Source: Pseudomonas frederiksbergensis
GTDB taxonomy: Bacteria; Pseudomonadota; Gammaproteobacteria; Pseudomonadales; Pseudomonadaceae
Assembly: GCF_001874645.1 (NCBI RefSeq)
Contig: NZ_CP017886.1
Location: 1,550,001-1,614,000, forward strand
Direction of reading: 5' to 3'
DNA length: 64,000 bases
Positions 1 through 64,000 of the stretch are shown here, in pieces; within the stretch, counting starts at the first letter, position 1; each line of letters begins with the position of its first letter. The translations under genes and the position numbers were made by a program. The notes beneath the pieces are model-generated. The model ran no database searches. It was given only the letters and a program-made list of their open reading frames with translations, and was not told the DNA's origin.

Positions 1-2
1 CC

Positions 3-1388
3 AAAGTGCTGGTGATCTGTGCCCACGCCGAAACCGCCATGGACCTGGAAGACGCCCTGCGCGTACGTTCCGGCATCCCGGCCACGGTGTTCCATGAAGG
101 CATGAACATCCTTGAACGTGACCGTGCGGCGGCTTACTTCGCCGACGAAGAGTTCGGCGCCCAGGTGCTGATCTGTTCGGAAATCGGCAGTGAAGGTCGC
201 AACTTCCAGTTCTCCCACCACTTGGTGCTGTTCGATCTGCCATCGCACCCGGACCTGCTGGAACAGCGGATCGGGCGTCTCGACCGGATCGGTCAGAAGC
301 ACGTCATCGAACTGCATGTGCCGTACCTGGAAACCAGCCCGCAAGAGCGCCTGTTCCAGTGGTATCACGAAGCGCTGAACGCGTTCCTCAACACCTGCCC
401 GACCGGCAACGCCTTGCAGCATCAGTTCGGCCCACGCCTGCTGCCACTGCTGGAAAACGCCGATGACGGTGAGTGGCAAGCGCTGATTGACGAAGCCCGT
501 ACCACCCGTGAAAACCTGGAAGCCGAGTTGCACAGCGGCCGTGACCGCCTGCTGGAACTCAACTCCGGCGGCGCGGGCGAAGGTGACGCGCTGGTTGAGG
601 CAATCCTTGAGCAAGACGATCAGTTCGCCCTGCCGATTTACATGGAAACCCTGTTCGACGCGTTCGGCATCGACAGCGAAGACCACTCGGAAAACGCGCT
701 GATCCTCAAGCCGAGCGAAAAAATGCTCGACGCCAGCTTCCCGCTGGGCGACGACGAAGGCGTAACCATCACCTACGACCGCAACCAGGCGCTGTCTCGC
801 GAAGACATGCAATTCATCACCTGGGAGCACCCGATGGTTCAGGGCGGCATGGACCTGGTCCTGTCCGGCTCGATGGGTAACACCGCCGTGGCGCTGATCA
901 AAAACAAGGCACTCAAGCCCGGCACCGTGTTGCTGGAGCTGCTTTACGTCAGCGAAGTGGTTGCCCCGCGCTCGCTGCAATTGGGCCGTTACCTGCCGCC
1001 GGCCGCCCTGCGCTGCCTGCTCGATGCCAACGGCAACGACCTGTCGGGTCGCGTTTCATTCGAAACCCTCAACGACCAGCTCGAAAGCGTGCCACGCGCC
1101 AGCGCCAACAAGTTTGTCCAGGCTCAGCGTGATCAACTGACACCGCGCATCAATGCCGGTGAAGAGAAGATCACCCCGCGCCACGCCGAACGTGTCGCCG
1201 AAGCGCAACGCCGTCTGGCGGCCGATACCGAAGAAGAACTGGCGCGCCTGACCGCCCTGCAAGCGGTCAACCCGACCGTGCGCGACAGCGAACTGGTTGC
1301 CTTGCGTCAGCAGCGCGAGCAAGGCCTGGCCATGCTCGACAAAGCGGCACTGCGACTGGAAGCGATCCGGGTGCTGGTGGCGGGTTAA
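3..1388 (+). CDS. rapA: RNA polymerase-associated ATPase RapA (C-terminal part, 5' end outside window)
   Basis: This is the C-terminal portion of RapA (HepA), a Swi2/Snf2-type ATPase that binds RNA polymerase and promotes its recycling. The frame is already open at the left edge, so the gene starts outside the window and about 460 residues are visible. They begin inside the second RecA-like helicase domain: an [14 protein letters not shown] segment (motif V) is followed by [11 protein letters not shown] (motif VI, arginine finger). After this come the RapA-specific C-terminal domains, rich in charged helices. The gene ends in a TAA and is followed at once by a strong intrinsic terminator. The motif VI sequence and overall similarity make the call firm; only the full length is unknown. 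Confidence 0.93.
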
Positions 1389-1411
1389 TCCCTCCCCTAC
1401 CGCGTTAAAAC

Positions 1412-1441
1412 AAAAGGCCCGCAGCGATGCGGGCCTTTTTT
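1412..1441 (+). terminator. Intrinsic terminator of rapA
   Basis: A GC-rich hairpin (AAAAGGCCCGC, four-base loop region, GCGGGCCTTTT) is followed by a run of T, 24 bases after the rapA stop codon. Confidence 0.9.
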
Positions 1442-1917
1442 GTTCTTGATCCGATCGTTCCCATGCGCAGCAAAGAGCCGAAGTGCCGCTGGTTGAACTA
1501 CGTTCGGTACTGAACGAGATCAACCAGCGCAAGCACGCACACGCCATCAATCCTTTGAGTCTGGCTCGCGGTAAAGATGGATCAATGTCGCGGGATCTTT
1601 TTCCAGATAGCCCTGCCCACCATGCAGGCGCGGCAATAGGCCGCGGCCAACAAGCGCCGGCACATCGGTAACCCCATCAAGCCGATTCCAGCGAACGCGA
1701 GCGAAGGTAACGTTGCCACCCATTTGCCTCTGTTCGATTAAAGATCGCCGAATATTGGCCGATTCATCATGAATCAGGAAAGGATTCCCCCTAGCGACGC
1801 TCAGGTAAAGCCCTATCGCTGGGGACACTATCGCGCTGTAAAGTCGCGAGTTCTATATTCGTGATGGCTTGATGATATCTCGCCGCCGAACCAACCAGTC
1901 CAGGCACATGGCGCACA
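1442..1917. other. Gene-poor stretch upstream of the tubulin-like gene
   Basis: About 475 bases without a gene I can support. On the minus strand a frame of 93 codons (1547-1828, GTG start) stays open and reads fairly like coding sequence at its end. It has no recognisable domain or clear ribosome binding site, so it may be a gene remnant. The first bases (GATCGTTCCCA near 1450) resemble the start of a dispersed Pseudomonas intergenic repeat also seen near 31886. The promoter of the downstream gene should lie here, but no convincing -35/-10 pair stands out. Confidence 0.4.
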
Positions 1918-4095
1918 ATGACTTCTAAAAATAATCCTGCCCCAGCGGTATCCGAACTGACGCTCACCGCCGCCACGGATAAACCCTCAGCCCCGAAGCC
2001 ATTGACCAGCTCACGCCCGCTTGCGACTCAGCAGTACCTGTACTTCACCGAGACCAACACCGATCGCATCCTCGACAACCTCGATGGCCTGCGTGATCTG
2101 GTGTTTCCCAAGCCGCCACACCTGGAGGACGCCCACGAACTGCATCAGCAGGAGTTCCCCTCGGTGTGCCTGATCGGCCTGGGTCGCTGCGGTTCGAACA
2201 TTGCGCTGGACGTCGCGGAACTGGTGTACAACGCCCGCAAGTTCTACCTCAACGAGTTCAACAACGAAGACAAGCCCTATGCTGAAAAGGGCTACAGCCC
2301 TGCGCAATGGATTCGTAACAACCTGAAACTGGGTGTCGGCAAGGCCACCAAACCGGTGTTCCTGGTCGAGCCACTGGTGATGCTCGGCGACCTGGACAAA
2401 GACATCGCCGGACGTATCCGCTTCTCGCGCAAGGGCGAAAAAAGCGGCTTCCTGCGCGACTACAGCAAAATGAAGATCATGGACCTCTCGGAAGTCCATG
2501 CCGGCGGCGCCGGTAACGCGCCGATCCTCGGCCAGTACCTGGCGAAGATCATCCTGAACAAGGACACCCAGCGCTTCTCCAGCCCCGACTGGAAAATGAT
2601 CCACTCGTACCTGATCGACAGCTGCGGCATCAAGGCTAACCAGTCGCGCCTGTATTTCTCGATCTTCAGCGCCGGTGGCGGTACCGGTTCGGGTATGGCC
2701 TCGGAGTTCGGCCTGGCCCAGCAACACTCGTACATGAACAAGACGTTCGACACCAAACCGGTGGACGAGCACGACAGCAAGAGCGGCCACTCCTTCGTTT
2801 TCGAGCCGATCTTCACCAGCGGCATTTGCGTACTGCCGAACATTTCCGATCACCGCAGCGAAATGTCTGAAGCACTGCACATCAACGCCGGTCGTCTACT
2901 GTGCAAGTACCTGTCGGAAGAATGGGATTTCTCATACAACTTCGCCAACGAAGACAGCAGTGAAGCCAGCGTCATGGGCCGTATCCGTCCATGGAATGCA
3001 ATGATGCTGATCTCCAACGACATCATGCGTTACGCCGAAGAGAACGATGACGGCAATATCCAGAACATTGATGTCAATGCCATGGAAAAGCACGCCAACC
3101 AGTACATCTCGCAGCAGATCTTCAACATCCTGACGGCCCAGGCGGTCACCACCGACTACGACCAGAACTACTTCCGTCGGGCTGGGATCGACATCGGCGA
3201 AACCATTCGCCTGGACGCCAATGATCTGTTCATGAGCCTGGCCGGGCCAGTAGCAATTGCCTACGCCGAGTCGGTGGTGCCAGAACAACCGGCACCGAGC
3301 AGTGACAAGTTCAAGGTGTTCGACAAAGAGCCGCTGCGCCTGAACATCGACGACCTGTTCTTCCGCTCCATCGACCTGCCGCACTTCAACAAAGTGACCC
3401 AGGCCATCGAAGGCATCAGCCTGTTGCCGATTGAGTCCAAGCGGTACCGCGCGTCGCTGGAGCAATACAAGAACTCGGGTTACGACGCTGCGGCCCTGCA
3501 TGACCTGCATTTCTTCAAGAACTGCTCGTCGGTGGTATCGATCGTGTCGCTGCCCAAGGATTACAAGCTGTCCTACATGGACCTGAACCGGTTGAAGACC
3601 CACCTCAACAGCCTGTTCCCCAACACCACGCTCAAGCGTTATGCACTGGTGATCGGCGCCTCGGCCAACCTTTCGCTGACCACCCTGATCGCCAAGAGCC
3701 CGTGTCTGTCAGACGATTTCCTGACCTTGATCGTGGCGTTCATCAAACGCTGCTTTGCCCGCACTCCGTACCGTTTCGACGAAACACTGGACAACTCGAT
3801 CCTCGACTTCATCATTCATGAAGACTTCGACGAGGACAGGATCGACGAGTTGCTCAACGAGTTCGAAAACCCGGCGAAGATCCTCGACACCAACTGGTAC
3901 GCGATCAAGCCGATGTACGAGAAGAAGTACCGCGAGCTGATCAACGACAAAGACAAATTTGTCTCGATCAACGACATCCGCCTGTCGCGTGATTGCGTGA
4001 AAAAGGCCATCAAGTACCTGCGCGAGATCTACCGTCACCGTATCGGCAAGACCAAGGTCATTTCGCTGAATAACCACACCGGCAAGACGGCGTAA
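1918..4095 (+). CDS. Tubulin/FtsZ-superfamily GTPase-like protein of unknown role
   Basis: A 725-residue protein with the signatures of the tubulin/FtsZ fold. GLGRCGSN at residues 87-94 resembles the tubulin T1 nucleotide loop (GQCGNQ). GGGTGSG at 253-259 is the classic T4 tubulin signature. LDANDL at 432-437, followed by MSLAGPVAIAY, resembles the FtsZ T7 loop and helix H8, where two catalytic acidic residues are spaced D-x-x-D (here D433 and D436). The spacing between T1 and T4 is longer than in FtsZ or tubulin, so there are insertions, and about 290 residues follow the T7-like loop. It is not the cell-division FtsZ (about 390 residues). It most resembles the Pfam 'Tubulin_2' type of bacterial protein. 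It stands alone, with no operon partner, after the rapA terminator and before a REP. The ATG has only a weak ribosome binding site. A cytoskeletal or membrane-remodelling role is inference. Confidence 0.75.
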   Translation: MTSKNNPAPAVSELTLTAATDKPSAPKPLTSSRPLATQQYLYFTETNTDRILDNLDGLRDLVFPKPPHLEDAHELHQQEFPSVCLIGLGRCGSNIALDVAELVYNARKFYLNEFNNEDKPYAEKGYSPAQWIRNNLKLGVGKATKPVFLVEPLVMLGDLDKDIAGRIRFSRKGEKSGFLRDYSKMKIMDLSEVHAGGAGNAPILGQYLAKIILNKDTQRFSSPDWKMIHSYLIDSCGIKANQSRLYFSIFSAGGGTGSGMASEFGLAQQHSYMNKTFDTKPVDEHDSKSGHSFVFEPIFTSGICVLPNISDHRSEMSEALHINAGRLLCKYLSEEWDFSYNFANEDSSEASVMGRIRPWNAMMLISNDIMRYAEENDDGNIQNIDVNAMEKHANQYISQQIFNILTAQAVTTDYDQNYFRRAGIDIGETIRLDANDLFMSLAGPVAIAYAESVVPEQPAPSSDKFKVFDKEPLRLNIDDLFFRSIDLPHFNKVTQAIEGISLLPIESKRYRASLEQYKNSGYDAAALHDLHFFKNCSSVVSIVSLPKDYKLSYMDLNRLKTHLNSLFPNTTLKRYALVIGASANLSLTTLIAKSPCLSDDFLTLIVAFIKRCFARTPYRFDETLDNSILDFIIHEDFDEDRIDELLNEFENPAKILDTNWYAIKPMYEKKYRELINDKDKFVSINDIRLSRDCVKKAIKYLREIYRHRIGKTKVISLNNHTGKTA

Positions 4096-4109
4096 TGGCG
4101 TAGCCGCCG

Positions 4110-4176
4110 AAAAGATCGCAGCCTGCGGCAGCTCCACCGACCCAGCCGTAGGAGCTGCCGCAGGCTGCGATCTTTT
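4110..4176. repeat. REP pair (inverted)
   Basis: Two copies of the Pseudomonas REP core (GATCGCAGCCTGCGGCAGCT and its complement) face each other around a short spacer, forming a large hairpin just after the tubulin-like gene. It may act as an mRNA 3' end stabiliser or terminator. Confidence 0.9.
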
Positions 4177-4357
4177 GTTTTTCAAAATATCAGAAACAAT
4201 TAAGCAGCCCTCAGGCTGCTCTCTCAACTGTTCTCGTTACGTTTACGTAACCTTCCCCCATCCCCGTCTGTGGTATTTCTCTACGGAAACCTGCCATCGC
4301 GCTACTCGGCTACACACTTTTGCACGAGCGTCATAAGCACCAAATAGGTGCAAGTCT
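4177..4357. other. Spacer with two small inverted repeats
   Basis: Between the REP and the DUF2288 stop codon there is no gene. Two small hairpins are visible: AGCAGCC/GGCTGCT at 4203-4220 and GTTACG/CGTAAC at 4236-4251. Neither is followed by a T run. Confidence 0.5.
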
Positions 4358-4663
4358 TCAGACCTGCGCCCTTTCCTGGATCAGAATCCACGGCGAAACA
4401 ACCACTGCCCACAACTCTGGATCGCGTTCGAAAAGATCCAGCGCCCGCGTTTCAGACAGCTTGGCGACTTTGTCGGCGGCCAGCCAGGCAGCCACTTTCT
4501 CGCCTTCGTCCTGGGCAACCGCCTCGGCAGCAGCGATCAAATCCAGACCTGGGTCGACCCACAATAGGGCACCCTTGGCGAAGAACGGTTCGAGTTCCTT
4601 CCAGGTAATAGATGCGGTTTCACCAAGCAGCTTGGCATAGAGGGTGCTAGGTTCTTGAGTCAT
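4358..4663 (-). CDS. DUF2288 family protein
   Basis: A 101-residue protein matching the small DUF2288 family of gamma-proteobacteria: an N-terminal LYAKLLGETA segment, WKELEPFFAKG, and a C-terminal helix ending before ALDLFERDPELWAV. No function is known for the family. An upstream extension of ten codons is open, but the ATG at 4663 fits the family length and has a GACAGGG ribosome binding site nearby. It is cytoplasmic by composition, has no signal peptide, and is transcribed away from braC. Confidence 0.8.
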   Translation of the reverse strand: MTQEPSTLYAKLLGETASITWKELEPFFAKGALLWVDPGLDLIAAAEAVAQDEGEKVAAWLAADKVAKLSETRALDLFERDPELWAVVVSPWILIQERAQV

Positions 4664-5010
4664 GGGCCCTGTCCGGAATTGAAATCGGCGCAATCATAAC
4701 GTCGGAGCTCTGGCAGAAAAACCCGGATGCAATAGAGTCATTGATCGAGAACTGCAGGAAAGCAAGGATAGCCGCTGAATCGGGTCACTACGCAGCCAAA
4801 ATCCCGCCGCAATTCTGTCTTTTTCTTTCAAAAATGCGACACCCTCAGGTTTTGTCCCTGAGCGCCAGCTTTCCAAGCGAACAATCGGCGCTCTACACTG
4901 TACCGGTACAGTTGCCGGGGGCATTTCCGGGGGATATCCAAGATATCGATCCGGTTCTGTGGCTCAGGCTGCCAGGACTATAAAAACTACAACAGTAAGA
5001 GTGGAGCACT
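4664..5010. promoter_or_regulatory. braC upstream region with a perfect 14-bp palindrome
   Basis: This 347-base gap carries the promoters of the DUF2288 gene and braC. A perfect palindrome, CTGTACCGGTACAG, lies at 4898-4911, about 100 bases before the braC start. It is a candidate operator. The half-site spacing (CTGT-N6-ACAG) is two bases shorter than a LexA box, so I do not call it LexA. I cannot assign a -35/-10 pair with confidence. Confidence 0.35.
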
Positions 5011-6138
5011 ATGAATAAGGCTACTAAGCAGATTTCCAAACTGTTTGCCGCTATGGTTCTGGCCGGGGTTGCCAGCCATTCGTTCGCAGCTGACACCATC
5101 AAGATCGGCATCGCCGGCCCTAAAACCGGTCCAGTGACCCAGTACGGTGACATGCAGTTCACCGGCGCCAAAATGGCCATCGAGCAGATCAACGCCAAGG
5201 GCGGTGTCGACGGCAAGATGCTCGAAGCCAAGGAATACGATGACGCCTGCGACCCTAAACAGGCCGTTGCCGTTGCCAACAAAGTGGTCAACGACGGCGT
5301 CAAGTTCGTGGTCGGTCACCTTTGCTCCAGCTCCACTCAGCCAGCGTCCGATATCTACGAAGACGAAGGCGTGATCATGATCACCCCAGCCGCCACCAGC
5401 CCGGACATCACTAACCGTGGCTACAAAATGGTGTTCCGCACCATCGGCCTGGACAGCGCCCAGGGCCCTGCGGCCGGCAACTACATCGCCGATCACGTAA
5501 AACCGAAAATCGTTGCTGTTCTGCACGACAAACAGCAATACGGTGAAGGCATCGCCACCGCCGTGAAGAAAACCCTCGAAAGCAAAGGCGTCAAGGTTGC
5601 CGTGTTCGAAGGCCTGAACGCCGGCGACAAGGACTTCTCCTCGATCATCCAGAAACTCAAGCAAGCCAACGTCGACTTCGTCTACTACGGCGGCTACCAC
5701 CCGGAACTGGGCCTGATCCTGCGTCAGTCCAAGGAAAAAGGCCTGAACGCCAAGTTCATGGGGCCAGAAGGCGTCGGCAACGACTCCATCTCGCAGATCG
5801 CCCAGGACGCTTCCGAAGGCCTGCTGGTGACCTTGCCGAAGTCTTTCGACCAGGACCCGGCCAACAAGGCGCTGGTTGACGCGTTCGCCGCCAAGAAGCA
5901 GGACCCGACCGGTCCGTTCGTGTTCCCGGCCTACTCGGCAGTCGAAGTGATCGCTGAAGGCATCAAGGCAGCGAAGAGCGAAGACACCGCCAAAGTGGCC
6001 GCTGCTATCCGCGCCGGCACCTTCAAGACCCCTACTGGCGACCTGTCGTTCGACGAAAAGGGCGACCTGAAGAACTTCAAGTTCGTGGTTTACCAGTGGC
6101 ACTTTGGCAAACCTAAAACCGAAGTTTCGCCTCAGTAA
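5011..6138 (+). CDS. braC: Branched-chain amino-acid ABC transporter, periplasmic binding protein
   Basis: The periplasmic binding protein of the high-affinity Leu/Ile/Val(/Ala) transporter, 375 residues. A Sec signal peptide is visible (lysines, then LFAAMVLAGVASHSFA with cleavage around residue 26-27). The mature protein then starts with DTIKIGIAGPKTGPVTQYGD, typical of the Peripla_BP_6 family. Length matches Pseudomonas BraC (about 373). The ATG follows a GAGTGGAGC ribosome binding site. A terminator separates it from braD, which should make the binding protein more abundant than the membrane components. Close agreement with BraC and the complete downstream braDEFG set make the assignment secure. 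Confidence 0.96.
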   Translation: MNKATKQISKLFAAMVLAGVASHSFAADTIKIGIAGPKTGPVTQYGDMQFTGAKMAIEQINAKGGVDGKMLEAKEYDDACDPKQAVAVANKVVNDGVKFVVGHLCSSSTQPASDIYEDEGVIMITPAATSPDITNRGYKMVFRTIGLDSAQGPAAGNYIADHVKPKIVAVLHDKQQYGEGIATAVKKTLESKGVKVAVFEGLNAGDKDFSSIIQKLKQANVDFVYYGGYHPELGLILRQSKEKGLNAKFMGPEGVGNDSISQIAQDASEGLLVTLPKSFDQDPANKALVDAFAAKKQDPTGPFVFPAYSAVEVIAEGIKAAKSEDTAKVAAAIRAGTFKTPTGDLSFDEKGDLKNFKFVVYQWHFGKPKTEVSPQ

Positions 6139-6162
6139 GGTGCTGCCTGACTGACTGCCAAT

Positions 6163-6190
6163 AAAGCCCACGGCGTGCCGTGGGCTTTGT
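6163..6190 (+). terminator. Intrinsic terminator after braC (partial attenuator)
   Basis: A perfect 12-bp stem (AAAGCCCACGGC/GCCGTGGGCTTT) lies 24 bases after the braC stop and is followed by T-rich sequence. It lies between braC and braD, so it probably lets only some transcripts through. Confidence 0.85.
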
Positions 6191-6369
6191 TTTACGAGGT
6201 AATGGGCCGTGCCTCCGTGATCCGGAAGCCTCCCCACCTGAAAATCTCAAAACCGTCATCAGCGGTTCGCTGGCAAAACTCACGTTCGAAGTGGATGCAG
6301 ATCCACGGGGCCTGAGCGGGAAAATGACTCCACCAGTGAAATGCGTATCAGGTTTTTAGGAGCGCTGTA

Positions 6370-7289
<920 letters not shown>

Positions 7290-7293
<4 letters not shown>

Positions 7294-8546
7294 CTAAGAA
7301 TCTTAAACAGGCGCTGTTCAGCGCGCTATTGGTTTGGGCTGTGGCGTACCCGGTACTTGGTCTGAAACTGTCCATCGCCGGCATCAACCTCGAAGTACAG
7401 GGTGCCAGTACCTCCACGCTGATCATCATCGCCGCCTGCTCGGTGCTGATGTTCCTGCGGGTGATATTCGACCGCCAATACACGGCCGCCATGCGCTCCG
7501 TGCCCAAAGGTAAATTGATCCCGGCCGGCGCGAGCCACTTCCTGACCCTGCCCAGCACCCAGCGCTGGGTGATCATGGGATTGATCGCCGCCGCTCTGGT
7601 CTGGCCGTTCTTCGGTTCGCGCGGCGCGGTGGATATCGCCACGCTGATTCTGATCTATGTGCTGCTCGGTCTGGGCCTGAACATCGTGGTCGGTCTGGCG
7701 GGTCTGCTCGACCTGGGCTACGTCGGTTTCTATGCCGTGGGCGCCTACAGCTATGCGCTGCTGTCGCACTACTACGGCCTGAGCTTCTGGATCTGCCTGC
7801 CCATCGCCGGCTTGATGGCGGCGACCTTCGGTTTCCTGCTGGGCTTCCCGGTACTGCGTCTGCGCGGTGACTATCTGGCAATCGTGACCCTGGGCTTTGG
7901 CGAGATTATCCGTCTGTTCCTGCGTAACCTGACGGGCCTCACGGGCGGACCGAACGGCATCAGCAACATTCCCAAACCGACGCTGTTCGGCCTGAGCTTC
8001 GACAGAACGGCCGCCGAAGGCATGCAGACCTTCCACGAGTTCTTCGGCCTGACGTACAACCCGGTCAGCAAGGTGGTTTTCCTCTACCTGGTAGCGCTGT
8101 TGCTGGCGCTGTTCGCACTGTTCGTGATCAACCGTCTGCTGCGCATGCCGATCGGCCGTGCCTGGGAAGCGCTGCGTGAAGACGAAATCGCCTGCCGTGC
8201 CCTGGGCCTGAACCCGACGATCATCAAGCTTTCCGCCTTCACCCTGGGTGCCTGCTTCGCCGGTTTTGCCGGTAGCTTCTTCGCCGCGCGTCAGGGTCTG
8301 GTCACGCCGGAGTCGTTCACCTTCATCGAGTCGGCCACCATCCTCGCCATCGTGGTGCTGGGCGGCATGGGCTCGCAATTGGGCGTGGTCCTCGCGGCCG
8401 TCGTGATGATTCTATTGCCCGAGCTGATGCGTGACTTCAGCGAATACCGCATGTTGATGTTCGGCGCCTTGATGGTGCTGATGATGATCTGGCGTCCTCA
8501 AGGTCTGCTGCCTATGCAACGTCCTCACATGGAGCTGCGTAAATGA
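7290..8546 (+). CDS. braE: Branched-chain amino-acid ABC transporter permease BraE/LivM
   Basis: Second permease subunit, 418 residues, with roughly ten hydrophobic segments. The family signature is the stretch around [41 protein letters not shown] loop follows, which contacts the ATPases. The N-terminal 90 residues form the extra hydrophobic region usual in proteobacterial LivM proteins. It overlaps braD by four bases at its start and braF by four at its end, so braD-E-F-G is one tightly coupled operon. Confidence 0.96.
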
Positions 8547-9310
8547 GCAGAGAGATCCTGAAAGTAGATGGCCTGAGCATGCGTTTTGGCGGCTTGCTGG
8601 CGGTCAATAGCGTTGCCCTGAGCGTGAAAGAGAAACAGGTGGTGTCGATGATCGGCCCTAACGGCGCCGGCAAGACCACCGTGTTCAACTGCCTGACCGG
8701 TTTCTACAAACCCACCGCCGGTACTATCCAGCTCAACGGTGAAGCGATCGAAGGCCTGCCCGGCCACAAGATCGCCGGTAAAGGCGTGGTGCGGACCTTC
8801 CAGAACGTGCGGTTGTTCAAGGAAATGACCGCCGTGGAAAACCTGCTGATTGCTCAGCACCGGCACCTGAATACCAACTTCCTGGCCGGTCTGTTCAAGA
8901 CGCCGGCGTTTCGCCGCAGCGAACGCGAGGCCATGGAATACGCCGAGTTCTGGCTGGACAAGGTCAACCTCAAGGAGTTCGCCAACCGTCCGGCCGGCAC
9001 CTTGGCCTATGGTCAGCAGCGTCGCCTGGAAATCGCCCGCTGCATGATGACCCGTCCCAGCATCCTCATGCTCGACGAACCGGCCGCCGGCCTCAACCCA
9101 CGAGAAACCGACGACCTCAAGGCGCTGATCGGCACCCTGCGTGAAGAGCATGACGTCACCGTGCTGCTGATCGAACACGACATGAAACTGGTCATGAGCA
9201 TCTCCGACCACATCTTCGTGATCAACCAGGGCACTCCACTGGCCAACGGCACGCCGGAACAGATCCGCGACAATCCTGATGTGATCAAAGCCTACCTGGG
9301 GGAAGCGTAA
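8543..9310 (+). CDS. braF: Branched-chain amino-acid ABC transporter ATPase BraF/LivG
   Basis: ABC ATPase of 255 residues. Walker A is GPNGAGKT (residues 38-45). The LivG-type family motif is [14 protein letters not shown]. The signature motif is degenerate ([12 protein letters not shown]), as is usual in LivG. Walker B is [13 protein letters not shown] and the switch histidine follows in LLIEHDM. It works at the inner face of the membrane as a heterodimer with BraG. It overlaps braE by four bases and abuts braG with no gap. Confidence 0.96.
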
Positions 9311-10012
<702 letters not shown>

Positions 10013-10029
10013 GTACTGCTGCAACCATG

Positions 10030-10054
10030 AAAAACGGCCTGCGGGCCGTTTTTT
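10030..10054 (+). terminator. Intrinsic terminator of the bra operon
   Basis: The hairpin AAAACGGCC/GGCCGTTTT with a short CTGCG-type loop is followed by T residues, 17 bases after the braG stop. Confidence 0.88.
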
Positions 10055-10087
10055 ATTGCCTGAGACAATCCACTGTAAAACCACTGT

Positions 10088-10180
10088 AAAAGCTGCCGCA
10101 GGCTGCGATCTGTTGATCTTTCACTTGAAACTCAAGTGACATCGAGAGAAAGGATCGCAGCCTGCGGCAGCTTCTACGGG
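10088..10180. repeat. REP pair (inverted, wide spacer)
   Basis: Two inverted REP cores (AGCTGCCGCAGGCTGCGATC and its complement) are separated by about 45 bases, between the bra terminator and the bufferin operon. Confidence 0.88.
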
Positions 10181-10300
10181 AGGACATGCGCTTTTCTGAA
10201 AAAATTTTGAGTCGGCTGTAACGAACCCGAATGACCTTTCTCTACTAGGGTAAGCAAGCAACCACGCTTACTTGAACCCACCCTTGTTTGGAGAAACATC

Positions 10301-10609
10301 ATGACTGCTACCACTCGCACCCTGTCCGCTGCCGCCCTTGCCCTGGCCTTGGGTTCTGCTTTGAGCATCACGGCTCTGCCGACCACCGCCCATGCCGCAG
10401 CTGCCGACATGGAAAAATGCTTTGGCGTCGCCATGAAAGGCAAGAACGATTGCGCCGCAGGTGCAGGCACTACCTGCGCCGGCACCTCAAAAGTCGACTA
10501 CGAGAGCAACCACTTCAAGCTGATGCCTAAAGGCACTTGCGAGAAGACTGCCAGCCCAACCTCACCGACCGGCTTCGGTCAACTGGCCGCCTACAAAGCC
10601 AAGTCGTAA
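10301..10609 (+). CDS. Bufferin-type precursor peptide (DUF2282/BufA1)
   Basis: A 102-residue exported precursor. The first 32 or so residues form a signal peptide ([23 protein letters not shown]). The core has four cysteines (40, 51, 59, 80) in the family contexts [18 protein letters not shown] and KGTCEK. DUF2282 proteins encoded next to a DUF692 enzyme were recently named bufferins: copper-related peptides whose cysteines are modified by a multinuclear iron oxidase. That role is family knowledge; here I see the peptide, its maturase and its partner in order. The ATG has a GGAG ribosome binding site. This is the first gene of the operon. Confidence 0.88.
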
Positions 10610-10631
10610 CCCCACCTCTGCCTGAGTGTTG

Positions 10632-11525
10632 ATGATGACCACTTCATCGCTGCACAGCGTACATCCTCACACTCAGGCGTTGGCGTCCGAGCTGCCGCCC
10701 CGCGCGGGGCTAGGGCTCAAGACCGAGCACTTCGGTGAAGTTCTCGGCACCCGCCCGGACATCGGCTTCTTCGAAGTCCACGCCGAAAACTACATGGTGG
10801 CCGGCGGCCCGTTTCATCATTACCTGGGTTTGATTCGCGAGCAGTATCCGCTGTCGCTGCATGGTGTCGGCCTGTCAATCGGTGCCGAAGGCCCGTTGAA
10901 CACTGAGCACCTTGCCCGGCTCGCCCATCTGATCGAACGCTATCAACCCCAGTCCTTTTCCGAACACCTGGCCTGGTCGAGCCACGGCCCGGTGTTTCTC
11001 AATGACCTGCTTCCATTAGCCTATGACCAGTCGACACTGCAGCGTGTCTGCGAACATATCGACCAGGTCCAGCACCATCTGAAACGCCCCATGCTGCTGG
11101 AAAACCCGGCGACCTACTTGCAGTTCCAACGCTCCAGCATGGAAGAAGCCAGCTTCATCGCTGAAGTCATCCGCCGCACCGGCTGCGGACTGCTGCTGGA
11201 TGTGAACAACGTCTACGTCTCTTGCATCAATCACCAGCGCGATCCATTGGCCTACATCGACGCACTGCCACTGCACGCTGTGGGTGAGATTCATCTGGCC
11301 GGATTTGCCGAAGACACCGACAGCCTCGGTGATCGTCTGCTGATCGACGATCACGGCGCGCCCATCGATAACACCGTATGGGCGCTGTACGCGCGCGTTC
11401 TGGAGCGCATAGGCCCGGTAGCCACGCTGATTGAACGCGACAATCAAATACCCACGTTCTCCGTGCTGCACGCCGAGGCCCGTCAGGCCGATGAGTTGCT
11501 GGGTTACACCGGGGTTCGCCGATGA
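10632..11525 (+). CDS. DUF692 multinuclear iron oxidase family (BufB, peptide maturase)
   Basis: A 297-residue TIM-barrel protein of the DUF692/MNIO family, which modifies cysteines in ribosomally made peptides. Metal-binding motifs are visible: EVHAENYM near the N terminus, [34 protein letters not shown] and GEIHLAGF, supplying the expected His, Glu, Asp and Asn ligands. The frame is open from a GTG at 10626. I prefer the ATG at 10632 (or 10635), because neither has a strong ribosome binding site and ATG is likelier. The stop overlaps the next start as ATGA. The presumed substrate is the upstream DUF2282 peptide. Confidence 0.9.
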
Positions 11526-12295
11526 GCACTCAAGCCGATTTCGCCGCCGCCCTGTTTGATCCTCAACGACCCTGCCCTGACGGGTTGTTCAGCGCCAACG
11601 GCGCTGAGCCGGATAGCCGCTTCGCGGTGTACCGCAACAACGTGCAGGGTTCGCTGATCAACGCCTTGGCCGACAGTTATCCGGTGGTCTTGCAGTTGGT
11701 AGGGGAAGAGTTTTTTCGGGCGATGGCCCAGTTCTACGTAAAAACATTTGTACCCACCAGCCCACTGATCAACGATTATGGCAGCGACTTTTCAGGCTTC
11801 ATCGAACACTTTGCACCCGCCGCTTCGGTGCCGTATCTGGCGGACGTCGCACGCCTGGAGCGCTTGCGAGTGATGGCCTATCACGCGGCGGATGCCAACG
11901 TCGTCGACCCTGCACACATTGCAGCGGCCATGAGCGAGCCCGAAGCGCTCGCACAACTGCACATTCATCTGCATCCCTCAACGTTCACGCTGAACTCCCC
12001 GTACGCCGTGGTTGCCCTATGGGCCGCCCACCAGGCTGACACGCCACCCCAGGACCTTGAGCCGTATCACCCGCAAAGCGCGCTGGTGCTGCGCAACGGC
12101 CTGGAGGTCGAGGTCTTTGCGATTGATGTCGGCACTGCGACCTTCATCCACAGCCTGCAAAACAACCGTCCTCTGGGGCAAGCGGTAGCCGATGCCCTGT
12201 ACGCCGCGCCGGTGTTCGACCTGAGCCAGTGCCTGGCACTGCTGATCGGCCACAACGGCATTACCCATTTACAACACGACAAGGTATCGCCATGA
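11522..12295 (+). CDS. DUF2063 family protein (BufC, MNIO partner)
   Basis: A 257-residue protein with the DUF2063 N-terminal region ([16 protein letters not shown], then [17 protein letters not shown] and [18 protein letters not shown]). Pfam labels this a putative DNA-binding domain. In bufferin-type clusters, however, this family is the partner of the DUF692 enzyme and probably recognises the precursor. It overlaps bufB by four bases and the DoxX gene by four bases, so expression is coupled. I see no signal peptide or membrane segment. The DNA-binding label is likely misleading in this context. Confidence 0.88.
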
Positions 12296-12804
12296 ACACC
12301 CGCACAGAGCACCCGAATGCCATCACCCGCCTGATCGAACGGTTCATCGAACTGTTCGAAAGGATCCCCCACAGCCTGATCGCCTTCGTTGCACGCTTCT
12401 CCATTGCCGCGGTGTTCTGGAAGTCTGGCCAGACCAAGGTCGAGGGCCTGGCTATCGACCTGTTCGACGGGACCTTCCAACTCGGTATTCCGCGCCTGGC
12501 AGACTCGACCATTCCGCTGTTCCAAAGCGAATACCACGTGCCGCTGCTGTCCCCGGAACTGGCGGCGCACATGGCGGCCTTCGCCGAGCATTTCTTCCCG
12601 ATCCTGATCCTCGTCGGCTTCGCCACACGCTTCTCGGCCTTGGCGCTACTGGGCATGACCCTGACCATTCAAACCTTTGTCTACCCGGACGCCTACCCGA
12701 CTCACGGCACCTGGGCAGCCATTCTGTTGTACCTGATGGCCAGAGGTCCGGGCGTGCTGTCGATCGATCATCTGATCGCCAAACGTTACTCCGCCAAACG
12801 CTAA
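12292..12804 (+). CDS. DoxX family membrane protein
   Basis: A 170-residue inner-membrane protein with about four transmembrane segments. The first DoxX segment is ARFSIAAVFWKSGQTKVEG, followed by a PILILVGFATRFSALALLGM segment and a final WAAILLYLMARGPGVLSID region. DoxX proteins are common last genes in DUF2282-DUF692-DUF2063 operons. Their role there is uncertain: redox or quinone-linked chemistry is a guess. The ATGA overlap with bufC shows it belongs to the operon. The frame is open further upstream, but the overlap position fits best. Confidence 0.87.
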   Translation: MNTRTEHPNAITRLIERFIELFERIPHSLIAFVARFSIAAVFWKSGQTKVEGLAIDLFDGTFQLGIPRLADSTIPLFQSEYHVPLLSPELAAHMAAFAEHFFPILILVGFATRFSALALLGMTLTIQTFVYPDAYPTHGTWAAILLYLMARGPGVLSIDHLIAKRYSAKR

Positions 12805-12809
12805 GCCCT

Positions 12810-12948
12810 TGTAGCAGCTGCCGAAGGCTGCGTTCGAGTGCGAAGCGCTCGTACATCAGGCGACACGCGCTTTCAAGTAAACTGCATATTCAGGGTTTGC
12901 GAGGACTTCGTCCCCGGACGCAGCCTCGCCAGCTCGGCAGCTGCTACA
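12810..12948. repeat. Diverged REP pair overlapping the LysR stop codon
   Basis: TTGTAGCAGCTGCC at 12810 is mirrored by its complement ending at 12948, with REP-like cores (GAAGGCTGCG, CGCAGCCTCGCC) inside. The spacer is long. The minus-strand LysR gene ends with a TAG inside the right-hand copy. Confidence 0.75.
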
Positions 12949-13852
12949 GCCGATCCAGCGCTTCGCCGCTGCGCTTGAACCACCCCATCAGATAGTCGGC
13001 CAATACCTGCGTACGCTTGGGCAAGCCGCCCTGATACGGATGCACCAGATACATCGGCATGCTGCGGGTCTGATAGTCGCGCAGCAGCCAGCGCAAACGG
13101 CCATCGGCCAGTTCAGCCTGCAACAAGTAAGAAGGCAGGCGTGCAATGCCCGCGTGGGCAAGCGCAGCCTTCTTCAACAGGTTGTAGTGGTTACTGGCGA
13201 ACGGCCCCGAAACCCGCACTCGCAACAGTTCATGTTGCTGGTGATACAGCCACTCTTCCCGGCCGCTGTAATGGCTGTTGAGCAGGCAACGATGATCGGC
13301 CAGGTCCGCCGGTGTCTGCGGCTCACCAAACTGCTCAAGATAAGCCGGGCTCGCGCAGGTCATCTCGTGCCAGGCCAACAGCGGCTTCGCCACCATTCGC
13401 TCGTCGTTGGCCACTTCTGAACGAATCGCCAGATCGAACCCATCCCGTGACAAGTCCCGGTAACTGTTGTTCAGCTCAAGCTCGATCTGCACTTCGGGGT
13501 ACTCTCGGGAAAACTCCAGCAGCAACCCATCGAAAAAAGTCTCTCCCAGCGACACCGGGACCGTCATCCGAATGGGCCCCGCCATATCGTCCTTCAACCG
13601 TGCCAGGGCCTGTCGCGCCCGCTCTACCTGAATCACCAGCGCCTGCGCTTGCGGTAACAACGCCGCACCCGCCGCTGTCAGACTCAAGCGCCGTGTTGTT
13701 CGCTGCAGCAGCACCACGCTGAAACGTGTCTCCAACAAGCTGATGCGCTTGGACAACTGCCCTTTGCTACACCCCAATTGCTGCGCTGCCAGAGTGAAAC
13801 TGCCGGCTTCGATCAACACTGCAAACGCCGCCAGATCGTCCATTTCGCTCAT
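12944..13852 (-). CDS. LysR-family transcriptional regulator
   Basis: A 302-residue LysR regulator. The winged helix-turn-helix lies at residues 1-60 (LAAFAVLIEAGSFTLAAQQLGCSKGQLSKRISLLE), followed by the linker helix and a substrate-binding domain beginning around IRMTVPVSLGETF. A frame 56 codons longer exists upstream, but MSEMDD at 13852 gives the normal LysR length. It is divergent from the short dehydrogenase-like gene, separated by 104 bases, so it probably regulates that gene and itself. The effector is unknown. Its stop codon is the TAG within a REP-type TGTAGCAGC motif. Confidence 0.9.
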   Translation of the reverse strand: MSEMDDLAAFAVLIEAGSFTLAAQQLGCSKGQLSKRISLLETRFSVVLLQRTTRRLSLTAAGAALLPQAQALVIQVERARQALARLKDDMAGPIRMTVPVSLGETFFDGLLLEFSREYPEVQIELELNNSYRDLSRDGFDLAIRSEVANDERMVAKPLLAWHEMTCASPAYLEQFGEPQTPADLADHRCLLNSHYSGREEWLYHQQHELLRVRVSGPFASNHYNLLKKAALAHAGIARLPSYLLQAELADGRLRWLLRDYQTRSMPMYLVHPYQGGLPKRTQVLADYLMGWFKRSGEALDRL

Positions 13853-13956
13853 GGATTGTTTCCATTTGAAAACCAAAGGTTGCCCATTAGCACGCTTATC
13901 AATGAAAAAAACCACACTAAACTGAAACCTGGTCCAACCCATTAAGGAGCAGCACG

Positions 13957-14556
13957 ATGAAAATTCTACTGATTGGCGCCAGCGGTACTGTGGGCTCAGC
14001 CATTGATCGCGAACTGGCACCGCGCCATGAAATCGTCCGCATTGGCCGCAAGAGCGGGGATTTTCAGGTGGATATCAGTGACAGCGAGTCCATCCGCAAA
14101 CTGTTCAAACAGACCGGCACCTTCGATGCACTGATCTGCGCCGCCGGCAGCGTCAACTTCGTGCCGCTGGCGAACATGACCGAAAAAGACTTCGAGCTGG
14201 GTTTGCGGGACAAGCTGATGGGCCAGGTCAACCTGCTGCTGATCGGTCGCGAGTTCGCCAATGACGGTGCTTCCTTCACCTTCACCACCGGCATTCTCAG
14301 CCACGACCCGATTCGTACCGGCAGCTCGGCGGCCATGGTCAATGGTGCCCTCGACAGCTTCGTCCGCGCGGCAGCTATCGAATTGCCGCGCGGTCTGCGC
14401 ATCAACTCGGTCAGCCCGAACGTCCTGCTCGAAGCCATGGGCAGTTACGCACCGTACTTCCGCGGATTCAAACCGGTTCCAGCCGCCGATGTGGCGCTGG
14501 CCTACGCTAAAAGTGTCGAAGGCTTGCAAACCGGCCAGACCTACAACGTCGGCTAA
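13957..14556 (+). CDS. Short-chain dehydrogenase-like protein lacking the YxxxK pair
   Basis: A 199-residue Rossmann-fold protein with the nucleotide-binding GASGTVG at residues 7-13 and a conserved CAAG motif (ICAAGSVNF). It is shorter than typical SDR enzymes (about 250). At the catalytic helix it reads SAAMVNGALDSF where active SDRs carry YxxxK, so both the Tyr and the Lys appear to be missing. I recall a Pseudomonas/proteobacterial subfamily of this length with the same feature. It may bind NAD(P)H without acting as a standard oxidoreductase. A GGAGCA ribosome binding site precedes the ATG. It is divergent from the LysR regulator. Confidence 0.82.
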   Translation: MKILLIGASGTVGSAIDRELAPRHEIVRIGRKSGDFQVDISDSESIRKLFKQTGTFDALICAAGSVNFVPLANMTEKDFELGLRDKLMGQVNLLLIGREFANDGASFTFTTGILSHDPIRTGSSAAMVNGALDSFVRAAAIELPRGLRINSVSPNVLLEAMGSYAPYFRGFKPVPAADVALAYAKSVEGLQTGQTYNVG

Positions 14557-14570
14557 GACCAACACGTTTT

Positions 14571-14600
14571 TGTAGGAGCAGGCTGCGCCAGCTCCTACAG
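14571..14600. repeat. Short single REP hairpin
   Basis: TGTAGGAGC, a GGCTGCGCC core and GCTCCTACA form one hairpin between the dehydrogenase-like gene and the lipoprotein gene. Confidence 0.75.
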
Positions 14601-14675
14601 AAGGTCGGCGCAATGCAGGGTTGTGATGAGCGGTCAGCCTGAGTAACGTGGCGGCACTTGTCTGGAGACCCTACG

Positions 14676-15350
14676 ATGCGTGCTGCCCGTTCCCTGATGT
14701 TTGTCGCCCTGCTTCCTGTATTCGCCGGTTGCCAGCTGCTGCAGAGCCAGCCTGAAAAACCGTCCACGGCGGGCCTGACCCGCCTGCAGGGCGAACTCAG
14801 CATGGACAACGGCAAGCTGGTGTTTCAGCCGTGCCAGGAAAACAAGCTGTATGTCGTCAATGACGCCGGCAGCACCAGCATCCTGCAGGAAGCCGCAACA
14901 CTGGCAGGCACGCAGCACACCATTTTCGCTGACGTGCGTGGCCGGGTTGCCGCGGGCAAATCAGCTGATGCGGGTGCCCGGTTCGACGTGCAGCAGCTAT
15001 ACCGTGTCGAACGCTCGGCCGCGGCCTGTGAAGACCCCAACTTCCAGCGGCTGATCCTGCGTGCCAGCGGCAACACGCCCGACTGGAACGTCAAGGTCAA
15101 CACCAAGGGCATGGTGATCGAGCGCGCCGGCCAGCCAGCGCTGGCCTTGCCGTTTCTGGAAGAACAACTCGGTGACGGGCGTTTCAGCCTCAGTAGCGAA
15201 GCCAATGACCAACACGTTGAACTCTGGATCGCACCACAACGCTGCGTCGACAGCGCCCACGGCAGCGTTCAATTCATGAGCGCCGAGCTGCGGGTCAACG
15301 GCCAGGTACAACGTGGCTGCGCGTATTTCGGCGGCTCACGTAACGACTGA
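14676..15350 (+). CDS. COG3650-like lipoprotein of unknown function
   Basis: A 224-residue lipoprotein with a signal peptide and the lipobox FAGC (Cys19). The mature part begins with QLLQSQPEKPSTAGLTRLQGEL and contains several cysteines (in QPCQENK, AACEDPN, QRCVDS and RGCAYFG) that could form disulfides in the periplasm. It resembles the 'COG3650 family' proteins of Pseudomonas and possibly META/HslJ-like folds; no function is established. The ATG at 14676 follows a CTGGAGACC ribosome binding site. An alternative start six codons upstream lacks support. Confidence 0.7.
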   Translation: MRAARSLMFVALLPVFAGCQLLQSQPEKPSTAGLTRLQGELSMDNGKLVFQPCQENKLYVVNDAGSTSILQEAATLAGTQHTIFADVRGRVAAGKSADAGARFDVQQLYRVERSAAACEDPNFQRLILRASGNTPDWNVKVNTKGMVIERAGQPALALPFLEEQLGDGRFSLSSEANDQHVELWIAPQRCVDSAHGSVQFMSAELRVNGQVQRGCAYFGGSRND

Positions 15351-15460
15351 TTCGACAGGATGCTGTTTTAGCCTCACCGGAACGGGCCGTTGAGGCTTAT
15401 AATCGCCGGTTTGTGAAACGCCTTTGGCGCAGTTGTGCGCCCCGCGAACCGGATCCCGTC

Positions 15461-17074
15461 ATGTTACGAATCACCGAACTCAAGTTGCCGATCGACCATC
15501 CCGAAGAAGACCTGCGGCCTGCCATCGTGCAGCGCCTGGGCATCGCCAGTGATGACCTGCTCGACTTCACCTTGTTCAAGCGCAGCTACGATGCGCGCAA
15601 AAAATCTTCCGAACTGTGCTTCATCTACACCATCGACCTCAGCGTGCGCGATGAGGCGACGTTGCTGCACACGTTCGCCGATGACCGTAACGTCAATGCG
15701 GCGCCGGATGTCAGCTACAAGGTCGTCGGCCAGGCGCCGACGGATTTGAGCCAACGGCCGATCGTGGTCGGTTTCGGTCCGTGCGGGATTTTCGCCGGGC
15801 TGCTGCTGGCGCAGATGGGGTTCAAGCCGATCATTCTTGAGCGTGGCACAGAAGTGCGTCAGCGCACCAAAGACACGTGGGGCCTGTGGCGCAAAAGCGT
15901 GCTGAATCCTGAGTCCAACGTGCAATTCGGTGAAGGCGGCGCGGGGACATTCTCTGACGGCAAGCTGTACAGCCAGATCAAGGACCCCAAGCACCACGGC
16001 CGCAAAGTCCTGCACGAGTTCGTCAAAGCCGGCGCGCCGGAAGAGATCCTCTACGTCAGCAAACCGCACATCGGTACGTTCCGTCTGACGGGCGTCGTCG
16101 AAAACATGCGTGAGCAGATTCGCGCGCTGGGCGGTGAAGTACGCTTCCAGCAGCGCGTCACCGACGTGCTGATCGAAGACGGCCAGTTGACCGGTATCGA
16201 GCTTGCCAGTGGCGAACAGATCCACTCGAAACACGTGATCCTCGCCCTCGGCCACAGCGCCCGCGACACCTTCCGCATGCTCCACGGCCGTGGCGTGTTC
16301 ATGGAAGCCAAGCCGTTTTCGGTGGGTTTCCGTATCGAACACCCGCAATCGCTGATCGACAGCGCGCGCCTGGGCAAATATGCCGGCCACCCGAAACTCG
16401 GTGCCGCCGACTACAAACTGGTGCACCACGCCAAGAACGGTCGTTCGGTCTACAGCTTCTGCATGTGCCCGGGCGGGACCGTGGTGGCGGCGACATCCGA
16501 GCCGAACCGTGTGGTGACCAACGGCATGAGCCAGTATTCGCGTAACGAACGTAACGCGAACTCCGGGATTGTGGTGGGCATCACCCCGGAAGTCGACTAT
16601 CCAGGCGGCCCGCTGGCCGGAATCGAGTTGCAGGAGCGTCTGGAATCCCACGCCTTTGTGCTGGGTGGCAGCAACTATGAAGCACCGGCGCAACTGGTCG
16701 GTGACTTCATCGCAGGCAAGCCGTCGACTGCTCTGGGCAGCGTCGAGCCGTCCTACAAACCCGGGGTTGCACTGGGCGATCTGGCGCTGGCCTTGCCGGC
16801 GTTTGCCATCGACGCCATTCGTGAAGCCTTGCCAGCCTTCGAGAAGCAGATTCGCGGCTATTCGCTGCACGACGCGGTGCTGACCGGGATCGAAACCCGC
16901 ACCTCTTCGCCGCTGCGGATTACCCGTAATGAGTCGATGCAGAGCCTGAACGTCAAAGGCCTGTTCCCGGCCGGTGAAGGCGCCGGTTATGCCGGTGGGA
17001 TTCTGTCGGCGGGTGTCGACGGGATTCGCATTGCCGAAGCGGTGGCGCGGGATATCCTCGGCATCGAGGCCTAA
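15461..17074 (+). CDS. NAD(P)/FAD-dependent oxidoreductase (COG2509 type)
   Basis: A 537-residue flavoprotein. An N-terminal domain of about 95 residues precedes the FAD-binding Rossmann motif VVGFGPCGIFAGLLLAQMG, followed by an acidic residue in LERG. FGEGGAGTFSDGKLY marks the substrate/FAD region, and the C-terminal FAD motif is GLFPAGEGAGYAGGILSAG. This is the large, poorly characterised FAD-dependent dehydrogenase family of COG2509. The substrate is unknown. The longer frame from 15413 is unlikely because MLRITELKLP at 15461 is the usual family start. Confidence 0.88.
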   Translation: MLRITELKLPIDHPEEDLRPAIVQRLGIASDDLLDFTLFKRSYDARKKSSELCFIYTIDLSVRDEATLLHTFADDRNVNAAPDVSYKVVGQAPTDLSQRPIVVGFGPCGIFAGLLLAQMGFKPIILERGTEVRQRTKDTWGLWRKSVLNPESNVQFGEGGAGTFSDGKLYSQIKDPKHHGRKVLHEFVKAGAPEEILYVSKPHIGTFRLTGVVENMREQIRALGGEVRFQQRVTDVLIEDGQLTGIELASGEQIHSKHVILALGHSARDTFRMLHGRGVFMEAKPFSVGFRIEHPQSLIDSARLGKYAGHPKLGAADYKLVHHAKNGRSVYSFCMCPGGTVVAATSEPNRVVTNGMSQYSRNERNANSGIVVGITPEVDYPGGPLAGIELQERLESHAFVLGGSNYEAPAQLVGDFIAGKPSTALGSVEPSYKPGVALGDLALALPAFAIDAIREALPAFEKQIRGYSLHDAVLTGIETRTSSPLRITRNESMQSLNVKGLFPAGEGAGYAGGILSAGVDGIRIAEAVARDILGIEA

Positions 17075-17085
17075 ACCTCTAGATC

Positions 17086-17164
17086 AAAAAATCGCAGCCT
17101 GCGGCAGCTCCTACGGGATGTACGTCGATCCGACGTAGGAGCTGCCGCAGGCTGCGATCTTTTT
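17086..17164. repeat. REP pair (inverted)
   Basis: Two facing REP cores (ATCGCAGCCTGCGGCAGCTC and its complement) lie between convergent genes and may serve as a bidirectional terminator. Confidence 0.92.
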
Positions 17165-17173
17165 CAGGCCTGT

Positions 17174-18268
17174 TTAAATACCGGCGCGCAACACGCTGGC
17201 CGGCAGAGGCTCACCGCGTTCGACACTGGCCGCAACGGCCGCGATCAGGCCACTCAGTTCATACCCCTGAGCCTTCAGCCAGTCCTGATCGTAATAGGTG
17301 GTCGCGTAGCGTTCGCCGCCATCACACAGAATCGCCACGATCGAGCCACTCTCCCCCGCTGTCACCATCTGCTGCGCCGCCATCAAGGCGCCAATCAGGT
17401 TAGTCCCGCTGGAACCACCCACCCGCCGGCCCAAGCGCTGCGCCAGGTAATGCATGGCCGCCAGCGACAACGCGTCCGGCACCTTGACCATCGCATCGAT
17501 GACCTTTGGCAAGAACGACGCCTCGACCCGTGGCCGCCCAATACCTTCGATCCGTGAACCGCAATCCAGACGCAAGCTCGCGTCGCCGGTCTGGTAGTAC
17601 TCGAAGAACACCGAACGCTCGGCATCAGCGCACAACACGCGGGTGCAATGCTGACGATAACGCACATAGCGCCCCAGCGTTGCCGTCGTACCGCCGGTGC
17701 CAGGGCTGGAAATCAACCAGCTCGGCTCCGGGTAACGCTCAAAACGCATCTGCTGGAAGATCGACTCGGCAATGTTGTTGTTCGCCCGCCAGTCGGTCGC
17801 ACGCTCGGCGTAGGTGAACTGATCGAGGAAATGGCCATCGTGCTCCCGAGCCAGACGCTCGGATTCGGCGTAGATCTGAGTCGGGTCCTGCACCAGATGG
17901 CTTTTGCCGCCGTAAAAAGCGATCTGTGCGATCTTTTCCTGAGACGTGGTGGCCGGCATCACGGCAATAAACGGCAAGCCGAGCAAGCGCGCGAAATACG
18001 CCTCGGAGATCGCCGTCGAGCCGCTGGACGCCTCAATCACCGGCGCCCCTGGCTTGAGCCAGCCGTTACACAGCGCGTAGAGAAACAATGAACGCGCCAG
18101 TCGATGTTTGAGGCTACCGGTGGGGTGACTGGATTCATCCTTGAAGTACAACTCGATGCCCGGCAATCCCGGCAGTGGCAAAGGAATCAGGTGCGTATCG
18201 GCGCTGCGCTGGAAGTCGGCTTCGATGATCCGGATAGCTTCGCGGGCCCACTGACGGTTGTCGCTCAT
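17174..18268 (-). CDS. PLP-dependent cysteine synthase-fold enzyme
   Basis: A 364-residue fold-type II PLP enzyme. The Schiff-base lysine is in [10 protein letters not shown], the substrate-binding loop is [11 protein letters not shown], the phosphate-binding loop is [13 protein letters not shown], and there is a [12 protein letters not shown] segment. These place it in the cysteine synthase/cystathionine beta-synthase family. It may be a cysteine desulfhydrase or a variant synthase; the sequence does not settle this. The start at 18268 (MSDNRQW) follows an AGAAAAAGACC-like purine stretch; a frame 17 codons longer is open. Confidence 0.85.
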
Positions 18269-18545
18269 GGTCTTTTTCTCGTTGAATCGATTAGGCGTAG
18301 GGAAACCTGGCGGTGACAACAGGCAACGGATTGACCTGGTCGAAAGGCTCAGTCAGTAAGCTTAGGAAAAAACCTGCATAACGCACAGGTACAGCTGAGG
18401 CCCAATACGCCAGCCAACTGCTAGGCTCAGCGCGACAACCTTGGTTGTAACGACATATAACAAAAAAGAATATAACTTTTGTTTTAACAACTAACCGTAC
18501 GGGTTAGGGTGGTCCACCTTTTGAACCGATAGATGGAGAGCGACC
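18269..18545. promoter_or_regulatory. AT-rich divergent promoter region upstream of nhaA
   Basis: This 277-base gap separates the PLP enzyme gene from nhaA. It turns AT-rich near 18450-18490, with an AACAAAA/TTTTGTT inverted repeat, followed by CTAACC/GGTTAG at 18491-18507. These are candidate protein-binding sites for nhaA control, but no family can be named. Confidence 0.35.
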
Positions 18546-19733
18546 TTGCCTCTGCGTAGCACTTTCACGCGTTTCTTTCAGTTGGAAGCTGCCAGCGGTC
18601 TGTTACTGATTGCCGCTGCAGCTCTTGCCCTGATCATCAATAACTCACCGCTGTCCTGGCTCTACAACGGCCTGCTGGACACTCCCGTGGTCGCCCAGAT
18701 CGGCGCCCTGAAAATCGCCAAACCCCTGTTGTTATGGATCAACGACGGCCTGATGGCGATGTTTTTCCTGTTGATCGGCCTTGAGGTCAAACGCGAAATC
18801 CTTGAAGGCCACCTGTCCAAACCCTCGCAGATCGTACTGCCTGGCGCTGCGGCCATCGGCGGCATGGTCGTGCCGGCATTGATCTACTGGTTCCTCAACA
18901 AGGACAACCCGCCAGCCCTAGGTGGCTGGGCGATCCCGATGGCCACTGACATCGCCTTTGCACTGGGCGTGCTCGCCTTGCTGGGCAAGCGTGTGCCAGT
19001 CTCGCTGAAGTTGTTTTTGATGACGCTGGCGATCATCGATGACCTGGGTGCAATCATCGTCATCGCGATCTTCTACTCGGGCGCACTGTCGACCTTGTCG
19101 TTGATGCTGGCCGCCGCCTGTCTGGTGGCGCTGGTGGCGATGAATCGGCTAGGCGTGGTCAAGCTCGGCCCCTACATGATCATCGGCCTGATCCTCTGGG
19201 TCTGCGTACTCAAGAGTGGTGTCCATGCGACGCTGGCCGGTGTGACACTGGCGTTCTGCATTCCGCTACGTACGAAAAACGCCGAACCTTCACCGCTGCT
19301 GAGCCTGGAGCACGCGCTGCACCCATGGGTGGCCTTCGGTATCCTGCCACTGTTCGCTTTCGCCAATGCCGGTGTTTCACTGGTTGGCGTCAACCTTGAG
19401 AGCTTCACCCATCATGTACCGATGGGCATTGCCGCCGGTTTGCTGCTGGGCAAGACCATCGGAGTCCTGGGCCTGACCTGGCTGGCCGTCAAAACCGGTA
19501 TCGCCGCCCTGCCCGCTGGCGCCAATTGGGGCCAGGTACTCGGCGTGGCGATCCTCTGCGGTATCGGTTTCACCATGAGCCTGTTTGTCGGTTCCCTGGC
19601 CTTTGTGCCGGGCAGCAGCGAATACGCCGGCATGGACCGCATGGGCATTCTCACGGGCTCGATCCTCGCCGCATTGATCGGTTACGCGGTGACCGCAGCA
19701 GCCAGTCGCAAGAATGCGGTGTCGAGCGCTTAA
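18546..19733 (+). CDS. nhaA: Na+/H+ antiporter NhaA
   Basis: An inner-membrane antiporter of 395 residues that exports Na+ in exchange for protons. The NhaA signature runs through [29 protein letters not shown], the [12 protein letters not shown] segment (the Asp133 equivalent) and [11 protein letters not shown] (the Asp163/Asp164 equivalents that bind the ion). About twelve hydrophobic segments are present. The start is a TTG at 18546, chosen because GATGGAGAG lies just upstream and the residues after it match the family start. It is convergent with slyB across a shared terminator. Confidence 0.95.
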
Positions 19734-19762
19734 GCAACCATGGCTTTAAAGGCTGAAAACAC

Positions 19763-19796
19763 AAAACCCCGACCAGTCACCTGATCGGGGTTTTGT
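19763..19796. terminator. Bidirectional terminator between nhaA and slyB
   Basis: AAAACCCCGA and TCGGGGTTTT flank a 12-base loop, with A and T runs on the two sides, between convergent genes. Confidence 0.88.
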
Positions 19797-19812
19797 TTTA
19801 AACGCGTAAAAC

Positions 19813-20277
19813 TTAGTGCGAAACGCGGCTGGTGCCACCGACGGTGGAGATGCGCACACGCTCGCCCACACGGAACACTTCGTTCGGCTGAACTTCCTGA
19901 ACGTAGGCGCGCATGCTGCCGTCGTCTTCGCGAACGGTGATTTCCACGCCTTGGGTGCGGGTCACGCCTTCTTCGATAGCAGAACCCGCCAGGCCGCCGG
20001 CTACTGCGCCGATTACCGCAGCGACAATGCTGCCTCTGCCACCGCCAATGGCACTACCGCCGACGCCACCCACGACCGCACCGGCTGCGCCGCCGATCGG
20101 GGTTTTGGTGCCTTCGATTTTCACCGGACGCAGGGACTCGATGGTACCCATGCGGATCGTCTGCACCCGACGTGCTTCGTCACGGGAGTAGGAGTCACCG
20201 GTCAGGCTCGATTGGCAACCGGTGAGCAACATCGCCATCGTAGAAAAAGAAGCAACCAGCAAAACAGACTTACGCAT
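19813..20277 (-). CDS. slyB: Outer-membrane lipoprotein SlyB (glycine zipper)
   Basis: A 154-residue lipoprotein with the lipobox LTGC (Cys21) and a glycine-zipper double-helix domain (PIGGAAGAVVGGVGGSAIGGG, then AAVIGAVAGGLAGSAIEE). A C-terminal beta domain follows (EITVREDDGSMRAYVQEVQPNEVF, GERVRI). This matches SlyB/Pcp, an abundant PhoP-linked outer-membrane stabilising lipoprotein in gamma-proteobacteria. The ATG at 20277 gives a standard signal peptide; the longer frame upstream does not. Confidence 0.92.
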   Translation of the reverse strand: MRKSVLLVASFSTMAMLLTGCQSSLTGDSYSRDEARRVQTIRMGTIESLRPVKIEGTKTPIGGAAGAVVGGVGGSAIGGGRGSIVAAVIGAVAGGLAGSAIEEGVTRTQGVEITVREDDGSMRAYVQEVQPNEVFRVGERVRISTVGGTSRVSH

Positions 20278-20445
20278 AGCATCAACTCCAAAGGACAGGT
20301 ATTCATTAAACTCCGCAGCTTGACGCCTGTCACGGCACCGCCCGGATAAAATTGGTTTCATTCAGGTGCAGTACAGTCGCACTTGAGAACTCAGCACACA
20401 GTAGCGCCAAATTCCAGAATCTGCGCCATTGCACCAAGGATTTTC

Positions 20446-20682
20446 ATGGATTACTTCATCATTGTCGTCACCACCGTTGCCGGACTGTACTTCCACTGGT
20501 GGCTGTATGTACGGATCAAACGCTGGATGGACCGTGATCTGGCGCTGGCACTTGCCGGCAATGACGAGCAGAAAAAGGCGTTCATGCTGCAACAACTGGC
20601 CAGTGCCCGGCAGCAGAAAGTCAAACGTCGGGACCTGCCACAGTGGCTGGAGGCGGCCGCAGCCACCTACCCCACTGTGTAA
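20446..20682 (+). CDS. Small membrane-anchored protein, unknown function
   Basis: A 78-residue protein with one N-terminal transmembrane segment (YFIIVVTTVAGLYFHWWLYV) followed by a charged cytoplasmic tail that ends in DLPQWLEAAAATYPTV. I recognise no domain. The ATG at 20446 has a CAAGGA ribosome binding site; an upstream extension of 21 codons is less likely. It lies five bases from the convergent pdxH stop. From memory, a similar small gene sits next to pdxH in other pseudomonads. Confidence 0.72.
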   Translation: MDYFIIVVTTVAGLYFHWWLYVRIKRWMDRDLALALAGNDEQKKAFMLQQLASARQQKVKRRDLPQWLEAAAATYPTV

Positions 20683-20687
20683 CCGGT

Positions 20688-21335
20688 TTAGGGCGCCAGG
20701 CGCTCGCGACTCCAGCGGGCGCCTTGCAGGCGATAATTCAGACGATCATGCAAACGGCTCGCACGACCTTGCCAGAACTCGATGCGTTCTGGCAGCAAAC
20801 GATAGCCGCCCCAGTGTTCCGGACAATCCGGCTGGCTATCGCTAAAACGCTGTTCGGTGGCTTTGATCAATCCTTCCAACTCGGTACGATCGGCAATCAC
20901 CCGACTCTGCGGTGACGCCCAGGCCCCCAGGCGACTGCCCAGCGGCCGTACCTGGAAATAGGCATCGGATTCCTGCGGCGTGACCTTCACCACCCGCCCC
21001 TCGATACGCACCTGGCGCTCCAGGGTCGGCCAGAAGAAGGTCATGGCAGCAAACGGATTGGCCGCCAGCTGCTGACCCTTGGCACTGTCGTAGTTGGTGA
21101 AGAAGGTAAAGCCCTGATCATCAAGCCCCTTGAGCAACAGGATCCGGCAATGCGGGCGACCGTCCTGATCAACAGTGGCCACAGTCATGGCATTCGCCTC
21201 GACCGGAGGTTGTTCAGTATTCACCGCCTCGGCGAACCACTGATGGAACAGTGCGAATGGCTCGGCCGGGGCCTGAGCCTCGGTCAAACCATCACGAGTG
21301 TAATCACGACGCATATCAGCCAGAGTCCGGGGCAT
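20688..21335 (-). CDS. pdxH: Pyridoxamine 5'-phosphate oxidase
   Basis: An FMN enzyme of 215 residues that makes pyridoxal 5'-phosphate from pyridoxine or pyridoxamine phosphate. Family motifs: [21 protein letters not shown] (FMN and substrate region), [13 protein letters not shown], the [16 protein letters not shown] block, and the C-terminal [18 protein letters not shown] signature with the active-site arginine and histidine. Length and ends match the family exactly. It stands alone between two small or unrelated genes. Confidence 0.96.
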
Positions 21336-21375
21336 GGCGTTTTCCTTGTACTTGATCAGTCAGTTCCTGGCCTGG

Positions 21376-22422
21376 TTACTGGCCGCTGGTGCTTTTTGCC
21401 GCCGTATCCGCTTTGTCTGCAGCTGGCTTCTTGGCCGGCTGTTTTTTGACCGGAGCTTTCTTCGCCGGAGCCTTTTTCGAGGCAGCGCCTTTCTTCTTCG
21501 AAGTCGCTTTTTTCTCGGCCACGGCTGGCGCTGCTGGCTTAGCGGTCTGCACTGCAAGCATTTCCACCGGTGGTGGGGTCGGCTGGCTGTACTTGTTCAG
21601 CAATGCCAGCATGGTGGTGCGCTGGGTCAGCATGATTTCCACGCGACGGTTCAAGGCGCGGCCCTGGGTGCTGTCATTGGCAGCGCGCGGCATGAGGGCA
21701 CCCATACCACGCAGCATCAGACGATCACGCTTCAAACCACTGAGACTGAAGATCGACGCAACGGAAGTCGCACGGTCCTTGCTCAACTGTTGAGCCTCGG
21801 AAGCGGTGCCCGTCGTGTCGCCGTGGCCGAGTACCAGGATGGAAGCCTGGGTGTCAGTCTCAACCAGCTTGGCGATCTTGGTGAACTGACCCAGGGACGA
21901 CGGCAGCAACATGGCTGGACGTTTCGCGTTGAAAGAGTCATCCACTGGCACTACGACCACCAGCACGCTCTCGCGACGTTCCACCTGCAAATGGCTGTCC
22001 TGGACCGCAGCCCGCAAGCGTGGCTCGTAGCTGTCCAGCCAAGCCTGGGTGATTTTCGGATCAGGCATTGGCACGTCTTTGATATCGGCCTTGGTTATGG
22101 CCTTTGGCTGGTCGCCGAACGGCCACCACCATTTGCTTTCGCTATCGGCTTTGGCCGCTGCAGCAGCTGCGGTGGTTGGAACGGCTGCCGGGGTGGCTGG
22201 CGCAGCAGCACTTGCGGTCGCTTTGGCCTTGGCGGCGGCAGCAGCTTCAGCCGCCTTGGCGTCCGGTTTCACGTCCGGTGCGGCAGGCGCTTTGTCCGCA
22301 ACCTTGTCCGAACCGGAACCGAATGACCACCAGTGCCCCCCGTCTGCATCATTTTGTGGAGTTTGCGCGCAACCGGTAATGCTGAGACACAGTGCCAAGG
22401 CTAGAGATTTGTTCGGTGACAT
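21376..22422 (-). CDS. OmpA-domain lipoprotein with long Lys/Ala-rich C-terminal tail
   Basis: A 348-residue lipoprotein: lipobox ITGC (Cys18), then a low-complexity Ala-rich linker, a central domain, and an OmpA-like peptidoglycan-binding domain (ILVLGHGDTTGTASEAQQLS...GRALNRRVEIML). After this domain a tail of about 60 residues is dominated by Lys, Ala and Pro (KKAPAKKAPVKKQPAKKPAA type), much like histone H1 or AlgP tails. The OmpA domain anchors it to peptidoglycan. The tail could bind polyanions such as LPS, teichoic-like polymers or DNA, which is inference. The start at 22422 gives a proper lipoprotein signal. Confidence 0.85.
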   Translation of the reverse strand: MSPNKSLALALCLSITGCAQTPQNDADGGHWWSFGSGSDKVADKAPAAPDVKPDAKAAEAAAAAKAKATASAAAPATPAAVPTTAAAAAAKADSESKWWWPFGDQPKAITKADIKDVPMPDPKITQAWLDSYEPRLRAAVQDSHLQVERRESVLVVVVPVDDSFNAKRPAMLLPSSLGQFTKIAKLVETDTQASILVLGHGDTTGTASEAQQLSKDRATSVASIFSLSGLKRDRLMLRGMGALMPRAANDSTQGRALNRRVEIMLTQRTTMLALLNKYSQPTPPPVEMLAVQTAKPAAPAVAEKKATSKKKGAASKKAPAKKAPVKKQPAKKPAADKADTAAKSTSGQ

Positions 22423-22564
22423 GGGGATATCCACAAAATGAGATAGAAAGCTGTGGGTCGCTACGACCCGTATAAACAGACGCTTTAAAACTATAGAAGC
22501 CACAGGATTCCGCCCTGTGACCATTGGGCAAGTTTTTTTCCAAAAAATGCCTTACAGCCACCCT

Positions 22565-23752
22565 TTACAGACAAGCGGCCAAAACCCGCACAAGCTGCTG
22601 CGCACGCGGGTCCATCAGCACATACGGCCCAAGGGTATTGGTCACAAAACCGAAGGCCACATCATGTTCCGGGTCAGCGAAACCGATGGAGCCACCAGCA
22701 CCCGGATGACCAAACGCTCGAGGGCCGAGGCCGAAAGTCGCGTTGGGTACATCCGGTTGATCGAGCATACAACCCAGACCGAAACGGGTCCGGGTCAGTA
22801 AAGTCTTGTCTTCGCCCAGGCTGTGCTCACGCGTCAGTTCCTGGAGCATCTCGCTTTCAAGCAGGCTGCCATCGAGCAGACCGCTGTAGAACCCGGCCAG
22901 GCTGCGAGCATTGCCGTGGCCATTCGCCGCCGGTTGTTGCATACGACGCCATTCGGGCTTGTTAGTACTGGTCATGATCGATGGCGGATTGGTGAAAGCG
23001 CGCGTGGTCATGGCCGTCGGCTCACGCATCGTCACTTGCAGCAAGCGCTGCGCCGCCGCATCGCCGACATTGCCCTTACCACGCGCGATGTGCGCCACGC
23101 GATGAAACTCTTCATCCTTCAGGCCGACATGAAAATCCAGACCCAGCGGTCGTGCAACACGCGCCACGATCGACTCGCCCGGACCACGGCCATCGGCGCG
23201 GCGCAGCAATTCCCCGACCAGCCAGCCATAAGTGATCGCCGCATAGCCATGGCCTTCACCGGGTGTCCACCAAGGGGCTTCGGCGGCTAGCGCGTCGACC
23301 ATGGTTTGCCAGTTATAGAGGGCTTCAGGCGGCAGCAACTCGCGCAATGCCGGCAGACCGGCCTGATGGCAGAGCAACTGGCGCAGTGTGACCGCGTCCT
23401 TGCCGGCCGCGGCGAACTCCGACCAGTACCGGGCGACCGGCGCATCGAGCTGTAACTTGCCTTCGGCGACCAGTTGCAGGGCAGTCACCGCGGTAAAGGT
23501 CTTGGTGCAGGAGAACAGGTTGGCAATGGTGTCGCTGTGCCAAGCCTCGCGACCGTCCTTGTCGGCGGTACCGGCCCAGAGGTCGACGACGGTTTCACCG
23601 CCGATTTGAATGCACAGTGCCGCGCCGCGTTCCTGGGGATCGTCGAAGAGAGCAGCGAAAGCCTCACGCACCGCTTCAAATTTAAGCTCGTAATGACCCT
23701 GAATCAGCACCCGTAATTCTCCGAAAAAACGTTTCGACACAATGGCCTGCAT
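22565..23752 (-). CDS. Serine hydrolase of the class C beta-lactamase/EstB esterase family
   Basis: A 395-residue hydrolase. The nucleophile motif SxxK is SCTK in ANLFSCTKTFTAVTALQLV. A Tyr in GHGYAAITYGWLVGELLR supplies the second catalytic motif, and the C-terminal GHPGAGGSIGFADP takes the place of the KTG motif. There is no signal peptide, so it is probably a cytoplasmic esterase rather than a beta-lactamase. The substrate is unknown. The ATG at 23752 begins the recognisable family sequence after a short N-terminal extension. Confidence 0.87.
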   Translation of the reverse strand: MQAIVSKRFFGELRVLIQGHYELKFEAVREAFAALFDDPQERGAALCIQIGGETVVDLWAGTADKDGREAWHSDTIANLFSCTKTFTAVTALQLVAEGKLQLDAPVARYWSEFAAAGKDAVTLRQLLCHQAGLPALRELLPPEALYNWQTMVDALAAEAPWWTPGEGHGYAAITYGWLVGELLRRADGRGPGESIVARVARPLGLDFHVGLKDEEFHRVAHIARGKGNVGDAAAQRLLQVTMREPTAMTTRAFTNPPSIMTSTNKPEWRRMQQPAANGHGNARSLAGFYSGLLDGSLLESEMLQELTREHSLGEDKTLLTRTRFGLGCMLDQPDVPNATFGLGPRAFGHPGAGGSIGFADPEHDVAFGFVTNTLGPYVLMDPRAQQLVRVLAACL

Positions 23753-23820
23753 TGTTCCAGCCCTTGAGGGATTTGGGAACAGGGGGCAGGTTCGGTGGTT
23801 GGCGTTATCGTTGATCGATC

Positions 23821-23862
23821 AAAAGATCGCAGCCTGCGGCAGCGCCTACAGAGGCTGCGGCT
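23821..23862. repeat. Partial REP
   Basis: One REP core (AAAAGATCGCAGCCTGCGGC, then CGCCTACAGAGGCTGCGG) immediately follows the stop codon of the glycosidase gene. The second half is degenerate. Confidence 0.7.
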
Positions 23863-26247
23863 TTAATGACCATTGCCGGAATGCCCACCCGCATGGCCTT
23901 CGCCCTGCCCTGCACCTTTGCTGTCGTGGCCTTTTTTCCCGCCAGCGTCGTCATGACTGGCACTGTCGGCTTTATCGGCCGCAGCCTTGGCCTTCTCGGC
24001 TTCTTTGCCGAGCTGATCGACGGCCTGCAAGTTGGCCTTGCGCACACTCTCGACAAAGCTTTGAAACGGCAGGTCAGTGATCCCGACCAGACCGAAATGG
24101 CCGTTTTCACCGTCCAGCAGACGGCCGGTCACCGGTTGATCGAGGTACTGGAACCAATGCACGCCGACAATCGACGGCTCACTCACCGCTTGCTTGACAA
24201 AATTGGCGTAGGCCGGCCCTCGGTCCTCTTCCTTCGCCAGCTCCGTCACACCGCCCCAAAACGGACCACGATCACGCGAGCCGAAGTTGAATTCGGTGAT
24301 CAGCACCGGTTTGTCCAACGCCTGTAGCTTGGCGAAGTCATAACCGTCCTGTGGTTTAAGTGTGTACATGTTGAAGCTCAGGACGTCGCAATACTGCGCG
24401 CAGGACTCGACAGCCTCAGGTGTGCTGATGGCAAACCGACCACCCAGCAGCAGGTGGTTGGGAGCGTGCCATTTCAGCGAGTCGGCAATGGTCTTGAAAT
24501 AGGTGTCGGCGAAGACTTTCTGGAAAAATTTGAAGTCGGCTTCGATTTCCGGGTGTTCCGGACTCGGCAGCGGCGGCACGAAACCCGGGTCTTCCATCAA
24601 TTCCCAGGCCGGCAGGTCGATGCCCCAGGCTTTCGACAGGCCCGCCTGGTTACGGTACTTGTCGCGCAGTTGCTTGAGAAACGCCCGTTTGGCCGGCACA
24701 TCGGTGGTCATTTTCAAGGTGCCGTACGCCAAGGCGTAACGGGCTTTCGGGTCATCGCCGGGACCGGCCCAGGCCAGTTCGTTATCGGCGAAGTAACCGA
24801 TCAGCCATGGATCATCACGGTGATCGCGTGCAGCAATGGCCACGGCACGCTCGGTGGCCATGGCGAAACGCGGGTCGAACGGATCCGGCATGCCGCCCCA
24901 CCAATCAGTGCCGGTGCTGATGCTGGCGTAATCGCCGACGATGGACAACGGCAAGGTGTACGGCACACGGTCATTCAGGCCCAGTGCCGGAGCGCTCCAG
25001 TCGCCGACAGTGTTGAATCCCCAGGCTTGCAGACGGTCGAGGGTATGACGGGTCCAGCGCTTTTCGTCGAAAGCATGCGCATTGCACGGTGCGGCGGCGT
25101 CTGCCTTGGCTTCATCAGCCCTGGTTTCACTCACGACCGCACACGGCTGGCCATAAGTGCGCTGCAGGTTGGCACCGTAGAAGTCATACCAGCGACCGGC
25201 ATTGAACCCACGCCCCTGATCGGCGCCATTACCGCTGCGGTTGTCACCGTCACCGTAATGGCTGGCCAATGGCTCGTCGTTAGCGGGCAACGACTCGAAC
25301 ATGGCTTCCCGCCCGCCGACGTAGGTCTGGCTGGTATCGGCGGTGACCGTATTGACCCCCAGGGAATAGAACGGGTGACCTTGCGGTGTCACCAGATACC
25401 AGCGGCCATCACGTTTTTCAGTACGAAAGAAGCCGCTGGCCTTGAACGCCGGGCCTTTGTTCCAGCCACCGAACGTGTCCAGGGAGGAGAGCTCGCGCTC
25501 GGCCAGCCAGGTTTTCAGTTGCTGTTGTTCTTTATTCGCCGCGGCTTTGAGCTGCTCGTCGCTGGCGACTTTTTCCGGCCATTTCGCTCGTGTGGACTGA
25601 CCATAAGCGTCCACTAACGAGCCGTAGGCGGCTTTGACCACCGCCTCACCGTCCTGCACACCAAAGCGCTCAAGCATGATGCTCTGGGCGACTTTTGGCT
25701 GATCCATCGACAGCGTCACCGACACCACCTGGCTGCGATCCAGTTCACCCGCGCTGCTGGCCAGCAATACGCGCTGGCCTTCGACAGTGATCGGCATCGG
25801 CGGCCCGGCTTTCATGCCCTGGCTCAGTGGCGAACTCGGTGTCAGCGGTACCAGTAAGGTTTGCGCAGGCCCGGCCGGCAGATCGATGCGGCTGACCAGG
25901 GTCTTGCCGTCGTTACTCTGGATTTTCACGTAGAGCGTCATGGCCCAGTTCATCGCGCTCTGGATACGCAGGCTCATGACGCCAGACTGCGACCAGTCCC
26001 AGGCGCCAGTTTGCGGAGTCAGGCGCAGATTCGGTTGAGCCGCCGGGTTGAAGGTCACCCGGCGCAGCACTTCACCTTCGGCCGTTTGCTCCGCATTGGA
26101 CTGCGGCAGGCTGGCGTCCTGAGTCGCCACCTGGACCACATCGGCGGGCCGGACAAAGTTGAACAGCGTCTGTTGTCCGGCCGGAGCCGCCAGCAGTGGC
26201 GCAGCGAACATCAGTGCAAAAACAGCGGGTAACGAACGGCGAATCAT
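23863..26247 (-). CDS. Exported agarase-like glycoside hydrolase (GH-A clan)
   Basis: A 794-residue secreted protein. A Sec signal (LPAVFALMFAAPLLAAPAG) is followed by a carbohydrate-binding-like beta region (about 25-220). A TIM-barrel with the beta-agarase (GH42/GH50-like) pattern comes next: GWNKGPAFKASGFFRTEK, YLVTPQGHPFYSLGVNTV, the probable acid/base Glu in YFADNELAW and the probable nucleophile in LITEFNFGSRD. The last 50 residues are unusual: an Ala/Lys coiled stretch, then a Gly/His/Lys-rich end (GAGQGEGHAGGHSGNGH). The true substrate may be a different galactan or an exopolysaccharide. The start at 26247 gives the signal peptide; 118 upstream codons in frame look non-coding. Confidence 0.82.
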   Translation of the reverse strand: MIRRSLPAVFALMFAAPLLAAPAGQQTLFNFVRPADVVQVATQDASLPQSNAEQTAEGEVLRRVTFNPAAQPNLRLTPQTGAWDWSQSGVMSLRIQSAMNWAMTLYVKIQSNDGKTLVSRIDLPAGPAQTLLVPLTPSSPLSQGMKAGPPMPITVEGQRVLLASSAGELDRSQVVSVTLSMDQPKVAQSIMLERFGVQDGEAVVKAAYGSLVDAYGQSTRAKWPEKVASDEQLKAAANKEQQQLKTWLAERELSSLDTFGGWNKGPAFKASGFFRTEKRDGRWYLVTPQGHPFYSLGVNTVTADTSQTYVGGREAMFESLPANDEPLASHYGDGDNRSGNGADQGRGFNAGRWYDFYGANLQRTYGQPCAVVSETRADEAKADAAAPCNAHAFDEKRWTRHTLDRLQAWGFNTVGDWSAPALGLNDRVPYTLPLSIVGDYASISTGTDWWGGMPDPFDPRFAMATERAVAIAARDHRDDPWLIGYFADNELAWAGPGDDPKARYALAYGTLKMTTDVPAKRAFLKQLRDKYRNQAGLSKAWGIDLPAWELMEDPGFVPPLPSPEHPEIEADFKFFQKVFADTYFKTIADSLKWHAPNHLLLGGRFAISTPEAVESCAQYCDVLSFNMYTLKPQDGYDFAKLQALDKPVLITEFNFGSRDRGPFWGGVTELAKEEDRGPAYANFVKQAVSEPSIVGVHWFQYLDQPVTGRLLDGENGHFGLVGITDLPFQSFVESVRKANLQAVDQLGKEAEKAKAAADKADSASHDDAGGKKGHDSKGAGQGEGHAGGHSGNGH

Positions 26248-26341
26248 ATGAACCAGGTTCTCCCTAACGACCAGTGAACGGCCTGCGTGGAATCGATGAC
26301 GGGGGATAGACAACGAAGTGGGCGATTTCGCCCACCGTGTC

Positions 26342-28486
26342 TTAAGATATTTCGCGGCGAAACGGCGGTAGCGCGTTGAGGATCGCTTTGCCGTAGCGCT
26401 GCGTGACCAGACGCCGGTCAAGCAAGGTGATGGTGCCGCGGTCTTCTTCGGTGCGCAGCAGACGCCCGCAAGCCTGAACCAGCTTGAGCGAGGCGTCGGG
26501 CACCGAGATTTCCATGAACGGATTACCCCCTCGGGCTTCGATCCATTCGGCCAGTGCGGCTTCGACCGGATCGTCCGGGACCGAGAACGGGATCTTGGCA
26601 ATCACCACGTGCTCGCAGTAAGCGCCCGGCAAGTCGACGCCCTCGGCGAAACTCGCCAGGCCGAACAGCACACTGGAATCGCCGCCATCGACCCGCGCCT
26701 TGTGCTTGTTCAGGGTTTCCTGCTTCGACAGGTTGCCTTGAATGAACACTTGCTTGCGCCAGTCGCGGTCCAGGCCGTCGAACACGTCCTGCATCTGTTT
26801 GCGCGAAGAGAACAGCACCAGCGTGCCGCGCGAGCCTTCGACCAGCTCCGGCAGATCACGAATGATCGCTGCGGTGTGGGCTGCCGCGTCCCGCGGGTCG
26901 GCGCGCAGGTCCGGCACCCGCAGCACGCCTGCGTCGGCATGATGGAACGGGCTCGGCACCACCGCCGTCACGGCTTTTTTCGGCAGACCGGCGCGCATGC
27001 GGAAACGATCGAAGGTGCCGAGTGCGGTCAAGGTGGCCGAGGTCACCAGCGCACCGTAAGCCACATTCCACAGGTTACGTCGGAGCATTTCCGCCGCCAG
27101 GATCGGGCTGGCGTTGACCTCGATGTCGAACAGCGAACCACTTTCGGCCAAGGTCAGCCAGCGCGCCATCGGCGGGTTGTCTTCCGGGTCTTCGGCGGTG
27201 AATGCCGTCCACAGCTCCCAGTTGCCCTGAGAACGGGACAGCAAACTGCCGAACAGCGGATACCATTCTTCGGCCTGATTGCTGGCGATGCCAATGTTGA
27301 CCTCGCCATCCATGCCTTCCTTGAGCAGTTCGGTGAGCCGGGTAAATACGTCGGTCAGGCGTGAAAAGCCTTTCTTCAGTTCGATGCCCATCTCGCGCAT
27401 ATGTTCGGGAATCACCCCGCCGACGAAACGATGACGCGGCCGTTCGCGGCCCTCGACGTCTTCGCCGGGTTTGAAATCGGCGACCTGTTCGCAGGCGGTG
27501 AACATGAACTGCTGTTGGGTCTTGATTTCGCGGGCCAGCTCCGGCACTTGCTCGATCAACTTGCCCAGATCGCCCGGCAACGGGTGCTGGGCCAGCAATT
27601 TAGTGAGGTTCTTGGCGGTCGCTTCCAGCCAGTCGGCGGTGGAGCGCAGACGCGTGTAATGGGCGAAGTGGCCGATCGCCTTGTCTGGCAAGTGGTGACC
27701 TTCGTCGAACACGTAAATCGTATCGCGCGGGTCGGGCAGGACGGCGCCGCCGCCCAATGCCAGGTCGGCCAGGACCATGTCGTGGTTGGTGACAATCACG
27801 TCAACCTTGCCCATGCCTTCGCGGGCCTTGTAGAAGGCGCACTGACCGAAGTTGGGGCAATGCCGGTTGGTGCACTGGCTGTGATCGGTGGTCAGACGTG
27901 CCCAGTCCGCATCTTCAAGGGCCGTGGACCAACTGTCGCGATCGCCGTCCCACTTATTGCCGGCAAGCTTTTCGATCATGCTGGTAAACAGCTTCTGACT
28001 GGCCTCATCGACTTCGATCTTGAAGCCTTCTTCTTCGAACAGCTGTGCGGTAGCGGTTTGTGCGTGGCCTTCCTGCAACAACATGTCGAGCTTGGACAGG
28101 CACATGTAGCGGCCACGGCCCTTGGCCAGCGCAAAACTGAAGTTCAGCCCGCTGTTGCGCATCAGGTCCGGCAGGTCCTTGTAGACAATCTGTTCTTGCA
28201 GGGCGACGGTCGCAGTGGCGATCACCAGGCGTTTACCGGCGGCCTTCGCGGTCGGAATCGCTGCCAGGCTGTAGGCCACGGTTTTACCGGTACCGGTGCC
28301 GGCTTCCACCGCGACAATCGCGGGGTCGCCACTGCGCCGGCCTTCGTCGTCGGTGTCGATGTCACCGAGGACCTTGGCAATTTCGGCGATCATCAGGCGC
28401 TGGCCGTAACGCGGCTTGAGGCTCTTGGCTTCGAGAAAACGCGAGTAGGCGCCCTGGATCGTGGTTTTGAGTTCAGTGCTGATCAT
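26342..28486 (-). CDS. dinG: ATP-dependent DNA helicase DinG
   Basis: An XPD-like superfamily 2 helicase of 714 residues (E. coli DinG has 716). Walker A is EAGTGTGKT. The four iron-sulfur cysteines are in YMCLSKL and CTNRHCPNFGQC. The DEAH-type box is VFDEGHHLPD, and the last helicase motif is VQACGRLLRTEEDRGTI. DinG unwinds R-loops, G-quadruplexes and replication-transcription conflicts. It is divergent from the CopD-like gene across 99 bases. Confidence 0.95.
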   Translation of the reverse strand: MISTELKTTIQGAYSRFLEAKSLKPRYGQRLMIAEIAKVLGDIDTDDEGRRSGDPAIVAVEAGTGTGKTVAYSLAAIPTAKAAGKRLVIATATVALQEQIVYKDLPDLMRNSGLNFSFALAKGRGRYMCLSKLDMLLQEGHAQTATAQLFEEEGFKIEVDEASQKLFTSMIEKLAGNKWDGDRDSWSTALEDADWARLTTDHSQCTNRHCPNFGQCAFYKAREGMGKVDVIVTNHDMVLADLALGGGAVLPDPRDTIYVFDEGHHLPDKAIGHFAHYTRLRSTADWLEATAKNLTKLLAQHPLPGDLGKLIEQVPELAREIKTQQQFMFTACEQVADFKPGEDVEGRERPRHRFVGGVIPEHMREMGIELKKGFSRLTDVFTRLTELLKEGMDGEVNIGIASNQAEEWYPLFGSLLSRSQGNWELWTAFTAEDPEDNPPMARWLTLAESGSLFDIEVNASPILAAEMLRRNLWNVAYGALVTSATLTALGTFDRFRMRAGLPKKAVTAVVPSPFHHADAGVLRVPDLRADPRDAAAHTAAIIRDLPELVEGSRGTLVLFSSRKQMQDVFDGLDRDWRKQVFIQGNLSKQETLNKHKARVDGGDSSVLFGLASFAEGVDLPGAYCEHVVIAKIPFSVPDDPVEAALAEWIEARGGNPFMEISVPDASLKLVQACGRLLRTEEDRGTITLLDRRLVTQRYGKAILNALPPFRREIS

Positions 28487-28585
28487 GGATTGTCGGGCGC
28501 AAAAAACGCTGGATAAATTTTCAGTGGTTCGGATCGGCCGCTATCATACCCCGCTAATTAATCCCGCGCAGAACGGAGTACCTCA

Positions 28586-29050
28586 ATGACACCTTTCGCA
28601 CTCATATATACCCTGCATGTACTGGCGGCCCTGATCTGGGTCGGCGGGATGTTTTTCGCCTGGATGGTCCTGCGCCCCGCCGCCATGAAGGCACTTGAAG
28701 GGCCTGCGCGGCTGAAGCTCTGGGTAGAAGTGTTTCAGCGTTTTTTTGTCTGGGTGTGGGTCGCCGTGGTGATCTTGCCGATCAGTGGCGTCGGGCTGAT
28801 TCATCTGCGCTTCAGCGGCTTTGAAACCGCACCGCGTTACGTGCAGATCATGATGGGGTTGTATCTGGTGATGACCGCGCTGTTTATCCGCATTCAGGCG
28901 CTGAATCTACCGGAGTTGCGTAAAGCGGTGCTGGCCGAGGATTGGCCGACGGGGGCGGCGACTTTGGGCAAGATTCGGCGTCTGGTGGGGATCAATTTGT
29001 TACTGGGATTGTTGCTGGTGGCGGTGGCTTCGGCTCGGCCGATGCTCTGA
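28586..29050 (+). CDS. CopD-like integral membrane protein
   Basis: A 154-residue inner-membrane protein with four transmembrane segments, beginning ALIYTLHVLAALIWVGGMFF and including FVWVWVAVVILPISGVGLI. The histidine and tryptophan in the first segment (LHVLAALIWVGGMF) are shared with CopD-family and related heme/copper membrane proteins. A role in copper uptake is not proven for these short members. The GGAG ribosome binding site and the ATG at 28586 are clear. It marks the left edge of the bacteriocin block. Confidence 0.82.
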   Translation: MTPFALIYTLHVLAALIWVGGMFFAWMVLRPAAMKALEGPARLKLWVEVFQRFFVWVWVAVVILPISGVGLIHLRFSGFETAPRYVQIMMGLYLVMTALFIRIQALNLPELRKAVLAEDWPTGAATLGKIRRLVGINLLLGLLLVAVASARPML

Positions 29051-29056
29051 TTCCCC

Positions 29057-29098
29057 TTCCCACGGCCCTGCGCCACTAGCGTCCGGGGAAAACTGAAG
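29057..29098 (+). repeat. Direct repeat, left copy, bracketing the bacteriocin block
   Basis: TTCCCACG, then CGC, CACTAG, CCGGG and AAAACTGAAG occur here and, in the same order and orientation, at 31890-31931. I count roughly 34 of 42 positions alike by eye. Confidence 0.65.
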
Positions 29099-29162
29099 GC
29101 GCTTTCCTGCTTGAACAATGCGCGACATGGCTATGAGGTGCTGCGAGAGGTTTGTACGCGAA

Positions 29163-29198
29163 AAAAAACCCAGTGAATTGACGATCGCTGGGGTTTTC
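29163..29198. terminator. Bidirectional terminator between copD-like and immunity genes
   Basis: The hairpin AAAACCCAG...CTGGGGTTTT has A and T runs on either side and lies between convergent genes. Confidence 0.75.
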
Positions 29199-29306
29199 CT
29201 TTGGGCGGATCGGGCCGGCGTTGCCGGGTATCGGCGCGAAAGCTTCAGTGTCTGGCATTGGGTGTGCTTGGTGCCTATTGCCATTCGGGCAGGTCGAGGT
29301 ATGGCC

Positions 29307-29564
29307 TCAAGCGTCTTTAAAACCCGGCAAACCATTGGCTGCACGCCAAGCCTTGACCGTTTGGGTGATGCCCTCCGCGGAATCATCCGCGCCGTCCTCC
29401 GGGTAAAAGATCAAATCAGAGCCTGCCGGGTGCTCACATATGGTGTTGAAATGATGCACAAGCTTGTTCTCTTCCTCTTCACTTGTATCGTTCCCAATGA
29501 TGCGCTGAAGCAGCCCGACGAACTCTTCTTCTGTGTAATCTGAAACACTATTTTTCAAAGTCAT
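29307..29564 (-). CDS. Immunity protein for a colicin E-type DNase pyocin
   Basis: An 85-residue acidic protein clearly of the colicin E2/E7/E8/E9 immunity family: [17 protein letters not shown] at the start, [15 protein letters not shown] in the helix III specificity region, and [17 protein letters not shown] at the end. It binds and blocks the HNH DNase domain of the pyocin encoded just upstream. One family tyrosine of the DLIYYP motif is Phe here. Its ATG overlaps the pyocin TGA, so translation is coupled and the toxin is always made together with its antidote. Confidence 0.94.
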
Positions 29565-30985
29565 TGTCTGTCTTCCCTGTGAATCTCGACGTGTCGTTTC
29601 GGCGTCACTACTGCGAGGTTGTCCACATCATAAACCGCACCGCCATGCTGAATATTTTCGATGTGATGGATTTCATAGCGAGCATTTTCCCCATTGTGTT
29701 CGGGTCTTTGGGCAAATGGCGCTTTGCCGCTCAAGAGCTTGCCTTGGTTGGTTGGCTTGAACTGGCTGAGTAGTTCAGAATCATTGCCCACTGCAATCCA
29801 AAATGCCTTCCTGAATGCGTCAAAACTACTGAAACTTTTGCCCCTCAACTGTTCGGCAATCCGTGTCGGAATGGGGGCACCGAGACCCGTCCCAGCCCCT
29901 GCCAGCCAGATACCTGTTACGTCCTGCCCCTGCCCTGTCACTACGCCTGGGTCAAGGCGAACATTCATCACGATATACAGCGGCTGGACACCGGAATCAG
30001 CCGGGAACACAAGGATAAAATCCTTGTATTCAGGCGGGTAGATCGGATTGATGATGATGTTATCCGCTTGTTCGGTCGGCGGATAAATCCAGATTTGCGG
30101 GGCTTGTGGTGCGCCTTCTAATGGGGGAATCCCCGAAGTGCTGGATGGGTCAACCGCTGGTGTCCATATCAGGGTTACCCCATCACCGAAATCGGCCACT
30201 TGCTGAGAGCCTTTTGCCTGGAACTGCACAACCGGAATCATTTCCCAATCGCGGCGCTTCTGGGTGTTGTAACCGTACCCCTTCAAGGTGCCATCGGCTT
30301 GTTGCTCGATATACAAGCGAACACGCGTTCGGCCTTCCTTGAGCGACTTGAGCTGCTCGTCAGTGTACAGGCTGCTGTCGCCGAGGCTTGACGGCCAGAG
30401 CAGCGCAACCACACCAGCCAAGGCACCGGCTGCAACACCTGCCGTGAATACGCCTGCTCCAGTCCCCGCGCCGGTTGCAGCAGTCCCTGTACCCACCCCG
30501 GAAACAGCTGCTCCAGCGGTGCAAAGGCCGCCACAGGAAGCACCGGAAGTGGCAACAGCCGATCCGCCCAGCAAGATGGTTCCCAGTGCAGCAGGTAAGG
30601 CGCTACCACTGATTTTCTTCAGCTCGATGTTGCCCGCAGCATCCGTTTCACGACCACCGAGCAAGGCGAACTCGCCATACTCTTTGATCGCATCGGTGGG
30701 AATGGCTCCGGAGGGACTGACGTAGTTGATGGTGCCATCAGGCAGCTTGCAGGGTTTAGTAAATGAACACCCGGCAGCGACCCGTTCTTGCTTTTGAGAA
30801 GGTTTAACCAGCTGATCTTCATACGCCTGCTGTCTGGCCAGCATATCGGCATAAGGTTTTTGTTCAGCCTCACGCGTGGCGATTTCGGCCGCTGTCATGT
30901 CGCGCAGGTAACGGCCTCCAACGCCGGAGCCACCACCGCCACTATAAGATTGCCAAACCTGAGGTAAGTCCTTGTTTCTGGCCAT
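29561..30985 (-). CDS. Compact S-type pyocin with C-terminal HNH DNase domain
   Basis: A 474-residue bacteriocin, shorter than the classical S1-S3 pyocins (over 600 residues). The N terminus is Gly/Ser-rich ([11 protein letters not shown]) and followed by a charged helix. A long Ala/Gly-rich hydrophobic stretch lies around residues 125-200. Next comes a pyocin translocation-like beta domain ([21 protein letters not shown]). The DNase domain ends in an H-N-H motif with H440, H441, N456, H465 and H469, as in colicin E9. No classic large receptor-binding region is obvious. The ATG at 30985 has an AAGGAAAG ribosome binding site. Confidence 0.92.
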
Positions 30986-31289
30986 ATCACTTTCCTTGTT
31001 TAAGACGACAAGGATAACGGCGGTGAAAATGCTCTCAAATGCTGGCTGATAGCCAGTCCAAAAGAAGGCTTCGCATAATGGACGTTATGGCTAAATTCTC
31101 GCCGGGGCTTCGCGATTTTCCCGGAAGCGGAATCTATCCCTTTGGACCGCGAGTACCATAACGTCGTGTGTGTCTCACCACCCACTCCCTACATCACCTT
31201 GCGTCGCAACCTACACCTGCGCCAGAATCCGCCGGCTTGTGCGCTTTGGCCCTGGCTCCTATTGTTTCCGTGTCACTGCTCATCAGTGA
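30986..31289. other. Pyocin upstream region with inverted repeats
   Basis: This gap carries the pyocin promoter (minus strand) and the start of the DUF6124 leader (plus strand). CTGGCT-GAT-AGCCAG is a perfect hairpin at 31042-31056. A 10-bp inverted repeat, GACGTTATGG at 31081-31090 and CCATAACGTC at 31156-31165, spans 65 bases. Neither matches a LexA box well, and no clear P-box array for a PrtN-type activator is visible. Confidence 0.4.
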
Positions 31290-31495
31290 TCGGGTTTAGT
31301 CGCTCGCGGTTCTCCAAGGCGTATCACGCAACAATCAGTCAGGCATTCCCTATCCCTGCACTTGATGGTGGCTGTGCGCAGGGCGCTTCGGCGCGCCGGA
31401 TTTCCTTGGGTCCCCGGTCGACTAACCTGCGTACAGCCGCCACCCTTTGTTTAGTCGCGAAGCGGTGGCAGCTCCAACCTTAAGGACCCGTAACC
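31290..31495 (+). promoter_or_regulatory. Structured 5' leader upstream of the DUF6124 gene
   Basis: Bases 31366-31382 pair with 31426-31442 in a continuous 17-bp helix with two G-U wobbles (31376 with 31432, 31369 with 31439). Inside, GCGC-TTCG-GCGC at 31383-31394 forms a hairpin with the very stable cUUCGg tetraloop. CCGG at 31396-31399 can pair with CCGG at 31414-31417, giving a three-way junction. The 10-base sequence GTTTAGTCGC stands on each side of the module (31294-31303 and 31449-31458). The wobbles are valid only in the + strand RNA. I recall similar leaders before other Pseudomonas DUF3077/DUF6124 genes, but cannot verify it here. Confidence 0.6.
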
Positions 31496-31870
31496 ATGTT
31501 CAAAGCCACTCCCAATCCCCCTGATACCGAAAGCACCTCCCCCTACGCCTCTCTCGATTCGAAAGAACTCCACGCCGCCGCGCACCGTGCGCTTGATCAT
31601 TACCTGGTACTGCCTGAAACCAAGGCACTGTTAGCCGACCGACGTCCCGGCTGCATTTTCGTCATTGCCCCCGACGTCGACAGCGAAACCCTGCTGGCCC
31701 ATGCCTGCGAGACGCTCGCCTCGGCCAATGTCATGGCCAGCGATCTGGCGTTTGAGCTTGAAGGTCCCAAGCGCAATACCGCGCTGGCGATTCAGCAGAT
31801 GATTTCTCTGGCCGAGTTGGCGGTGAATCGCGCACTGGATCACCTCGATCCACCGGACTCGCCGCAGTAG
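31496..31870 (+). CDS. DUF6124 family protein
   Basis: A 124-residue protein of the Pseudomonas DUF6124 family, related to DUF3077: N-terminal MFKATPNPPDTES, a middle DSETLLAHACETLASANVMASDLAFE region and the C-terminal helix QQMISLAELAVNRALDHL. These occur as many paralogues per genome and have no known function. It is helical, probably cytoplasmic and has no signal peptide. The start ATG has a TAAGGA ribosome binding site. The long structured leader upstream is the striking feature. It lies in the repeat-bracketed accessory block. Confidence 0.85.
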   Translation: MFKATPNPPDTESTSPYASLDSKELHAAAHRALDHYLVLPETKALLADRRPGCIFVIAPDVDSETLLAHACETLASANVMASDLAFELEGPKRNTALAIQQMISLAELAVNRALDHLDPPDSPQ

Positions 31871-31889
31871 TGAGCCAAGGCGTTGATCG

Positions 31890-31931
31890 TTCCCACGCTC
31901 ACGCATCACTAGTGCCCGGGAAAAACTGAAG
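31890..31931 (+). repeat. Direct repeat, right copy, bracketing the bacteriocin block
   Basis: Matches 29057-29098 in the same orientation: TTCCCACG, CGC, CACTAG, CCGGG and AAAACTGAAG are in the same order with small gaps. Confidence 0.65.
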
Positions 31932-31953
31932 AAGGGGGAGCTTGCTCCCCCTT
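31932..31953. terminator. Hairpin between convergent DUF6124 and collagen-like genes
   Basis: AAGGGGGAGC and GCTCCCCCTT form a perfect 10-bp stem with a two-base gap. There is no long T run, so termination strength is uncertain. Confidence 0.6.
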
Positions 31954-32000
31954 GCCGTGCATGCCACTGAACGATCAGCGCAGTGTGTGAGAACGATTAC

Positions 32001-32759
32001 TTACAACCGTTGCACCGTCACGGCACCTGCCGCGCCGGCAGGACCTGGCTGACCTTGCGCCCCCGCACGACCGCTTTTGCCGCCGTCGGTACGGTAGACG
32101 AAGCAACCTTTGGCCTTGCCGCCCGCGCCCGGTTTGCCGCCGGCACCCGCCACGCCGCCGGCGCCACCGTCGACCAACACCTTGATCTGCCGGGCCGGAT
32201 AATCACGTGGTAATTCCACACGCACCTGCGCGCCCGGCGCCCCGGCATGACCATCGCCTCCATTATCGCCATCCGCCCCATGCCCGGCCTGGCCCCACGT
32301 GCAACCCGGTTCCTGACCGTTGCCGCCATCGAGCCCCTCGTAACCCGGCGCACCGGCACCGCCGCGGGCATCCACCGACAACTCGGGAGCGTTCAGCGAG
32401 GCAATCCGCAGATTCAGGTTGCGCCCGGCGCGGGCGGCCTTGAGGTAGGTACCCGGCGCACCTCGCGAGGTGATCTGACTGCCACTGGCAAGCTGCGCAC
32501 GGCTGATATTCAGTTGCAGCCCCTGTTCGCTGGGGACAATGGCGATCCGCGCCTCACGGCCCAGACGCAACTCGCCAACGCTCAGCTCGGTCACGTTCGA
32601 GGGGATCAGCAGCGTGCCATTATCGGCGACTTCCAGGCGCTCCAGCTGCAAGGTGCTGGCGGTATTGGGCAAACGCAGCAGCGAGTTGGTCTCGACCGTA
32701 ACCACTTGAGCCATCGCCATTGGGCTGATCAAGGCGGCGAGCAGGCAGAGCTTACGCAT
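32001..32759 (-). CDS. Secreted collagen-like glycine-rich protein
   Basis: A 252-residue exported protein with the signal peptide MRKLCLLAALISPMAMA. The N-terminal half has repeated beta-strand-like Leu-rich units (LRLPNTASTLQLERLEV, LLIPSNVTELSVGELRLG). The C-terminal half is rich in imperfect Gly-x-y triplets (GAPGYEGLDGGNG, GADGDNGGDGHAGAPGAQ, GAQGQPGPAGAAGA), interrupted by a two-cysteine beta region. It may form a short collagen-like stalk. Function and surface location are inference. Its start overlaps the end of the DUF1145 gene by eight bases. Confidence 0.78.
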   Translation of the reverse strand: MRKLCLLAALISPMAMAQVVTVETNSLLRLPNTASTLQLERLEVADNGTLLIPSNVTELSVGELRLGREARIAIVPSEQGLQLNISRAQLASGSQITSRGAPGTYLKAARAGRNLNLRIASLNAPELSVDARGGAGAPGYEGLDGGNGQEPGCTWGQAGHGADGDNGGDGHAGAPGAQVRVELPRDYPARQIKVLVDGGAGGVAGAGGKPGAGGKAKGCFVYRTDGGKSGRAGAQGQPGPAGAAGAVTVQRL

Positions 32760-33030
32760 GACGAACCTCCCCGGCGGCAGGAGCTGCAAGGGTTTGCACA
32801 TGGAAAATACCGACAACGAGGATCTGCAAGCGATCACGCCACGGATGAGCCCGCTCTTTAAGATTACGGTTATAGAGCACCAGCTCCACAACATGGGTCA
32901 TCAGCAACAGGCTACCGGCCAGATTGATCATAAGATGAAACGGACTGTTCAACGGGCTGATCTGATTCACCAGCAGCACCAGCCAGAACAACAGGGTCAA
33001 ACCCTTCCCCAAGCCCCAAAGCACCTTCAT
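32752..33030 (-). CDS. DUF1145 family small membrane protein
   Basis: A 92-residue inner-membrane protein with two or three transmembrane segments (GLTLLFWLVLLVNQI, FHLMINLAGSLLLMTHVVELVLY). The histidine-valine-glutamate in the second segment is typical of DUF1145. The function is unknown. Its stop lies eight bases inside the collagen-like gene, so both are probably made from one transcript. The ATG at 33030 has a weak purine-rich site upstream. Confidence 0.83.
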   Translation of the reverse strand: MKVLWGLGKGLTLLFWLVLLVNQISPLNSPFHLMINLAGSLLLMTHVVELVLYNRNLKERAHPWRDRLQILVVGIFHVQTLAAPAAGEVRHA

Positions 33031-33282
33031 ATACGCCCCCGCAGATCATTATTCTTTGCGCGCACAGTACCGACTTCCACAACGGATAAGCCAGAGGCCA
33101 ACGAAAATTCTTCTGAACGGGCGGTTTAGAGCGTCGCAACTGTCGATCAGCGACCCATCAGCCGTTCAACCCAACGGCTTTGCGCCCCGTATTTACGGCA
33201 GCTCCCGCCATTGCCTGCAAACCGGCTCTAGGCCCCGAAGCCGGGGCAGGCTAGTCTTCGCACATCTGATTGAGGATCTTCG

Positions 33283-33780
33283 ATGACCGCAGGTATTTCT
33301 TCGCGCACGCCCCAGCAAGCGCTCGCCGCCTTGCTCGACCGTTATGCGCCACAACGTCTGTTGCTGATCGGCGCCAGCGACTTCCCCGCGCTCGAAGCGT
33401 TCAAGCTCGCGCACCCGGATGCCTGTGTCGCTCACGTCGCCCCCGGCCCTCTGCCACCTGCGCTTGCTGCACAACGCTTCGACCTGGTACTGGCGCTTGA
33501 CTGCCTTGAGCATCTGCCCAAACGCGATGGCTTGAACCTGCTCGGCGGGATTCGCAATCTCAACGCCAACCGCATCGCAGTGCTTGCGGACCTGAAAGCC
33601 TGCGATTGGCAAGAAACCGACTTCTTTTCCCTGGCACTGCAGGCCAGCGAACGCTTCCAGCGTGACGAACAGGTCCTTACGCTGTTTACCTACGATCTGC
33701 TTGACTACAAACAAGTGCCTGACTGGCTCAATTCACGGTTCTGGGCCAATCCGGAAAACTTCGGAAAATACTGGTGGTAA
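33283..33780 (+). CDS. DUF6231 family protein (methyltransferase-like fold)
   Basis: A 165-residue protein found next to the ychJ-like gene in pseudomonads. [16 protein letters not shown] looks like a Rossmann first strand and loop, and [28 protein letters not shown] resembles the motif II-III region of SAM-dependent methyltransferases. The SAM-binding glycines are incomplete, so enzymatic activity is uncertain. The C terminus ([18 protein letters not shown]) is highly aromatic. The ATG at 33283 follows TTGAGGATC. It ends four bases before the next start. Confidence 0.78.
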
Positions 33781-33784
33781 CACG

Positions 33785-34261
33785 ATGAGTACATCCATTT
33801 GCCCGTGCGGCAGTGGCACCCCGCTGGATGCCTGCTGCGGCCACTACCACGCCGGCCACCCCGCGCCTTGCGCGGAAGCCTTGATGCGCTCGCGCTACAG
33901 CGCCTATGTGCTGGGCCTTATCGACTATCTGCTGGCCACCACCCTGCCCGCCCAACAGGCTGGCCTGGATCGCCAGTCAATCAGCGACTGGAGCGCACAA
34001 AGCACCTGGCTTGGCCTTGAAGTGGAAAGCTCTGAGGTATTCGGCGGCCAGCCCGAACATGCATTCGTCACCTTCACCGCACGCTGGCACGACAGCACCG
34101 GCGAGCACAGCCACCGCGAACGTTCATCCTTTGTGCAAAACGCCGGTCGCTGGTACTTCATCGACCCGACTGTGCAGCTCAAGGCCGGACGCAATGATGC
34201 ATGTCCCTGTGCCAGCGGGCAGAAATTCAAGAAATGCTGCGCGAGTTATTTCACTGCGTGA
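33785..34261 (+). CDS. YchJ-like protein with two SEC-C metal-binding motifs
   Basis: A 158-residue UPF0225/YchJ-type protein. A SEC-C zinc motif at the N terminus ([14 protein letters not shown]) and another at the C terminus ([13 protein letters not shown]) flank an NTF2-like central domain ([17 protein letters not shown] ... [15 protein letters not shown]). The zinc motifs are intact. The function of YchJ is not established. The start at 33785 fits the family; the much longer open frame upstream is chance. It probably shares an operon with the DUF6231 gene. Confidence 0.9.
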
Positions 34262-34271
34262 GGTGGGCCCT

Positions 34272-34327
34272 AAAAGATCGCAGCCTGCGGCAGCTCAGGG
34301 TGTACGCTGCCGCAGGCTGCGATCTTT
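34272..34327. repeat. REP pair (inverted)
   Basis: AAAAGATCGCAGCCTGCGGC and its complement face each other between the ychJ-like gene and the LEA-type lipoprotein gene, ending about 20 bases before the next start codon. Confidence 0.92.
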
Positions 34328-34349
34328 GGGGGCCAGGAGAAACACCACC

Positions 34350-34835
34350 ATGACCAGTCAGCGACGTGCCTTACAAACCCTCACCCTGCTAATGGTCCTG
34401 AGCCTCGGCGGCTGTGCATCCTGGTTCGCTGACGACACCCTCGACCCGCAAGTTCACCTGCTCAAAGTCGAAGTGGTGCGCGCCAAACTCCTTGAGCAGA
34501 AATTCATGCTGTATTTTCGCGTCGACAACCCCAACGACTCCAACCTTACGGTTCGCGGCCTGGTGTACCGGATTCACTTGAACGAGTTCCTGCTGGCCGA
34601 AGGCGAGTCCAGCGAATGGTTCACCGTCGACCCAAAAAGCAGCAGCTATTTCGAGGTGCCGATTCGTACCAACCTCTGGCAGCACCTGCGCGAGGTGGTG
34701 AAATTGCTGAAGAAACCCGACCAGCCGATCCCCTATCGCCTGGAGGGTGAGTTGAAAACCGGATTATTCATCGGCAATGACGTGCACCAGGCCCGTTATG
34801 GCGAGATAATTCCCGGCGATTTTATTCCGGAGTAA
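34350..34835 (+). CDS. LEA type 2 (WHy domain) lipoprotein
   Basis: A 161-residue lipoprotein with the lipobox LGGC (Cys22), followed by a water-stress/LEA14 domain of the [20 protein letters not shown] type. The remaining strands ([23 protein letters not shown]) complete the beta sandwich. Such domains are linked to desiccation tolerance in plants, but their bacterial role is unclear. The ATG at 34350 has an AGGAG site; a longer open frame through the REP is not real. It lies five bases before the His-rich SEC-C gene. Confidence 0.85.
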
Positions 34836-34840
34836 CCTCG

Positions 34841-35059
34841 ATGACCCAGCAACCCCATGTCCATGGACCTGACTGCAACCACGATCATGACCATCACGAC
34901 CATCACGACCACCATGATCACGACCATGGCCATGTCCACGGCCCGAACTGCGGCCACGCTCACCAGGAGCCGGTGCGCAACGCGTTGAAAGACGTTGGCC
35001 GCAACGACCCTTGCCCATGCGGCAACGGCAAGAAGTTCAAGAAGTGCCACGGCGCTTGA
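34841..35059 (+). CDS. His-rich SEC-C miniprotein
   Basis: A 72-residue protein in two parts. Residues 5-41 hold 16 histidines in HxH and HHD repeats, framed by two similar units (VHGPDCNH and VHGPNCGH). Residues 53-72 are a SEC-C zinc motif ([17 protein letters not shown]; Cys58, Cys60, Cys69, His70). It looks like a metal store or chaperone for zinc or nickel, which is inference. Downstream of the LEA lipoprotein by five bases, so the two are co-transcribed. The His region is encoded by low-complexity CATCACGAC repeats that could expand or shrink. Confidence 0.87.
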
Positions 35060-35080
35060 TTCTCTAGCCGAACGCATCCC

Positions 35081-35112
35081 CTGTAGGAACGCCGCCCGGC
35101 CGCTCCTACAGG
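35081..35112. repeat. Short single REP hairpin overlapping a stop codon
   Basis: CTGTAGGA and CTCCTACAG flank a GCCGCCCGGC core. The minus-strand isochorismatase-like gene ends on the TAG within it. Confidence 0.72.
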
Positions 35113-35654
35113 ATCTCTGTGATTCGGATCACCGTTGCGTATTCCCCGTGCAGATTGCCCAGCGACATGGCATGCACCTCCTGCGCCGAATGCTTCTTGC
35201 CGAAGAAGTCGACCTTGTCGAAGGTGTAGCAGGCGTCTTCCACGACCCAGGTTTCAAACCCCAGATTGCCCGCCGTACGCGCCGTGGACTCGACCGAGTT
35301 GTGGGTCGCCACGCCGACAATGATCAGTTGCTCGATTCCCGCCTCACGCAGACTCGCCGCAAGCGTCGTCCCACTGAACGCATCCGGCACCTGCTTCTGG
35401 ATCACACGCTCGCCCAATAGCGGCTCGAACCTTTCCTGAAACTCGACACCCGACTGCTGCGGCCAGAACACTGATTCCGGTGAGCGGGACAAGTGCTGCA
35501 CATGAATCACCGGCCGCGCCATGCGCCGCCATTCGCTCAGCAACTGCGCCATGTACTCCTCGGCGTCGGGGTTATTACGTGGTCCGAGCTTGGGGTGGTG
35601 AATGCCTTTTTGTTGATCAATGAGGATCAACGCTGCGTTGGTGTGTAGCTCCAT
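35106..35654 (-). CDS. Isochorismatase-fold hydrolase with Ser in place of the catalytic Cys
   Basis: A 182-residue protein of the isochorismatase/cysteine hydrolase superfamily. The acidic residue Asp13 (LILIDQQ) and Lys87 (QKQVPDAF) of the usual Asp-Lys-Cys triad are present. The third position reads VGVATHNSVESTA, with Ser120 where most members have Cys. It may be a Ser-variant hydrolase, an isochorismatase-like enzyme that does not need the Cys, or inactive. The start at 35654 (MELHTN) is the family start; a 17-codon extension is open. The stop codon lies in a REP hairpin. Confidence 0.8.
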   Translation of the reverse strand: MELHTNAALILIDQQKGIHHPKLGPRNNPDAEEYMAQLLSEWRRMARPVIHVQHLSRSPESVFWPQQSGVEFQERFEPLLGERVIQKQVPDAFSGTTLAASLREAGIEQLIIVGVATHNSVESTARTAGNLGFETWVVEDACYTFDKVDFFGKKHSAQEVHAMSLGNLHGEYATVIRITEIL

Positions 35655-35863
35655 GGCAAATCTTCTCCTGTACGAGTCATCGAAATCCTGACACTTGAGC
35701 ACCACCTTTTCCGATAGGCAAGTCGTGGAACGCTTACCACCTGCGTCAAATCCTGTGATTTATCGGACAAACCTTGAAATAAGATCGCCCTCCGCTTGCG
35801 CGGCCCCCTGCCGCTCACTAACGTAGCGCCACTAATCGGTACTACCCCCGCAGGAGCTTTGCC

Positions 35864-38314
35864 ATGGCCTCGCCAGCCCTTACATCTTTTCTTCCCCGGT
35901 TCGGCGTTGCCGCAGCAGTGGCCAGTGTGCTCAGCCTCACCGGTTGCCAGACCTGGAATGCCCAGGACAGCCTGCCACCCACTTCCGGCGTGCAGCCGCT
36001 CAAAGGGCTGGCGCAGAACGTATCAGTGCGCCGCAATGCCATGGGCATGCCGCTGATCGAAAGCAACACCTTCCACGATGCGCTGTTCACCCTCGGTTAC
36101 GTACACGCCAGTGATCGCATCAGCCAGATGGTTACCATGCGCCTGCTGGCCCAGGGTCGCTTATCGGAAATGTCCGGCGCGGAAATGCTGGACGCTGACC
36201 GCTACATGCGCGCAGTCAACCTGAAGAAAAGTGCCGACGAACTCTACAAAGCGTCCTCACCGCGCCTGCAACGCTTCTTCGAAGTCTATGCCCGCGGGGT
36301 CAACGCCTACCTGTTCCGTTATCGCGACAAGCTGCCGTCGGACCTGGCCGCCACTGGCTACAAGCCGGAATACTGGAAACCGGAAGATTCGGCGCTGATT
36401 TTCTGCCTGCTGAACTTCAGCCAGTCAGCCAATCTGCCGCAAGAAATCGCCTCGCTGGTGATGGCGCAAACCGTCACTACAGACAAACTCGCGTGGCTGT
36501 CGCCGTCCTATCCGGATGAAAAACTGCCGCTCGCCGAAGCTGAAAAGCTTAAAGGCGTGAAGCTCAACGGTACGATCCCGGGCCTGAGCGAACTCAGCAA
36601 AGCCGGCGAACAGCTGTCCGCGCTGAATCTGCTCGGCGCCACGGCGTCGAACAACTGGGCAATTGCCCCGCAACGCAGCCGCAGCGGCAAAAGCCTGCTG
36701 GCCAGCGACAGCCAATTCCCGATTGGCGTGCCGTCGCTGTGGAGCTACGTGCAAATTCGTGCGCCGAAGTACCAGGCTGCCGGGGTTTCCATCGCCGGTA
36801 TTCCTATGGTCCTCGCCGGTTTCAACGGCAAGGTGGCGTGGAGCATGACTGCGGTCATGGGCGATAACCAGGACCTGTTCCTCGAGAAGCTCAAGCGTCA
36901 GGGCAATGGCCTTGCCTACGAAGTCGCAGGCAAATGGCAGCCAGCAACCGTTCGCAACGAAACCTACTTCGTCAAAGGCCAGCGGCCGATTCGCGAAGTC
37001 GTGTACGAAACCCGCCACGGACCACTGCTCAACAGCGCCCAAGGCAGTGCACTGGGCAATGGTTTCGGTCTGGCATTGCAGATGCCGAACTTTACGGACG
37101 ACAAGAGCCTGGACGCTTTCTTCGACCTGTCCCGGGCGCAGAGCGCAGAGAAAGCCTCAGACGCCAGCCGTGAGATCCGCGCTATCGCGTTGAACATGGT
37201 ATTCGCCGACGCCAGCCACATCGGCTGGCAAGTCACCGGGCGTTTCCCGAACCGCCGCGAAGGTGAAGGCTTGCTGCCGTCGCCAGGCTGGGAAGGTCGT
37301 TACGACTGGGACGGCTATGCCGACCCGATGCTTCACCCTTACGACCAGGACCCGGCCCAGGGCTGGATCGGCACCGCCAACCAGCGGGTCATCCCCCACG
37401 GTTACGGCATGCAGCTGTCCAATTCCTGGGCCGCCCCTGAGCGTGGCGAGCGTATCGCCGAGCTGGCGGGTGCCAGCAAGCATGACAGCCGCAGCATGAT
37501 TGCCATGCAGTACGACCAGACCACGCTGTTCGCCGCCAAGCTGAAAAAGATGTTTGAAGCCCCCGGCATGTCGCAGCCGCTTAAACAGGCAATCAACGCC
37601 CTGCCCGCTGCTGAAGCCGACAAAGCGCGCGAGGCGTTCAGCCGCTTGATGGCGTTCGACGGCAAGCTCAGCCCGACCTCGACCGACGCAGCGATCTACG
37701 AGTTGTTCCTGCAAGAAAGCATGAAGCAAATCTTCCTCGACGAACTCGGCCCGGAGTCCAGCCCGACGTGGAAGGCCTTCGTCGCCAACGGCAAATTGTC
37801 CTATTCGGCCCAGGCCGACCATTTGCTGGGCCGCGAAGACAGCCCGTTCTGGGATGACATCCGCACGCCGCAAAAAGAAGACAAACCGACCATTCTCGCC
37901 CGCAGCCTGGCCGCGGCCATCACGGCTGGCGAGAGCCAGATGGGCGCCGACCACAAAGCCTGGCAGTGGGGCAAACTGCACCACTACGAATGGAAAAACA
38001 CCCGCGGCCAGACCGTACGCAGTGCCCTGTCTGCCGGAGGTGACCACTCCACGTTGAACGCTGCCGCCTACACTTGGGGACAGGATTTCAACGTGACACT
38101 GGTGCCGACGATGCGTTTCATTGTCGACTTCGGCCAGGCCGAACCGCTAATGGGCCAGAACGGTACCGGCCAATCCGGAAACCCGGCCAGCCCGAATTAT
38201 ATCGACAGCATCGACCCGTGGCTCAAAGGCCAATACATGAGCTTGCCGATGCAACCGCAGAACTTCGACAAGGCGTATGGCAAAACGCGGCTGACCCTGG
38301 TGCCGGGTAAGTAA
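35864..38314 (+). CDS. quiP: Penicillin/AHL acylase family lipoprotein (QuiP-like)
   Basis: An 816-residue Ntn-hydrolase precursor. A lipoprotein signal with LTGC (Cys28) is followed by the alpha-chain region, then the self-cleavage site in [14 protein letters not shown], making Ser262 the catalytic N-terminal nucleophile of a beta chain of about 555 residues. The family includes acyl-homoserine-lactone acylases QuiP, PvdQ and HacB. Length and, from memory, the neighbours match P. aeruginosa QuiP, so it probably degrades long-chain AHLs. A different amide substrate is possible. The ATG has a CAGGAG ribosome binding site. Confidence 0.8.
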
Positions 38315-38386
38315 TGCGTTGGGGATCTGTGGCAAGGGCGCTTGCTTCCTTGCGATGAATCGCTCTACTTTGGTGCGACAAATTGT

Positions 38387-38413
38387 TCGTGCCCGTTTTC
38401 GGGCACGATTTCT
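38387..38413 (+). terminator. Intrinsic terminator after the acylase gene
   Basis: A perfect stem, TCGTGCCCG/CGGGCACGA, with a TTTT loop is followed by TTTCT. Confidence 0.75.
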
Positions 38414-38554
38414 CTCCAGACGCTCTTGAATCAACTTTTAAAACGCTTGTTCGGGACTCTGGTTCGGAAATTGCTACTTTCATAAGGTCTTACGCTTTCC
38501 AGTAACAATAATTCCGCGCCACAAGCGCTCATCTTGGTTCTTAGGGATTGAATA

Positions 38555-39334
38555 ATGAAAAAAGCATTGCTGACCCTTTCTGCACTGGCGTTGTGCATGG
38601 CCGCTGGTTCCGCACTGGCCAAGGAATACAAAGAACTGCGTTTTGGCGTTGACCCTTCCTACGCTCCGTTCGAGTCCAAAGCGGCCGACGGCAGCCTGGT
38701 GGGCTTCGACATCGATCTGGGCAACGCGATCTGCGCCGAGCTGAAGGTCAAGTGCAAATGGGTCGAAAGCGATTTCGACGGTATGATTCCGGGCCTCAAG
38801 GCCAATAAATTCGACGGTGTGATCTCTTCCATGACCGTCACCGAAGCCCGCGAAAAAGTCATCGACTTCTCCAGCGAGCTGTTCTCCGGCCCGACCGCAC
38901 TGGTCTACAAGAAAGGCTCCGGCATTTCTGACGTGGCCTCGCTCAAGGGTAAAAAGGTCGGCTACGAGCAAGGCACCATCCAGGAAGCCTACGCCAAGGC
39001 CGTGCTGGACAAGGCTGGCGTGACCACTCAGGCCTACGCCAACCAGGACCAGGTTTACGCTGACCTGACTTCCGGCCGTCTGGACGCCTCGATCCAGGAC
39101 ATGCTGCAAGCCCAACTGGGCTTTTTGAAGTCGCCACAAGGTGCCGCTTACGAAGTCAGCAAGCCGGTCAACGATCCTTTGCTGCCGGCCAAAACAGCTG
39201 TCGGTATCTCGAAAGGTAACAAAGAGCTCAAAGCCCTTCTCGATAAAGGTATCAAAGCGTTACACGATGATGGCACCTACACGACCATTCAAAAGAAACA
39301 CTTCGGTGATCTGAATCTGTACAGCGGCAAATAA
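38555..39334 (+). CDS. Basic/polar amino-acid ABC transporter, periplasmic binding protein
   Basis: A 259-residue periplasmic binding protein of the ArgT/HisJ/AotJ class, with signal peptide KKALLTLSALALCMAAGSALA. The binding signature is LRFGVDPSYAPFESKAADGSLVGFDIDLGNAIC, followed by GMIPGLKANKFDGVISSMTVT. The likely ligand is arginine/ornithine, histidine or lysine. It is followed by a terminator and then the permease genes, so it should be made in excess. The -35/-10 region lies in the 240-base gap after the acylase terminator. Confidence 0.92.
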   Translation: MKKALLTLSALALCMAAGSALAKEYKELRFGVDPSYAPFESKAADGSLVGFDIDLGNAICAELKVKCKWVESDFDGMIPGLKANKFDGVISSMTVTEAREKVIDFSSELFSGPTALVYKKGSGISDVASLKGKKVGYEQGTIQEAYAKAVLDKAGVTTQAYANQDQVYADLTSGRLDASIQDMLQAQLGFLKSPQGAAYEVSKPVNDPLLPAKTAVGISKGNKELKALLDKGIKALHDDGTYTTIQKKHFGDLNLYSGK

Positions 39335-39340
39335 TGCCCG

Positions 39341-39369
39341 GCGCCCATCCTCGTGATGGGCGCTTTTTT
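39341..39369 (+). terminator. Terminator between binding-protein and permease genes
   Basis: GCGCCCATC/GATGGGCGC with a short loop is followed by six T, seven bases after the stop. As with braC, read-through would feed the permease genes. Confidence 0.87.
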
Positions 39370-39392
39370 CACGCTATCAGGTCGCAGATTTT

Positions 39393-40121
39393 ATGTTCGA
39401 AGAGCTGTTACAAAACCTCGGGCTTTCTGCCTTCAGCTTGAAGGGCTTTGGCCCGCTGCTGATACAGGGTACCTGGATGACCCTCAAATTATCGGTGTTG
39501 TCGCTGCTGGTAGCCGTGTTGCTCGGCCTGCTCGGCGCCACTGCCAAACTCTCCAGCCTCAAACTGCTGCGAGTTCCAGCCCAGGTCTACACCACACTGA
39601 TTCGCGGCGTACCGGACCTGGTGTTGATGCTGCTGATTTTCTACAGCCTGCAAACCTGGCTGACCTCCCTGACCGACTTTATGGAATGGGAATACATCGA
39701 AATCAACCCGTTCAGCGCCGGGGTCATCACCCTGGGCTTCATTTATGGCGCGTACTTCACTGAAACCTTTCGCGGTGCGATCCTTGCCGTGCCCCGGGGT
39801 CAGGTCGAAGCCGCCACTGCCTACGGCCTCAAACGCGGTCAGCGGTTCCGCTTCGTGGTGTTCCCGCAAATGATGCGTTTCGCCCTGCCGGGTATCGGTA
39901 ACAACTGGATGGTGATGCTCAAGGCCACCGCGCTGGTGTCGATCATCGGCCTGGCCGATCTGGTCAAAGCAGCTCAGGACGCCGGTAAAAGTTCCTATCA
40001 ACTGTTCTACTTCCTGGTGCTGGCCGCCTTGATCTACCTGCTGATCACCAGCGCTTCGAACTATGTCCTGCGCAGGCTTGAACGCCGTTATGCCGCCGGT
40101 GCCCGGGAGGCCATACGATGA
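39393..40121 (+). CDS. Amino-acid ABC transporter permease (HisQ/AotQ type)
   Basis: A 242-residue inner-membrane permease with five transmembrane segments. The EAA-type cytoplasmic loop is recognisable as QVEAATAYGLKRGQRFRFVVFPQ, and the start (SLKGFGPLLIQGTWMTLKLSVLSLLVAVLLG) is typical of HisQ/GlnP permeases. The stop overlaps the next gene in ATGA. It forms a heterodimer with the following permease. Confidence 0.93.
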   Translation: MFEELLQNLGLSAFSLKGFGPLLIQGTWMTLKLSVLSLLVAVLLGLLGATAKLSSLKLLRVPAQVYTTLIRGVPDLVLMLLIFYSLQTWLTSLTDFMEWEYIEINPFSAGVITLGFIYGAYFTETFRGAILAVPRGQVEAATAYGLKRGQRFRFVVFPQMMRFALPGIGNNWMVMLKATALVSIIGLADLVKAAQDAGKSSYQLFYFLVLAALIYLLITSASNYVLRRLERRYAAGAREAIR

Positions 40122-40828
40122 TCGAACTTCTACAGGACTACTGGAAACCGTTTCTTTACACCGACGGTTACCACATCACCGGCCTGGCCATGACCCTGTG
40201 GCTCCTCAGCGCCTCGATCTTCATCGGTTTCCTGGTGTCGATTCCGCTGTCGATTGCCCGGGTTTCCCGCACGCTCTACGTGCGCTGGCCGGTGCAGTTC
40301 TACACCTACCTGTTTCGCGGTACGCCGCTGTATATCCAGCTGCTGATTTGCTACACCGGGATCTACAGCCTGGCCGCGGTCCGCGCGCAACCGGTGCTCG
40401 ATGCGTTCTTTCGCGATGCGATGAACTGCACCATCCTCGCCTTTGCCCTGAACACCTGCGCCTACACCACGGAGATTTTCGCCGGGGCGATTCGCAGCAT
40501 GAACCACGGCGAAGTCGAAGCGGCCAAGGCCTATGGCCTGACGGGCTGGAAGTTGTATGCCTACGTGATCATGCCGTCGGCCCTGCGCCGCTCGTTGCCG
40601 TACTACAGCAACGAAGTGATCCTGATGTTGCACTCGACCACTGTGGCCTTCACCGCCACCGTCCCGGACATTTTGAAAGTGGCGCGGGATGCCAACTCGG
40701 CGACCTTTTTGACCTTTCAATCGTTCGGCATTGCCGCGCTGATTTACCTGACCGTCACCTTTGCACTGGTCGGCCTGTTCCGACTGGCCGAACGCCGATG
40801 GCTGGCGTTCCTCGGACCGACCCACTAG
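40118..40828 (+). CDS. Amino-acid ABC transporter permease (HisM/AotM type)
   Basis: A 236-residue second permease of the HisM family. The EAA loop reads HGEVEAAKAYGLTGWKLYAYVIMPSALR, and the FYTYLFRGTPLYIQLLI segment is diagnostic. Five transmembrane segments are present. It overlaps the upstream permease by four bases and is followed, after 12 bases, by the M14 deacylase gene, all in the same operon. Confidence 0.93.
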   Translation: MIELLQDYWKPFLYTDGYHITGLAMTLWLLSASIFIGFLVSIPLSIARVSRTLYVRWPVQFYTYLFRGTPLYIQLLICYTGIYSLAAVRAQPVLDAFFRDAMNCTILAFALNTCAYTTEIFAGAIRSMNHGEVEAAKAYGLTGWKLYAYVIMPSALRRSLPYYSNEVILMLHSTTVAFTATVPDILKVARDANSATFLTFQSFGIAALIYLTVTFALVGLFRLAERRWLAFLGPTH

Positions 40829-40840
40829 GATTTTTTTCAA

Positions 40841-41959
40841 ATGCGCCACCAGATCCATGACCTGCTTGCCCCGCTGCCGGGCACTGCACGACAGATCCAC
40901 AGCTTCCACTTCGGCCCGACCCAGGCCAAGGGTAAGATTTACATCCAGTCCTCGCTGCACGCCGACGAAATGCCCGGCATGCTGGTGGCCTGGCACCTCA
41001 AGCTGCGTCTGGCGGAGCTCGAAGCCGCCGGCCGTCTGCGCAGCGAGATCGTGCTGGTGCCCGTGGCCAACCCAATTGGCCTCGAACAAGTGCTGATGGA
41101 CGTGCCACTGGGCCGCTACGAGCTGGAAAGCGGACAGAACTTCAACCGCTGGTTCGTTGACCTCGGTGAAGAAATCGGCAACGAGATCGAAGGGCAACTG
41201 AACGGCGACCCGCAACACAACCTCGAGCTGATCCGTAGCAGCCTGCGCAACGCGCTGGCTCGGCAAACCGCCAGTACTCAACTGCAATCCCAGCGCCTGA
41301 CCTTGCAAACACTGGCCTGCGATGCCGACATGGTGCTGGACCTGCATTGTGACTTCGAGGCCGTTGCGCACCTGTACACCACGCCCGAGGCCTGGCCGCA
41401 GGTCGAGCCACTGGCGCGCTACATCGGCGCCGAAGCCAGCCTGCTGGCCACCGACTCCGGCGGTCATTCGTTCGACGAGTGCTTCACGCTGGTCTGGTGG
41501 CAAATGCAGGAACGCTTCGGTGAGCACTTCAACATTCCGCTGGGCAGTTTCTCGGTGACCGTCGAATTGCGCGGTCAAGGCGACGTCAATCATCCGCTGG
41601 CCAGCCTCGACTGCCAGGCGCTGATCGATTATCTGATTCATTTCGGTGCCATCGAAGGTGAGGCCGCGCCGTTGCCCGAACTGCCCTACCCTGCCACTCC
41701 GCTGGCCGCGGTAGAGCCGGTCGCGACCCCGGTCGGCGGCTTGCTGGTGTACAGCGTGATGCCCGGCGAATACCTTGAGCCGGGACAATTGATCGCCGAA
41801 ATCATCGATCCGATCGGCGACCGCGTGACCCCGGTTCATTGCGCCAACGCCGGCCTGCTCTATGCCCGTTCGACTCGCCGGATGGCCACTGCCGGCATGG
41901 TGATCGCCCATGTTGCGGGGCTCGAAGCCTATCGCACCGGTTACCTACTTTCGCCTTGA
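40841..41959 (+). CDS. Succinylglutamate desuccinylase/aspartoacylase family (M14-like) protein
   Basis: A 372-residue zinc-dependent deacylase-fold protein. Zinc ligands are visible as HADEMPG (His and Glu) and LDLHCDF (His). The C-terminal domain ([29 protein letters not shown]) is the lipoyl-like barrel of this family. In P. aeruginosa, a homologous gene (aotO) sits within the arginine/ornithine transporter operon, though from memory between aotQ and aotM rather than after them. The substrate may be an acylated amino acid taken up by this transporter, which is inference. The start lies 12 bases after the permease stop. Confidence 0.83.
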
Positions 41960-41972
41960 GGATGCATGCCCC

Positions 41973-42737
41973 ATGTACAAACTGACCATCGAAGGCCTGC
42001 ATAAATGCTACGGCACCCATGAAGTGCTCAAGGGTGTTTCGCTCAAGGCCAAGACCGGTGACGTGATCAGCCTGATCGGCGCCAGCGGCTCGGGCAAAAG
42101 TACCTTTTTGCGCTGCATCAACTTTCTCGAACAACCCAACGACGGCGCCATGAGCCTGGACGGTCAAGCGATTCGCATGATCAAGGACCCCCATGGCATG
42201 CGGGTGGCCGACGAAGCCGAACTGCAACGAATCCGTACCCGACTGGCCATGGTGTTCCAGCACTTCAACCTGTGGAGCCACATGACGGTGCTGGAAAACA
42301 TCACCATGGCCCCGCGCCGGGTGCTGGGGGTCAGCAAGAAGGACGCAGAAGATCGCGCCCGGCGTTATCTGGACAAGGTCGGCCTGGCGGCGCGTGTGGC
42401 GGATCAATACCCGGCGTTTCTGTCGGGCGGCCAGCAACAGCGGGTGGCGATTGCCCGCGCCCTGGCGATGGAGCCGGAAGTCATGCTGTTCGACGAACCG
42501 ACCTCGGCGCTGGACCCGGAACTGGTGGGCGAAGTGCTCAAGGTGATCCAGGGGCTGGCCGAAGAAGGCCGGACCATGATCATGGTGACCCATGAAATGA
42601 GCTTTGCCCGCAAGGTGTCCAATCAGGTGCTGTTCCTGCATCAGGGGCGGGTGGAGGAAGAAGGCGCGCCCGAAGACGTGCTCGGTAACCCGAAAAGCGA
42701 ACGCCTCAAGCAATTCCTTAGCGGCAATCTCAAGTAA
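41973..42737 (+). CDS. Amino-acid ABC transporter ATPase (HisP/AotP type)
   Basis: A 254-residue ABC ATPase. Walker A is GASGSGKS (36-43), the HisP-type insertion follows as [18 protein letters not shown], the Q-loop is [17 protein letters not shown], the signature is [15 protein letters not shown], Walker B is [16 protein letters not shown] and the switch histidine is in MVTHEM. It powers the upstream permease pair. The ATG at 41973 ([11 protein letters not shown]) has a GAGGATG site; an upstream extension of 21 codons is open but overlaps the deacylase gene. Confidence 0.93.
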
Positions 42738-42760
42738 CCCCGGCCCTGCCTCGCTTTTCG

Positions 42761-42979
42761 TCAGGCAACCGGCGCGGGAGGCGGCTTATCCGGCAAGGTG
42801 GGTTCGCCAGGCTCGCCAGGCTCGGTCGGTTGTTCGTTCGGGGTATCGGGGTCGGGTTGACCAGGGATTCCGCCGGCCAGCGTGACAGGCGGATGCGCCA
42901 GCAATGACCAGGCCAGCAGGCCCACTTGATTGGGCTCAAGCCTTGCCAGTTCGGCACTTATTCGCGGATCGATCTTCAT
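42761..42979 (-). CDS. Small Pro/Gly-rich hypothetical protein
   Basis: A 72-residue protein without a known domain. The first 35 residues look ordered (KIDPRISAELARLEPNQVGLLAWSLLAHPP). The rest is a low-complexity tail rich in Pro, Gly and Glu (TEPGEPGEPTLPDKPPPAPVA). A good AGGAGTGATT ribosome binding site precedes the ATG at 42979. It is convergent with the ATPase gene. The strong ribosome binding site is the main support that it is real. Confidence 0.62.
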   Translation of the reverse strand: MKIDPRISAELARLEPNQVGLLAWSLLAHPPVTLAGGIPGQPDPDTPNEQPTEPGEPGEPTLPDKPPPAPVA

Positions 42980-43086
42980 GAATCACTCCTGAGCGATGGC
43001 CCGATGCGCCTTGCGCGCATCGGAGCAGTACACCCCATAGAGTGTACGCCCGCTCAGGAATTCCAACGGCTTGTCAGACGGCTGAC

Positions 43087-43653
43087 TCAGGTACGCGGCA
43101 GGGTCACGCCACGCTGGCCCTGGTACTTGCCGCCACGGTCCTTGTAGGACACTTCACACTCTTCGTCAGACTCGAAAAACAGCATCTGTGCCACGCCTTC
43201 GTTGGCGTAGATCTTCGCCGGCAACGTGGTGGTGTTCGAGAACTCCAGGGTCACGTGGCCCTCCCACTCCGGCTCCAGCGGCGTGACGTTAACGATGATG
43301 CCGCAGCGAGCGTAGGTGCTCTTGCCCAGGCAGATCGTCAATACGTTACGCGGAATACGGAAAAATTCGACGGTACGGGCCAGCGCGAACGAGTTGGGCG
43401 GAATGATGCACACATCGCTTTTGACGTCGACGAAGCTCTTCTCATCGAAGTTCTTCGGATCGACGGTCGCCGAATTGATGTTGGTGAACACCTTGAATTC
43501 ATCGGCGCAACGCACGTCGTAGCCGTAGCTCGATACGCCGAAGGAAATCAGCCGCTCGGAGCCTTCGCCACGCATCTGGCGCTCTACGAAGGGCTCGATC
43601 ATGCCGTGCTCTTGGGCCATGCGGCGAATCCACTTGTCCGATTTGATGCTCAT
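43087..43653 (-). CDS. dcd: dCTP deaminase
   Basis: A 188-residue enzyme that deaminates dCTP to dUTP, feeding thymidylate synthesis. Family motifs are clear: [21 protein letters not shown] at the start, [31 protein letters not shown] (active-site Ser/Arg and Glu region), and the C-terminal [25 protein letters not shown] end (here [19 protein letters not shown]). Length and both ends match the family. Confidence 0.96.
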
Positions 43654-44006
43654 GGCGGGTGTCCTGAATAGCGAGGTGGAAAAATTCTGTCCGGCATCTT
43701 ACCGGGGCGCGCCGCCGGTTCAAAGTCCGGGGCACAATTCTCGCCGATCCCCTACGACTTCCGGGTCTTCGCGGCAATACAGCGCACCGTCAGTCATGAA
43801 AACAGAGAAACCTTCGTAAAGACCATTGGCACGTTCAGGAAAAAGGGTTAAGGTGGCGCCACTGTGCTGCTTGTGTCACTGAGAATCTCTACACGATATG
43901 TTGAATTTCGATCCAACCATCTACAAGAATTTTTCCTGCTCTTTGCACTCAGTCTCGGCCAGGGTTCTTCCTGAGTCGCAGTTATCTTTGTTCAAGGAGT
44001 TACACC
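43654..44006. other. Gap between dcd and the cold-shock gene, with long probable csp leader
   Basis: A 353-base gap. The right part should hold the cold-shock promoter and untranslated leader, which is commonly long in csp genes; I see no clear cold-box. On the minus strand, a frame stays open from 43875 down to 43720 and reads like protein (contains GLYEGFSVFMTDGALYCRED), but its only ATG, at 43797, leaves 25 residues. It could be a remnant or a miniprotein. Confidence 0.4.
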
Positions 44007-44216
44007 ATGTCTAATCGCCAAACCGGTACCGTTAAGTGGTTCAACGATGAAAAAGGCTTCGGCTTCATCACTCCACAATCCGGTGACGACCTGTTCGTTC
44101 ACTTCAAAGCTATCCAATCCGACGGCTTCAAAAGCCTGAAAGAAGGCCAACAGGTTTCTTTCATCGCTACCCGCGGTCAGAAAGGCATGCAAGCTGAAGA
44201 AGTTCAAGTTATCTAA
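44007..44216 (+). CDS. Cold-shock protein (CspA/CapB type)
   Basis: A 69-residue single OB-fold protein that binds RNA and single-stranded DNA. The RNP1 motif is KGFGFIT and RNP2 is LFVHF. The N terminus [19 protein letters not shown] is almost that of the Pseudomonas CapB/CspA proteins. An AAGGAG ribosome binding site precedes the ATG and a strong terminator follows, so this is a single-gene transcript. Which paralogue it is (CspA, CapB, CspD) cannot be told from this alone. Confidence 0.96.
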
Positions 44217-44232
44217 CTTGTCCTGATTTAGT

Positions 44233-44265
44233 AAAAAGCCCCGCCCTCAAAAGCGGGGCTTTTTT
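44233..44265 (+). terminator. Intrinsic terminator of the cold-shock gene
   Basis: AAAAGCCCCGC/GCGGGGCTTTT with a CCTCAAAA-type loop and a T run. It also faces the convergent DUF481 gene. Confidence 0.92.
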
Positions 44266-44279
44266 GTGCCCGTCTGTTT

Positions 44280-45287
44280 TTACCAGGCCACACCAAAGCC
44301 TGCCGTATAGCGAGTCTTGCTGAGATCACTATTCTCAGTGCCGCTGATCACGTCTCGCTCGGCCTTCAGATTGAGCGATGCCCACTCCGTCACCTTGTAG
44401 CGCAACCCAACTTCCGCATCGAGGGCGTAGTTCGCGACGCCAGACAACGGCTTGCCGACCTCACCACTGGAGAAAAGCTGAACTGTCTTGCCGATCAGGT
44501 AGCGGTTGTAGTCCCACTTCATTGCCAGGGAATAGAAGTTGTCTTGACCGCCACCCTTGTACTCATAGTCGGTACGGTTGAGCAGCGAGCCCAGAGAAAA
44601 CGCCCCCAGCTCATCGTCCCAGAATTGATAGCCCGGGCCGGTACCCACCGTGCGCTGGCGGGACAGGTCTTCAACCTTGTCGCGCCTGTAGGTCAAACGC
44701 CCTTCCCAGAACCATTTTTCGGTGATGAAGCGGTCGAGGGCGTATTCAGCACGCCAATTATCCGTGGTGACCACGTCATTCTGGAATTCGCGGTTGTACT
44801 CACCCTCAGCGGTATGACGCCACTTGCCATGACGGGCGCTGGTCTTGAAATCAATGTCGTAGCTATTGGTGTCCTTTTCCGCTCGCTGGTAATCCAGCGC
44901 CATATCGACATTGCCTTTCCACACCATGTCTTCAATGACCGGCCTGGGCTTGATGATCTGCTGAATACTCGCCAGTTCGACAGTTTTCGGCGCCTCCCCA
45001 TTGGCCAGGGTCACTTTGCCGGCTTCGGCAGCCCGCAGTGATTTGGCTTTTTCGCCGGTATAGGCATCCTGCTTGACCAGCAACTCCTGATCGCTTTCCA
45101 GCGTTTTGACCTGCTTCCAGTCAATCGCTATCGCCCCGGCGTATTCAGTCTGAATCAACAGCTTCCCGCCGTCGAAGACCTTGATCTTGCCACTCAAGCG
45201 GTCACCGTTTTTCAACCAGACCGTATCGGCCAGCAAGGGCGTAGAAGCACTGATAACGGCGAGACACATCAGGGTTCTGGACAACAT
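44280..45287 (-). CDS. DUF481 (YdiY-like) outer-membrane beta-barrel protein
   Basis: A 335-residue exported protein. A signal peptide (LMCLAVISASTPLLA) is followed by an SH3-like N-terminal domain (DTVWLKNGDRLSGKIKVFDGGKLLIQTEYAG), then DUF481, a beta barrel with alternating aromatic strands (GNVDMALDYQRAEKDTNSYDI ... YTAGFGVAW). It ends in Trp with the alternating hydrophobics typical of BAM substrates. Function unknown. I prefer the ATG at 45287; a TTG at 45299 is also possible, and neither has a clear ribosome binding site. Confidence 0.85.
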   Translation of the reverse strand: MLSRTLMCLAVISASTPLLADTVWLKNGDRLSGKIKVFDGGKLLIQTEYAGAIAIDWKQVKTLESDQELLVKQDAYTGEKAKSLRAAEAGKVTLANGEAPKTVELASIQQIIKPRPVIEDMVWKGNVDMALDYQRAEKDTNSYDIDFKTSARHGKWRHTAEGEYNREFQNDVVTTDNWRAEYALDRFITEKWFWEGRLTYRRDKVEDLSRQRTVGTGPGYQFWDDELGAFSLGSLLNRTDYEYKGGGQDNFYSLAMKWDYNRYLIGKTVQLFSSGEVGKPLSGVANYALDAEVGLRYKVTEWASLNLKAERDVISGTENSDLSKTRYTAGFGVAW

Positions 45288-45451
45288 AAACAAGGACAAG
45301 ACTCAGGTTTGCTGTAAGGAGGCGGTATTATCCCCTCCGTAAATGCCTTGGCAAGGACTGACCCAAGCATTTGTTTTGAGTTGATTTCTCATTCGCCCGC
45401 TGAAGATTTACTCTAGAGAAAGCCTCAACACCTTCATCAGGAAGCGGCAAC

Positions 45452-45805
45452 GTGACTGACGCCAACAATGAAACCGAAAACCCGGCACAGATGCGCCGAA
45501 CCACGCTCTACCTGACCCTGGCCCAGGTTCCGGAAGGCAAAGTGGTGAGTTACGGTCAGCTCGCCGAACTGGCAGGCCTGGGGCGGGCCGCGCGTTGGGT
45601 GGGACGCACATTGAGTCAGTTGCCCGGCGACACCAAACTGCCCTGGCACCGCGTATTGGGTGCCGGCGGTCGCCTCAGCTTGCCAGTGGGCAGCCCCTCA
45701 GGGGATGAACAGCGGGCACGCTTACACATGGAAGGGGTCAGTATCCTGAACAATCGCGTTGATATTCAGCGTCATGGCTGGCGTCCGGTAGAGCACAGCG
45801 GTTAG
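45452..45805 (+). CDS. Alkyltransferase-like (ATL) DNA-binding protein
   Basis: A 117-residue homologue of O6-methylguanine-DNA methyltransferase in which the active-site PCHRV is replaced by PWHRV (Trp65). It cannot accept alkyl groups, but ATL proteins bind O6-alkylguanine and hand the lesion to nucleotide excision repair. The DNA-binding helix-turn-helix region VVSYGQLAELAGLGRAARWVGRTL is intact. The start is a GTG at 45452 preceded by AGGAAG. It stands alone between a divergent DUF481 gene and ampG. Confidence 0.9.
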   Translation: MTDANNETENPAQMRRTTLYLTLAQVPEGKVVSYGQLAELAGLGRAARWVGRTLSQLPGDTKLPWHRVLGAGGRLSLPVGSPSGDEQRARLHMEGVSILNNRVDIQRHGWRPVEHSG

Positions 45806-45848
45806 AGTGCGCGCTTTGTTTTCGCAATTTTGAGGCAGACTCCAGCCC

Positions 45849-47411
45849 ATGCCCCGTAAAACCTGGCGCGCCGCGCTCGCTGCTTATGCCAGCCCCTCGA
45901 CGCTCGTACTGTTGCTACTGGGTTTCGCCGCCGGCCTACCCTACATGCTGGTGTTCTCAACGCTTTCCGTCTGGCTGCGTGAGGCTGGTGTCGCCCGTGA
46001 AACGATTGGTTATGCAAGCCTGATCGGGCTGGCCTACGCGTTTAAATGGGTGTGGTCGCCACTTCTCGACCAGTGGCGCCTGCCATTACTCGGCAAACTC
46101 GGCCGACGACGCTCCTGGCTGGTCCTGGCGCAGATACTGCTGATCCTCGGCCTGATCGGCATGGGTTTCTGCGACCCGCAAAAACACCTGTCCTGGCTGA
46201 TTGCGATTGCCGTTCTGGTCGCATTCGCCTCCGCCACCCAGGATATTGCCGTCGATGCCTATCGCCTGGAAATTGTCGACGACACGCGCCAGGCAGCACT
46301 GGCGGCCAGTTATATGTCCGGCTATCGGGTCGCGGCCCTCCTGGCGACAGCGGGCGCGCTATTCATTGCCGAAGGCTTCGGTTCCACCGGATTCAATTAC
46401 AAACACTCGGCCTGGACCGGCACCTACGCGCTGTTCGGCCTGCTGATGATCCCGGCGCTGGTGACCACCCTGCTCATGCGCGAGCCCCCCGTGCCGCTGC
46501 GCACCCAACTGTCCGCCGGACGCTACAGCTTTGCGCACCAACTGGTGTCGGTATTCGTACTCATCGTCTTGCTGGTATCCGTACCCGCGATGTTTACTCA
46601 GCTCTACAACACTGACTTCGCCAGCGTGATCACGGGCGCCATGAGCCCAATGGATCTACTGCTGGAAGATCGAGCGTTTCTACGGGCGCTGCTCTACATC
46701 ATCCTGACCAGCCTGTGCCTCTCTGCCATGGGACGCCGCGGCCTGGCCCCGGTGCTGACGCCCGTCAACGACTTTGTTGTACGCTACCGCTGGCAGGCCT
46801 TTCTGCTGCTAGGCCTGATCGCCACCTATCGGATGTCCGACACCGTCATGGGCGTAATGGCCAACGTGTTTTACATCGACCTGGGCTTCACCAAGGATCA
46901 GATCGCCGGCGTCAGCAAGATCTTCGGCCTGATCATGACCCTGATAGGCGCCGGCATGGGCGGCCTGCTGATCGTGCGCTTCGGCATTCTGCCGATTCTG
47001 TTCATCGGCGGGTTCGCGTCAGCCGCCACCAACCTGCTGTTTGTGATGCTCGCCGACATGGGCGCCAACCTGGAGATGCTGATCGTCACCATCTCCCTGG
47101 ACAACTTCAGTTCGGGCATGGCCACCTCAGCCTTCGTCGCCTACCTGTCGAGCCTGACCAACCTGAAGTTTTCCGCGACCCAGTACGCCCTGCTCAGCTC
47201 GATCATGCTCCTGCTGCCACGCCTGATCGGCGGCTACTCTGGAGTCATGGTGGAGAAGTACGGTTATCACAACTTCTTCATCATCACGACGCTGCTTGGC
47301 GTGCCGACCCTGCTATTGATCGCCCTGCACTGGTTCCAGGAAAACCGTCGCGAAGGTCCGACACCAACGCCCGAGCCGGCCCAGACCGCTACCGCCGCAG
47401 AAGAATCGTAA
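45849..47411 (+). CDS. ampG: Muropeptide permease AmpG (MFS)
   Basis: A 520-residue inner-membrane permease of the major facilitator superfamily that brings anhydro-muropeptides into the cytoplasm for recycling and, in many pseudomonads, AmpC induction. Key segments: FAAGLPYMLVFSTLSVWLREAGV, ASLIGLAYAFKWVWSPLLD, ATQDIAVDAYRLEI (family-specific) and FSSGMATSAFVAYLSSLTNLK. About twelve to fourteen hydrophobic segments, with a short charged C terminus. It is longer than AmpP, which favours AmpG. Confidence 0.9.
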   Translation: MPRKTWRAALAAYASPSTLVLLLLGFAAGLPYMLVFSTLSVWLREAGVARETIGYASLIGLAYAFKWVWSPLLDQWRLPLLGKLGRRRSWLVLAQILLILGLIGMGFCDPQKHLSWLIAIAVLVAFASATQDIAVDAYRLEIVDDTRQAALAASYMSGYRVAALLATAGALFIAEGFGSTGFNYKHSAWTGTYALFGLLMIPALVTTLLMREPPVPLRTQLSAGRYSFAHQLVSVFVLIVLLVSVPAMFTQLYNTDFASVITGAMSPMDLLLEDRAFLRALLYIILTSLCLSAMGRRGLAPVLTPVNDFVVRYRWQAFLLLGLIATYRMSDTVMGVMANVFYIDLGFTKDQIAGVSKIFGLIMTLIGAGMGGLLIVRFGILPILFIGGFASAATNLLFVMLADMGANLEMLIVTISLDNFSSGMATSAFVAYLSSLTNLKFSATQYALLSSIMLLLPRLIGGYSGVMVEKYGYHNFFIITTLLGVPTLLLIALHWFQENRREGPTPTPEPAQTATAAEES

Positions 47412-47417
47412 GAACCC

Positions 47418-47449
47418 TCGAAGGCGCGGGAGTTTCCCCGCCTTCGAGC
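47418..47449 (+). terminator. Hairpin after ampG
   Basis: CTCGAAGGCG and CGCCTTCGAG form a 10-bp stem around a GC-rich loop, six bases after the stop. There is no T run, so it may slow rather than end transcription. Confidence 0.5.
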
Positions 47450-47540
47450 CACGCCGCCGGCCGCAATCCTGTACGCCAGCAAATCTCGCCCGTACAATGC
47501 TCCGTCATTTCTAGTCTTCAGCAACCGACAACGGCCTACC

Positions 47541-49256
47541 ATGCGTACCAGTCAATATTTGCTCGCCACACAGAAAGAAACGCCTTCCGATGCGGTCGTC
47601 ATCAGCCATCAGCTGATGCTGCGCGCCGGCATGATCCGCAAACTCGCCTCCGGCCTGTACACCTGGCTGCCGATGGGCTTGCGAGTGATGCGCAAGGTCG
47701 AAGCCGTCGTTCGTGAAGAAATGAACGCCGCCGGCTCTCTCGAAGTGTTGATGCCGAGCACTCAACCGGCTGAGCTGTGGCAGGAATCCGGTCGCTGGGA
47801 AGAGTACGGCCCTGAATTGCTGCGCTTCAAGGATCGCCACGGTCGCGACTTCTGCGCCGGCCCGACTCACGAAGAAGTGATCACCGACCTGATGCGCAAC
47901 GAGTTGAGCAGCTACAAGCAGCTGCCGATCAACCTGTACCAGATCCAGACCAAATTCCGCGATGAAATCCGCCCACGCTTCGGTTTGATGCGCGGCCGCG
48001 AGTTCATCATGAAGGACGCCTACTCGTTCCACGCTGATCAGGCATCGCTGCAGGTCACTTACGACCGCATGCATCAGGCCTACTGCAACGTCTTCACCCG
48101 ACTCGGCCTGAAATTCCGCCCGGTTGAAGCCGACAACGGCTCCATTGGTGGCGCCGGCTCCCACGAGTTCCATGTACTGGCCGAATCCGGCGAAGACGAC
48201 ATCGTCTTCAGCAACGGTTCCGACTACGCAGCGAACATCGAAAAAGCCGAAGCCGTGCCACGCGAGACTTCTCGCCCTGCACCTGCCGAAGAACTGCGCC
48301 TGGTCGACACACCGAACGCAAAAACCATCGCGCAACTGGTGGAAGGCTTCAATCTGCCGATCGAAAAAACCATCAAGACCTTGGTGGTTCACGCCGAAGA
48401 AGCCGGCAAGCTGATCGCGCTGATCATTCGTGGCGACCACGAACTCAACGAAATCAAGGCCGCCAACCAGCCTGGCGTTGCCAGCCCACTGGTCATGGCC
48501 TCCGAAGCTGAACTGCGTGACGCTATCGGTGCCGGCGCTGGCTCTCTCGGCCCGCTGAATCTGCCATTGCCAATCATCATCGACCGCTCCGTCGAGCTGA
48601 TGAGCGACTTCGGCATCGGTGCCAACATCGACGACAAGCACTACTTCGGCGTGAACTGGGAGCGCGATCTGCCAGTACCGACCGTGGCCGACCTGCGTAA
48701 CGTCGTGGCCGGTGACCCGAGCCCTGACGGCAAAGGCACCCTGGAAATCAAACGCGGCATCGAAGTCGGGCACATCTTCCAGCTGGGCAACAAGTACAGC
48801 AAAGCGATGAAGTGCGAAGTGCTCGGCGAGAACGGTAAGCCGGTAACCCTGGAAATGGGTTGCTATGGCATCGGCGTGTCCCGCGTAGTAGCGGCGGCCA
48901 TCGAGCAGAACAACGATGAGAAAGGCATCATCTGGAGCGACGCCCTCGCGCCATTCCAGATCGCCCTGGTGCCTCTGCGCTATGAGACCGAGCAGGTTCG
49001 CGAAGCTACCGACAAGCTGTATGCGGAACTGACCGCCGCCGGCTTCGAGGTACTGCTGGACGATCGCGACAAGAAAACCAGCCCGGGCATCAAGTTTGCG
49101 GACATGGAGCTGATCGGCATTCCTCACCGGATCGTGGTCAGTGACCGCGGCCTCGCCGACGGCAACCTGGAATACAAGAGCCGTACCGAGGCCGAGCCAC
49201 AAGCGTTGCCGGTCGCTGACGTACTGTCGTTTCTCCAGGCTCGTATCCGCCGCTGA
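47541..49256 (+). CDS. proS: Prolyl-tRNA synthetase
   Basis: A 571-residue class II aminoacyl-tRNA synthetase of the bacterial type. Motif 1 surrounds [17 protein letters not shown]. Motif 2 is in [25 protein letters not shown], and motif 3 is [17 protein letters not shown]. Between motifs 2 and 3 is the editing (INS) domain with [17 protein letters not shown] and [10 protein letters not shown], which clears mis-acylated Ala-tRNA(Pro). Length matches E. coli ProS (572). A lipoprotein gene follows after 17 bases. Confidence 0.97.
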
Positions 49257-49273
49257 CACCAGATAGAGAAGTC

Positions 49274-50227
49274 ATGTTCAAGCGAAACACCTTAAACCTC
49301 GGTGGTGCCGCCCTGTGCGGCACCCTGTTGCTCAGCGGCTGCGCCAATCAGATGTCACAACGCAGCGAGCACGAGGAGCGCATCGAGCGCAAACTGCTCG
49401 ATCACAGCCTGCAGATCGATGTCGGTGAGCCTAAGGTGCTTGAGCTGCCGCAACGCCGGGTACGGATTCACGAGCAGAAAACCTTCGAAGTCACCGAATA
49501 CGACGTCACCCGCCGCTACGATCGCTACACGCCGTACCAACCCTGGCGCAAGGTCTACGAGATCCCGCTGGGCGCGGTGGCGTTGGTGGCTGGCGTCGGC
49601 GCGAACATCGTCAACGTGTTCGCCCTCGGTAATCTGCCAGACAGCATGACAAGGGACTGGATCAGCACTGGCATTGACGGGCTCAACCCGTTCATGAACG
49701 TACAGTCCCGCGGTCGCGCACAACAGAACCTGGCCGGCATCGATGAAGTCCAGCGTGATAAACGCATGGAATACTCAAGTCTGCCATGGAACGAGCGCCC
49801 GGTAGAGGTCAGGGCCGGCAAGCAGACCTTCGAGCTCACCACTGACCGCAACGGCGTGTTGCGCCTGAACCTGCTCGACAGCCCGTTCGCGGAGCAGGAC
49901 CTGAATCATATCGGCAAGCTGCAGATCACTGTCGAAGATGCTCAGGACGACGTGCACACCGACTCGTCCCTGACAATCAGCAGCACCTTGCGCAGCAAGC
50001 TGCTGGAAGCTCATTCGCTGATTTACGACGACCTTGAAGACGACGAAGTGAGCCAGTGGGTGCACCGGGTCAAACGCCTGTCGGAGTTGGGTCTGGAAGA
50101 AGAAGCCAGCGAGCTGGAACAAAGCCTGATCGAACTGACCCGCAACGATCCCGAGTTGCAAAGCGAGTTTCTCAAGTCGTTGACCAAGGATGCCGGGCGA
50201 TTGGTGGCGGATCCAGGCGCCAATTGA
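49274..50227 (+). CDS. Lipoprotein of unknown function
   Basis: A 317-residue lipoprotein with the lipobox LSGC (Cys23). A charged helical region (SQRSEHEERIERKLLDHSL) follows, then a beta-rich middle part with one hydrophobic segment (GAVALVAGVGANIVNVFALG) and a C-terminal helical part with heptad-like leucines (SELGLEEEASELEQSLIEL). I recognise no domain. It is close behind proS, and the two may share a transcript. The REP after its stop may stabilise the transcript end. Confidence 0.7.
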   Translation: MFKRNTLNLGGAALCGTLLLSGCANQMSQRSEHEERIERKLLDHSLQIDVGEPKVLELPQRRVRIHEQKTFEVTEYDVTRRYDRYTPYQPWRKVYEIPLGAVALVAGVGANIVNVFALGNLPDSMTRDWISTGIDGLNPFMNVQSRGRAQQNLAGIDEVQRDKRMEYSSLPWNERPVEVRAGKQTFELTTDRNGVLRLNLLDSPFAEQDLNHIGKLQITVEDAQDDVHTDSSLTISSTLRSKLLEAHSLIYDDLEDDEVSQWVHRVKRLSELGLEEEASELEQSLIELTRNDPELQSEFLKSLTKDAGRLVADPGAN

Positions 50228-50234
50228 TAGTTTG

Positions 50235-50307
50235 AAAAGATCGCAGCCTGCGGCAGCTACAGAATGCACACCTATCCCCAAGGAGCTGCCGCAGGCTGCG
50301 ATCTTTT
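50235..50307. repeat. REP pair (inverted)
   Basis: AAAAGATCGCAGCCTGCGGC and its complement fill the space between the convergent lipoprotein gene and dinB. Confidence 0.93.
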
Positions 50308-51368
50308 CAACGCTCAAACAGATCCAACTGCTCGAACCCGCCCCGCAGATCCTGCAAACGCACACCAATCCCCAATAATCGCACGGGTTTGCCACCCCGA
50401 TTGAAAGCCTGTGCCAGCAACAGCTGATAGCTGCCAAGGTCTCGCCCCGCCCCGGCTTGCTCCAGCGTCGTCTGGGTAAAGTCATGAAACTTCACTTTGA
50501 CGAACGGCTTTCCCGGACGGTAGCTGCTATCGATCCGCGCCATACGCCCGTTCAGGGTTTCCAGCAGCTCCGGCAGCTTATCCAGGCAACTGAGCAGATC
50601 CGGAAGGTCCACATCGTAGGTGTTTTCGACACTCACCGACTGCCGACGACTGTCGTTCTGCACCTGCCGATCATCGATCCCACGCGCCAGACCCCACAGA
50701 CGCTCGCCAAAACTTCCAAATTCGCGCACCAGCGCCAACTTGTTCCAATCGCGTAACTGCAGGCAATCGACGATACCGAGCTTCGCCAGCTTGTCGGCGG
50801 TGACTTTGCCGACGCCGTGCAGCTTGGTCACCGGCAACTGTGAGACAAAGTCCTGGACCTGATCCGGCGTGATCACAAACAACCCGTTGGGCTTTTTCCA
50901 GTCACTGGCGATCTTCGCGAGAAACTTGTTCGGCGCCACACCCGCCGAGACGGTGATATGCAGCTGATTGGAGACCCGGCGCCGAATGTCCTGGGCAATT
51001 CGCGTGGCACTGCCAGCGAAATGCGTACTTTCGGACACATCCAGGTACGCCTCATCCAGCGACAGTGGCTCGATCAGGTCGGTGTAATCACGAAAAATCG
51101 TCTGGATCTCTTTCGACGCCTCTCTATAGGCATCCATTCGCGGCTTGACGATGACCAGGTCCGGGCACAGCTTCAAGGCATGCCGTGATGACATGGCCGA
51201 GCGCACCCCATACGCCCGCGCTTCATAATTACACGTCGCGATAACACCGCGATGATCCGCCGAGCCACCCACCGCCAGCGGTTTGCTCGCCAGAGTCGGG
51301 TCGTCACGCATCTCGATGGCGGCATAGAAGCAGTCACAATCGACGTGGATGATTTTGCGCTGCGTCAT
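50307..51368 (-). CDS. dinB: DNA polymerase IV
   Basis: A 353-residue Y-family translesion polymerase. Catalytic acidic residues lie in HVDCDCFYAAIE (Asp10) and in SLDEAYLDVS. The helix-hairpin-helix motif is TKLHGVGKVTADKLAKLGI, the little-finger domain follows, and the C terminus ends LRGGFEQLDLFER with the QLDLF beta-clamp motif. Length matches E. coli DinB (351). A LexA-like box lies upstream, consistent with SOS control. Confidence 0.96.
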   Translation of the reverse strand: MTQRKIIHVDCDCFYAAIEMRDDPTLASKPLAVGGSADHRGVIATCNYEARAYGVRSAMSSRHALKLCPDLVIVKPRMDAYREASKEIQTIFRDYTDLIEPLSLDEAYLDVSESTHFAGSATRIAQDIRRRVSNQLHITVSAGVAPNKFLAKIASDWKKPNGLFVITPDQVQDFVSQLPVTKLHGVGKVTADKLAKLGIVDCLQLRDWNKLALVREFGSFGERLWGLARGIDDRQVQNDSRRQSVSVENTYDVDLPDLLSCLDKLPELLETLNGRMARIDSSYRPGKPFVKVKFHDFTQTTLEQAGAGRDLGSYQLLLAQAFNRGGKPVRLLGIGVRLQDLRGGFEQLDLFER

Positions 51369-51434
51369 ATAAGGCGGTGTTCGATGAAGGAAAAGGGACT
51401 ACGGCGAACCGGATCGCCAGTATCTCACTGACAA

Positions 51435-51450
51435 CTGTATATAGCACCAG
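51435..51450 (-). promoter_or_regulatory. Candidate LexA box upstream of dinB
   Basis: CTGTATATAGCACCAG matches the LexA consensus CTGTATATATATACAG at 12 of 16 positions, keeping the outer CTG and CAG. It lies 67 bases upstream of the dinB start in an AT-rich gap. Confidence 0.45.
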
Positions 51451-51626
51451 TGCTTTGATTCTTCTCTATTAGCAGTAGGAAACGCCTTCGCTGGATTTAT
51501 TTTTTCAATCGAACTTAATCCGTCAATAGAGCTGAAAGCCTTGCACAGCAAGCCCTCAAGCCCTATTCGACCTCCAGCTTGATACGCTAAGCAATTGAAC
51601 AGGAACAGATTTTTCTGAATTAGCGA

Positions 51627-51654
51627 TTGACACCCCAGCGATCCTCTGTAGAAT
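51627..51654 (+). promoter_or_regulatory. Promoter of the first initiator tRNA gene
   Basis: TTGACA at 51627-51632 and TAGAAT at 51649-51654, spaced 16 bases, lie 14 bases before the tRNA. The discriminator (GCCGAC) is GC-rich, as in stringently controlled stable-RNA promoters. Confidence 0.8.
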
Positions 51655-51667
51655 GCCGACACACAGA

Positions 51668-51744
<77 letters not shown>

Positions 51745-51750
51745 AACATC

Positions 51751-51783
51751 AAAAAAGGCTACTCGAAAGAGTGGCCTTTTTTG
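51751..51783 (+). terminator. Terminator of the first initiator tRNA
   Basis: AAAAAAGGCTACTC-GAAA-GAGTGGCCTTTTTT: a long stem with a GNRA-type GAAA loop and T run. Confidence 0.93.
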
Positions 51784-51924
51784 TGCGCGTATGTTTTTCG
51801 TCTCTCATCCTCCCCTCTCGTCGCCTGAGCCGAGAAAAACCCTTTTCGCTTCTTATACTTAACCTGAGCGCAGCGACCGCTCGACGCTAATTAACGTTAA
51901 TTTGACCAAGCGGACTATTAACGG

Positions 51925-51952
51925 TTGACACTCAGGCGATCGCCTGTAGAAT
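51925..51952 (+). promoter_or_regulatory. Promoter of the second initiator tRNA gene
   Basis: TTGACA at 51925-51930 and TAGAAT at 51947-51952, spaced 16 bases, with the same spacing to the tRNA as in the first copy. The block is a duplicate of the first promoter with small changes. Confidence 0.8.
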
Positions 51953-51965
51953 GCCGCCACACAGA

Positions 51966-52042
<77 letters not shown>

Positions 52043-52048
52043 AACATC

Positions 52049-52080
52049 AAAAAAGGCTGCTCGAAAGAGCGGCCTTTTTT
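52049..52080 (+). terminator. Terminator of the second initiator tRNA
   Basis: AAAAAAGGCTGCTC-GAAA-GAGCGGCCTTTTTT. Compared with the first copy, one A-T pair in the stem has become G-C on both sides, a compensatory change. Confidence 0.93.
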
Positions 52081-52320
52081 GTATCTGTAGAAAAGTCCTT
52101 TCGCAACAATGATCTGGCAATGTGTCAAGAACCTTTGGCGCTCTTCAGGGTCCACCAGATCAGGCTATGCTGAGTCGCAGGCAAGCCTCTCTACGATTGA
52201 GTGTGCGTAATCCCCGATGCTCGGTGATACGCGTTAATATTTGTGATTATTTTTTTCTACAGGGATTGGTAACTTGGCTGGATACCCCCATCCTGTCGCG
52301 CACAATCCAAGAGGTGATTG

Positions 52321-54963
52321 ATGCGCGCCAACTCGTCTGATTCACAAGACACCGTCACAGCGACACAACCGATCATTGCCACCCGTCTACATTGGCTGGA
52401 TCTGGTCAGCAAGTACCGTCAGCCCATTGGCCTGGCGGTCACGTTGCTATTGTTCGCTATCGCGTTGATTGCCTGTCGCCATCTATTAAGCGAACTCGAT
52501 CTCTACGCCCTGCACGACTCGATTCTGGAAGTGCCGAAGCCGGCCCTGCTCGGCGCATTGGGCGCAACCATTGCAGGCTTCATCATATTGCTCGGCTATG
52601 AATGGTCGGCCACTCGTTACGCTGGCGTGAGCCTGCCGCCGCGCACGATGATTCTGGGTGGTTTCACCGCATTCGCCATCGGCAACGCCATTGGCCTTTC
52701 GCTGCTGTCCGGCGGTTCGGTGCGTTACCGCCTGTACGCACGTCACGGTCTCGGGGCGTCGGAAGTCGCCCACATGACGTTGTTTGCCAGCCTGTCATTG
52801 GGCTGCGCTTTGCCACCGCTCGCGGCCCTGGCGACACTCAGCAACCTGCCTGCCGCTTCCACTGCGCTGCATTTGTCACAGCCGTTGCTGGGCGCAATTG
52901 CAATTGCCGTGCTGCTGCTCTGCTCGGTATTGGCCATCGGCATCTACCGCCGCCGCCTGCCAGAGCAACCGTATACGGATAATCTGCTGGTTCGCATCGG
53001 TCGACGCACGCTACGCTTGCCGGGTCGTCGCCTGACCTTCCTGCAATTGGTGATTACCGCACTGGACGTGGCAGCCGCTGCGACCGTGCTTTATCTGCTG
53101 CTGCCGGAAGCGCCACCGTTCGGCGCCTTCCTGCTGGTCTATCTGCTGGCCCTGGCCGCTGGTGTGCTCAGCCACGTGCCGGGCGGTGTCGGGGTATTCG
53201 AAGCGATTCTGCTGGCGGCCTTTGCCGACAAACTCGGCGCTGCGCCACTGGCGGCCGCCCTGCTGCTGTATCGCCTGATCTATGTGGTTCTGCCGCTATT
53301 GGCGGCTTGCGTCCTGCTGCTGATCAATGAAGCACAACGCCTGTTCAACACCCGTCAATCGCTGCGCGCCGCCTCGGGCATGGCCGCGCCGGTACTGGCG
53401 ATACTGGTGTTCCTGTCTGGCGTCGTATTGCTGTTCTCCGGTGCGACACCGGAAATCGACACCCGCCTGGAACACATCGGATTCTTGATCCCCCATCGCC
53501 TGGTCGATGCCTCGCACTTCGGTGCCAGTCTGATCGGCGTGCTCTGCCTGCTGCTGGCTCAAGGCCTGCGCCGTCGCCTCTCGGCCGCGTGGATGCTGAC
53601 CACCATTTTGCTGATGATCGGTGCCGTGCTCTCGCTGCTCAAAGGGTTCGACTGGGAAGAAGCCTGCCTGATGATCCTGACCGCCAGCCTGCTGGCGATC
53701 TTCCGTCGCTCCTTCTACCGTCCAAGCCGTTTGACCGAAGTGCCGTTCTCGCCGCTGTACCTGGTGGCCAGCCTGTGCGTGTTGGGTGCCTCGATCTGGC
53801 TGCTGCTGTTCGCCTATCAGGATGTGCCGTACAGCCATCAACTGTGGTGGCAGTTCACCCTGGACTCTGATGCCCCACGCGGCCTGCGCTCGCTGCTTGG
53901 CGCGGCAGTCTTGCTGGTGGTGGTGTCTCTGACCTGGCTGCTGCGCACTGCGCGCCCGGTGATTCATCAGCCCGACGCCGCAGAACTGGATAAGGCGGTG
54001 AAAATCCTGATGGCCTCGTCGCAACCGGACGGTGGTCTGGCGCTGACCGGTGACAAGGCGCTACTGTTCCACCCTAACGACGAAGCGTTCTTGATGTATG
54101 CGCGTCGTGGCCGCAGCCTGGTGGCCCTGTACGACCCGATCGGCCCGACCCAGCAACGCGCGGAGATGATCTGGCAGTTCCGTGACCTCTGCGACCTTCA
54201 TCACGCCCGTCCGGTGTTTTATCAGGTCCGCGCCGAAAACCTGCCGTACTACATGGACATCGGCCTGACCGCGATCAAACTGGGCGAAGAAGCCCGGGTT
54301 GACCTGCTGCGCTTTGATCTCGAAGCCAAGGGCAAAGAGATGAAGGACCTGCGTTACACCTGGAACCGTGGCTCCCGCGATGGCCTGTCGCTGGAAATCT
54401 ACGAACCGGGTCACGCACCAATGGATGAACTGAAGGTCATTTCCGATGCCTGGCTGACCGGCAAGAACGTTCGCGAGAAAGGCTTCTCTCTCGGCCGTTT
54501 CAGCGACGATTACCTCAAGCACTTCCGTATCGCGATCATTCACTTTGAAGGTCGCCCGGTGGCATTCGCCAACCTGCTCGAGACGTATAGCCACGACCTG
54601 GCCAGCCTCGACCTGATGCGCGCACACCCGGACGCCCCCAAGCTGACCATGGAGTTCATGATGGTCGGCCTGATTCAACATTATAAAAACCATGGATATG
54701 CACGTTTCAGTCTGGGCATGGTGCCGCTGTCGGGTCTGCAACCCCGTCGTGGCGCGCCACTGACCCAACGCCTCGGCTCTATGGTGTTTCGCCGTGGCGA
54801 GCAGCTCTATAACTTCCAGGGGTTGCGCCGCTTCAAGGACAAATTCCAGCCTGACTGGGAACCTCGTTACATGGCCGTGCCCGCCGGACTCGATCCGTTG
54901 GTGGCACTGGCCGATACCGCCGCCCTGATTGCGGGCGGCTTGACTGGATTGGTGAAACGCTGA
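52321..54963 (+). CDS. mprF: Bifunctional aminoacyl-phosphatidylglycerol synthase/flippase (MprF type)
   Basis: An 880-residue integral membrane enzyme. The N-terminal 500 or so residues hold about 14 transmembrane segments forming the flippase (GGFTAFAIGNAIGLSLLSGGSVRYRLYARHGL is a family marker; GGVGVFEAILLAAF also). The cytoplasmic C-terminal synthase domain (DUF2156, double GNAT fold) begins around SQPDGGLALTGDKALLFHPND and includes FMMVGLIQHYKNHGYARFSLGMVPLSG. It adds an amino acid from aminoacyl-tRNA to phosphatidylglycerol, lowering surface charge. In P. aeruginosa the homologue uses alanine. The ATG at 52321 has a GAGGTG site. Confidence 0.93.
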   Translation: MRANSSDSQDTVTATQPIIATRLHWLDLVSKYRQPIGLAVTLLLFAIALIACRHLLSELDLYALHDSILEVPKPALLGALGATIAGFIILLGYEWSATRYAGVSLPPRTMILGGFTAFAIGNAIGLSLLSGGSVRYRLYARHGLGASEVAHMTLFASLSLGCALPPLAALATLSNLPAASTALHLSQPLLGAIAIAVLLLCSVLAIGIYRRRLPEQPYTDNLLVRIGRRTLRLPGRRLTFLQLVITALDVAAAATVLYLLLPEAPPFGAFLLVYLLALAAGVLSHVPGGVGVFEAILLAAFADKLGAAPLAAALLLYRLIYVVLPLLAACVLLLINEAQRLFNTRQSLRAASGMAAPVLAILVFLSGVVLLFSGATPEIDTRLEHIGFLIPHRLVDASHFGASLIGVLCLLLAQGLRRRLSAAWMLTTILLMIGAVLSLLKGFDWEEACLMILTASLLAIFRRSFYRPSRLTEVPFSPLYLVASLCVLGASIWLLLFAYQDVPYSHQLWWQFTLDSDAPRGLRSLLGAAVLLVVVSLTWLLRTARPVIHQPDAAELDKAVKILMASSQPDGGLALTGDKALLFHPNDEAFLMYARRGRSLVALYDPIGPTQQRAEMIWQFRDLCDLHHARPVFYQVRAENLPYYMDIGLTAIKLGEEARVDLLRFDLEAKGKEMKDLRYTWNRGSRDGLSLEIYEPGHAPMDELKVISDAWLTGKNVREKGFSLGRFSDDYLKHFRIAIIHFEGRPVAFANLLETYSHDLASLDLMRAHPDAPKLTMEFMMVGLIQHYKNHGYARFSLGMVPLSGLQPRRGAPLTQRLGSMVFRRGEQLYNFQGLRRFKDKFQPDWEPRYMAVPAGLDPLVALADTAALIAGGLTGLVKR

Positions 54964-56258
54964 TGATTCAACGCTCCTGGCGGTATGTATTGGCCACTCT
55001 GGTGGTGCTGTCTGTGATCCTCGGTGGCGGTTACTGGTACTGGAACCGCCCGGCACCAGAGCCCACGCTCGAACTGCTGACGCCCATTGATGGTCCGGCA
55101 ATGACCCGTGTCATTCCCGGCACCACGCCGCGCGCCCAGGTGGTGGTCGCGGTGAACGAAGATCAAAAGCTCAGCGACAAGCAGCTGATGACCCTGAGCC
55201 AAGGCGGTGCCGCGCAAATCGTTCAGGTGGTCCTGCCCACGGATTGCACGCAGCAAGGCAGCGCCCTGCAATCGGCTATCCAACAGCTCAAAGGCCCAGC
55301 GACCCTGGTCAGCGGCATCGGCCCTGGCGCCGTCCTGGCCTGGCGCTGGTTGGCCGAGCAAAAAGACGACAAGTCCCAGGCCGTTTCAGTAGACCTGGCG
55401 CTGGAAAAACCCGGCTGCACCCACTTGCTGCCAAAAAGCGCAGCTCACGGTCATTGGCTGGTCGCATGGAACGATAACCCGGACGACACCAGCGCCGGAT
55501 TTGTACGCGATCAACCCAATGCCGAAACCAGCATCAGCGACTACGACATCAACCTGCCGCAAGTCCTCAACAACGAACTGCGCAAGATCCTCGTCGGCGC
55601 CGACAAGGGCAACGGCGGCCTGAATATTCCGGTGGTCGAAGTGCCTGCCGGCCAGGCCAAGGACACCGTTACCCTGTTCCTTTCCGGTGACGGTGGCTGG
55701 CGCGACCTGGACCGTGACGTGGCCGGTGAAATGGCGAAGATCGGCTACCCGGTGGTCGGCATCGACACCCTGCGCTACTACTGGCAGCACAAGAGCCCTG
55801 AGCAAAGCGCCATCGACCTTGCCGAACTGATGCAGCACTACCGCCAGAAGTGGGGCACCAAACGCTTCATCCTGACGGGCTACTCGTTCGGCGCTGACGT
55901 CTTGCCAGCGATCTACAACCGCATGCCGGAAAGCGAACAGCAACGGGTCGATGCAATCATCCTGCTGGCGTTCGCTCGCACCGGCAGCTTCGAAATCGAA
56001 GTTGATGGCTGGCTCGGCAACGCCGGCAAAGAAGCCGCCACCGGCCCGGAAATGGCCAAGCTGCCGGCCGACAAGGTGCTATGCATCTACGGCGCAGAAG
56101 AAATCGCCGAGAGCGGATGCACCGACAAGACTGCTGTTGGCGAAGCCATGAAGCTACCCGGCGGCCACCACTTCGACGAGAACTACCCGGCCCTGGCCAA
56201 ACGTCTGGTCGATGCCATCGTGAAGCGCCAGAGCAAGGACAAGGTTGCTGAACAGTGA
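54963..56258 (+). CDS. VirJ/AcvB-like serine hydrolase, probable aminoacyl-PG hydrolase
   Basis: A 431-residue periplasmic protein anchored by one N-terminal hydrophobic segment (YVLATLVVLSVILGGGYWYW). The C-terminal alpha/beta-hydrolase domain has VTLFLSGDGGWRDLDRDVA and the nucleophile motif GYSFGADVLP; PGGHHFD near the end supplies the catalytic His. The family is called 'virulence factor' VirJ/AcvB. In P. aeruginosa the gene next to the alanyl-PG synthase (PA0919) has been reported as an alanyl-phosphatidylglycerol hydrolase. The overlapping stop and start (ATGA) with the mprF-type gene supports the same pairing here. Confidence 0.85.
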   Translation: MIQRSWRYVLATLVVLSVILGGGYWYWNRPAPEPTLELLTPIDGPAMTRVIPGTTPRAQVVVAVNEDQKLSDKQLMTLSQGGAAQIVQVVLPTDCTQQGSALQSAIQQLKGPATLVSGIGPGAVLAWRWLAEQKDDKSQAVSVDLALEKPGCTHLLPKSAAHGHWLVAWNDNPDDTSAGFVRDQPNAETSISDYDINLPQVLNNELRKILVGADKGNGGLNIPVVEVPAGQAKDTVTLFLSGDGGWRDLDRDVAGEMAKIGYPVVGIDTLRYYWQHKSPEQSAIDLAELMQHYRQKWGTKRFILTGYSFGADVLPAIYNRMPESEQQRVDAIILLAFARTGSFEIEVDGWLGNAGKEAATGPEMAKLPADKVLCIYGAEEIAESGCTDKTAVGEAMKLPGGHHFDENYPALAKRLVDAIVKRQSKDKVAEQ

Positions 56259-56275
56259 TCTGAACCGGGCTCAAC

Positions 56276-56314
56276 AAAAAGCCCCCGTTACCGCAAGGTA
56301 ACGGGGGCTTTTTT
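56276..56314 (+). terminator. Terminator of the mprF-virJ operon
   Basis: AAAAAGCCCCCGTTACC-GCAA-GGTAACGGGGGCTTTTTT, a strong hairpin with GNRA loop. Confidence 0.93.
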
Positions 56315-56627
56315 ATGGTTCTCACCCTCAGAACTGAAAACCATCGGTTTCACGCCACTGATCTACTGCTCGGATCAGGCGTTATTCAACGTCCGCGCCG
56401 GCGTCCCCATCGTCGAAGCATTGACACAAGCCTCCGATTTGCTGTTCCTCGCCAGATCATTTGCTCAGGATGCCGCCTTCGCAAAAGGCACCGACCGCCA
56501 CGCCTGGGCCGCGCATTATCTGACGGCAATGAGTAAGGCAGTGATTGATGATGTGGTAAAGGTCCTGACCCCGCGACCTGCCCGGACAAAGACCAAATCT
56601 GAAGACCAACGGCCTGAAAGCAACTAA
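56313..56627 (+). pseudogene. 5'-truncated DUF3077 gene relic
   Basis: In this frame the sequence reads FTPLIYCSDQALFNVRAGVP, then VEALTQASDLLFLARSFAQDA and AWAAHYLTAMSKAVIDDVV, a good match to the DUF3077 family of Pseudomonas. The frame runs back to the upstream terminator without an ATG and lacks the usual N-terminal residues. The only starts inside are a TTG at 56421 and other weak codons without ribosome binding sites. It appears to be a truncated copy lying between two nearly identical terminators. It could still be read from the TTG as a 68-residue protein, but I think that is less likely. Confidence 0.6.
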
Positions 56628-56640
56628 AGGCACAGAGACG

Positions 56641-56680
56641 AAAAAGCCCCCGCTACCAAACTGGCAACGGGGGCTTTTTG
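56641..56680 (+). terminator. Terminator after the DUF3077 relic, near-copy of the upstream one
   Basis: AAAAAGCCCCCG and CGGGGGCTTTTT flank a less perfect loop than at 56276-56314. The outer 12-base arms are the same in both. Confidence 0.87.
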
Positions 56681-56694
56681 TGAGCAGCAAAATC

Positions 56695-56773
56695 AAAAGA
56701 TCGCAGGCTGCGCCAGCTCCTACAAGTTGTACGCAGTTTTCGCGTAGGAGCTGCCGGAGGCTGCGATCTTTTT
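56695..56773. repeat. REP pair (inverted, slightly diverged)
   Basis: AAAAGATCGCAGGCTGCGCC and the facing GGAGCTGCCGGAGGCTGCGA core lie just before the kup stop codon. Confidence 0.88.
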
Positions 56774-56780
56774 GTGGGGC

Positions 56781-58682
56781 TTACATCTCTACCTGTGTAC
56801 CCAGCTCAATCACCCGGTTCACCGGCAACTTGAAGAACCGCAGGTTGCCGTTGGCGTTTTTCAGCATGAAGGCGAACAACACCTCACGCCAGCGAGCCAT
56901 GCCGACGAGCTTGGAGGTGATGACCGTTTCTCGACTGAGGAAGTAAGTCGTACGCATCGGACTGAAGTCCAGCTCATCGAGAGGACACAGCTTCAGCGCT
57001 TGCGGCACATCCGGCTCGTCCGTAAAGCCAAAGTGCAGGATCACCCGATAGAAGCCTTCGCCGTAAGAGTCGACCTCAAACCGTCGCTGCATCGGCACCC
57101 GTGGAATGTCCTCGTAAACCACTGTCAGCAGCACCACCCGTTCATGCAGCACCTGGTTGTGCAGCAAGTTGTGCAACAACGCATGAGGAACCGCATCCGC
57201 TCGTGCCGTGAGGAACACCGCTGTGCCCTGGACCCGGTGAGGTGGCTGTACGCGAATACTGCTGATGAAAATCGGCAACGGCAGACCGCCCTCATCCAGC
57301 CGATCCACCAGAAGCTCTTTACCGCGCTTCCAGGTGGTCATCAGGACAAACAGCACAATCCCCGCCAATACCGGGAAGGCACCGCCCTGCACGATTTTGG
57401 GTACGTTGGCAGCGAAGTACAGCCCGTCCACCAGCAGGAAGCCAACCAGGATCGGCACCGTCAGGATAGGCGACCATTTCCACAGCAACAGCATGACCGC
57501 CGCCACCAGAATACTGGTGATCAGCATGGTCCCGGTCACCGCGACACCGTAGGCCGAAGCCAGAGCGTTGGACGATCCAAAACCGATCACCAGCAAAATA
57601 ACGCCGACCATCAGGGTCCAGTTCACTGCACCAATGTAGATCTGGCCTTGCTCGGCACTGGAGGTGTGCTGAACGTGCATGCGTGGAATGTAACCGAGTT
57701 GAATCGCCTGACGAGTCAGGGAGAACGCCCCGGAAATCACTGCCTGAGAAGCGATCACGGTCGCCAGCGTCGACAGCACCACCAATGGAACCAACGCCCA
57801 GCCCGGCGCCAGCAGATAGAACGGGTTACGCGCCGCGTCCGGGTTCTCCAGCAGCAAGGCACCCTGGCCGAAATAGTTAAGCACCAGCGCCGGCAACACC
57901 AAGGCGAACCAGGCACGGGCAATCGGCTTGCGACCGAAGTGCCCCATGTCTGCGTACAGCGCTTCAGCACCGGTCAGCGACAGCACCACAGCACCGAGAA
58001 TGGCGATGCCCATGCCGGGATGATTCGTGAAGAAGCGCACGCCCCAGACCGGGTTCAGCGCATTCAGCACTTCCGGGTGCTGGGAGATGCCAAGAGCACC
58101 CAGTACACCCAGCACCACGAACCACAACACCATCACCGGGCCGAACAACTTGCCAATGCGATCTGTGCCGTGTTTCTGGATCAGGAACAACCCTACCAGC
58201 ACGATCAGCGACAACGGCACGACCCAACGTTCGAGGCCGTCAAACGCCAGCTCCAGACCTTCCACCGCCGACAATACGGAAATCGCCGGGGTGATCATGC
58301 TGTCGCCGTAAAACAGCGCAGCGCCGATCAGGCCGAGGATCACCAGCACCGATTGCAGCCGCGGATACGATGCCGACGCTCGCCGCGCCAGTGCAGTCAG
58401 GGCCATGATCCCGCCTTCGCCCTGGTTGTCGGCACGCAATATGAACAACACGTACTTGATCGAGACGACCCAGATCAGCGACCAGAAAATCAGCGCCAGA
58501 ATCCCGAACACCCCGTCATGGTTGACTTGTACCCCATAGCCGCCGGTAAACACCTCTTTGAGGGTGTAGAGCGGGCTGGTACCGATATCGCCATAAACCA
58601 CCCCGACCGCCGCCACCAGCATTCCCAAGGGCTTTGCCCCGGAATGCCCTGAGCCTACTGCCTGACTACTTGCCTGACTCAT
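56781..58682 (-). CDS. kup: Low-affinity potassium transporter Kup
   Basis: A 633-residue K+/H+ symporter of the Kup/HAK/KT family with twelve transmembrane segments. Family start: [27 protein letters not shown]. Further motifs are [16 protein letters not shown] and [21 protein letters not shown] soluble C-terminal domain follows (from about residue 450). The start at 58682 has an AGGAGTGG ribosome binding site; an 11-codon longer frame is open but poorly placed. It is divergent from rimO. Confidence 0.95.
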
Positions 58683-59004
58683 CAACCACTCCTGCCACCA
58701 AGACCGGGGCTTCATATAAAAAGCACAGCGCCTAGCAAGCGCCTACGCTTTGCAACCTGCGCAGACTGCCATGCAGCATGCACCGTTTTACTTATTGATA
58801 CAGACGATTTGTTGACTGAAAAAATACGCCTGGGTGTAACGGCGCGAAGCATAGCGCAGCACTCGTCGTATTTCCCTGCATAATGCTGGTCAAGTGCGCT
58901 GGCCATCGCTAGAATTGCGCACTTTTTGATCAGAGGCGCGTCAAGCGCCCATCTGTCGCCTTGCCGTTTTCGGCTGGAGGCGTCACAAAACACCGAGGTT
59001 AGAC
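58683..59004. other. Divergent promoter region between kup and rimO
   Basis: A 322-base gap with no gene. It should hold both promoters; an AT-richer part near 58790-58820 (TTTACTTATTGATACAG) is a possible kup promoter. GACGCGTCAAGCGCC-type GC-rich sequence precedes rimO. No clear operator or RNA element is visible. Confidence 0.4.
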
Positions 59005-60339
59005 ATGTCCACCACAACGCCGGCCAACCCTAAAGTTGGTTTCGTATCCCTGGGTTGCCCGAAAGCACTGGTCGACTCCGAGCGCATCCTTACCCAACTG
59101 CGCATGGAAGGCTATGACGTCGTGTCCACGTATCAGGACGCCGATGTCGTGGTGGTCAACACCTGCGGCTTCATCGACTCGGCCAAGGCCGAATCCCTGG
59201 AAGTGATCGGCGAAGCCATCAAGGAAAACGGCAAGGTCATCGTCACCGGCTGCATGGGCGTCGAAGAAGGCAACATTCGCAACGTACACCCAAGCGTGCT
59301 GGCCGTCACCGGTCCGCAGCAGTACGAGCAAGTGGTCAACGCGGTGCACGACGTCGTGCCACCGCGCAAGGACCACAACCCGCTGATCGACCTGGTGCCG
59401 CCGCAAGGCATCAAGCTGACTCCGCGCCACTACGCCTACCTGAAAATTTCCGAAGGCTGCAACCACAGCTGCAGCTTCTGCATCATCCCGTCGATGCGCG
59501 GCAAGCTGGTCAGCCGTCCGGTCGGCGATGTGCTCGACGAAGCCCAGCGCCTGGTCAAATCCGGCGTCAAAGAGCTGCTGGTGATTTCCCAGGACACCAG
59601 CGCCTACGGCGTTGACGTCAAGTACCGCACCGGTTTCTGGAACGGCGCGCCGGTGAAAACCCGCATGACCGAACTCTGCGAAGCGCTCAGCACGCTCGGC
59701 GTCTGGGTTCGCCTGCACTACGTTTACCCGTATCCGCACGTCGACGAGCTGATCCCGCTGATGGCCGCCGGGAAAATCCTGCCGTACCTGGACATCCCGT
59801 TCCAGCACGCCAGCCCGAAAGTACTCAAGGCGATGAAACGCCCGGCGTTCGAAGACAAGACCCTGGCGCGCATCAAGAACTGGCGCGAGATCTGCCCGGA
59901 CCTGATCATCCGTTCGACCTTCATTGTCGGCTTCCCGGGCGAAACCGAAGAAGACTTCCAGTACCTGCTGAACTGGCTGACCGAAGCCCAGCTCGATCGC
60001 GTCGGCTGCTTCCAGTACTCGCCGGTTGAAGGCGCACCCGCCAACGATCTGGATCTGGAGATCGTTGCGGATGACGTCAAGCAAGACCGTTGGGATCGCT
60101 TCATGGCGCACCAGCAGGCCATCAGCTCGGCGCGCCTGCAAATGCGCATCGGCCGTGAAATCGAAGTGCTGGTCGATGAAGTCGACGAGCAAGGCGCGGT
60201 CGGCCGTTGCTTCTTCGATGCCCCGGAAATCGACGGCAACGTGTTTATCGACAACGGCAGCAACCTCAAGCCGGGCGACAAGGTCTGGTGCAAAGTGACC
60301 GACGCCGACGAATACGACCTGTGGGCTGAACAGATCTAA
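59005..60339 (+). CDS. rimO: Ribosomal protein S12 methylthiotransferase
   Basis: A 444-residue radical-SAM enzyme that methylthiolates Asp88 of ribosomal protein S12. The N-terminal UPF0004 domain binds a second Fe-S cluster via cysteines in [21 protein letters not shown] and VTGCMG. The radical-SAM CxxxCxxC is CNHSCSFC, followed by [13 protein letters not shown]. The C-terminal TRAM domain is present. [10 protein letters not shown] and the RG-K sequence after the cluster distinguish it from MiaB. A GAGG site precedes the ATG. Confidence 0.96.
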
Positions 60340-60352
60340 ACGCAAAAAATAT

Positions 60353-60392
60353 GAAAAGCCCTGCTCTCTTCACGAGATGCGGGGCTTTTTTA
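60353..60392 (+). terminator. Intrinsic terminator of rimO
   Basis: AAAAGCCC-GC-TCTC pairs with GAGA-GC-GGGGCTTTT around a TTCAC loop, followed by T. Confidence 0.87.
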
Positions 60393-60454
60393 CGTCTATC
60401 GTATTGTTCAGCAAGAGGATTTAACCTCACTCACGGCACAAGGGGCAGGCGGGC

Positions 60455-60928
60455 ATGCGCCATCATTCGGTCATCCACACACCGAAACACAGCGACTACG
60501 AAGAACTGACCCGGGTCTGGGAGGCGTCGGTACGCGCCACGCATGACTTTTTACCGGACAGTTACATCGAACTGCTGAAGAATCTGGTGCTCACCCGCTA
60601 TCTGGATGCCGTCATGCTGATCTGCACCCGCGACCGACGCCGGCACATCACCGGGTTCGCCGGCGTTGCGGCAGGCAAGGTCGAAATGCTCTTTATCGCC
60701 CCCGAACACCGTGGCGAGGGTCTGGGCAAACAGCTGCTGCGCTACGCGCTCGAGCACCTGAACGCCGATGAACTGGACGTCAACGAGCAAAACCCGCAAG
60801 CCTTGGGGTTTTATTTCAAGCAAGGTTTTGAAGTCATCGGACGCTCGGAAGTCGATGGCATGGGCCAGCCGTATCCGCTGCTGCACATGCGCTTGAAGCA
60901 GGCCAATCAACAGGCTCGGCGCGGTTAA
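60455..60928 (+). CDS. GNAT family N-acetyltransferase
   Basis: A 157-residue acetyltransferase. The acetyl-CoA pyrophosphate-binding loop is HRGEGLGKQLLRYALEHL (Q/RxxGxG/A type), preceded by the beta4 strand VEMLFIAPE. The C-terminal NPQALGFYFKQGFEVIGRSEVDG is typical of the YjgM/ElaA-like subgroup. The substrate is unknown. The GGGCAGGCGGGC sequence upstream gives only a moderate ribosome binding site. Confidence 0.88.
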   Translation: MRHHSVIHTPKHSDYEELTRVWEASVRATHDFLPDSYIELLKNLVLTRYLDAVMLICTRDRRRHITGFAGVAAGKVEMLFIAPEHRGEGLGKQLLRYALEHLNADELDVNEQNPQALGFYFKQGFEVIGRSEVDGMGQPYPLLHMRLKQANQQARRG

Positions 60929-61010
60929 AAGCCACACGAGACAAAAGGACCCGCGATTAACCGGCGCGAGGCAGGTACAATGCCTCCCCCCTTTTGTAAC
61001 GGCCCCTGTC

Positions 61011-61721
61011 ATGACTGACCCGATTCGTCTCTCCAAACGCCTCATCGAGCTCGTCGGCTGTTCCCGTCGGGAGGCTGAGCTGTTCATTGAGGGCGGCTGG
61101 GTCACCGTGGACGGCGAAGTCATCGATGAGCCGCAGTTCAAGGTCGACACCCAGAAAGTCGAACTCGACCCCGAAGCCAAGGCCACCGCGCCGGAACCAG
61201 TGACCATCCTGCTGCACGCACCCGCGGGCATGGATGCCGACACCGCCCTGCAACTGATCGGCCCCGAGACCCTGAGCGAAGAACACCGCTTCAGCAAACG
61301 CCCGCTCAAAGGCCACTTCCTGCGCCTGACCGCCAGCGCCGATCTGCAAGCCAATGCCAGCGGACTGCTGGTGTTCACCCAGGACTGGAAGATTCTGCGC
61401 AAGCTCACGGCCGATGCCAGCAAGATCGAGCAAGAGTATGTGGTCGAGGTCGAAGGCGACATGGTCGCTCACGGGCTCAATCGCCTGACCCACGGCCTGT
61501 CCTACAAGGGCAAGGAACTGCCAGCGGTCAAAGCCAGCTGGCAAAACGAAAATCGCCTGCGCTTCGCGATGAAAAACCCGCAACCGGGCATCATCGCCCA
61601 GCTCTGCCAGGCTGTCGGCCTCAAGGTCGTCGCCATCCGCCGCATCCGTATCGGCGGTGTTTCCATCGGCAAAGTGCCGGTGGGCCAATGGCGCTATCTG
61701 TCTGCCAAAGAGAAATTCTAA
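61011..61721 (+). CDS. S4-domain rRNA pseudouridine synthase homologue with altered active site
   Basis: A 236-residue protein of the RsuA/RluF type. The S4 RNA-binding domain is at residues 5-50 (RLSKRLIELVGCSRREAELFIEGGWVTVDG). The pseudouridine synthase domain follows. In the active-site motif, active enzymes have GRLDxxTxGLL, but here the sequence is ADLQANASGLL (residues 110-120), putting Gln113 at the catalytic Asp position. The rest (LTHGLSYKGKELPAVKASW, RRIRIGGVSIGKVPVGQWR) matches the family well. It may have lost catalysis and kept RNA binding, or use another residue such as Asp111. Confidence 0.82.
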   Translation: MTDPIRLSKRLIELVGCSRREAELFIEGGWVTVDGEVIDEPQFKVDTQKVELDPEAKATAPEPVTILLHAPAGMDADTALQLIGPETLSEEHRFSKRPLKGHFLRLTASADLQANASGLLVFTQDWKILRKLTADASKIEQEYVVEVEGDMVAHGLNRLTHGLSYKGKELPAVKASWQNENRLRFAMKNPQPGIIAQLCQAVGLKVVAIRRIRIGGVSIGKVPVGQWRYLSAKEKF

Positions 61722-61788
61722 GGCGGCCACACATTTCGGCGTCGCCGGTACCGGCAACGCCCATAGCTGAATGATCAGGACTGCACAC

Positions 61789-62256
61789 ATGATTCATAAC
61801 GACGTACTGCGCAGCGTGCGCTACATGCTCGACATCAGTGACAAGAAAGTCATCGAGCTCATCAAGCTCGGCGGAATGGACGTCACCCTGGAAGATCTGG
61901 TGACGTACCTCGACAAGAAAGAAGAAGATGAGGAAGGCTTCGTACGCTGCCCGGACGAAGTCATGGCCCACTTCCTTGATGGCCTGGTGATTTTCAAGCG
62001 TGGCAAGGATGAAAGCCGTCCGCCGCAGCCGATCGAGCTGCCGGTCACCAACAACATCATCCTGAAAAAACTGCGCGTGGCCTTCGAACTGAAAGAAGAC
62101 GACATGCACGCGATTCTCAAGGCTGCCGAGTTCCCGGTCTCCAAGCCGGAGCTGAGCGCGCTGTTTCGCAAGTTCGGCCACACCAACTACCGCCCATGCG
62201 GCGACCAGTTGCTGCGCAACTTCCTCAAGGGCCTGACCCTGCGCGTTCGCGGCTGA
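61789..62256 (+). CDS. DUF1456 (YehS-like) protein
   Basis: A 155-residue protein made of two related helical DUF1456 repeats: HNDVLRSVRYMLDISDKKVIELIKLGG and NNIILKKLRVAFELKEDDMHAILKAA, each followed by a second set of helices. The family (E. coli YehS) has no known function. I chose the ATG at 61789 because it begins the conserved family sequence; another ATG six codons upstream is in frame. It lies two bases before trmO and is likely co-transcribed. Confidence 0.87.
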   Translation: MIHNDVLRSVRYMLDISDKKVIELIKLGGMDVTLEDLVTYLDKKEEDEEGFVRCPDEVMAHFLDGLVIFKRGKDESRPPQPIELPVTNNIILKKLRVAFELKEDDMHAILKAAEFPVSKPELSALFRKFGHTNYRPCGDQLLRNFLKGLTLRVRG

Positions 62257-62258
62257 CG

Positions 62259-62963
62259 ATGACCTACAGCGTTTCCCCCATCGGCTTCGTGCGCTCCTGC
62301 TTCAAGGAGAAGTTCGCCATTCCGCGTCAGCCGCAACTGGCCCCGGCCGCTCGCGGCATTCTGGAACTGGTGGCGCCGTTCGATCAAGGCGATGCGGTGC
62401 AAGGCCTGGAGCAGGTCAGCCATGTCTGGCTGCTGTTCCTGTTTCATCAGGCGCTGGAAGACAAACCGCGACTCAAGGTCCGCCCGCCGCGCTTGGGCGG
62501 TAACAAGTCCATGGGCGTGTTCGCCACGCGTGCGACCCATCGGCCCAATGGCATTGGCCAATCGGTGGTCAAGCTGGACAAGGTTGAAGCCAATCGCCTA
62601 TGGATCTCCGGCATCGACCTGCTGGACGGTACGCCGATTCTCGACATCAAACCCTACGTGCCCTACGCCGACATCATCCCGGGCGCGTCCAACGAGATCG
62701 CCAGCGCCGCGCCGCAGTTGATTCCAGTGCAGTGGGTGGATGCCGCATTGCAACAGGCTCGTACGCATGCTCAGCGCCTTGAAGAGCCCTTGGTCGAGCT
62801 GATCGAGCAATGCCTGGCGCAAGACCCACGCCCGGCCTACCAGACGCCTGCACCCGAACGCGAGTACGGCGCACAGTTCTGGGACCTGGACGTACGCTGG
62901 CATTACCCCGAGGCCGGGCTGATCCGCGTCCTGGAAGTCATCCCGGTCGCACCCAAATTGTAG
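62259..62963 (+). CDS. trmO: tRNA (N6-threonylcarbamoyladenosine-37) methyltransferase TrmO
   Basis: A 234-residue SAM-dependent enzyme of the TsaA/TrmO family, which methylates t6A37 in tRNA-Thr. Conserved motifs: VSPIGFVRSCFKEKFAIPRQP, HVWLLFLFH, GVFATRATHRPNGIGQS and LDIKPYVPYAD. The C-terminal extension with YGAQFWDLDVRWHYPE is present. The start at 62259 is the family start; the longer frame overlaps yehS. The TAG stop lies at the first bases of a REP (TTGTAGGAGC). Confidence 0.94.
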   Translation: MTYSVSPIGFVRSCFKEKFAIPRQPQLAPAARGILELVAPFDQGDAVQGLEQVSHVWLLFLFHQALEDKPRLKVRPPRLGGNKSMGVFATRATHRPNGIGQSVVKLDKVEANRLWISGIDLLDGTPILDIKPYVPYADIIPGASNEIASAAPQLIPVQWVDAALQQARTHAQRLEEPLVELIEQCLAQDPRPAYQTPAPEREYGAQFWDLDVRWHYPEAGLIRVLEVIPVAPKL

Positions 62964-63038
62964 GAGCTGCCGTAGGCTGCGATCTTTTGATCTTCTTCCC
63001 GCCAGCAAAAAGATCGCAGGCTTCGCCAGCTCCTACAG
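62959..63038. repeat. REP pair (inverted) overlapping the trmO stop
   Basis: TGTAGGAGCTGCCGTAGGCT and the facing complement (CAGGCTTCGCCAGCTCCTACA) surround a short spacer. The trmO TAG is inside the left arm. Confidence 0.9.
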
Positions 63039-63051
63039 AAACGGCGCCAAT

Positions 63052-63092
63052 AAAAAAACCCGCGTTGCCTGGGAAGGCAACGCGGGCTTTTC
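63052..63092. terminator. Bidirectional terminator between trmO and fpr
   Basis: AAAAAAACCCGCGTTGCCT and its near-complement GGCAACGCGGGCTTTT form a strong hairpin with A and T runs on both sides. Confidence 0.9.
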
Positions 63093-63106
63093 AATGAGGC
63101 GTCTGT

Positions 63107-63886
63107 TTACTTCTCGACGAACGCACGCTCGATCAGGTAGTCACCCGGCTCACGCATACGCGGCGAAACTTTCAGGCCGAAGCTGTTGAGCACTTCGCTG
63201 GTTTCGTCGAGCATGCTCGGGCTGCCGCAGAGCATGGCGCGGTCGTCTTCTGGATTGATCGGCGGCAAGCCGATGTCGCTGAACAGTTTGCCGCTGCGCA
63301 TCAGGTCGGTCAGACGACCTTCGTTTTCGAACGGCTCGCGAGTCACGGTCGGGTAGTAGATCAACTTGTCACGCAGGGCCTCGCCGAAGAATTCGTTCTG
63401 CGGCAGGTGCTCGGTGATGAACTCGCGGTAAGCGACTTCGTTGACGTAACGTACGCCGTGGCACAGGATCACTTTTTCGAAACGCTCGTAGGTTTCCGGA
63501 TCCTGGATGACGCTCATGAACGGCGCCAGACCGGTGCCGGTGCTGAGCAGGTACAAATGCTTGCCAGGCTTCAAATCGTCCAGCACCAGGGTGCCGGTCG
63601 GTTTTTTGCTGATAATGATCTCGTCGCCTTCCTTCAGATGTTGCAACTGGGAAGTCAGCGGACCATCGGGAACCTTGATGCTGAAAAACTCAAGATGCTC
63701 TTCCCAGTTCGGGCTGGCAATCGAGTAAGCGCGCATAAGCGGGCGGCCGTTGGGCTGTTGCAGGCCGATCATCACGAACTGGCCGTTCTCGAAGCGCAGG
63801 CCCGGATCGCGGGTGCACTTGAAGCTGAACAGAGTGTCGTTCCAGTGATGAACACTGAGGACACGCTCGTGGTTCATGTTGCTCAT
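63107..63886 (-). CDS. fpr: Ferredoxin/flavodoxin-NADP+ reductase
   Basis: A 259-residue FAD enzyme that exchanges electrons between NADPH and ferredoxin/flavodoxin. The FAD motif is RAYSIASPNWEEHLEFFSIKV, the phosphate-binding region is PTGTLVLDDL, and the NADP motif is LLSTGTGLAPFMSVIQDPE. CGSPSMLDET and the C-terminal GDYLIERAFVEK are characteristic of Pseudomonas Fpr (258 residues). The start is at 63886 (MSNMNHERV); a 28-codon longer open frame is not family sequence. An AGGAGT site lies upstream. Confidence 0.96.
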   Translation of the reverse strand: MSNMNHERVLSVHHWNDTLFSFKCTRDPGLRFENGQFVMIGLQQPNGRPLMRAYSIASPNWEEHLEFFSIKVPDGPLTSQLQHLKEGDEIIISKKPTGTLVLDDLKPGKHLYLLSTGTGLAPFMSVIQDPETYERFEKVILCHGVRYVNEVAYREFITEHLPQNEFFGEALRDKLIYYPTVTREPFENEGRLTDLMRSGKLFSDIGLPPINPEDDRAMLCGSPSMLDETSEVLNSFGLKVSPRMREPGDYLIERAFVEK

Positions 63887-64000
63887 GTACGGGGGACTCC
63901 TGGAAATTTGTCTGCGCATGCTCTGCGCCTGCTCCGCAAAAATGAGCTGCTGAGCGCGATTGCATAGCATTCTAATGGCAGCGACAATATCTGTTAAATG

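What the first reader, a model, noticed from the sequence alone, without database searches (positions are those of the whole stretch)
1918..4095. Solitary tubulin/FtsZ-superfamily protein with T1, T4 and T7-like motifs
Seen: GLGRCGSN (87-94), the tubulin signature GGGTGSG (253-259) and a D-x-x-D pair in LDANDL (433, 436) followed by a helix like FtsZ H8. Together these imply a nucleotide-binding and possibly GTP-hydrolysing, polymer-forming protein distinct from FtsZ. Established: bacterial tubulin-like families beyond FtsZ exist, but most have no known role. Inference: it may be a cytoskeletal element for envelope, phage-defence or chromosome functions. No partner gene flanks it, which is itself unusual.
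Basis: partly seen in the sequence, partly recalled or inferred. Interest (0 to 1): 0.75.

Follow-up and report, generated by a model that had tools for sequence, protein, structure and literature searches.

The report
FtsZ-like 2 bacterial tubulin homologue
This gene encodes a second relative of tubulin in a bacterium that already has the division protein FtsZ; its family (FtsZl2) was named in 2010 but still seems to have no known job, although the sequence features needed to bind and burn GTP as a filament are kept.

Summary
The 725-aa ORF at 1918-4095 (+) carries GLGRCGSN (87-94), GGGTGSG (253-259) and LDANDL (432-437). Each of the six is kept in 268 or 269 of the 269 sequences held (this protein and 268 homologues). 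Pfam hits to Tubulin and Tubulin_2 are below cut-off. Two template-free models are poor over the N-terminal half, yet both retrieve almost only tubulins, FtsZ, TubZ and CetZ from the PDB, and in one of them 30 of 50 structural alignments begin exactly at D433 (residue 209 of E. coli FtsZ), the place expected of the T7 loop. So this is a tubulin-superfamily protein with GTP-binding motifs and a tubulin-type C-terminal domain, beside an ordinary FtsZ in the same genome. It matches family FtsZl2, published in 2010 with a Pseudomonas fluorescens type protein and the same remark that it has no partner genes. In 34 places examined I found no conserved partner; no plasmid, phage or viral-contig homologue; no defence model. 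Best reading: an auxiliary, chromosomal, GTP-driven filament former of unknown cellular role. Family known; function untested.

The parts
1918..4095 (+). FtsZl2-type tubulin-superfamily gene, 725 aa
   Evidence: ORF and translation; purifying selection; 662 homologous proteins at E <= 0.001, 120 listed
1918..2037 (+). codons 1-40: variable N-terminal tail
   Evidence: no invariant column before residue 51 apart from near-invariant M1, Y42, T44, E45; pLDDT about 26-32
2176..2199 (+). T1-like loop GLGRCGSN (87-94)
   Evidence: 268 of 269
2497..2532 (+).
   Evidence: 269 of 269; hhalign sets it opposite the FtsZ T3 loop together with T4, but with a weak overall score
2674..2694 (+). T4 tubulin signature GGGTGSG (253-259)
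   Evidence: 268 of 269
3007..3030 (+). T6-like LISNDIMR (364-371), candidate guanine-contact Asn367
   Evidence: 268 of 269; role inferred from FtsZ (recalled)
3073..3144 (+). H7-like central helix (386-409) with ANQY, Asn394
   Evidence: predicted helix 386-409, low confidence; AN[QE]Y[IV]SQQ in 269 of 269
3208..3228 (+). T7 loop RLDANDL (431-437), D433 and D436
   Evidence: 269 of 269; 30 of 50 alignments begin at model residue 433, E. coli FtsZ 209
3214..3723 (+). tubulin/FtsZ-type C-terminal domain (about 433-602)
   Evidence: VIA-align rows to FtsZ, TubZ, CetZ in two models
3724..4068 (+). C-terminal helical extension (about 603-717)
   Evidence: predicted helices; aligned only loosely to tubulins in one model (rmsd 4.7-6.6 A where the range passes residue 700)
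1412..1439 (+). terminator-like hairpin after rapA (suggestive only)
   Evidence: 3 found, 4.0 expected in shuffles
6..1388 (+). rapA, 3' part (flank, not part of the system)
   Evidence: NCBIfam NF003426 and Pfam RapA_C
4358..4693 (-). DUF2288 gene (flank, convergent)
   Evidence: PF10052

Best explanation
It is a member of the FtsZ-like 2 (FtsZl2) family: a cytoplasmic tubulin-superfamily protein encoded singly on the chromosome alongside ordinary FtsZ. Inferred mechanism: GTP sits in a pocket made by the T1, T3, T4 and T6-like loops and the Asn of the H7-like helix. Subunits stack head to tail. The T7 loop (RxDxxD) of one subunit completes the active site of the next and triggers hydrolysis, so filaments turn over. 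The variable N-terminal tail and the conserved C-terminal helical extension (about 603-717) are the likely places for lateral contacts or for a partner encoded elsewhere. Shown here: the motifs, their conservation, a tubulin-type C-terminal domain, no FtsZ-family model match, no strong membrane-span candidate, no constant neighbour. Inferred: GTP binding, polymerisation, hydrolysis. Unknown: the cellular role; I favour an auxiliary cytoskeletal scaffold or positioning filament, not division and not phage defence.
Against: Both models have low mean confidence (pLDDT 44.8 and 48.6), T7 itself lies in a stretch under 50, and the N-terminal nucleotide domain is essentially unmodelled, so its fold rests on motifs. 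In the second model the row for E. coli FtsZ begins at 252 = 95, which does not put GGGTGSG on the FtsZ T4 loop (residue 106 in this genome's FtsZ); that part is not in register. Foldseek gave 0 and 2 hits at E <= 0.001. P0001 alone is below both Pfam cut-offs. The profile-profile comparison with 7 FtsZ sequences was weak (probability 1.9%, E 0.026; query Neff 1.9). No PDB sequence match: none for P0001 up to E 1, and only ribosomal L23 at E 0.3 or worse for the profile. The FtsZ T7 Asn (recalled) is Arg431 here. I found no report of polymerisation or GTPase activity for this family.
Confidence: 0.7

Rival explanations
1. It binds GTP but does not form its own dynamic polymer: it acts as a monomeric or capping regulator, for example of FtsZ, or as a nucleotide-switched scaffold.
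For: Long inserts between T1 and T4 (166 residues from the start of T1 to the start of T4, against 88 in this genome's FtsZ) and the C-terminal extension could block head-to-tail stacking. Arg replaces the T7 Asn. No partner or anchor gene is linked.
Against: The motifs of both faces of a tubulin protofilament contact, D433 and D436 included, are kept in 268-269 of 269 sequences, which a non-polymerising protein would not need. The 2010 authors also predicted filaments for FtsZl2.
Confidence: 0.2
2. It works with cyclic-di-GMP signalling: the filament positions or is regulated by GGDEF-EAL proteins.
For: GGDEF-EAL genes of different architecture lie within about 8 kb in three lineages: an MHYT-GGDEF-EAL gene in 7 of 11 same-genus loci of the rapA type, an ammonium-transporter-PAS-GGDEF-EAL gene directly adjacent and on the same strand in 6 of 9 Marinomonas loci, and a PAS-GAF-GGDEF-EAL gene in G092 (Pfam run on one example of each). 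One of the six other same-genus loci (L033) also has a GGDEF/EAL-motif ORF.
Against: Found after the fact and by a motif expression. These genomes carry many EAL genes (4-36 in the 10 checked), so by my estimate 0.06-0.13 are expected per 16 kb by chance. None near the gene in 3 of 9 Marinomonas loci, 5 of the 6 other same-genus loci, f14, G906 or G787 or the three g217 loci; the one in the window is reduced to a piece matching 28 residues at its end while the FtsZl2 gene stays intact.
Confidence: 0.08
3. It is a phage-defence or mobile-element tubulin (TubZ or PhuZ type).
For: Patchy distribution and apparent transfer between orders; TubZ is among the best structural matches.
Against: No hit at E <= 1e-5 in 72,556 plasmid and 50,697 phage records, none confirmed among 90 candidate stretches of the viral contigs; no PADLOC model; 12 of 17 same-genus loci share the same chromosomal neighbourhood beside the liv operon.
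Confidence: 0.03
4. The motifs are coincidental and it is not a tubulin-fold protein.
For: Sub-threshold Pfam scores; poor model of the N-terminal half.
Against: Motifs in tubulin order, conserved in 268-269 of 269 sequences, and two template-free models that retrieve almost only tubulins.
Confidence: 0.02

Closest known systems
FtsZl2 (FtsZ-like 2) family, Makarova and Koonin 2010, type PFL_1302 of P. fluorescens Pf-5
   Same: GGGTGSG signature, T1/T4/T6/T7 and H7 motifs, inserts between T1 and T4, about 290-residue mixed alpha/beta C-terminal region, no associated genes, presence in Pseudomonas and Marinomonas
   Different: They found no similarity for the C-terminal region; here about 433-602 matches the tubulin/FtsZ C-terminal domain. 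Identity to PFL_1302 itself was not measured.
FtsZ
   Same: T4 signature, T7 acidic pair, C-terminal domain fold
   Different: 725 against 397 aa, no FtsZ model match, an authentic FtsZ is present separately
FtsZl1 / Pfam Tubulin_2
   Same: Same superfamily; weak Tubulin_2 similarity
   Different: Below the Tubulin_2 cut-off (16.5 against 27 bits); T6, H7 and T7 are present here, while the paper could not identify the T6-H7 elements in FtsZl1; no vWA gene beside the window copy
TubZ / PhuZ
   Same: TubZ gives the top Foldseek hit in both models
   Different: Chromosomal (5.7-Mb contig), no plasmid or phage homologue found
CetZ and eukaryotic tubulins
   Different: About 10% identity; alignments that include the last 110 residues are loose

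Membership tests
FtsZl2 | GGGTG(S/T)G loop with T1, T6, T7 and H7 motifs | tested here: met
FtsZl2 | weak profile similarity to PF00091 | tested here: met
   hmmscan E 0.003, below cut-off; the paper reports HHpred E 0.0033 for the type protein, another program
FtsZl2 | family-specific inserts between T1 and T4 | tested here: met
   166 residues from T1 to T4 against 88 in FtsZ; their inserts were not compared letter by letter
FtsZl2 | about 300-residue mixed alpha/beta C-terminal region | tested here: met
   289 residues after D436; alternating helices and strands
FtsZl2 | no coiled-coil domain | not tested
   no coiled-coil predictor was run
FtsZl2 | no conserved neighbouring genes | tested here: met
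   (35 loci, two of one contig)
FtsZl2 | limited to Proteobacteria | tested here: inconclusive
   organism names shown are gammaproteobacterial where informative (taxonomy recalled); no genome outside Pseudomonadota was searched
FtsZl2 | sequence identity to PFL_1302 | not tested
   I did not have that record; a protein named P. fluorescens is 94% identical
FtsZ | match to FtsZ equivalog model TIGR00065 | tested here: not met
   no NCBIfam match for P0001 up to E 1; the genome's FtsZ scores 419 bits
FtsZl1 / Tubulin_2 | PF13809 above cut-off | tested here: not met
   16.5 bits against 27
FtsZl1 / Tubulin_2 | vWA, kinase or GTPase gene in the same operon | tested here: not met
   window copy only: flanks are rapA, DUF2288 and liv genes; neighbours elsewhere were clustered, not all scanned
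TubZ / PhuZ | carried on a plasmid or phage | tested here: not met
   window lies in a 5.7-Mb contig; no homologue
Tubulin superfamily | tubulin-type C-terminal domain behind T7 | tested here: met
Tubulin superfamily | Rossmann-type GTPase domain fold | tested here: inconclusive
   motifs present; model confidence too low and T4 not in register
Tubulin superfamily | GTP binding, hydrolysis and polymerisation | not testable with these tools
   needs biochemistry

The most novel reading that the evidence does not exclude
FtsZl2 is a self-sufficient, actively treadmilling or dynamically unstable chromosomal tubulin of Gammaproteobacteria, with a tubulin-like C-terminal helical layer (about 603-717) that gives it its own filament or tubule architecture. 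If so, many pseudomonads and their relatives have a second tubulin cytoskeleton with a cell-biological job (envelope, pole or signalling-protein positioning) that has gone unseen because the gene stands alone.
Probability: 0.25. Interest if true: 0.72.

Novelty: already known. Interest (0 to 1): 0.4.

Why it matters
A second tubulin-superfamily protein, evolving under strong constraint in common laboratory genera, seems to have been left without a function since it was named in 2010. If it polymerises, it is a cytoskeletal element in easily handled bacteria. The register found here (D433 on residue 209 of E. coli FtsZ) says which residues to change to test that.

Tried and rejected
Phage-defence reading: no PADLOC model, no phage, plasmid or viral-contig homologue. 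Universal partner gene: clustering of neighbours in 32 loci (L039 and L084 are the same contig) found, apart from the gene and ORFs antisense to it, no cluster joining different genera except ABC ATPases and GGDEF-EAL proteins; three further loci were only read as ORF lists. A beta-hydroxyacid-dehydrogenase-like and a hydroxypyruvate-isomerase-like gene (both below the NCBIfam cut-offs) recur near it in 10 and 5 of the 17 same-genus loci, in two kinds of place, but not in other genera, and the former is only a remnant in the window; I rejected them as partners.

The hit in G294 is GlnE, a false positive, so 2 of 369 genomes there are real, one being the window's own. The in-frame stops reported for G547 do not break the gene: an uninterrupted 675-aa ORF covers it. 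The copy in G787 is broken.

Structure of the N-terminal half: two AlphaFold jobs with 48 and 111 sequences both failed there, probably because the family is so uniform (lowest pairwise identity among the 269 about 55%). hhalign against 7 FtsZ sequences was inconclusive. The viral structure library gave no hit at E <= 0.001; its top hit was a RusA-like resolvase, and ranks 3 and 4 were two phage FtsZ-like or cell-division proteins at E 0.03 and 0.05. My single genome-contig scan used one divergent sequence instead of an alignment and returned only two loci. Tubulin_2 was not found in 19 or 120 genomes of the group.

Print searches: 'FtsZl2' as a family name turned up only in PMC2875224. The other paper with that string, PMC7327170, has it as part of a mutant name, FtsZL272E (passages). 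The library lacks most subscription journals and preprints. PMC4672568, PMC12583498, PMC13394414 and the other papers listed in those calls were seen as listings only.

Full report
What is in the window. The ORF at 1918-4095 (+) encodes 725 aa. Reading the family alignments, I add a T3-like loop HAGGAGNAPILG (194-205), a T6-like LISNDIMR (364-371) and an H7-like ANQYISQQ (from 393). Loop names and their roles in FtsZ are recalled. In 269 sequences, this protein and 268 homologues from three searches, the six motifs are kept in 268, 269, 268, 268, 269 and 269 (T1, T3, T4, T6, H7, T7). Each search listed only its best 120 of 662, 647 and 648 hits, themselves drawn from capped candidate lists, so the 269 are the closer part of the family.

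Is it a tubulin? Single-sequence evidence is modest: Pfam Tubulin E 0.003 and Tubulin_2 E 0.0053, both below cut-off; no NCBIfam, PADLOC or PDB sequence match. Of 48 members scanned at E up to 0.1, 47 match Tubulin (best 3.1e-5), 42 match Tubulin_2 (best 0.0012) and 17 match DUF6562 (best 0.0026). Template-free models from 48 and 111 sequences have mean pLDDT 44.8 and 48.6, and the N-terminal half is not modelled. Even so, by entry title 48 of the 50 listed Foldseek PDB hits for the second model (E 1.7e-3 to 5.8e-2) and 47 of 50 for the first (E 7.4e-4 to 9.9e-3) are TubZ, FtsZ, CetZ, BtubA, tubulins or gamma-tubulin complexes; the rest are ThiL and Atu1372. VIA-align, which only re-aligns Foldseek's matches, shows tubulin-superfamily entries in all 50 rows printed for both.

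What family? Makarova and Koonin 2010 (PMC2875224; parts 1 and 2 of 5 of the text read, further passages) described FtsZl2 from a P. fluorescens protein. It has the core motifs, inserts between T1 and T4, a roughly 300-residue alpha/beta C-terminal region of no known similarity, and no associated genes; the authors predicted filaments. Marinomonas is in their figure's species list, and the Marinomonas-genus proteins here are 68-70% identical to P0001 (one of them is letter for letter a Marinomonas posidonica protein). Two UniRef records already carry the name 'Tubulin-like protein'. I did not have PFL_1302 itself. The 2023 survey of the superfamily (PMC9871819; passages only) speaks of FtsZ-like sequences with Tubulin_2, a model this protein does not reach.

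Distribution. Own genus: 26 of 35 other genomes; other genera of the same sample: 1 of 21. Class sample: 3 of 369 including own and one false positive that is GlnE. Phylum sample: 9 of 398 including own and the broken copy of G787. Order sample: 16 of 293 including own, 10 of them of the Marinomonas genus. A second class sample with another family member as query: 4 of 384 including own. The samples overlap. A tree of 35 chosen rows places Celerinatantimonas and Paraglaciecola among Marinomonas rows in a strongly supported group, which suggests transfer between orders. No plasmid, phage or viral-contig copy was found.

Context. Of 17 same-genus loci, 12 have the liv operon beside the gene and 11 have rapA on the other side, with a variable set between (MFS transporter, MHYT-GGDEF-EAL, and a beta-hydroxyacid dehydrogenase closest to 2-hydroxy-3-oxopropionate reductase but below cut-off), and DUF2288 on the liv side. 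In the other five, and in other genera, it sits elsewhere, for example near ppx and rho in nine Marinomonas loci (Pfam on one of them). Clustering 32 loci found no neighbour shared between genera other than ABC ATPases and GGDEF-EAL proteins; three more loci were read as ORF lists. Two of the 35 loci are one contig. The GGDEF-EAL coincidence (three lineages, three architectures) is a weak lead only, given 4-36 EAL genes in each of 10 genomes.

Function. The retained GTP-contact motifs and T7 acids, a genome that already has FtsZ, dN/dS of 0.05-0.21 and no strong membrane-span candidate point to an auxiliary GTP-driven filament. Nothing here shows polymerisation or says what it does for the cell. 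Six literature searches found no experimental work on FtsZl2.

Verdict. A sound observation of an already described but functionally blank family; the added value is the T3-like loop, the T7 register, the C-terminal domain and the wider survey. T6 and H7 were already noted by the 2010 authors.

Noticed in passing
window 1483-1719: Between rapA and this gene lie gene remnants: two minus-strand pieces of a beta-hydroxyacid dehydrogenase (matching residues 2-38 and 251-293 of a relative) and a piece matching residues 704-731 of a 736-aa MHYT-GGDEF-EAL protein. Of 21 other same-genus 5-kb loci, 12 show the dehydrogenase over 175-301 residues and 18 show the 3' part of the EAL gene, so this lineage seems to have lost the block.
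   Followed up: partly
L064 7910-10608 (G787): A broken copy of the FtsZl2 gene, in separate pieces with a GDSL-like ORF between them (label by eye), lying between genes that read by eye as sugar-metabolism and TCA-cycle genes.
   Followed up: partly
L063, L078, L080, L081, L082, L085: Ammonium-transporter-PAS-GGDEF-EAL fusion genes (Pfam run on L063 only; the others are at least 70% identical) directly beside the FtsZl2 gene on the same strand in Marinomonas genomes, upstream in two and downstream in four.
   Followed up: partly
L090 5123-6807: Two ORFs resembling an AbiEi/AbiEii-type toxin-antitoxin pair (by eye, no search run) upstream of the FtsZl2 gene in one of three same-genus genomes; not seen in the ORF lists of the other two.
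   Followed up: no
window 3208-3210 (residue 431): The Asn of the FtsZ T7 motif (NxDxxD, recalled) is Arg in every FtsZl2 sequence checked (269 of 269 carry RLDANDL); what this does to catalysis is unknown.
   Followed up: no
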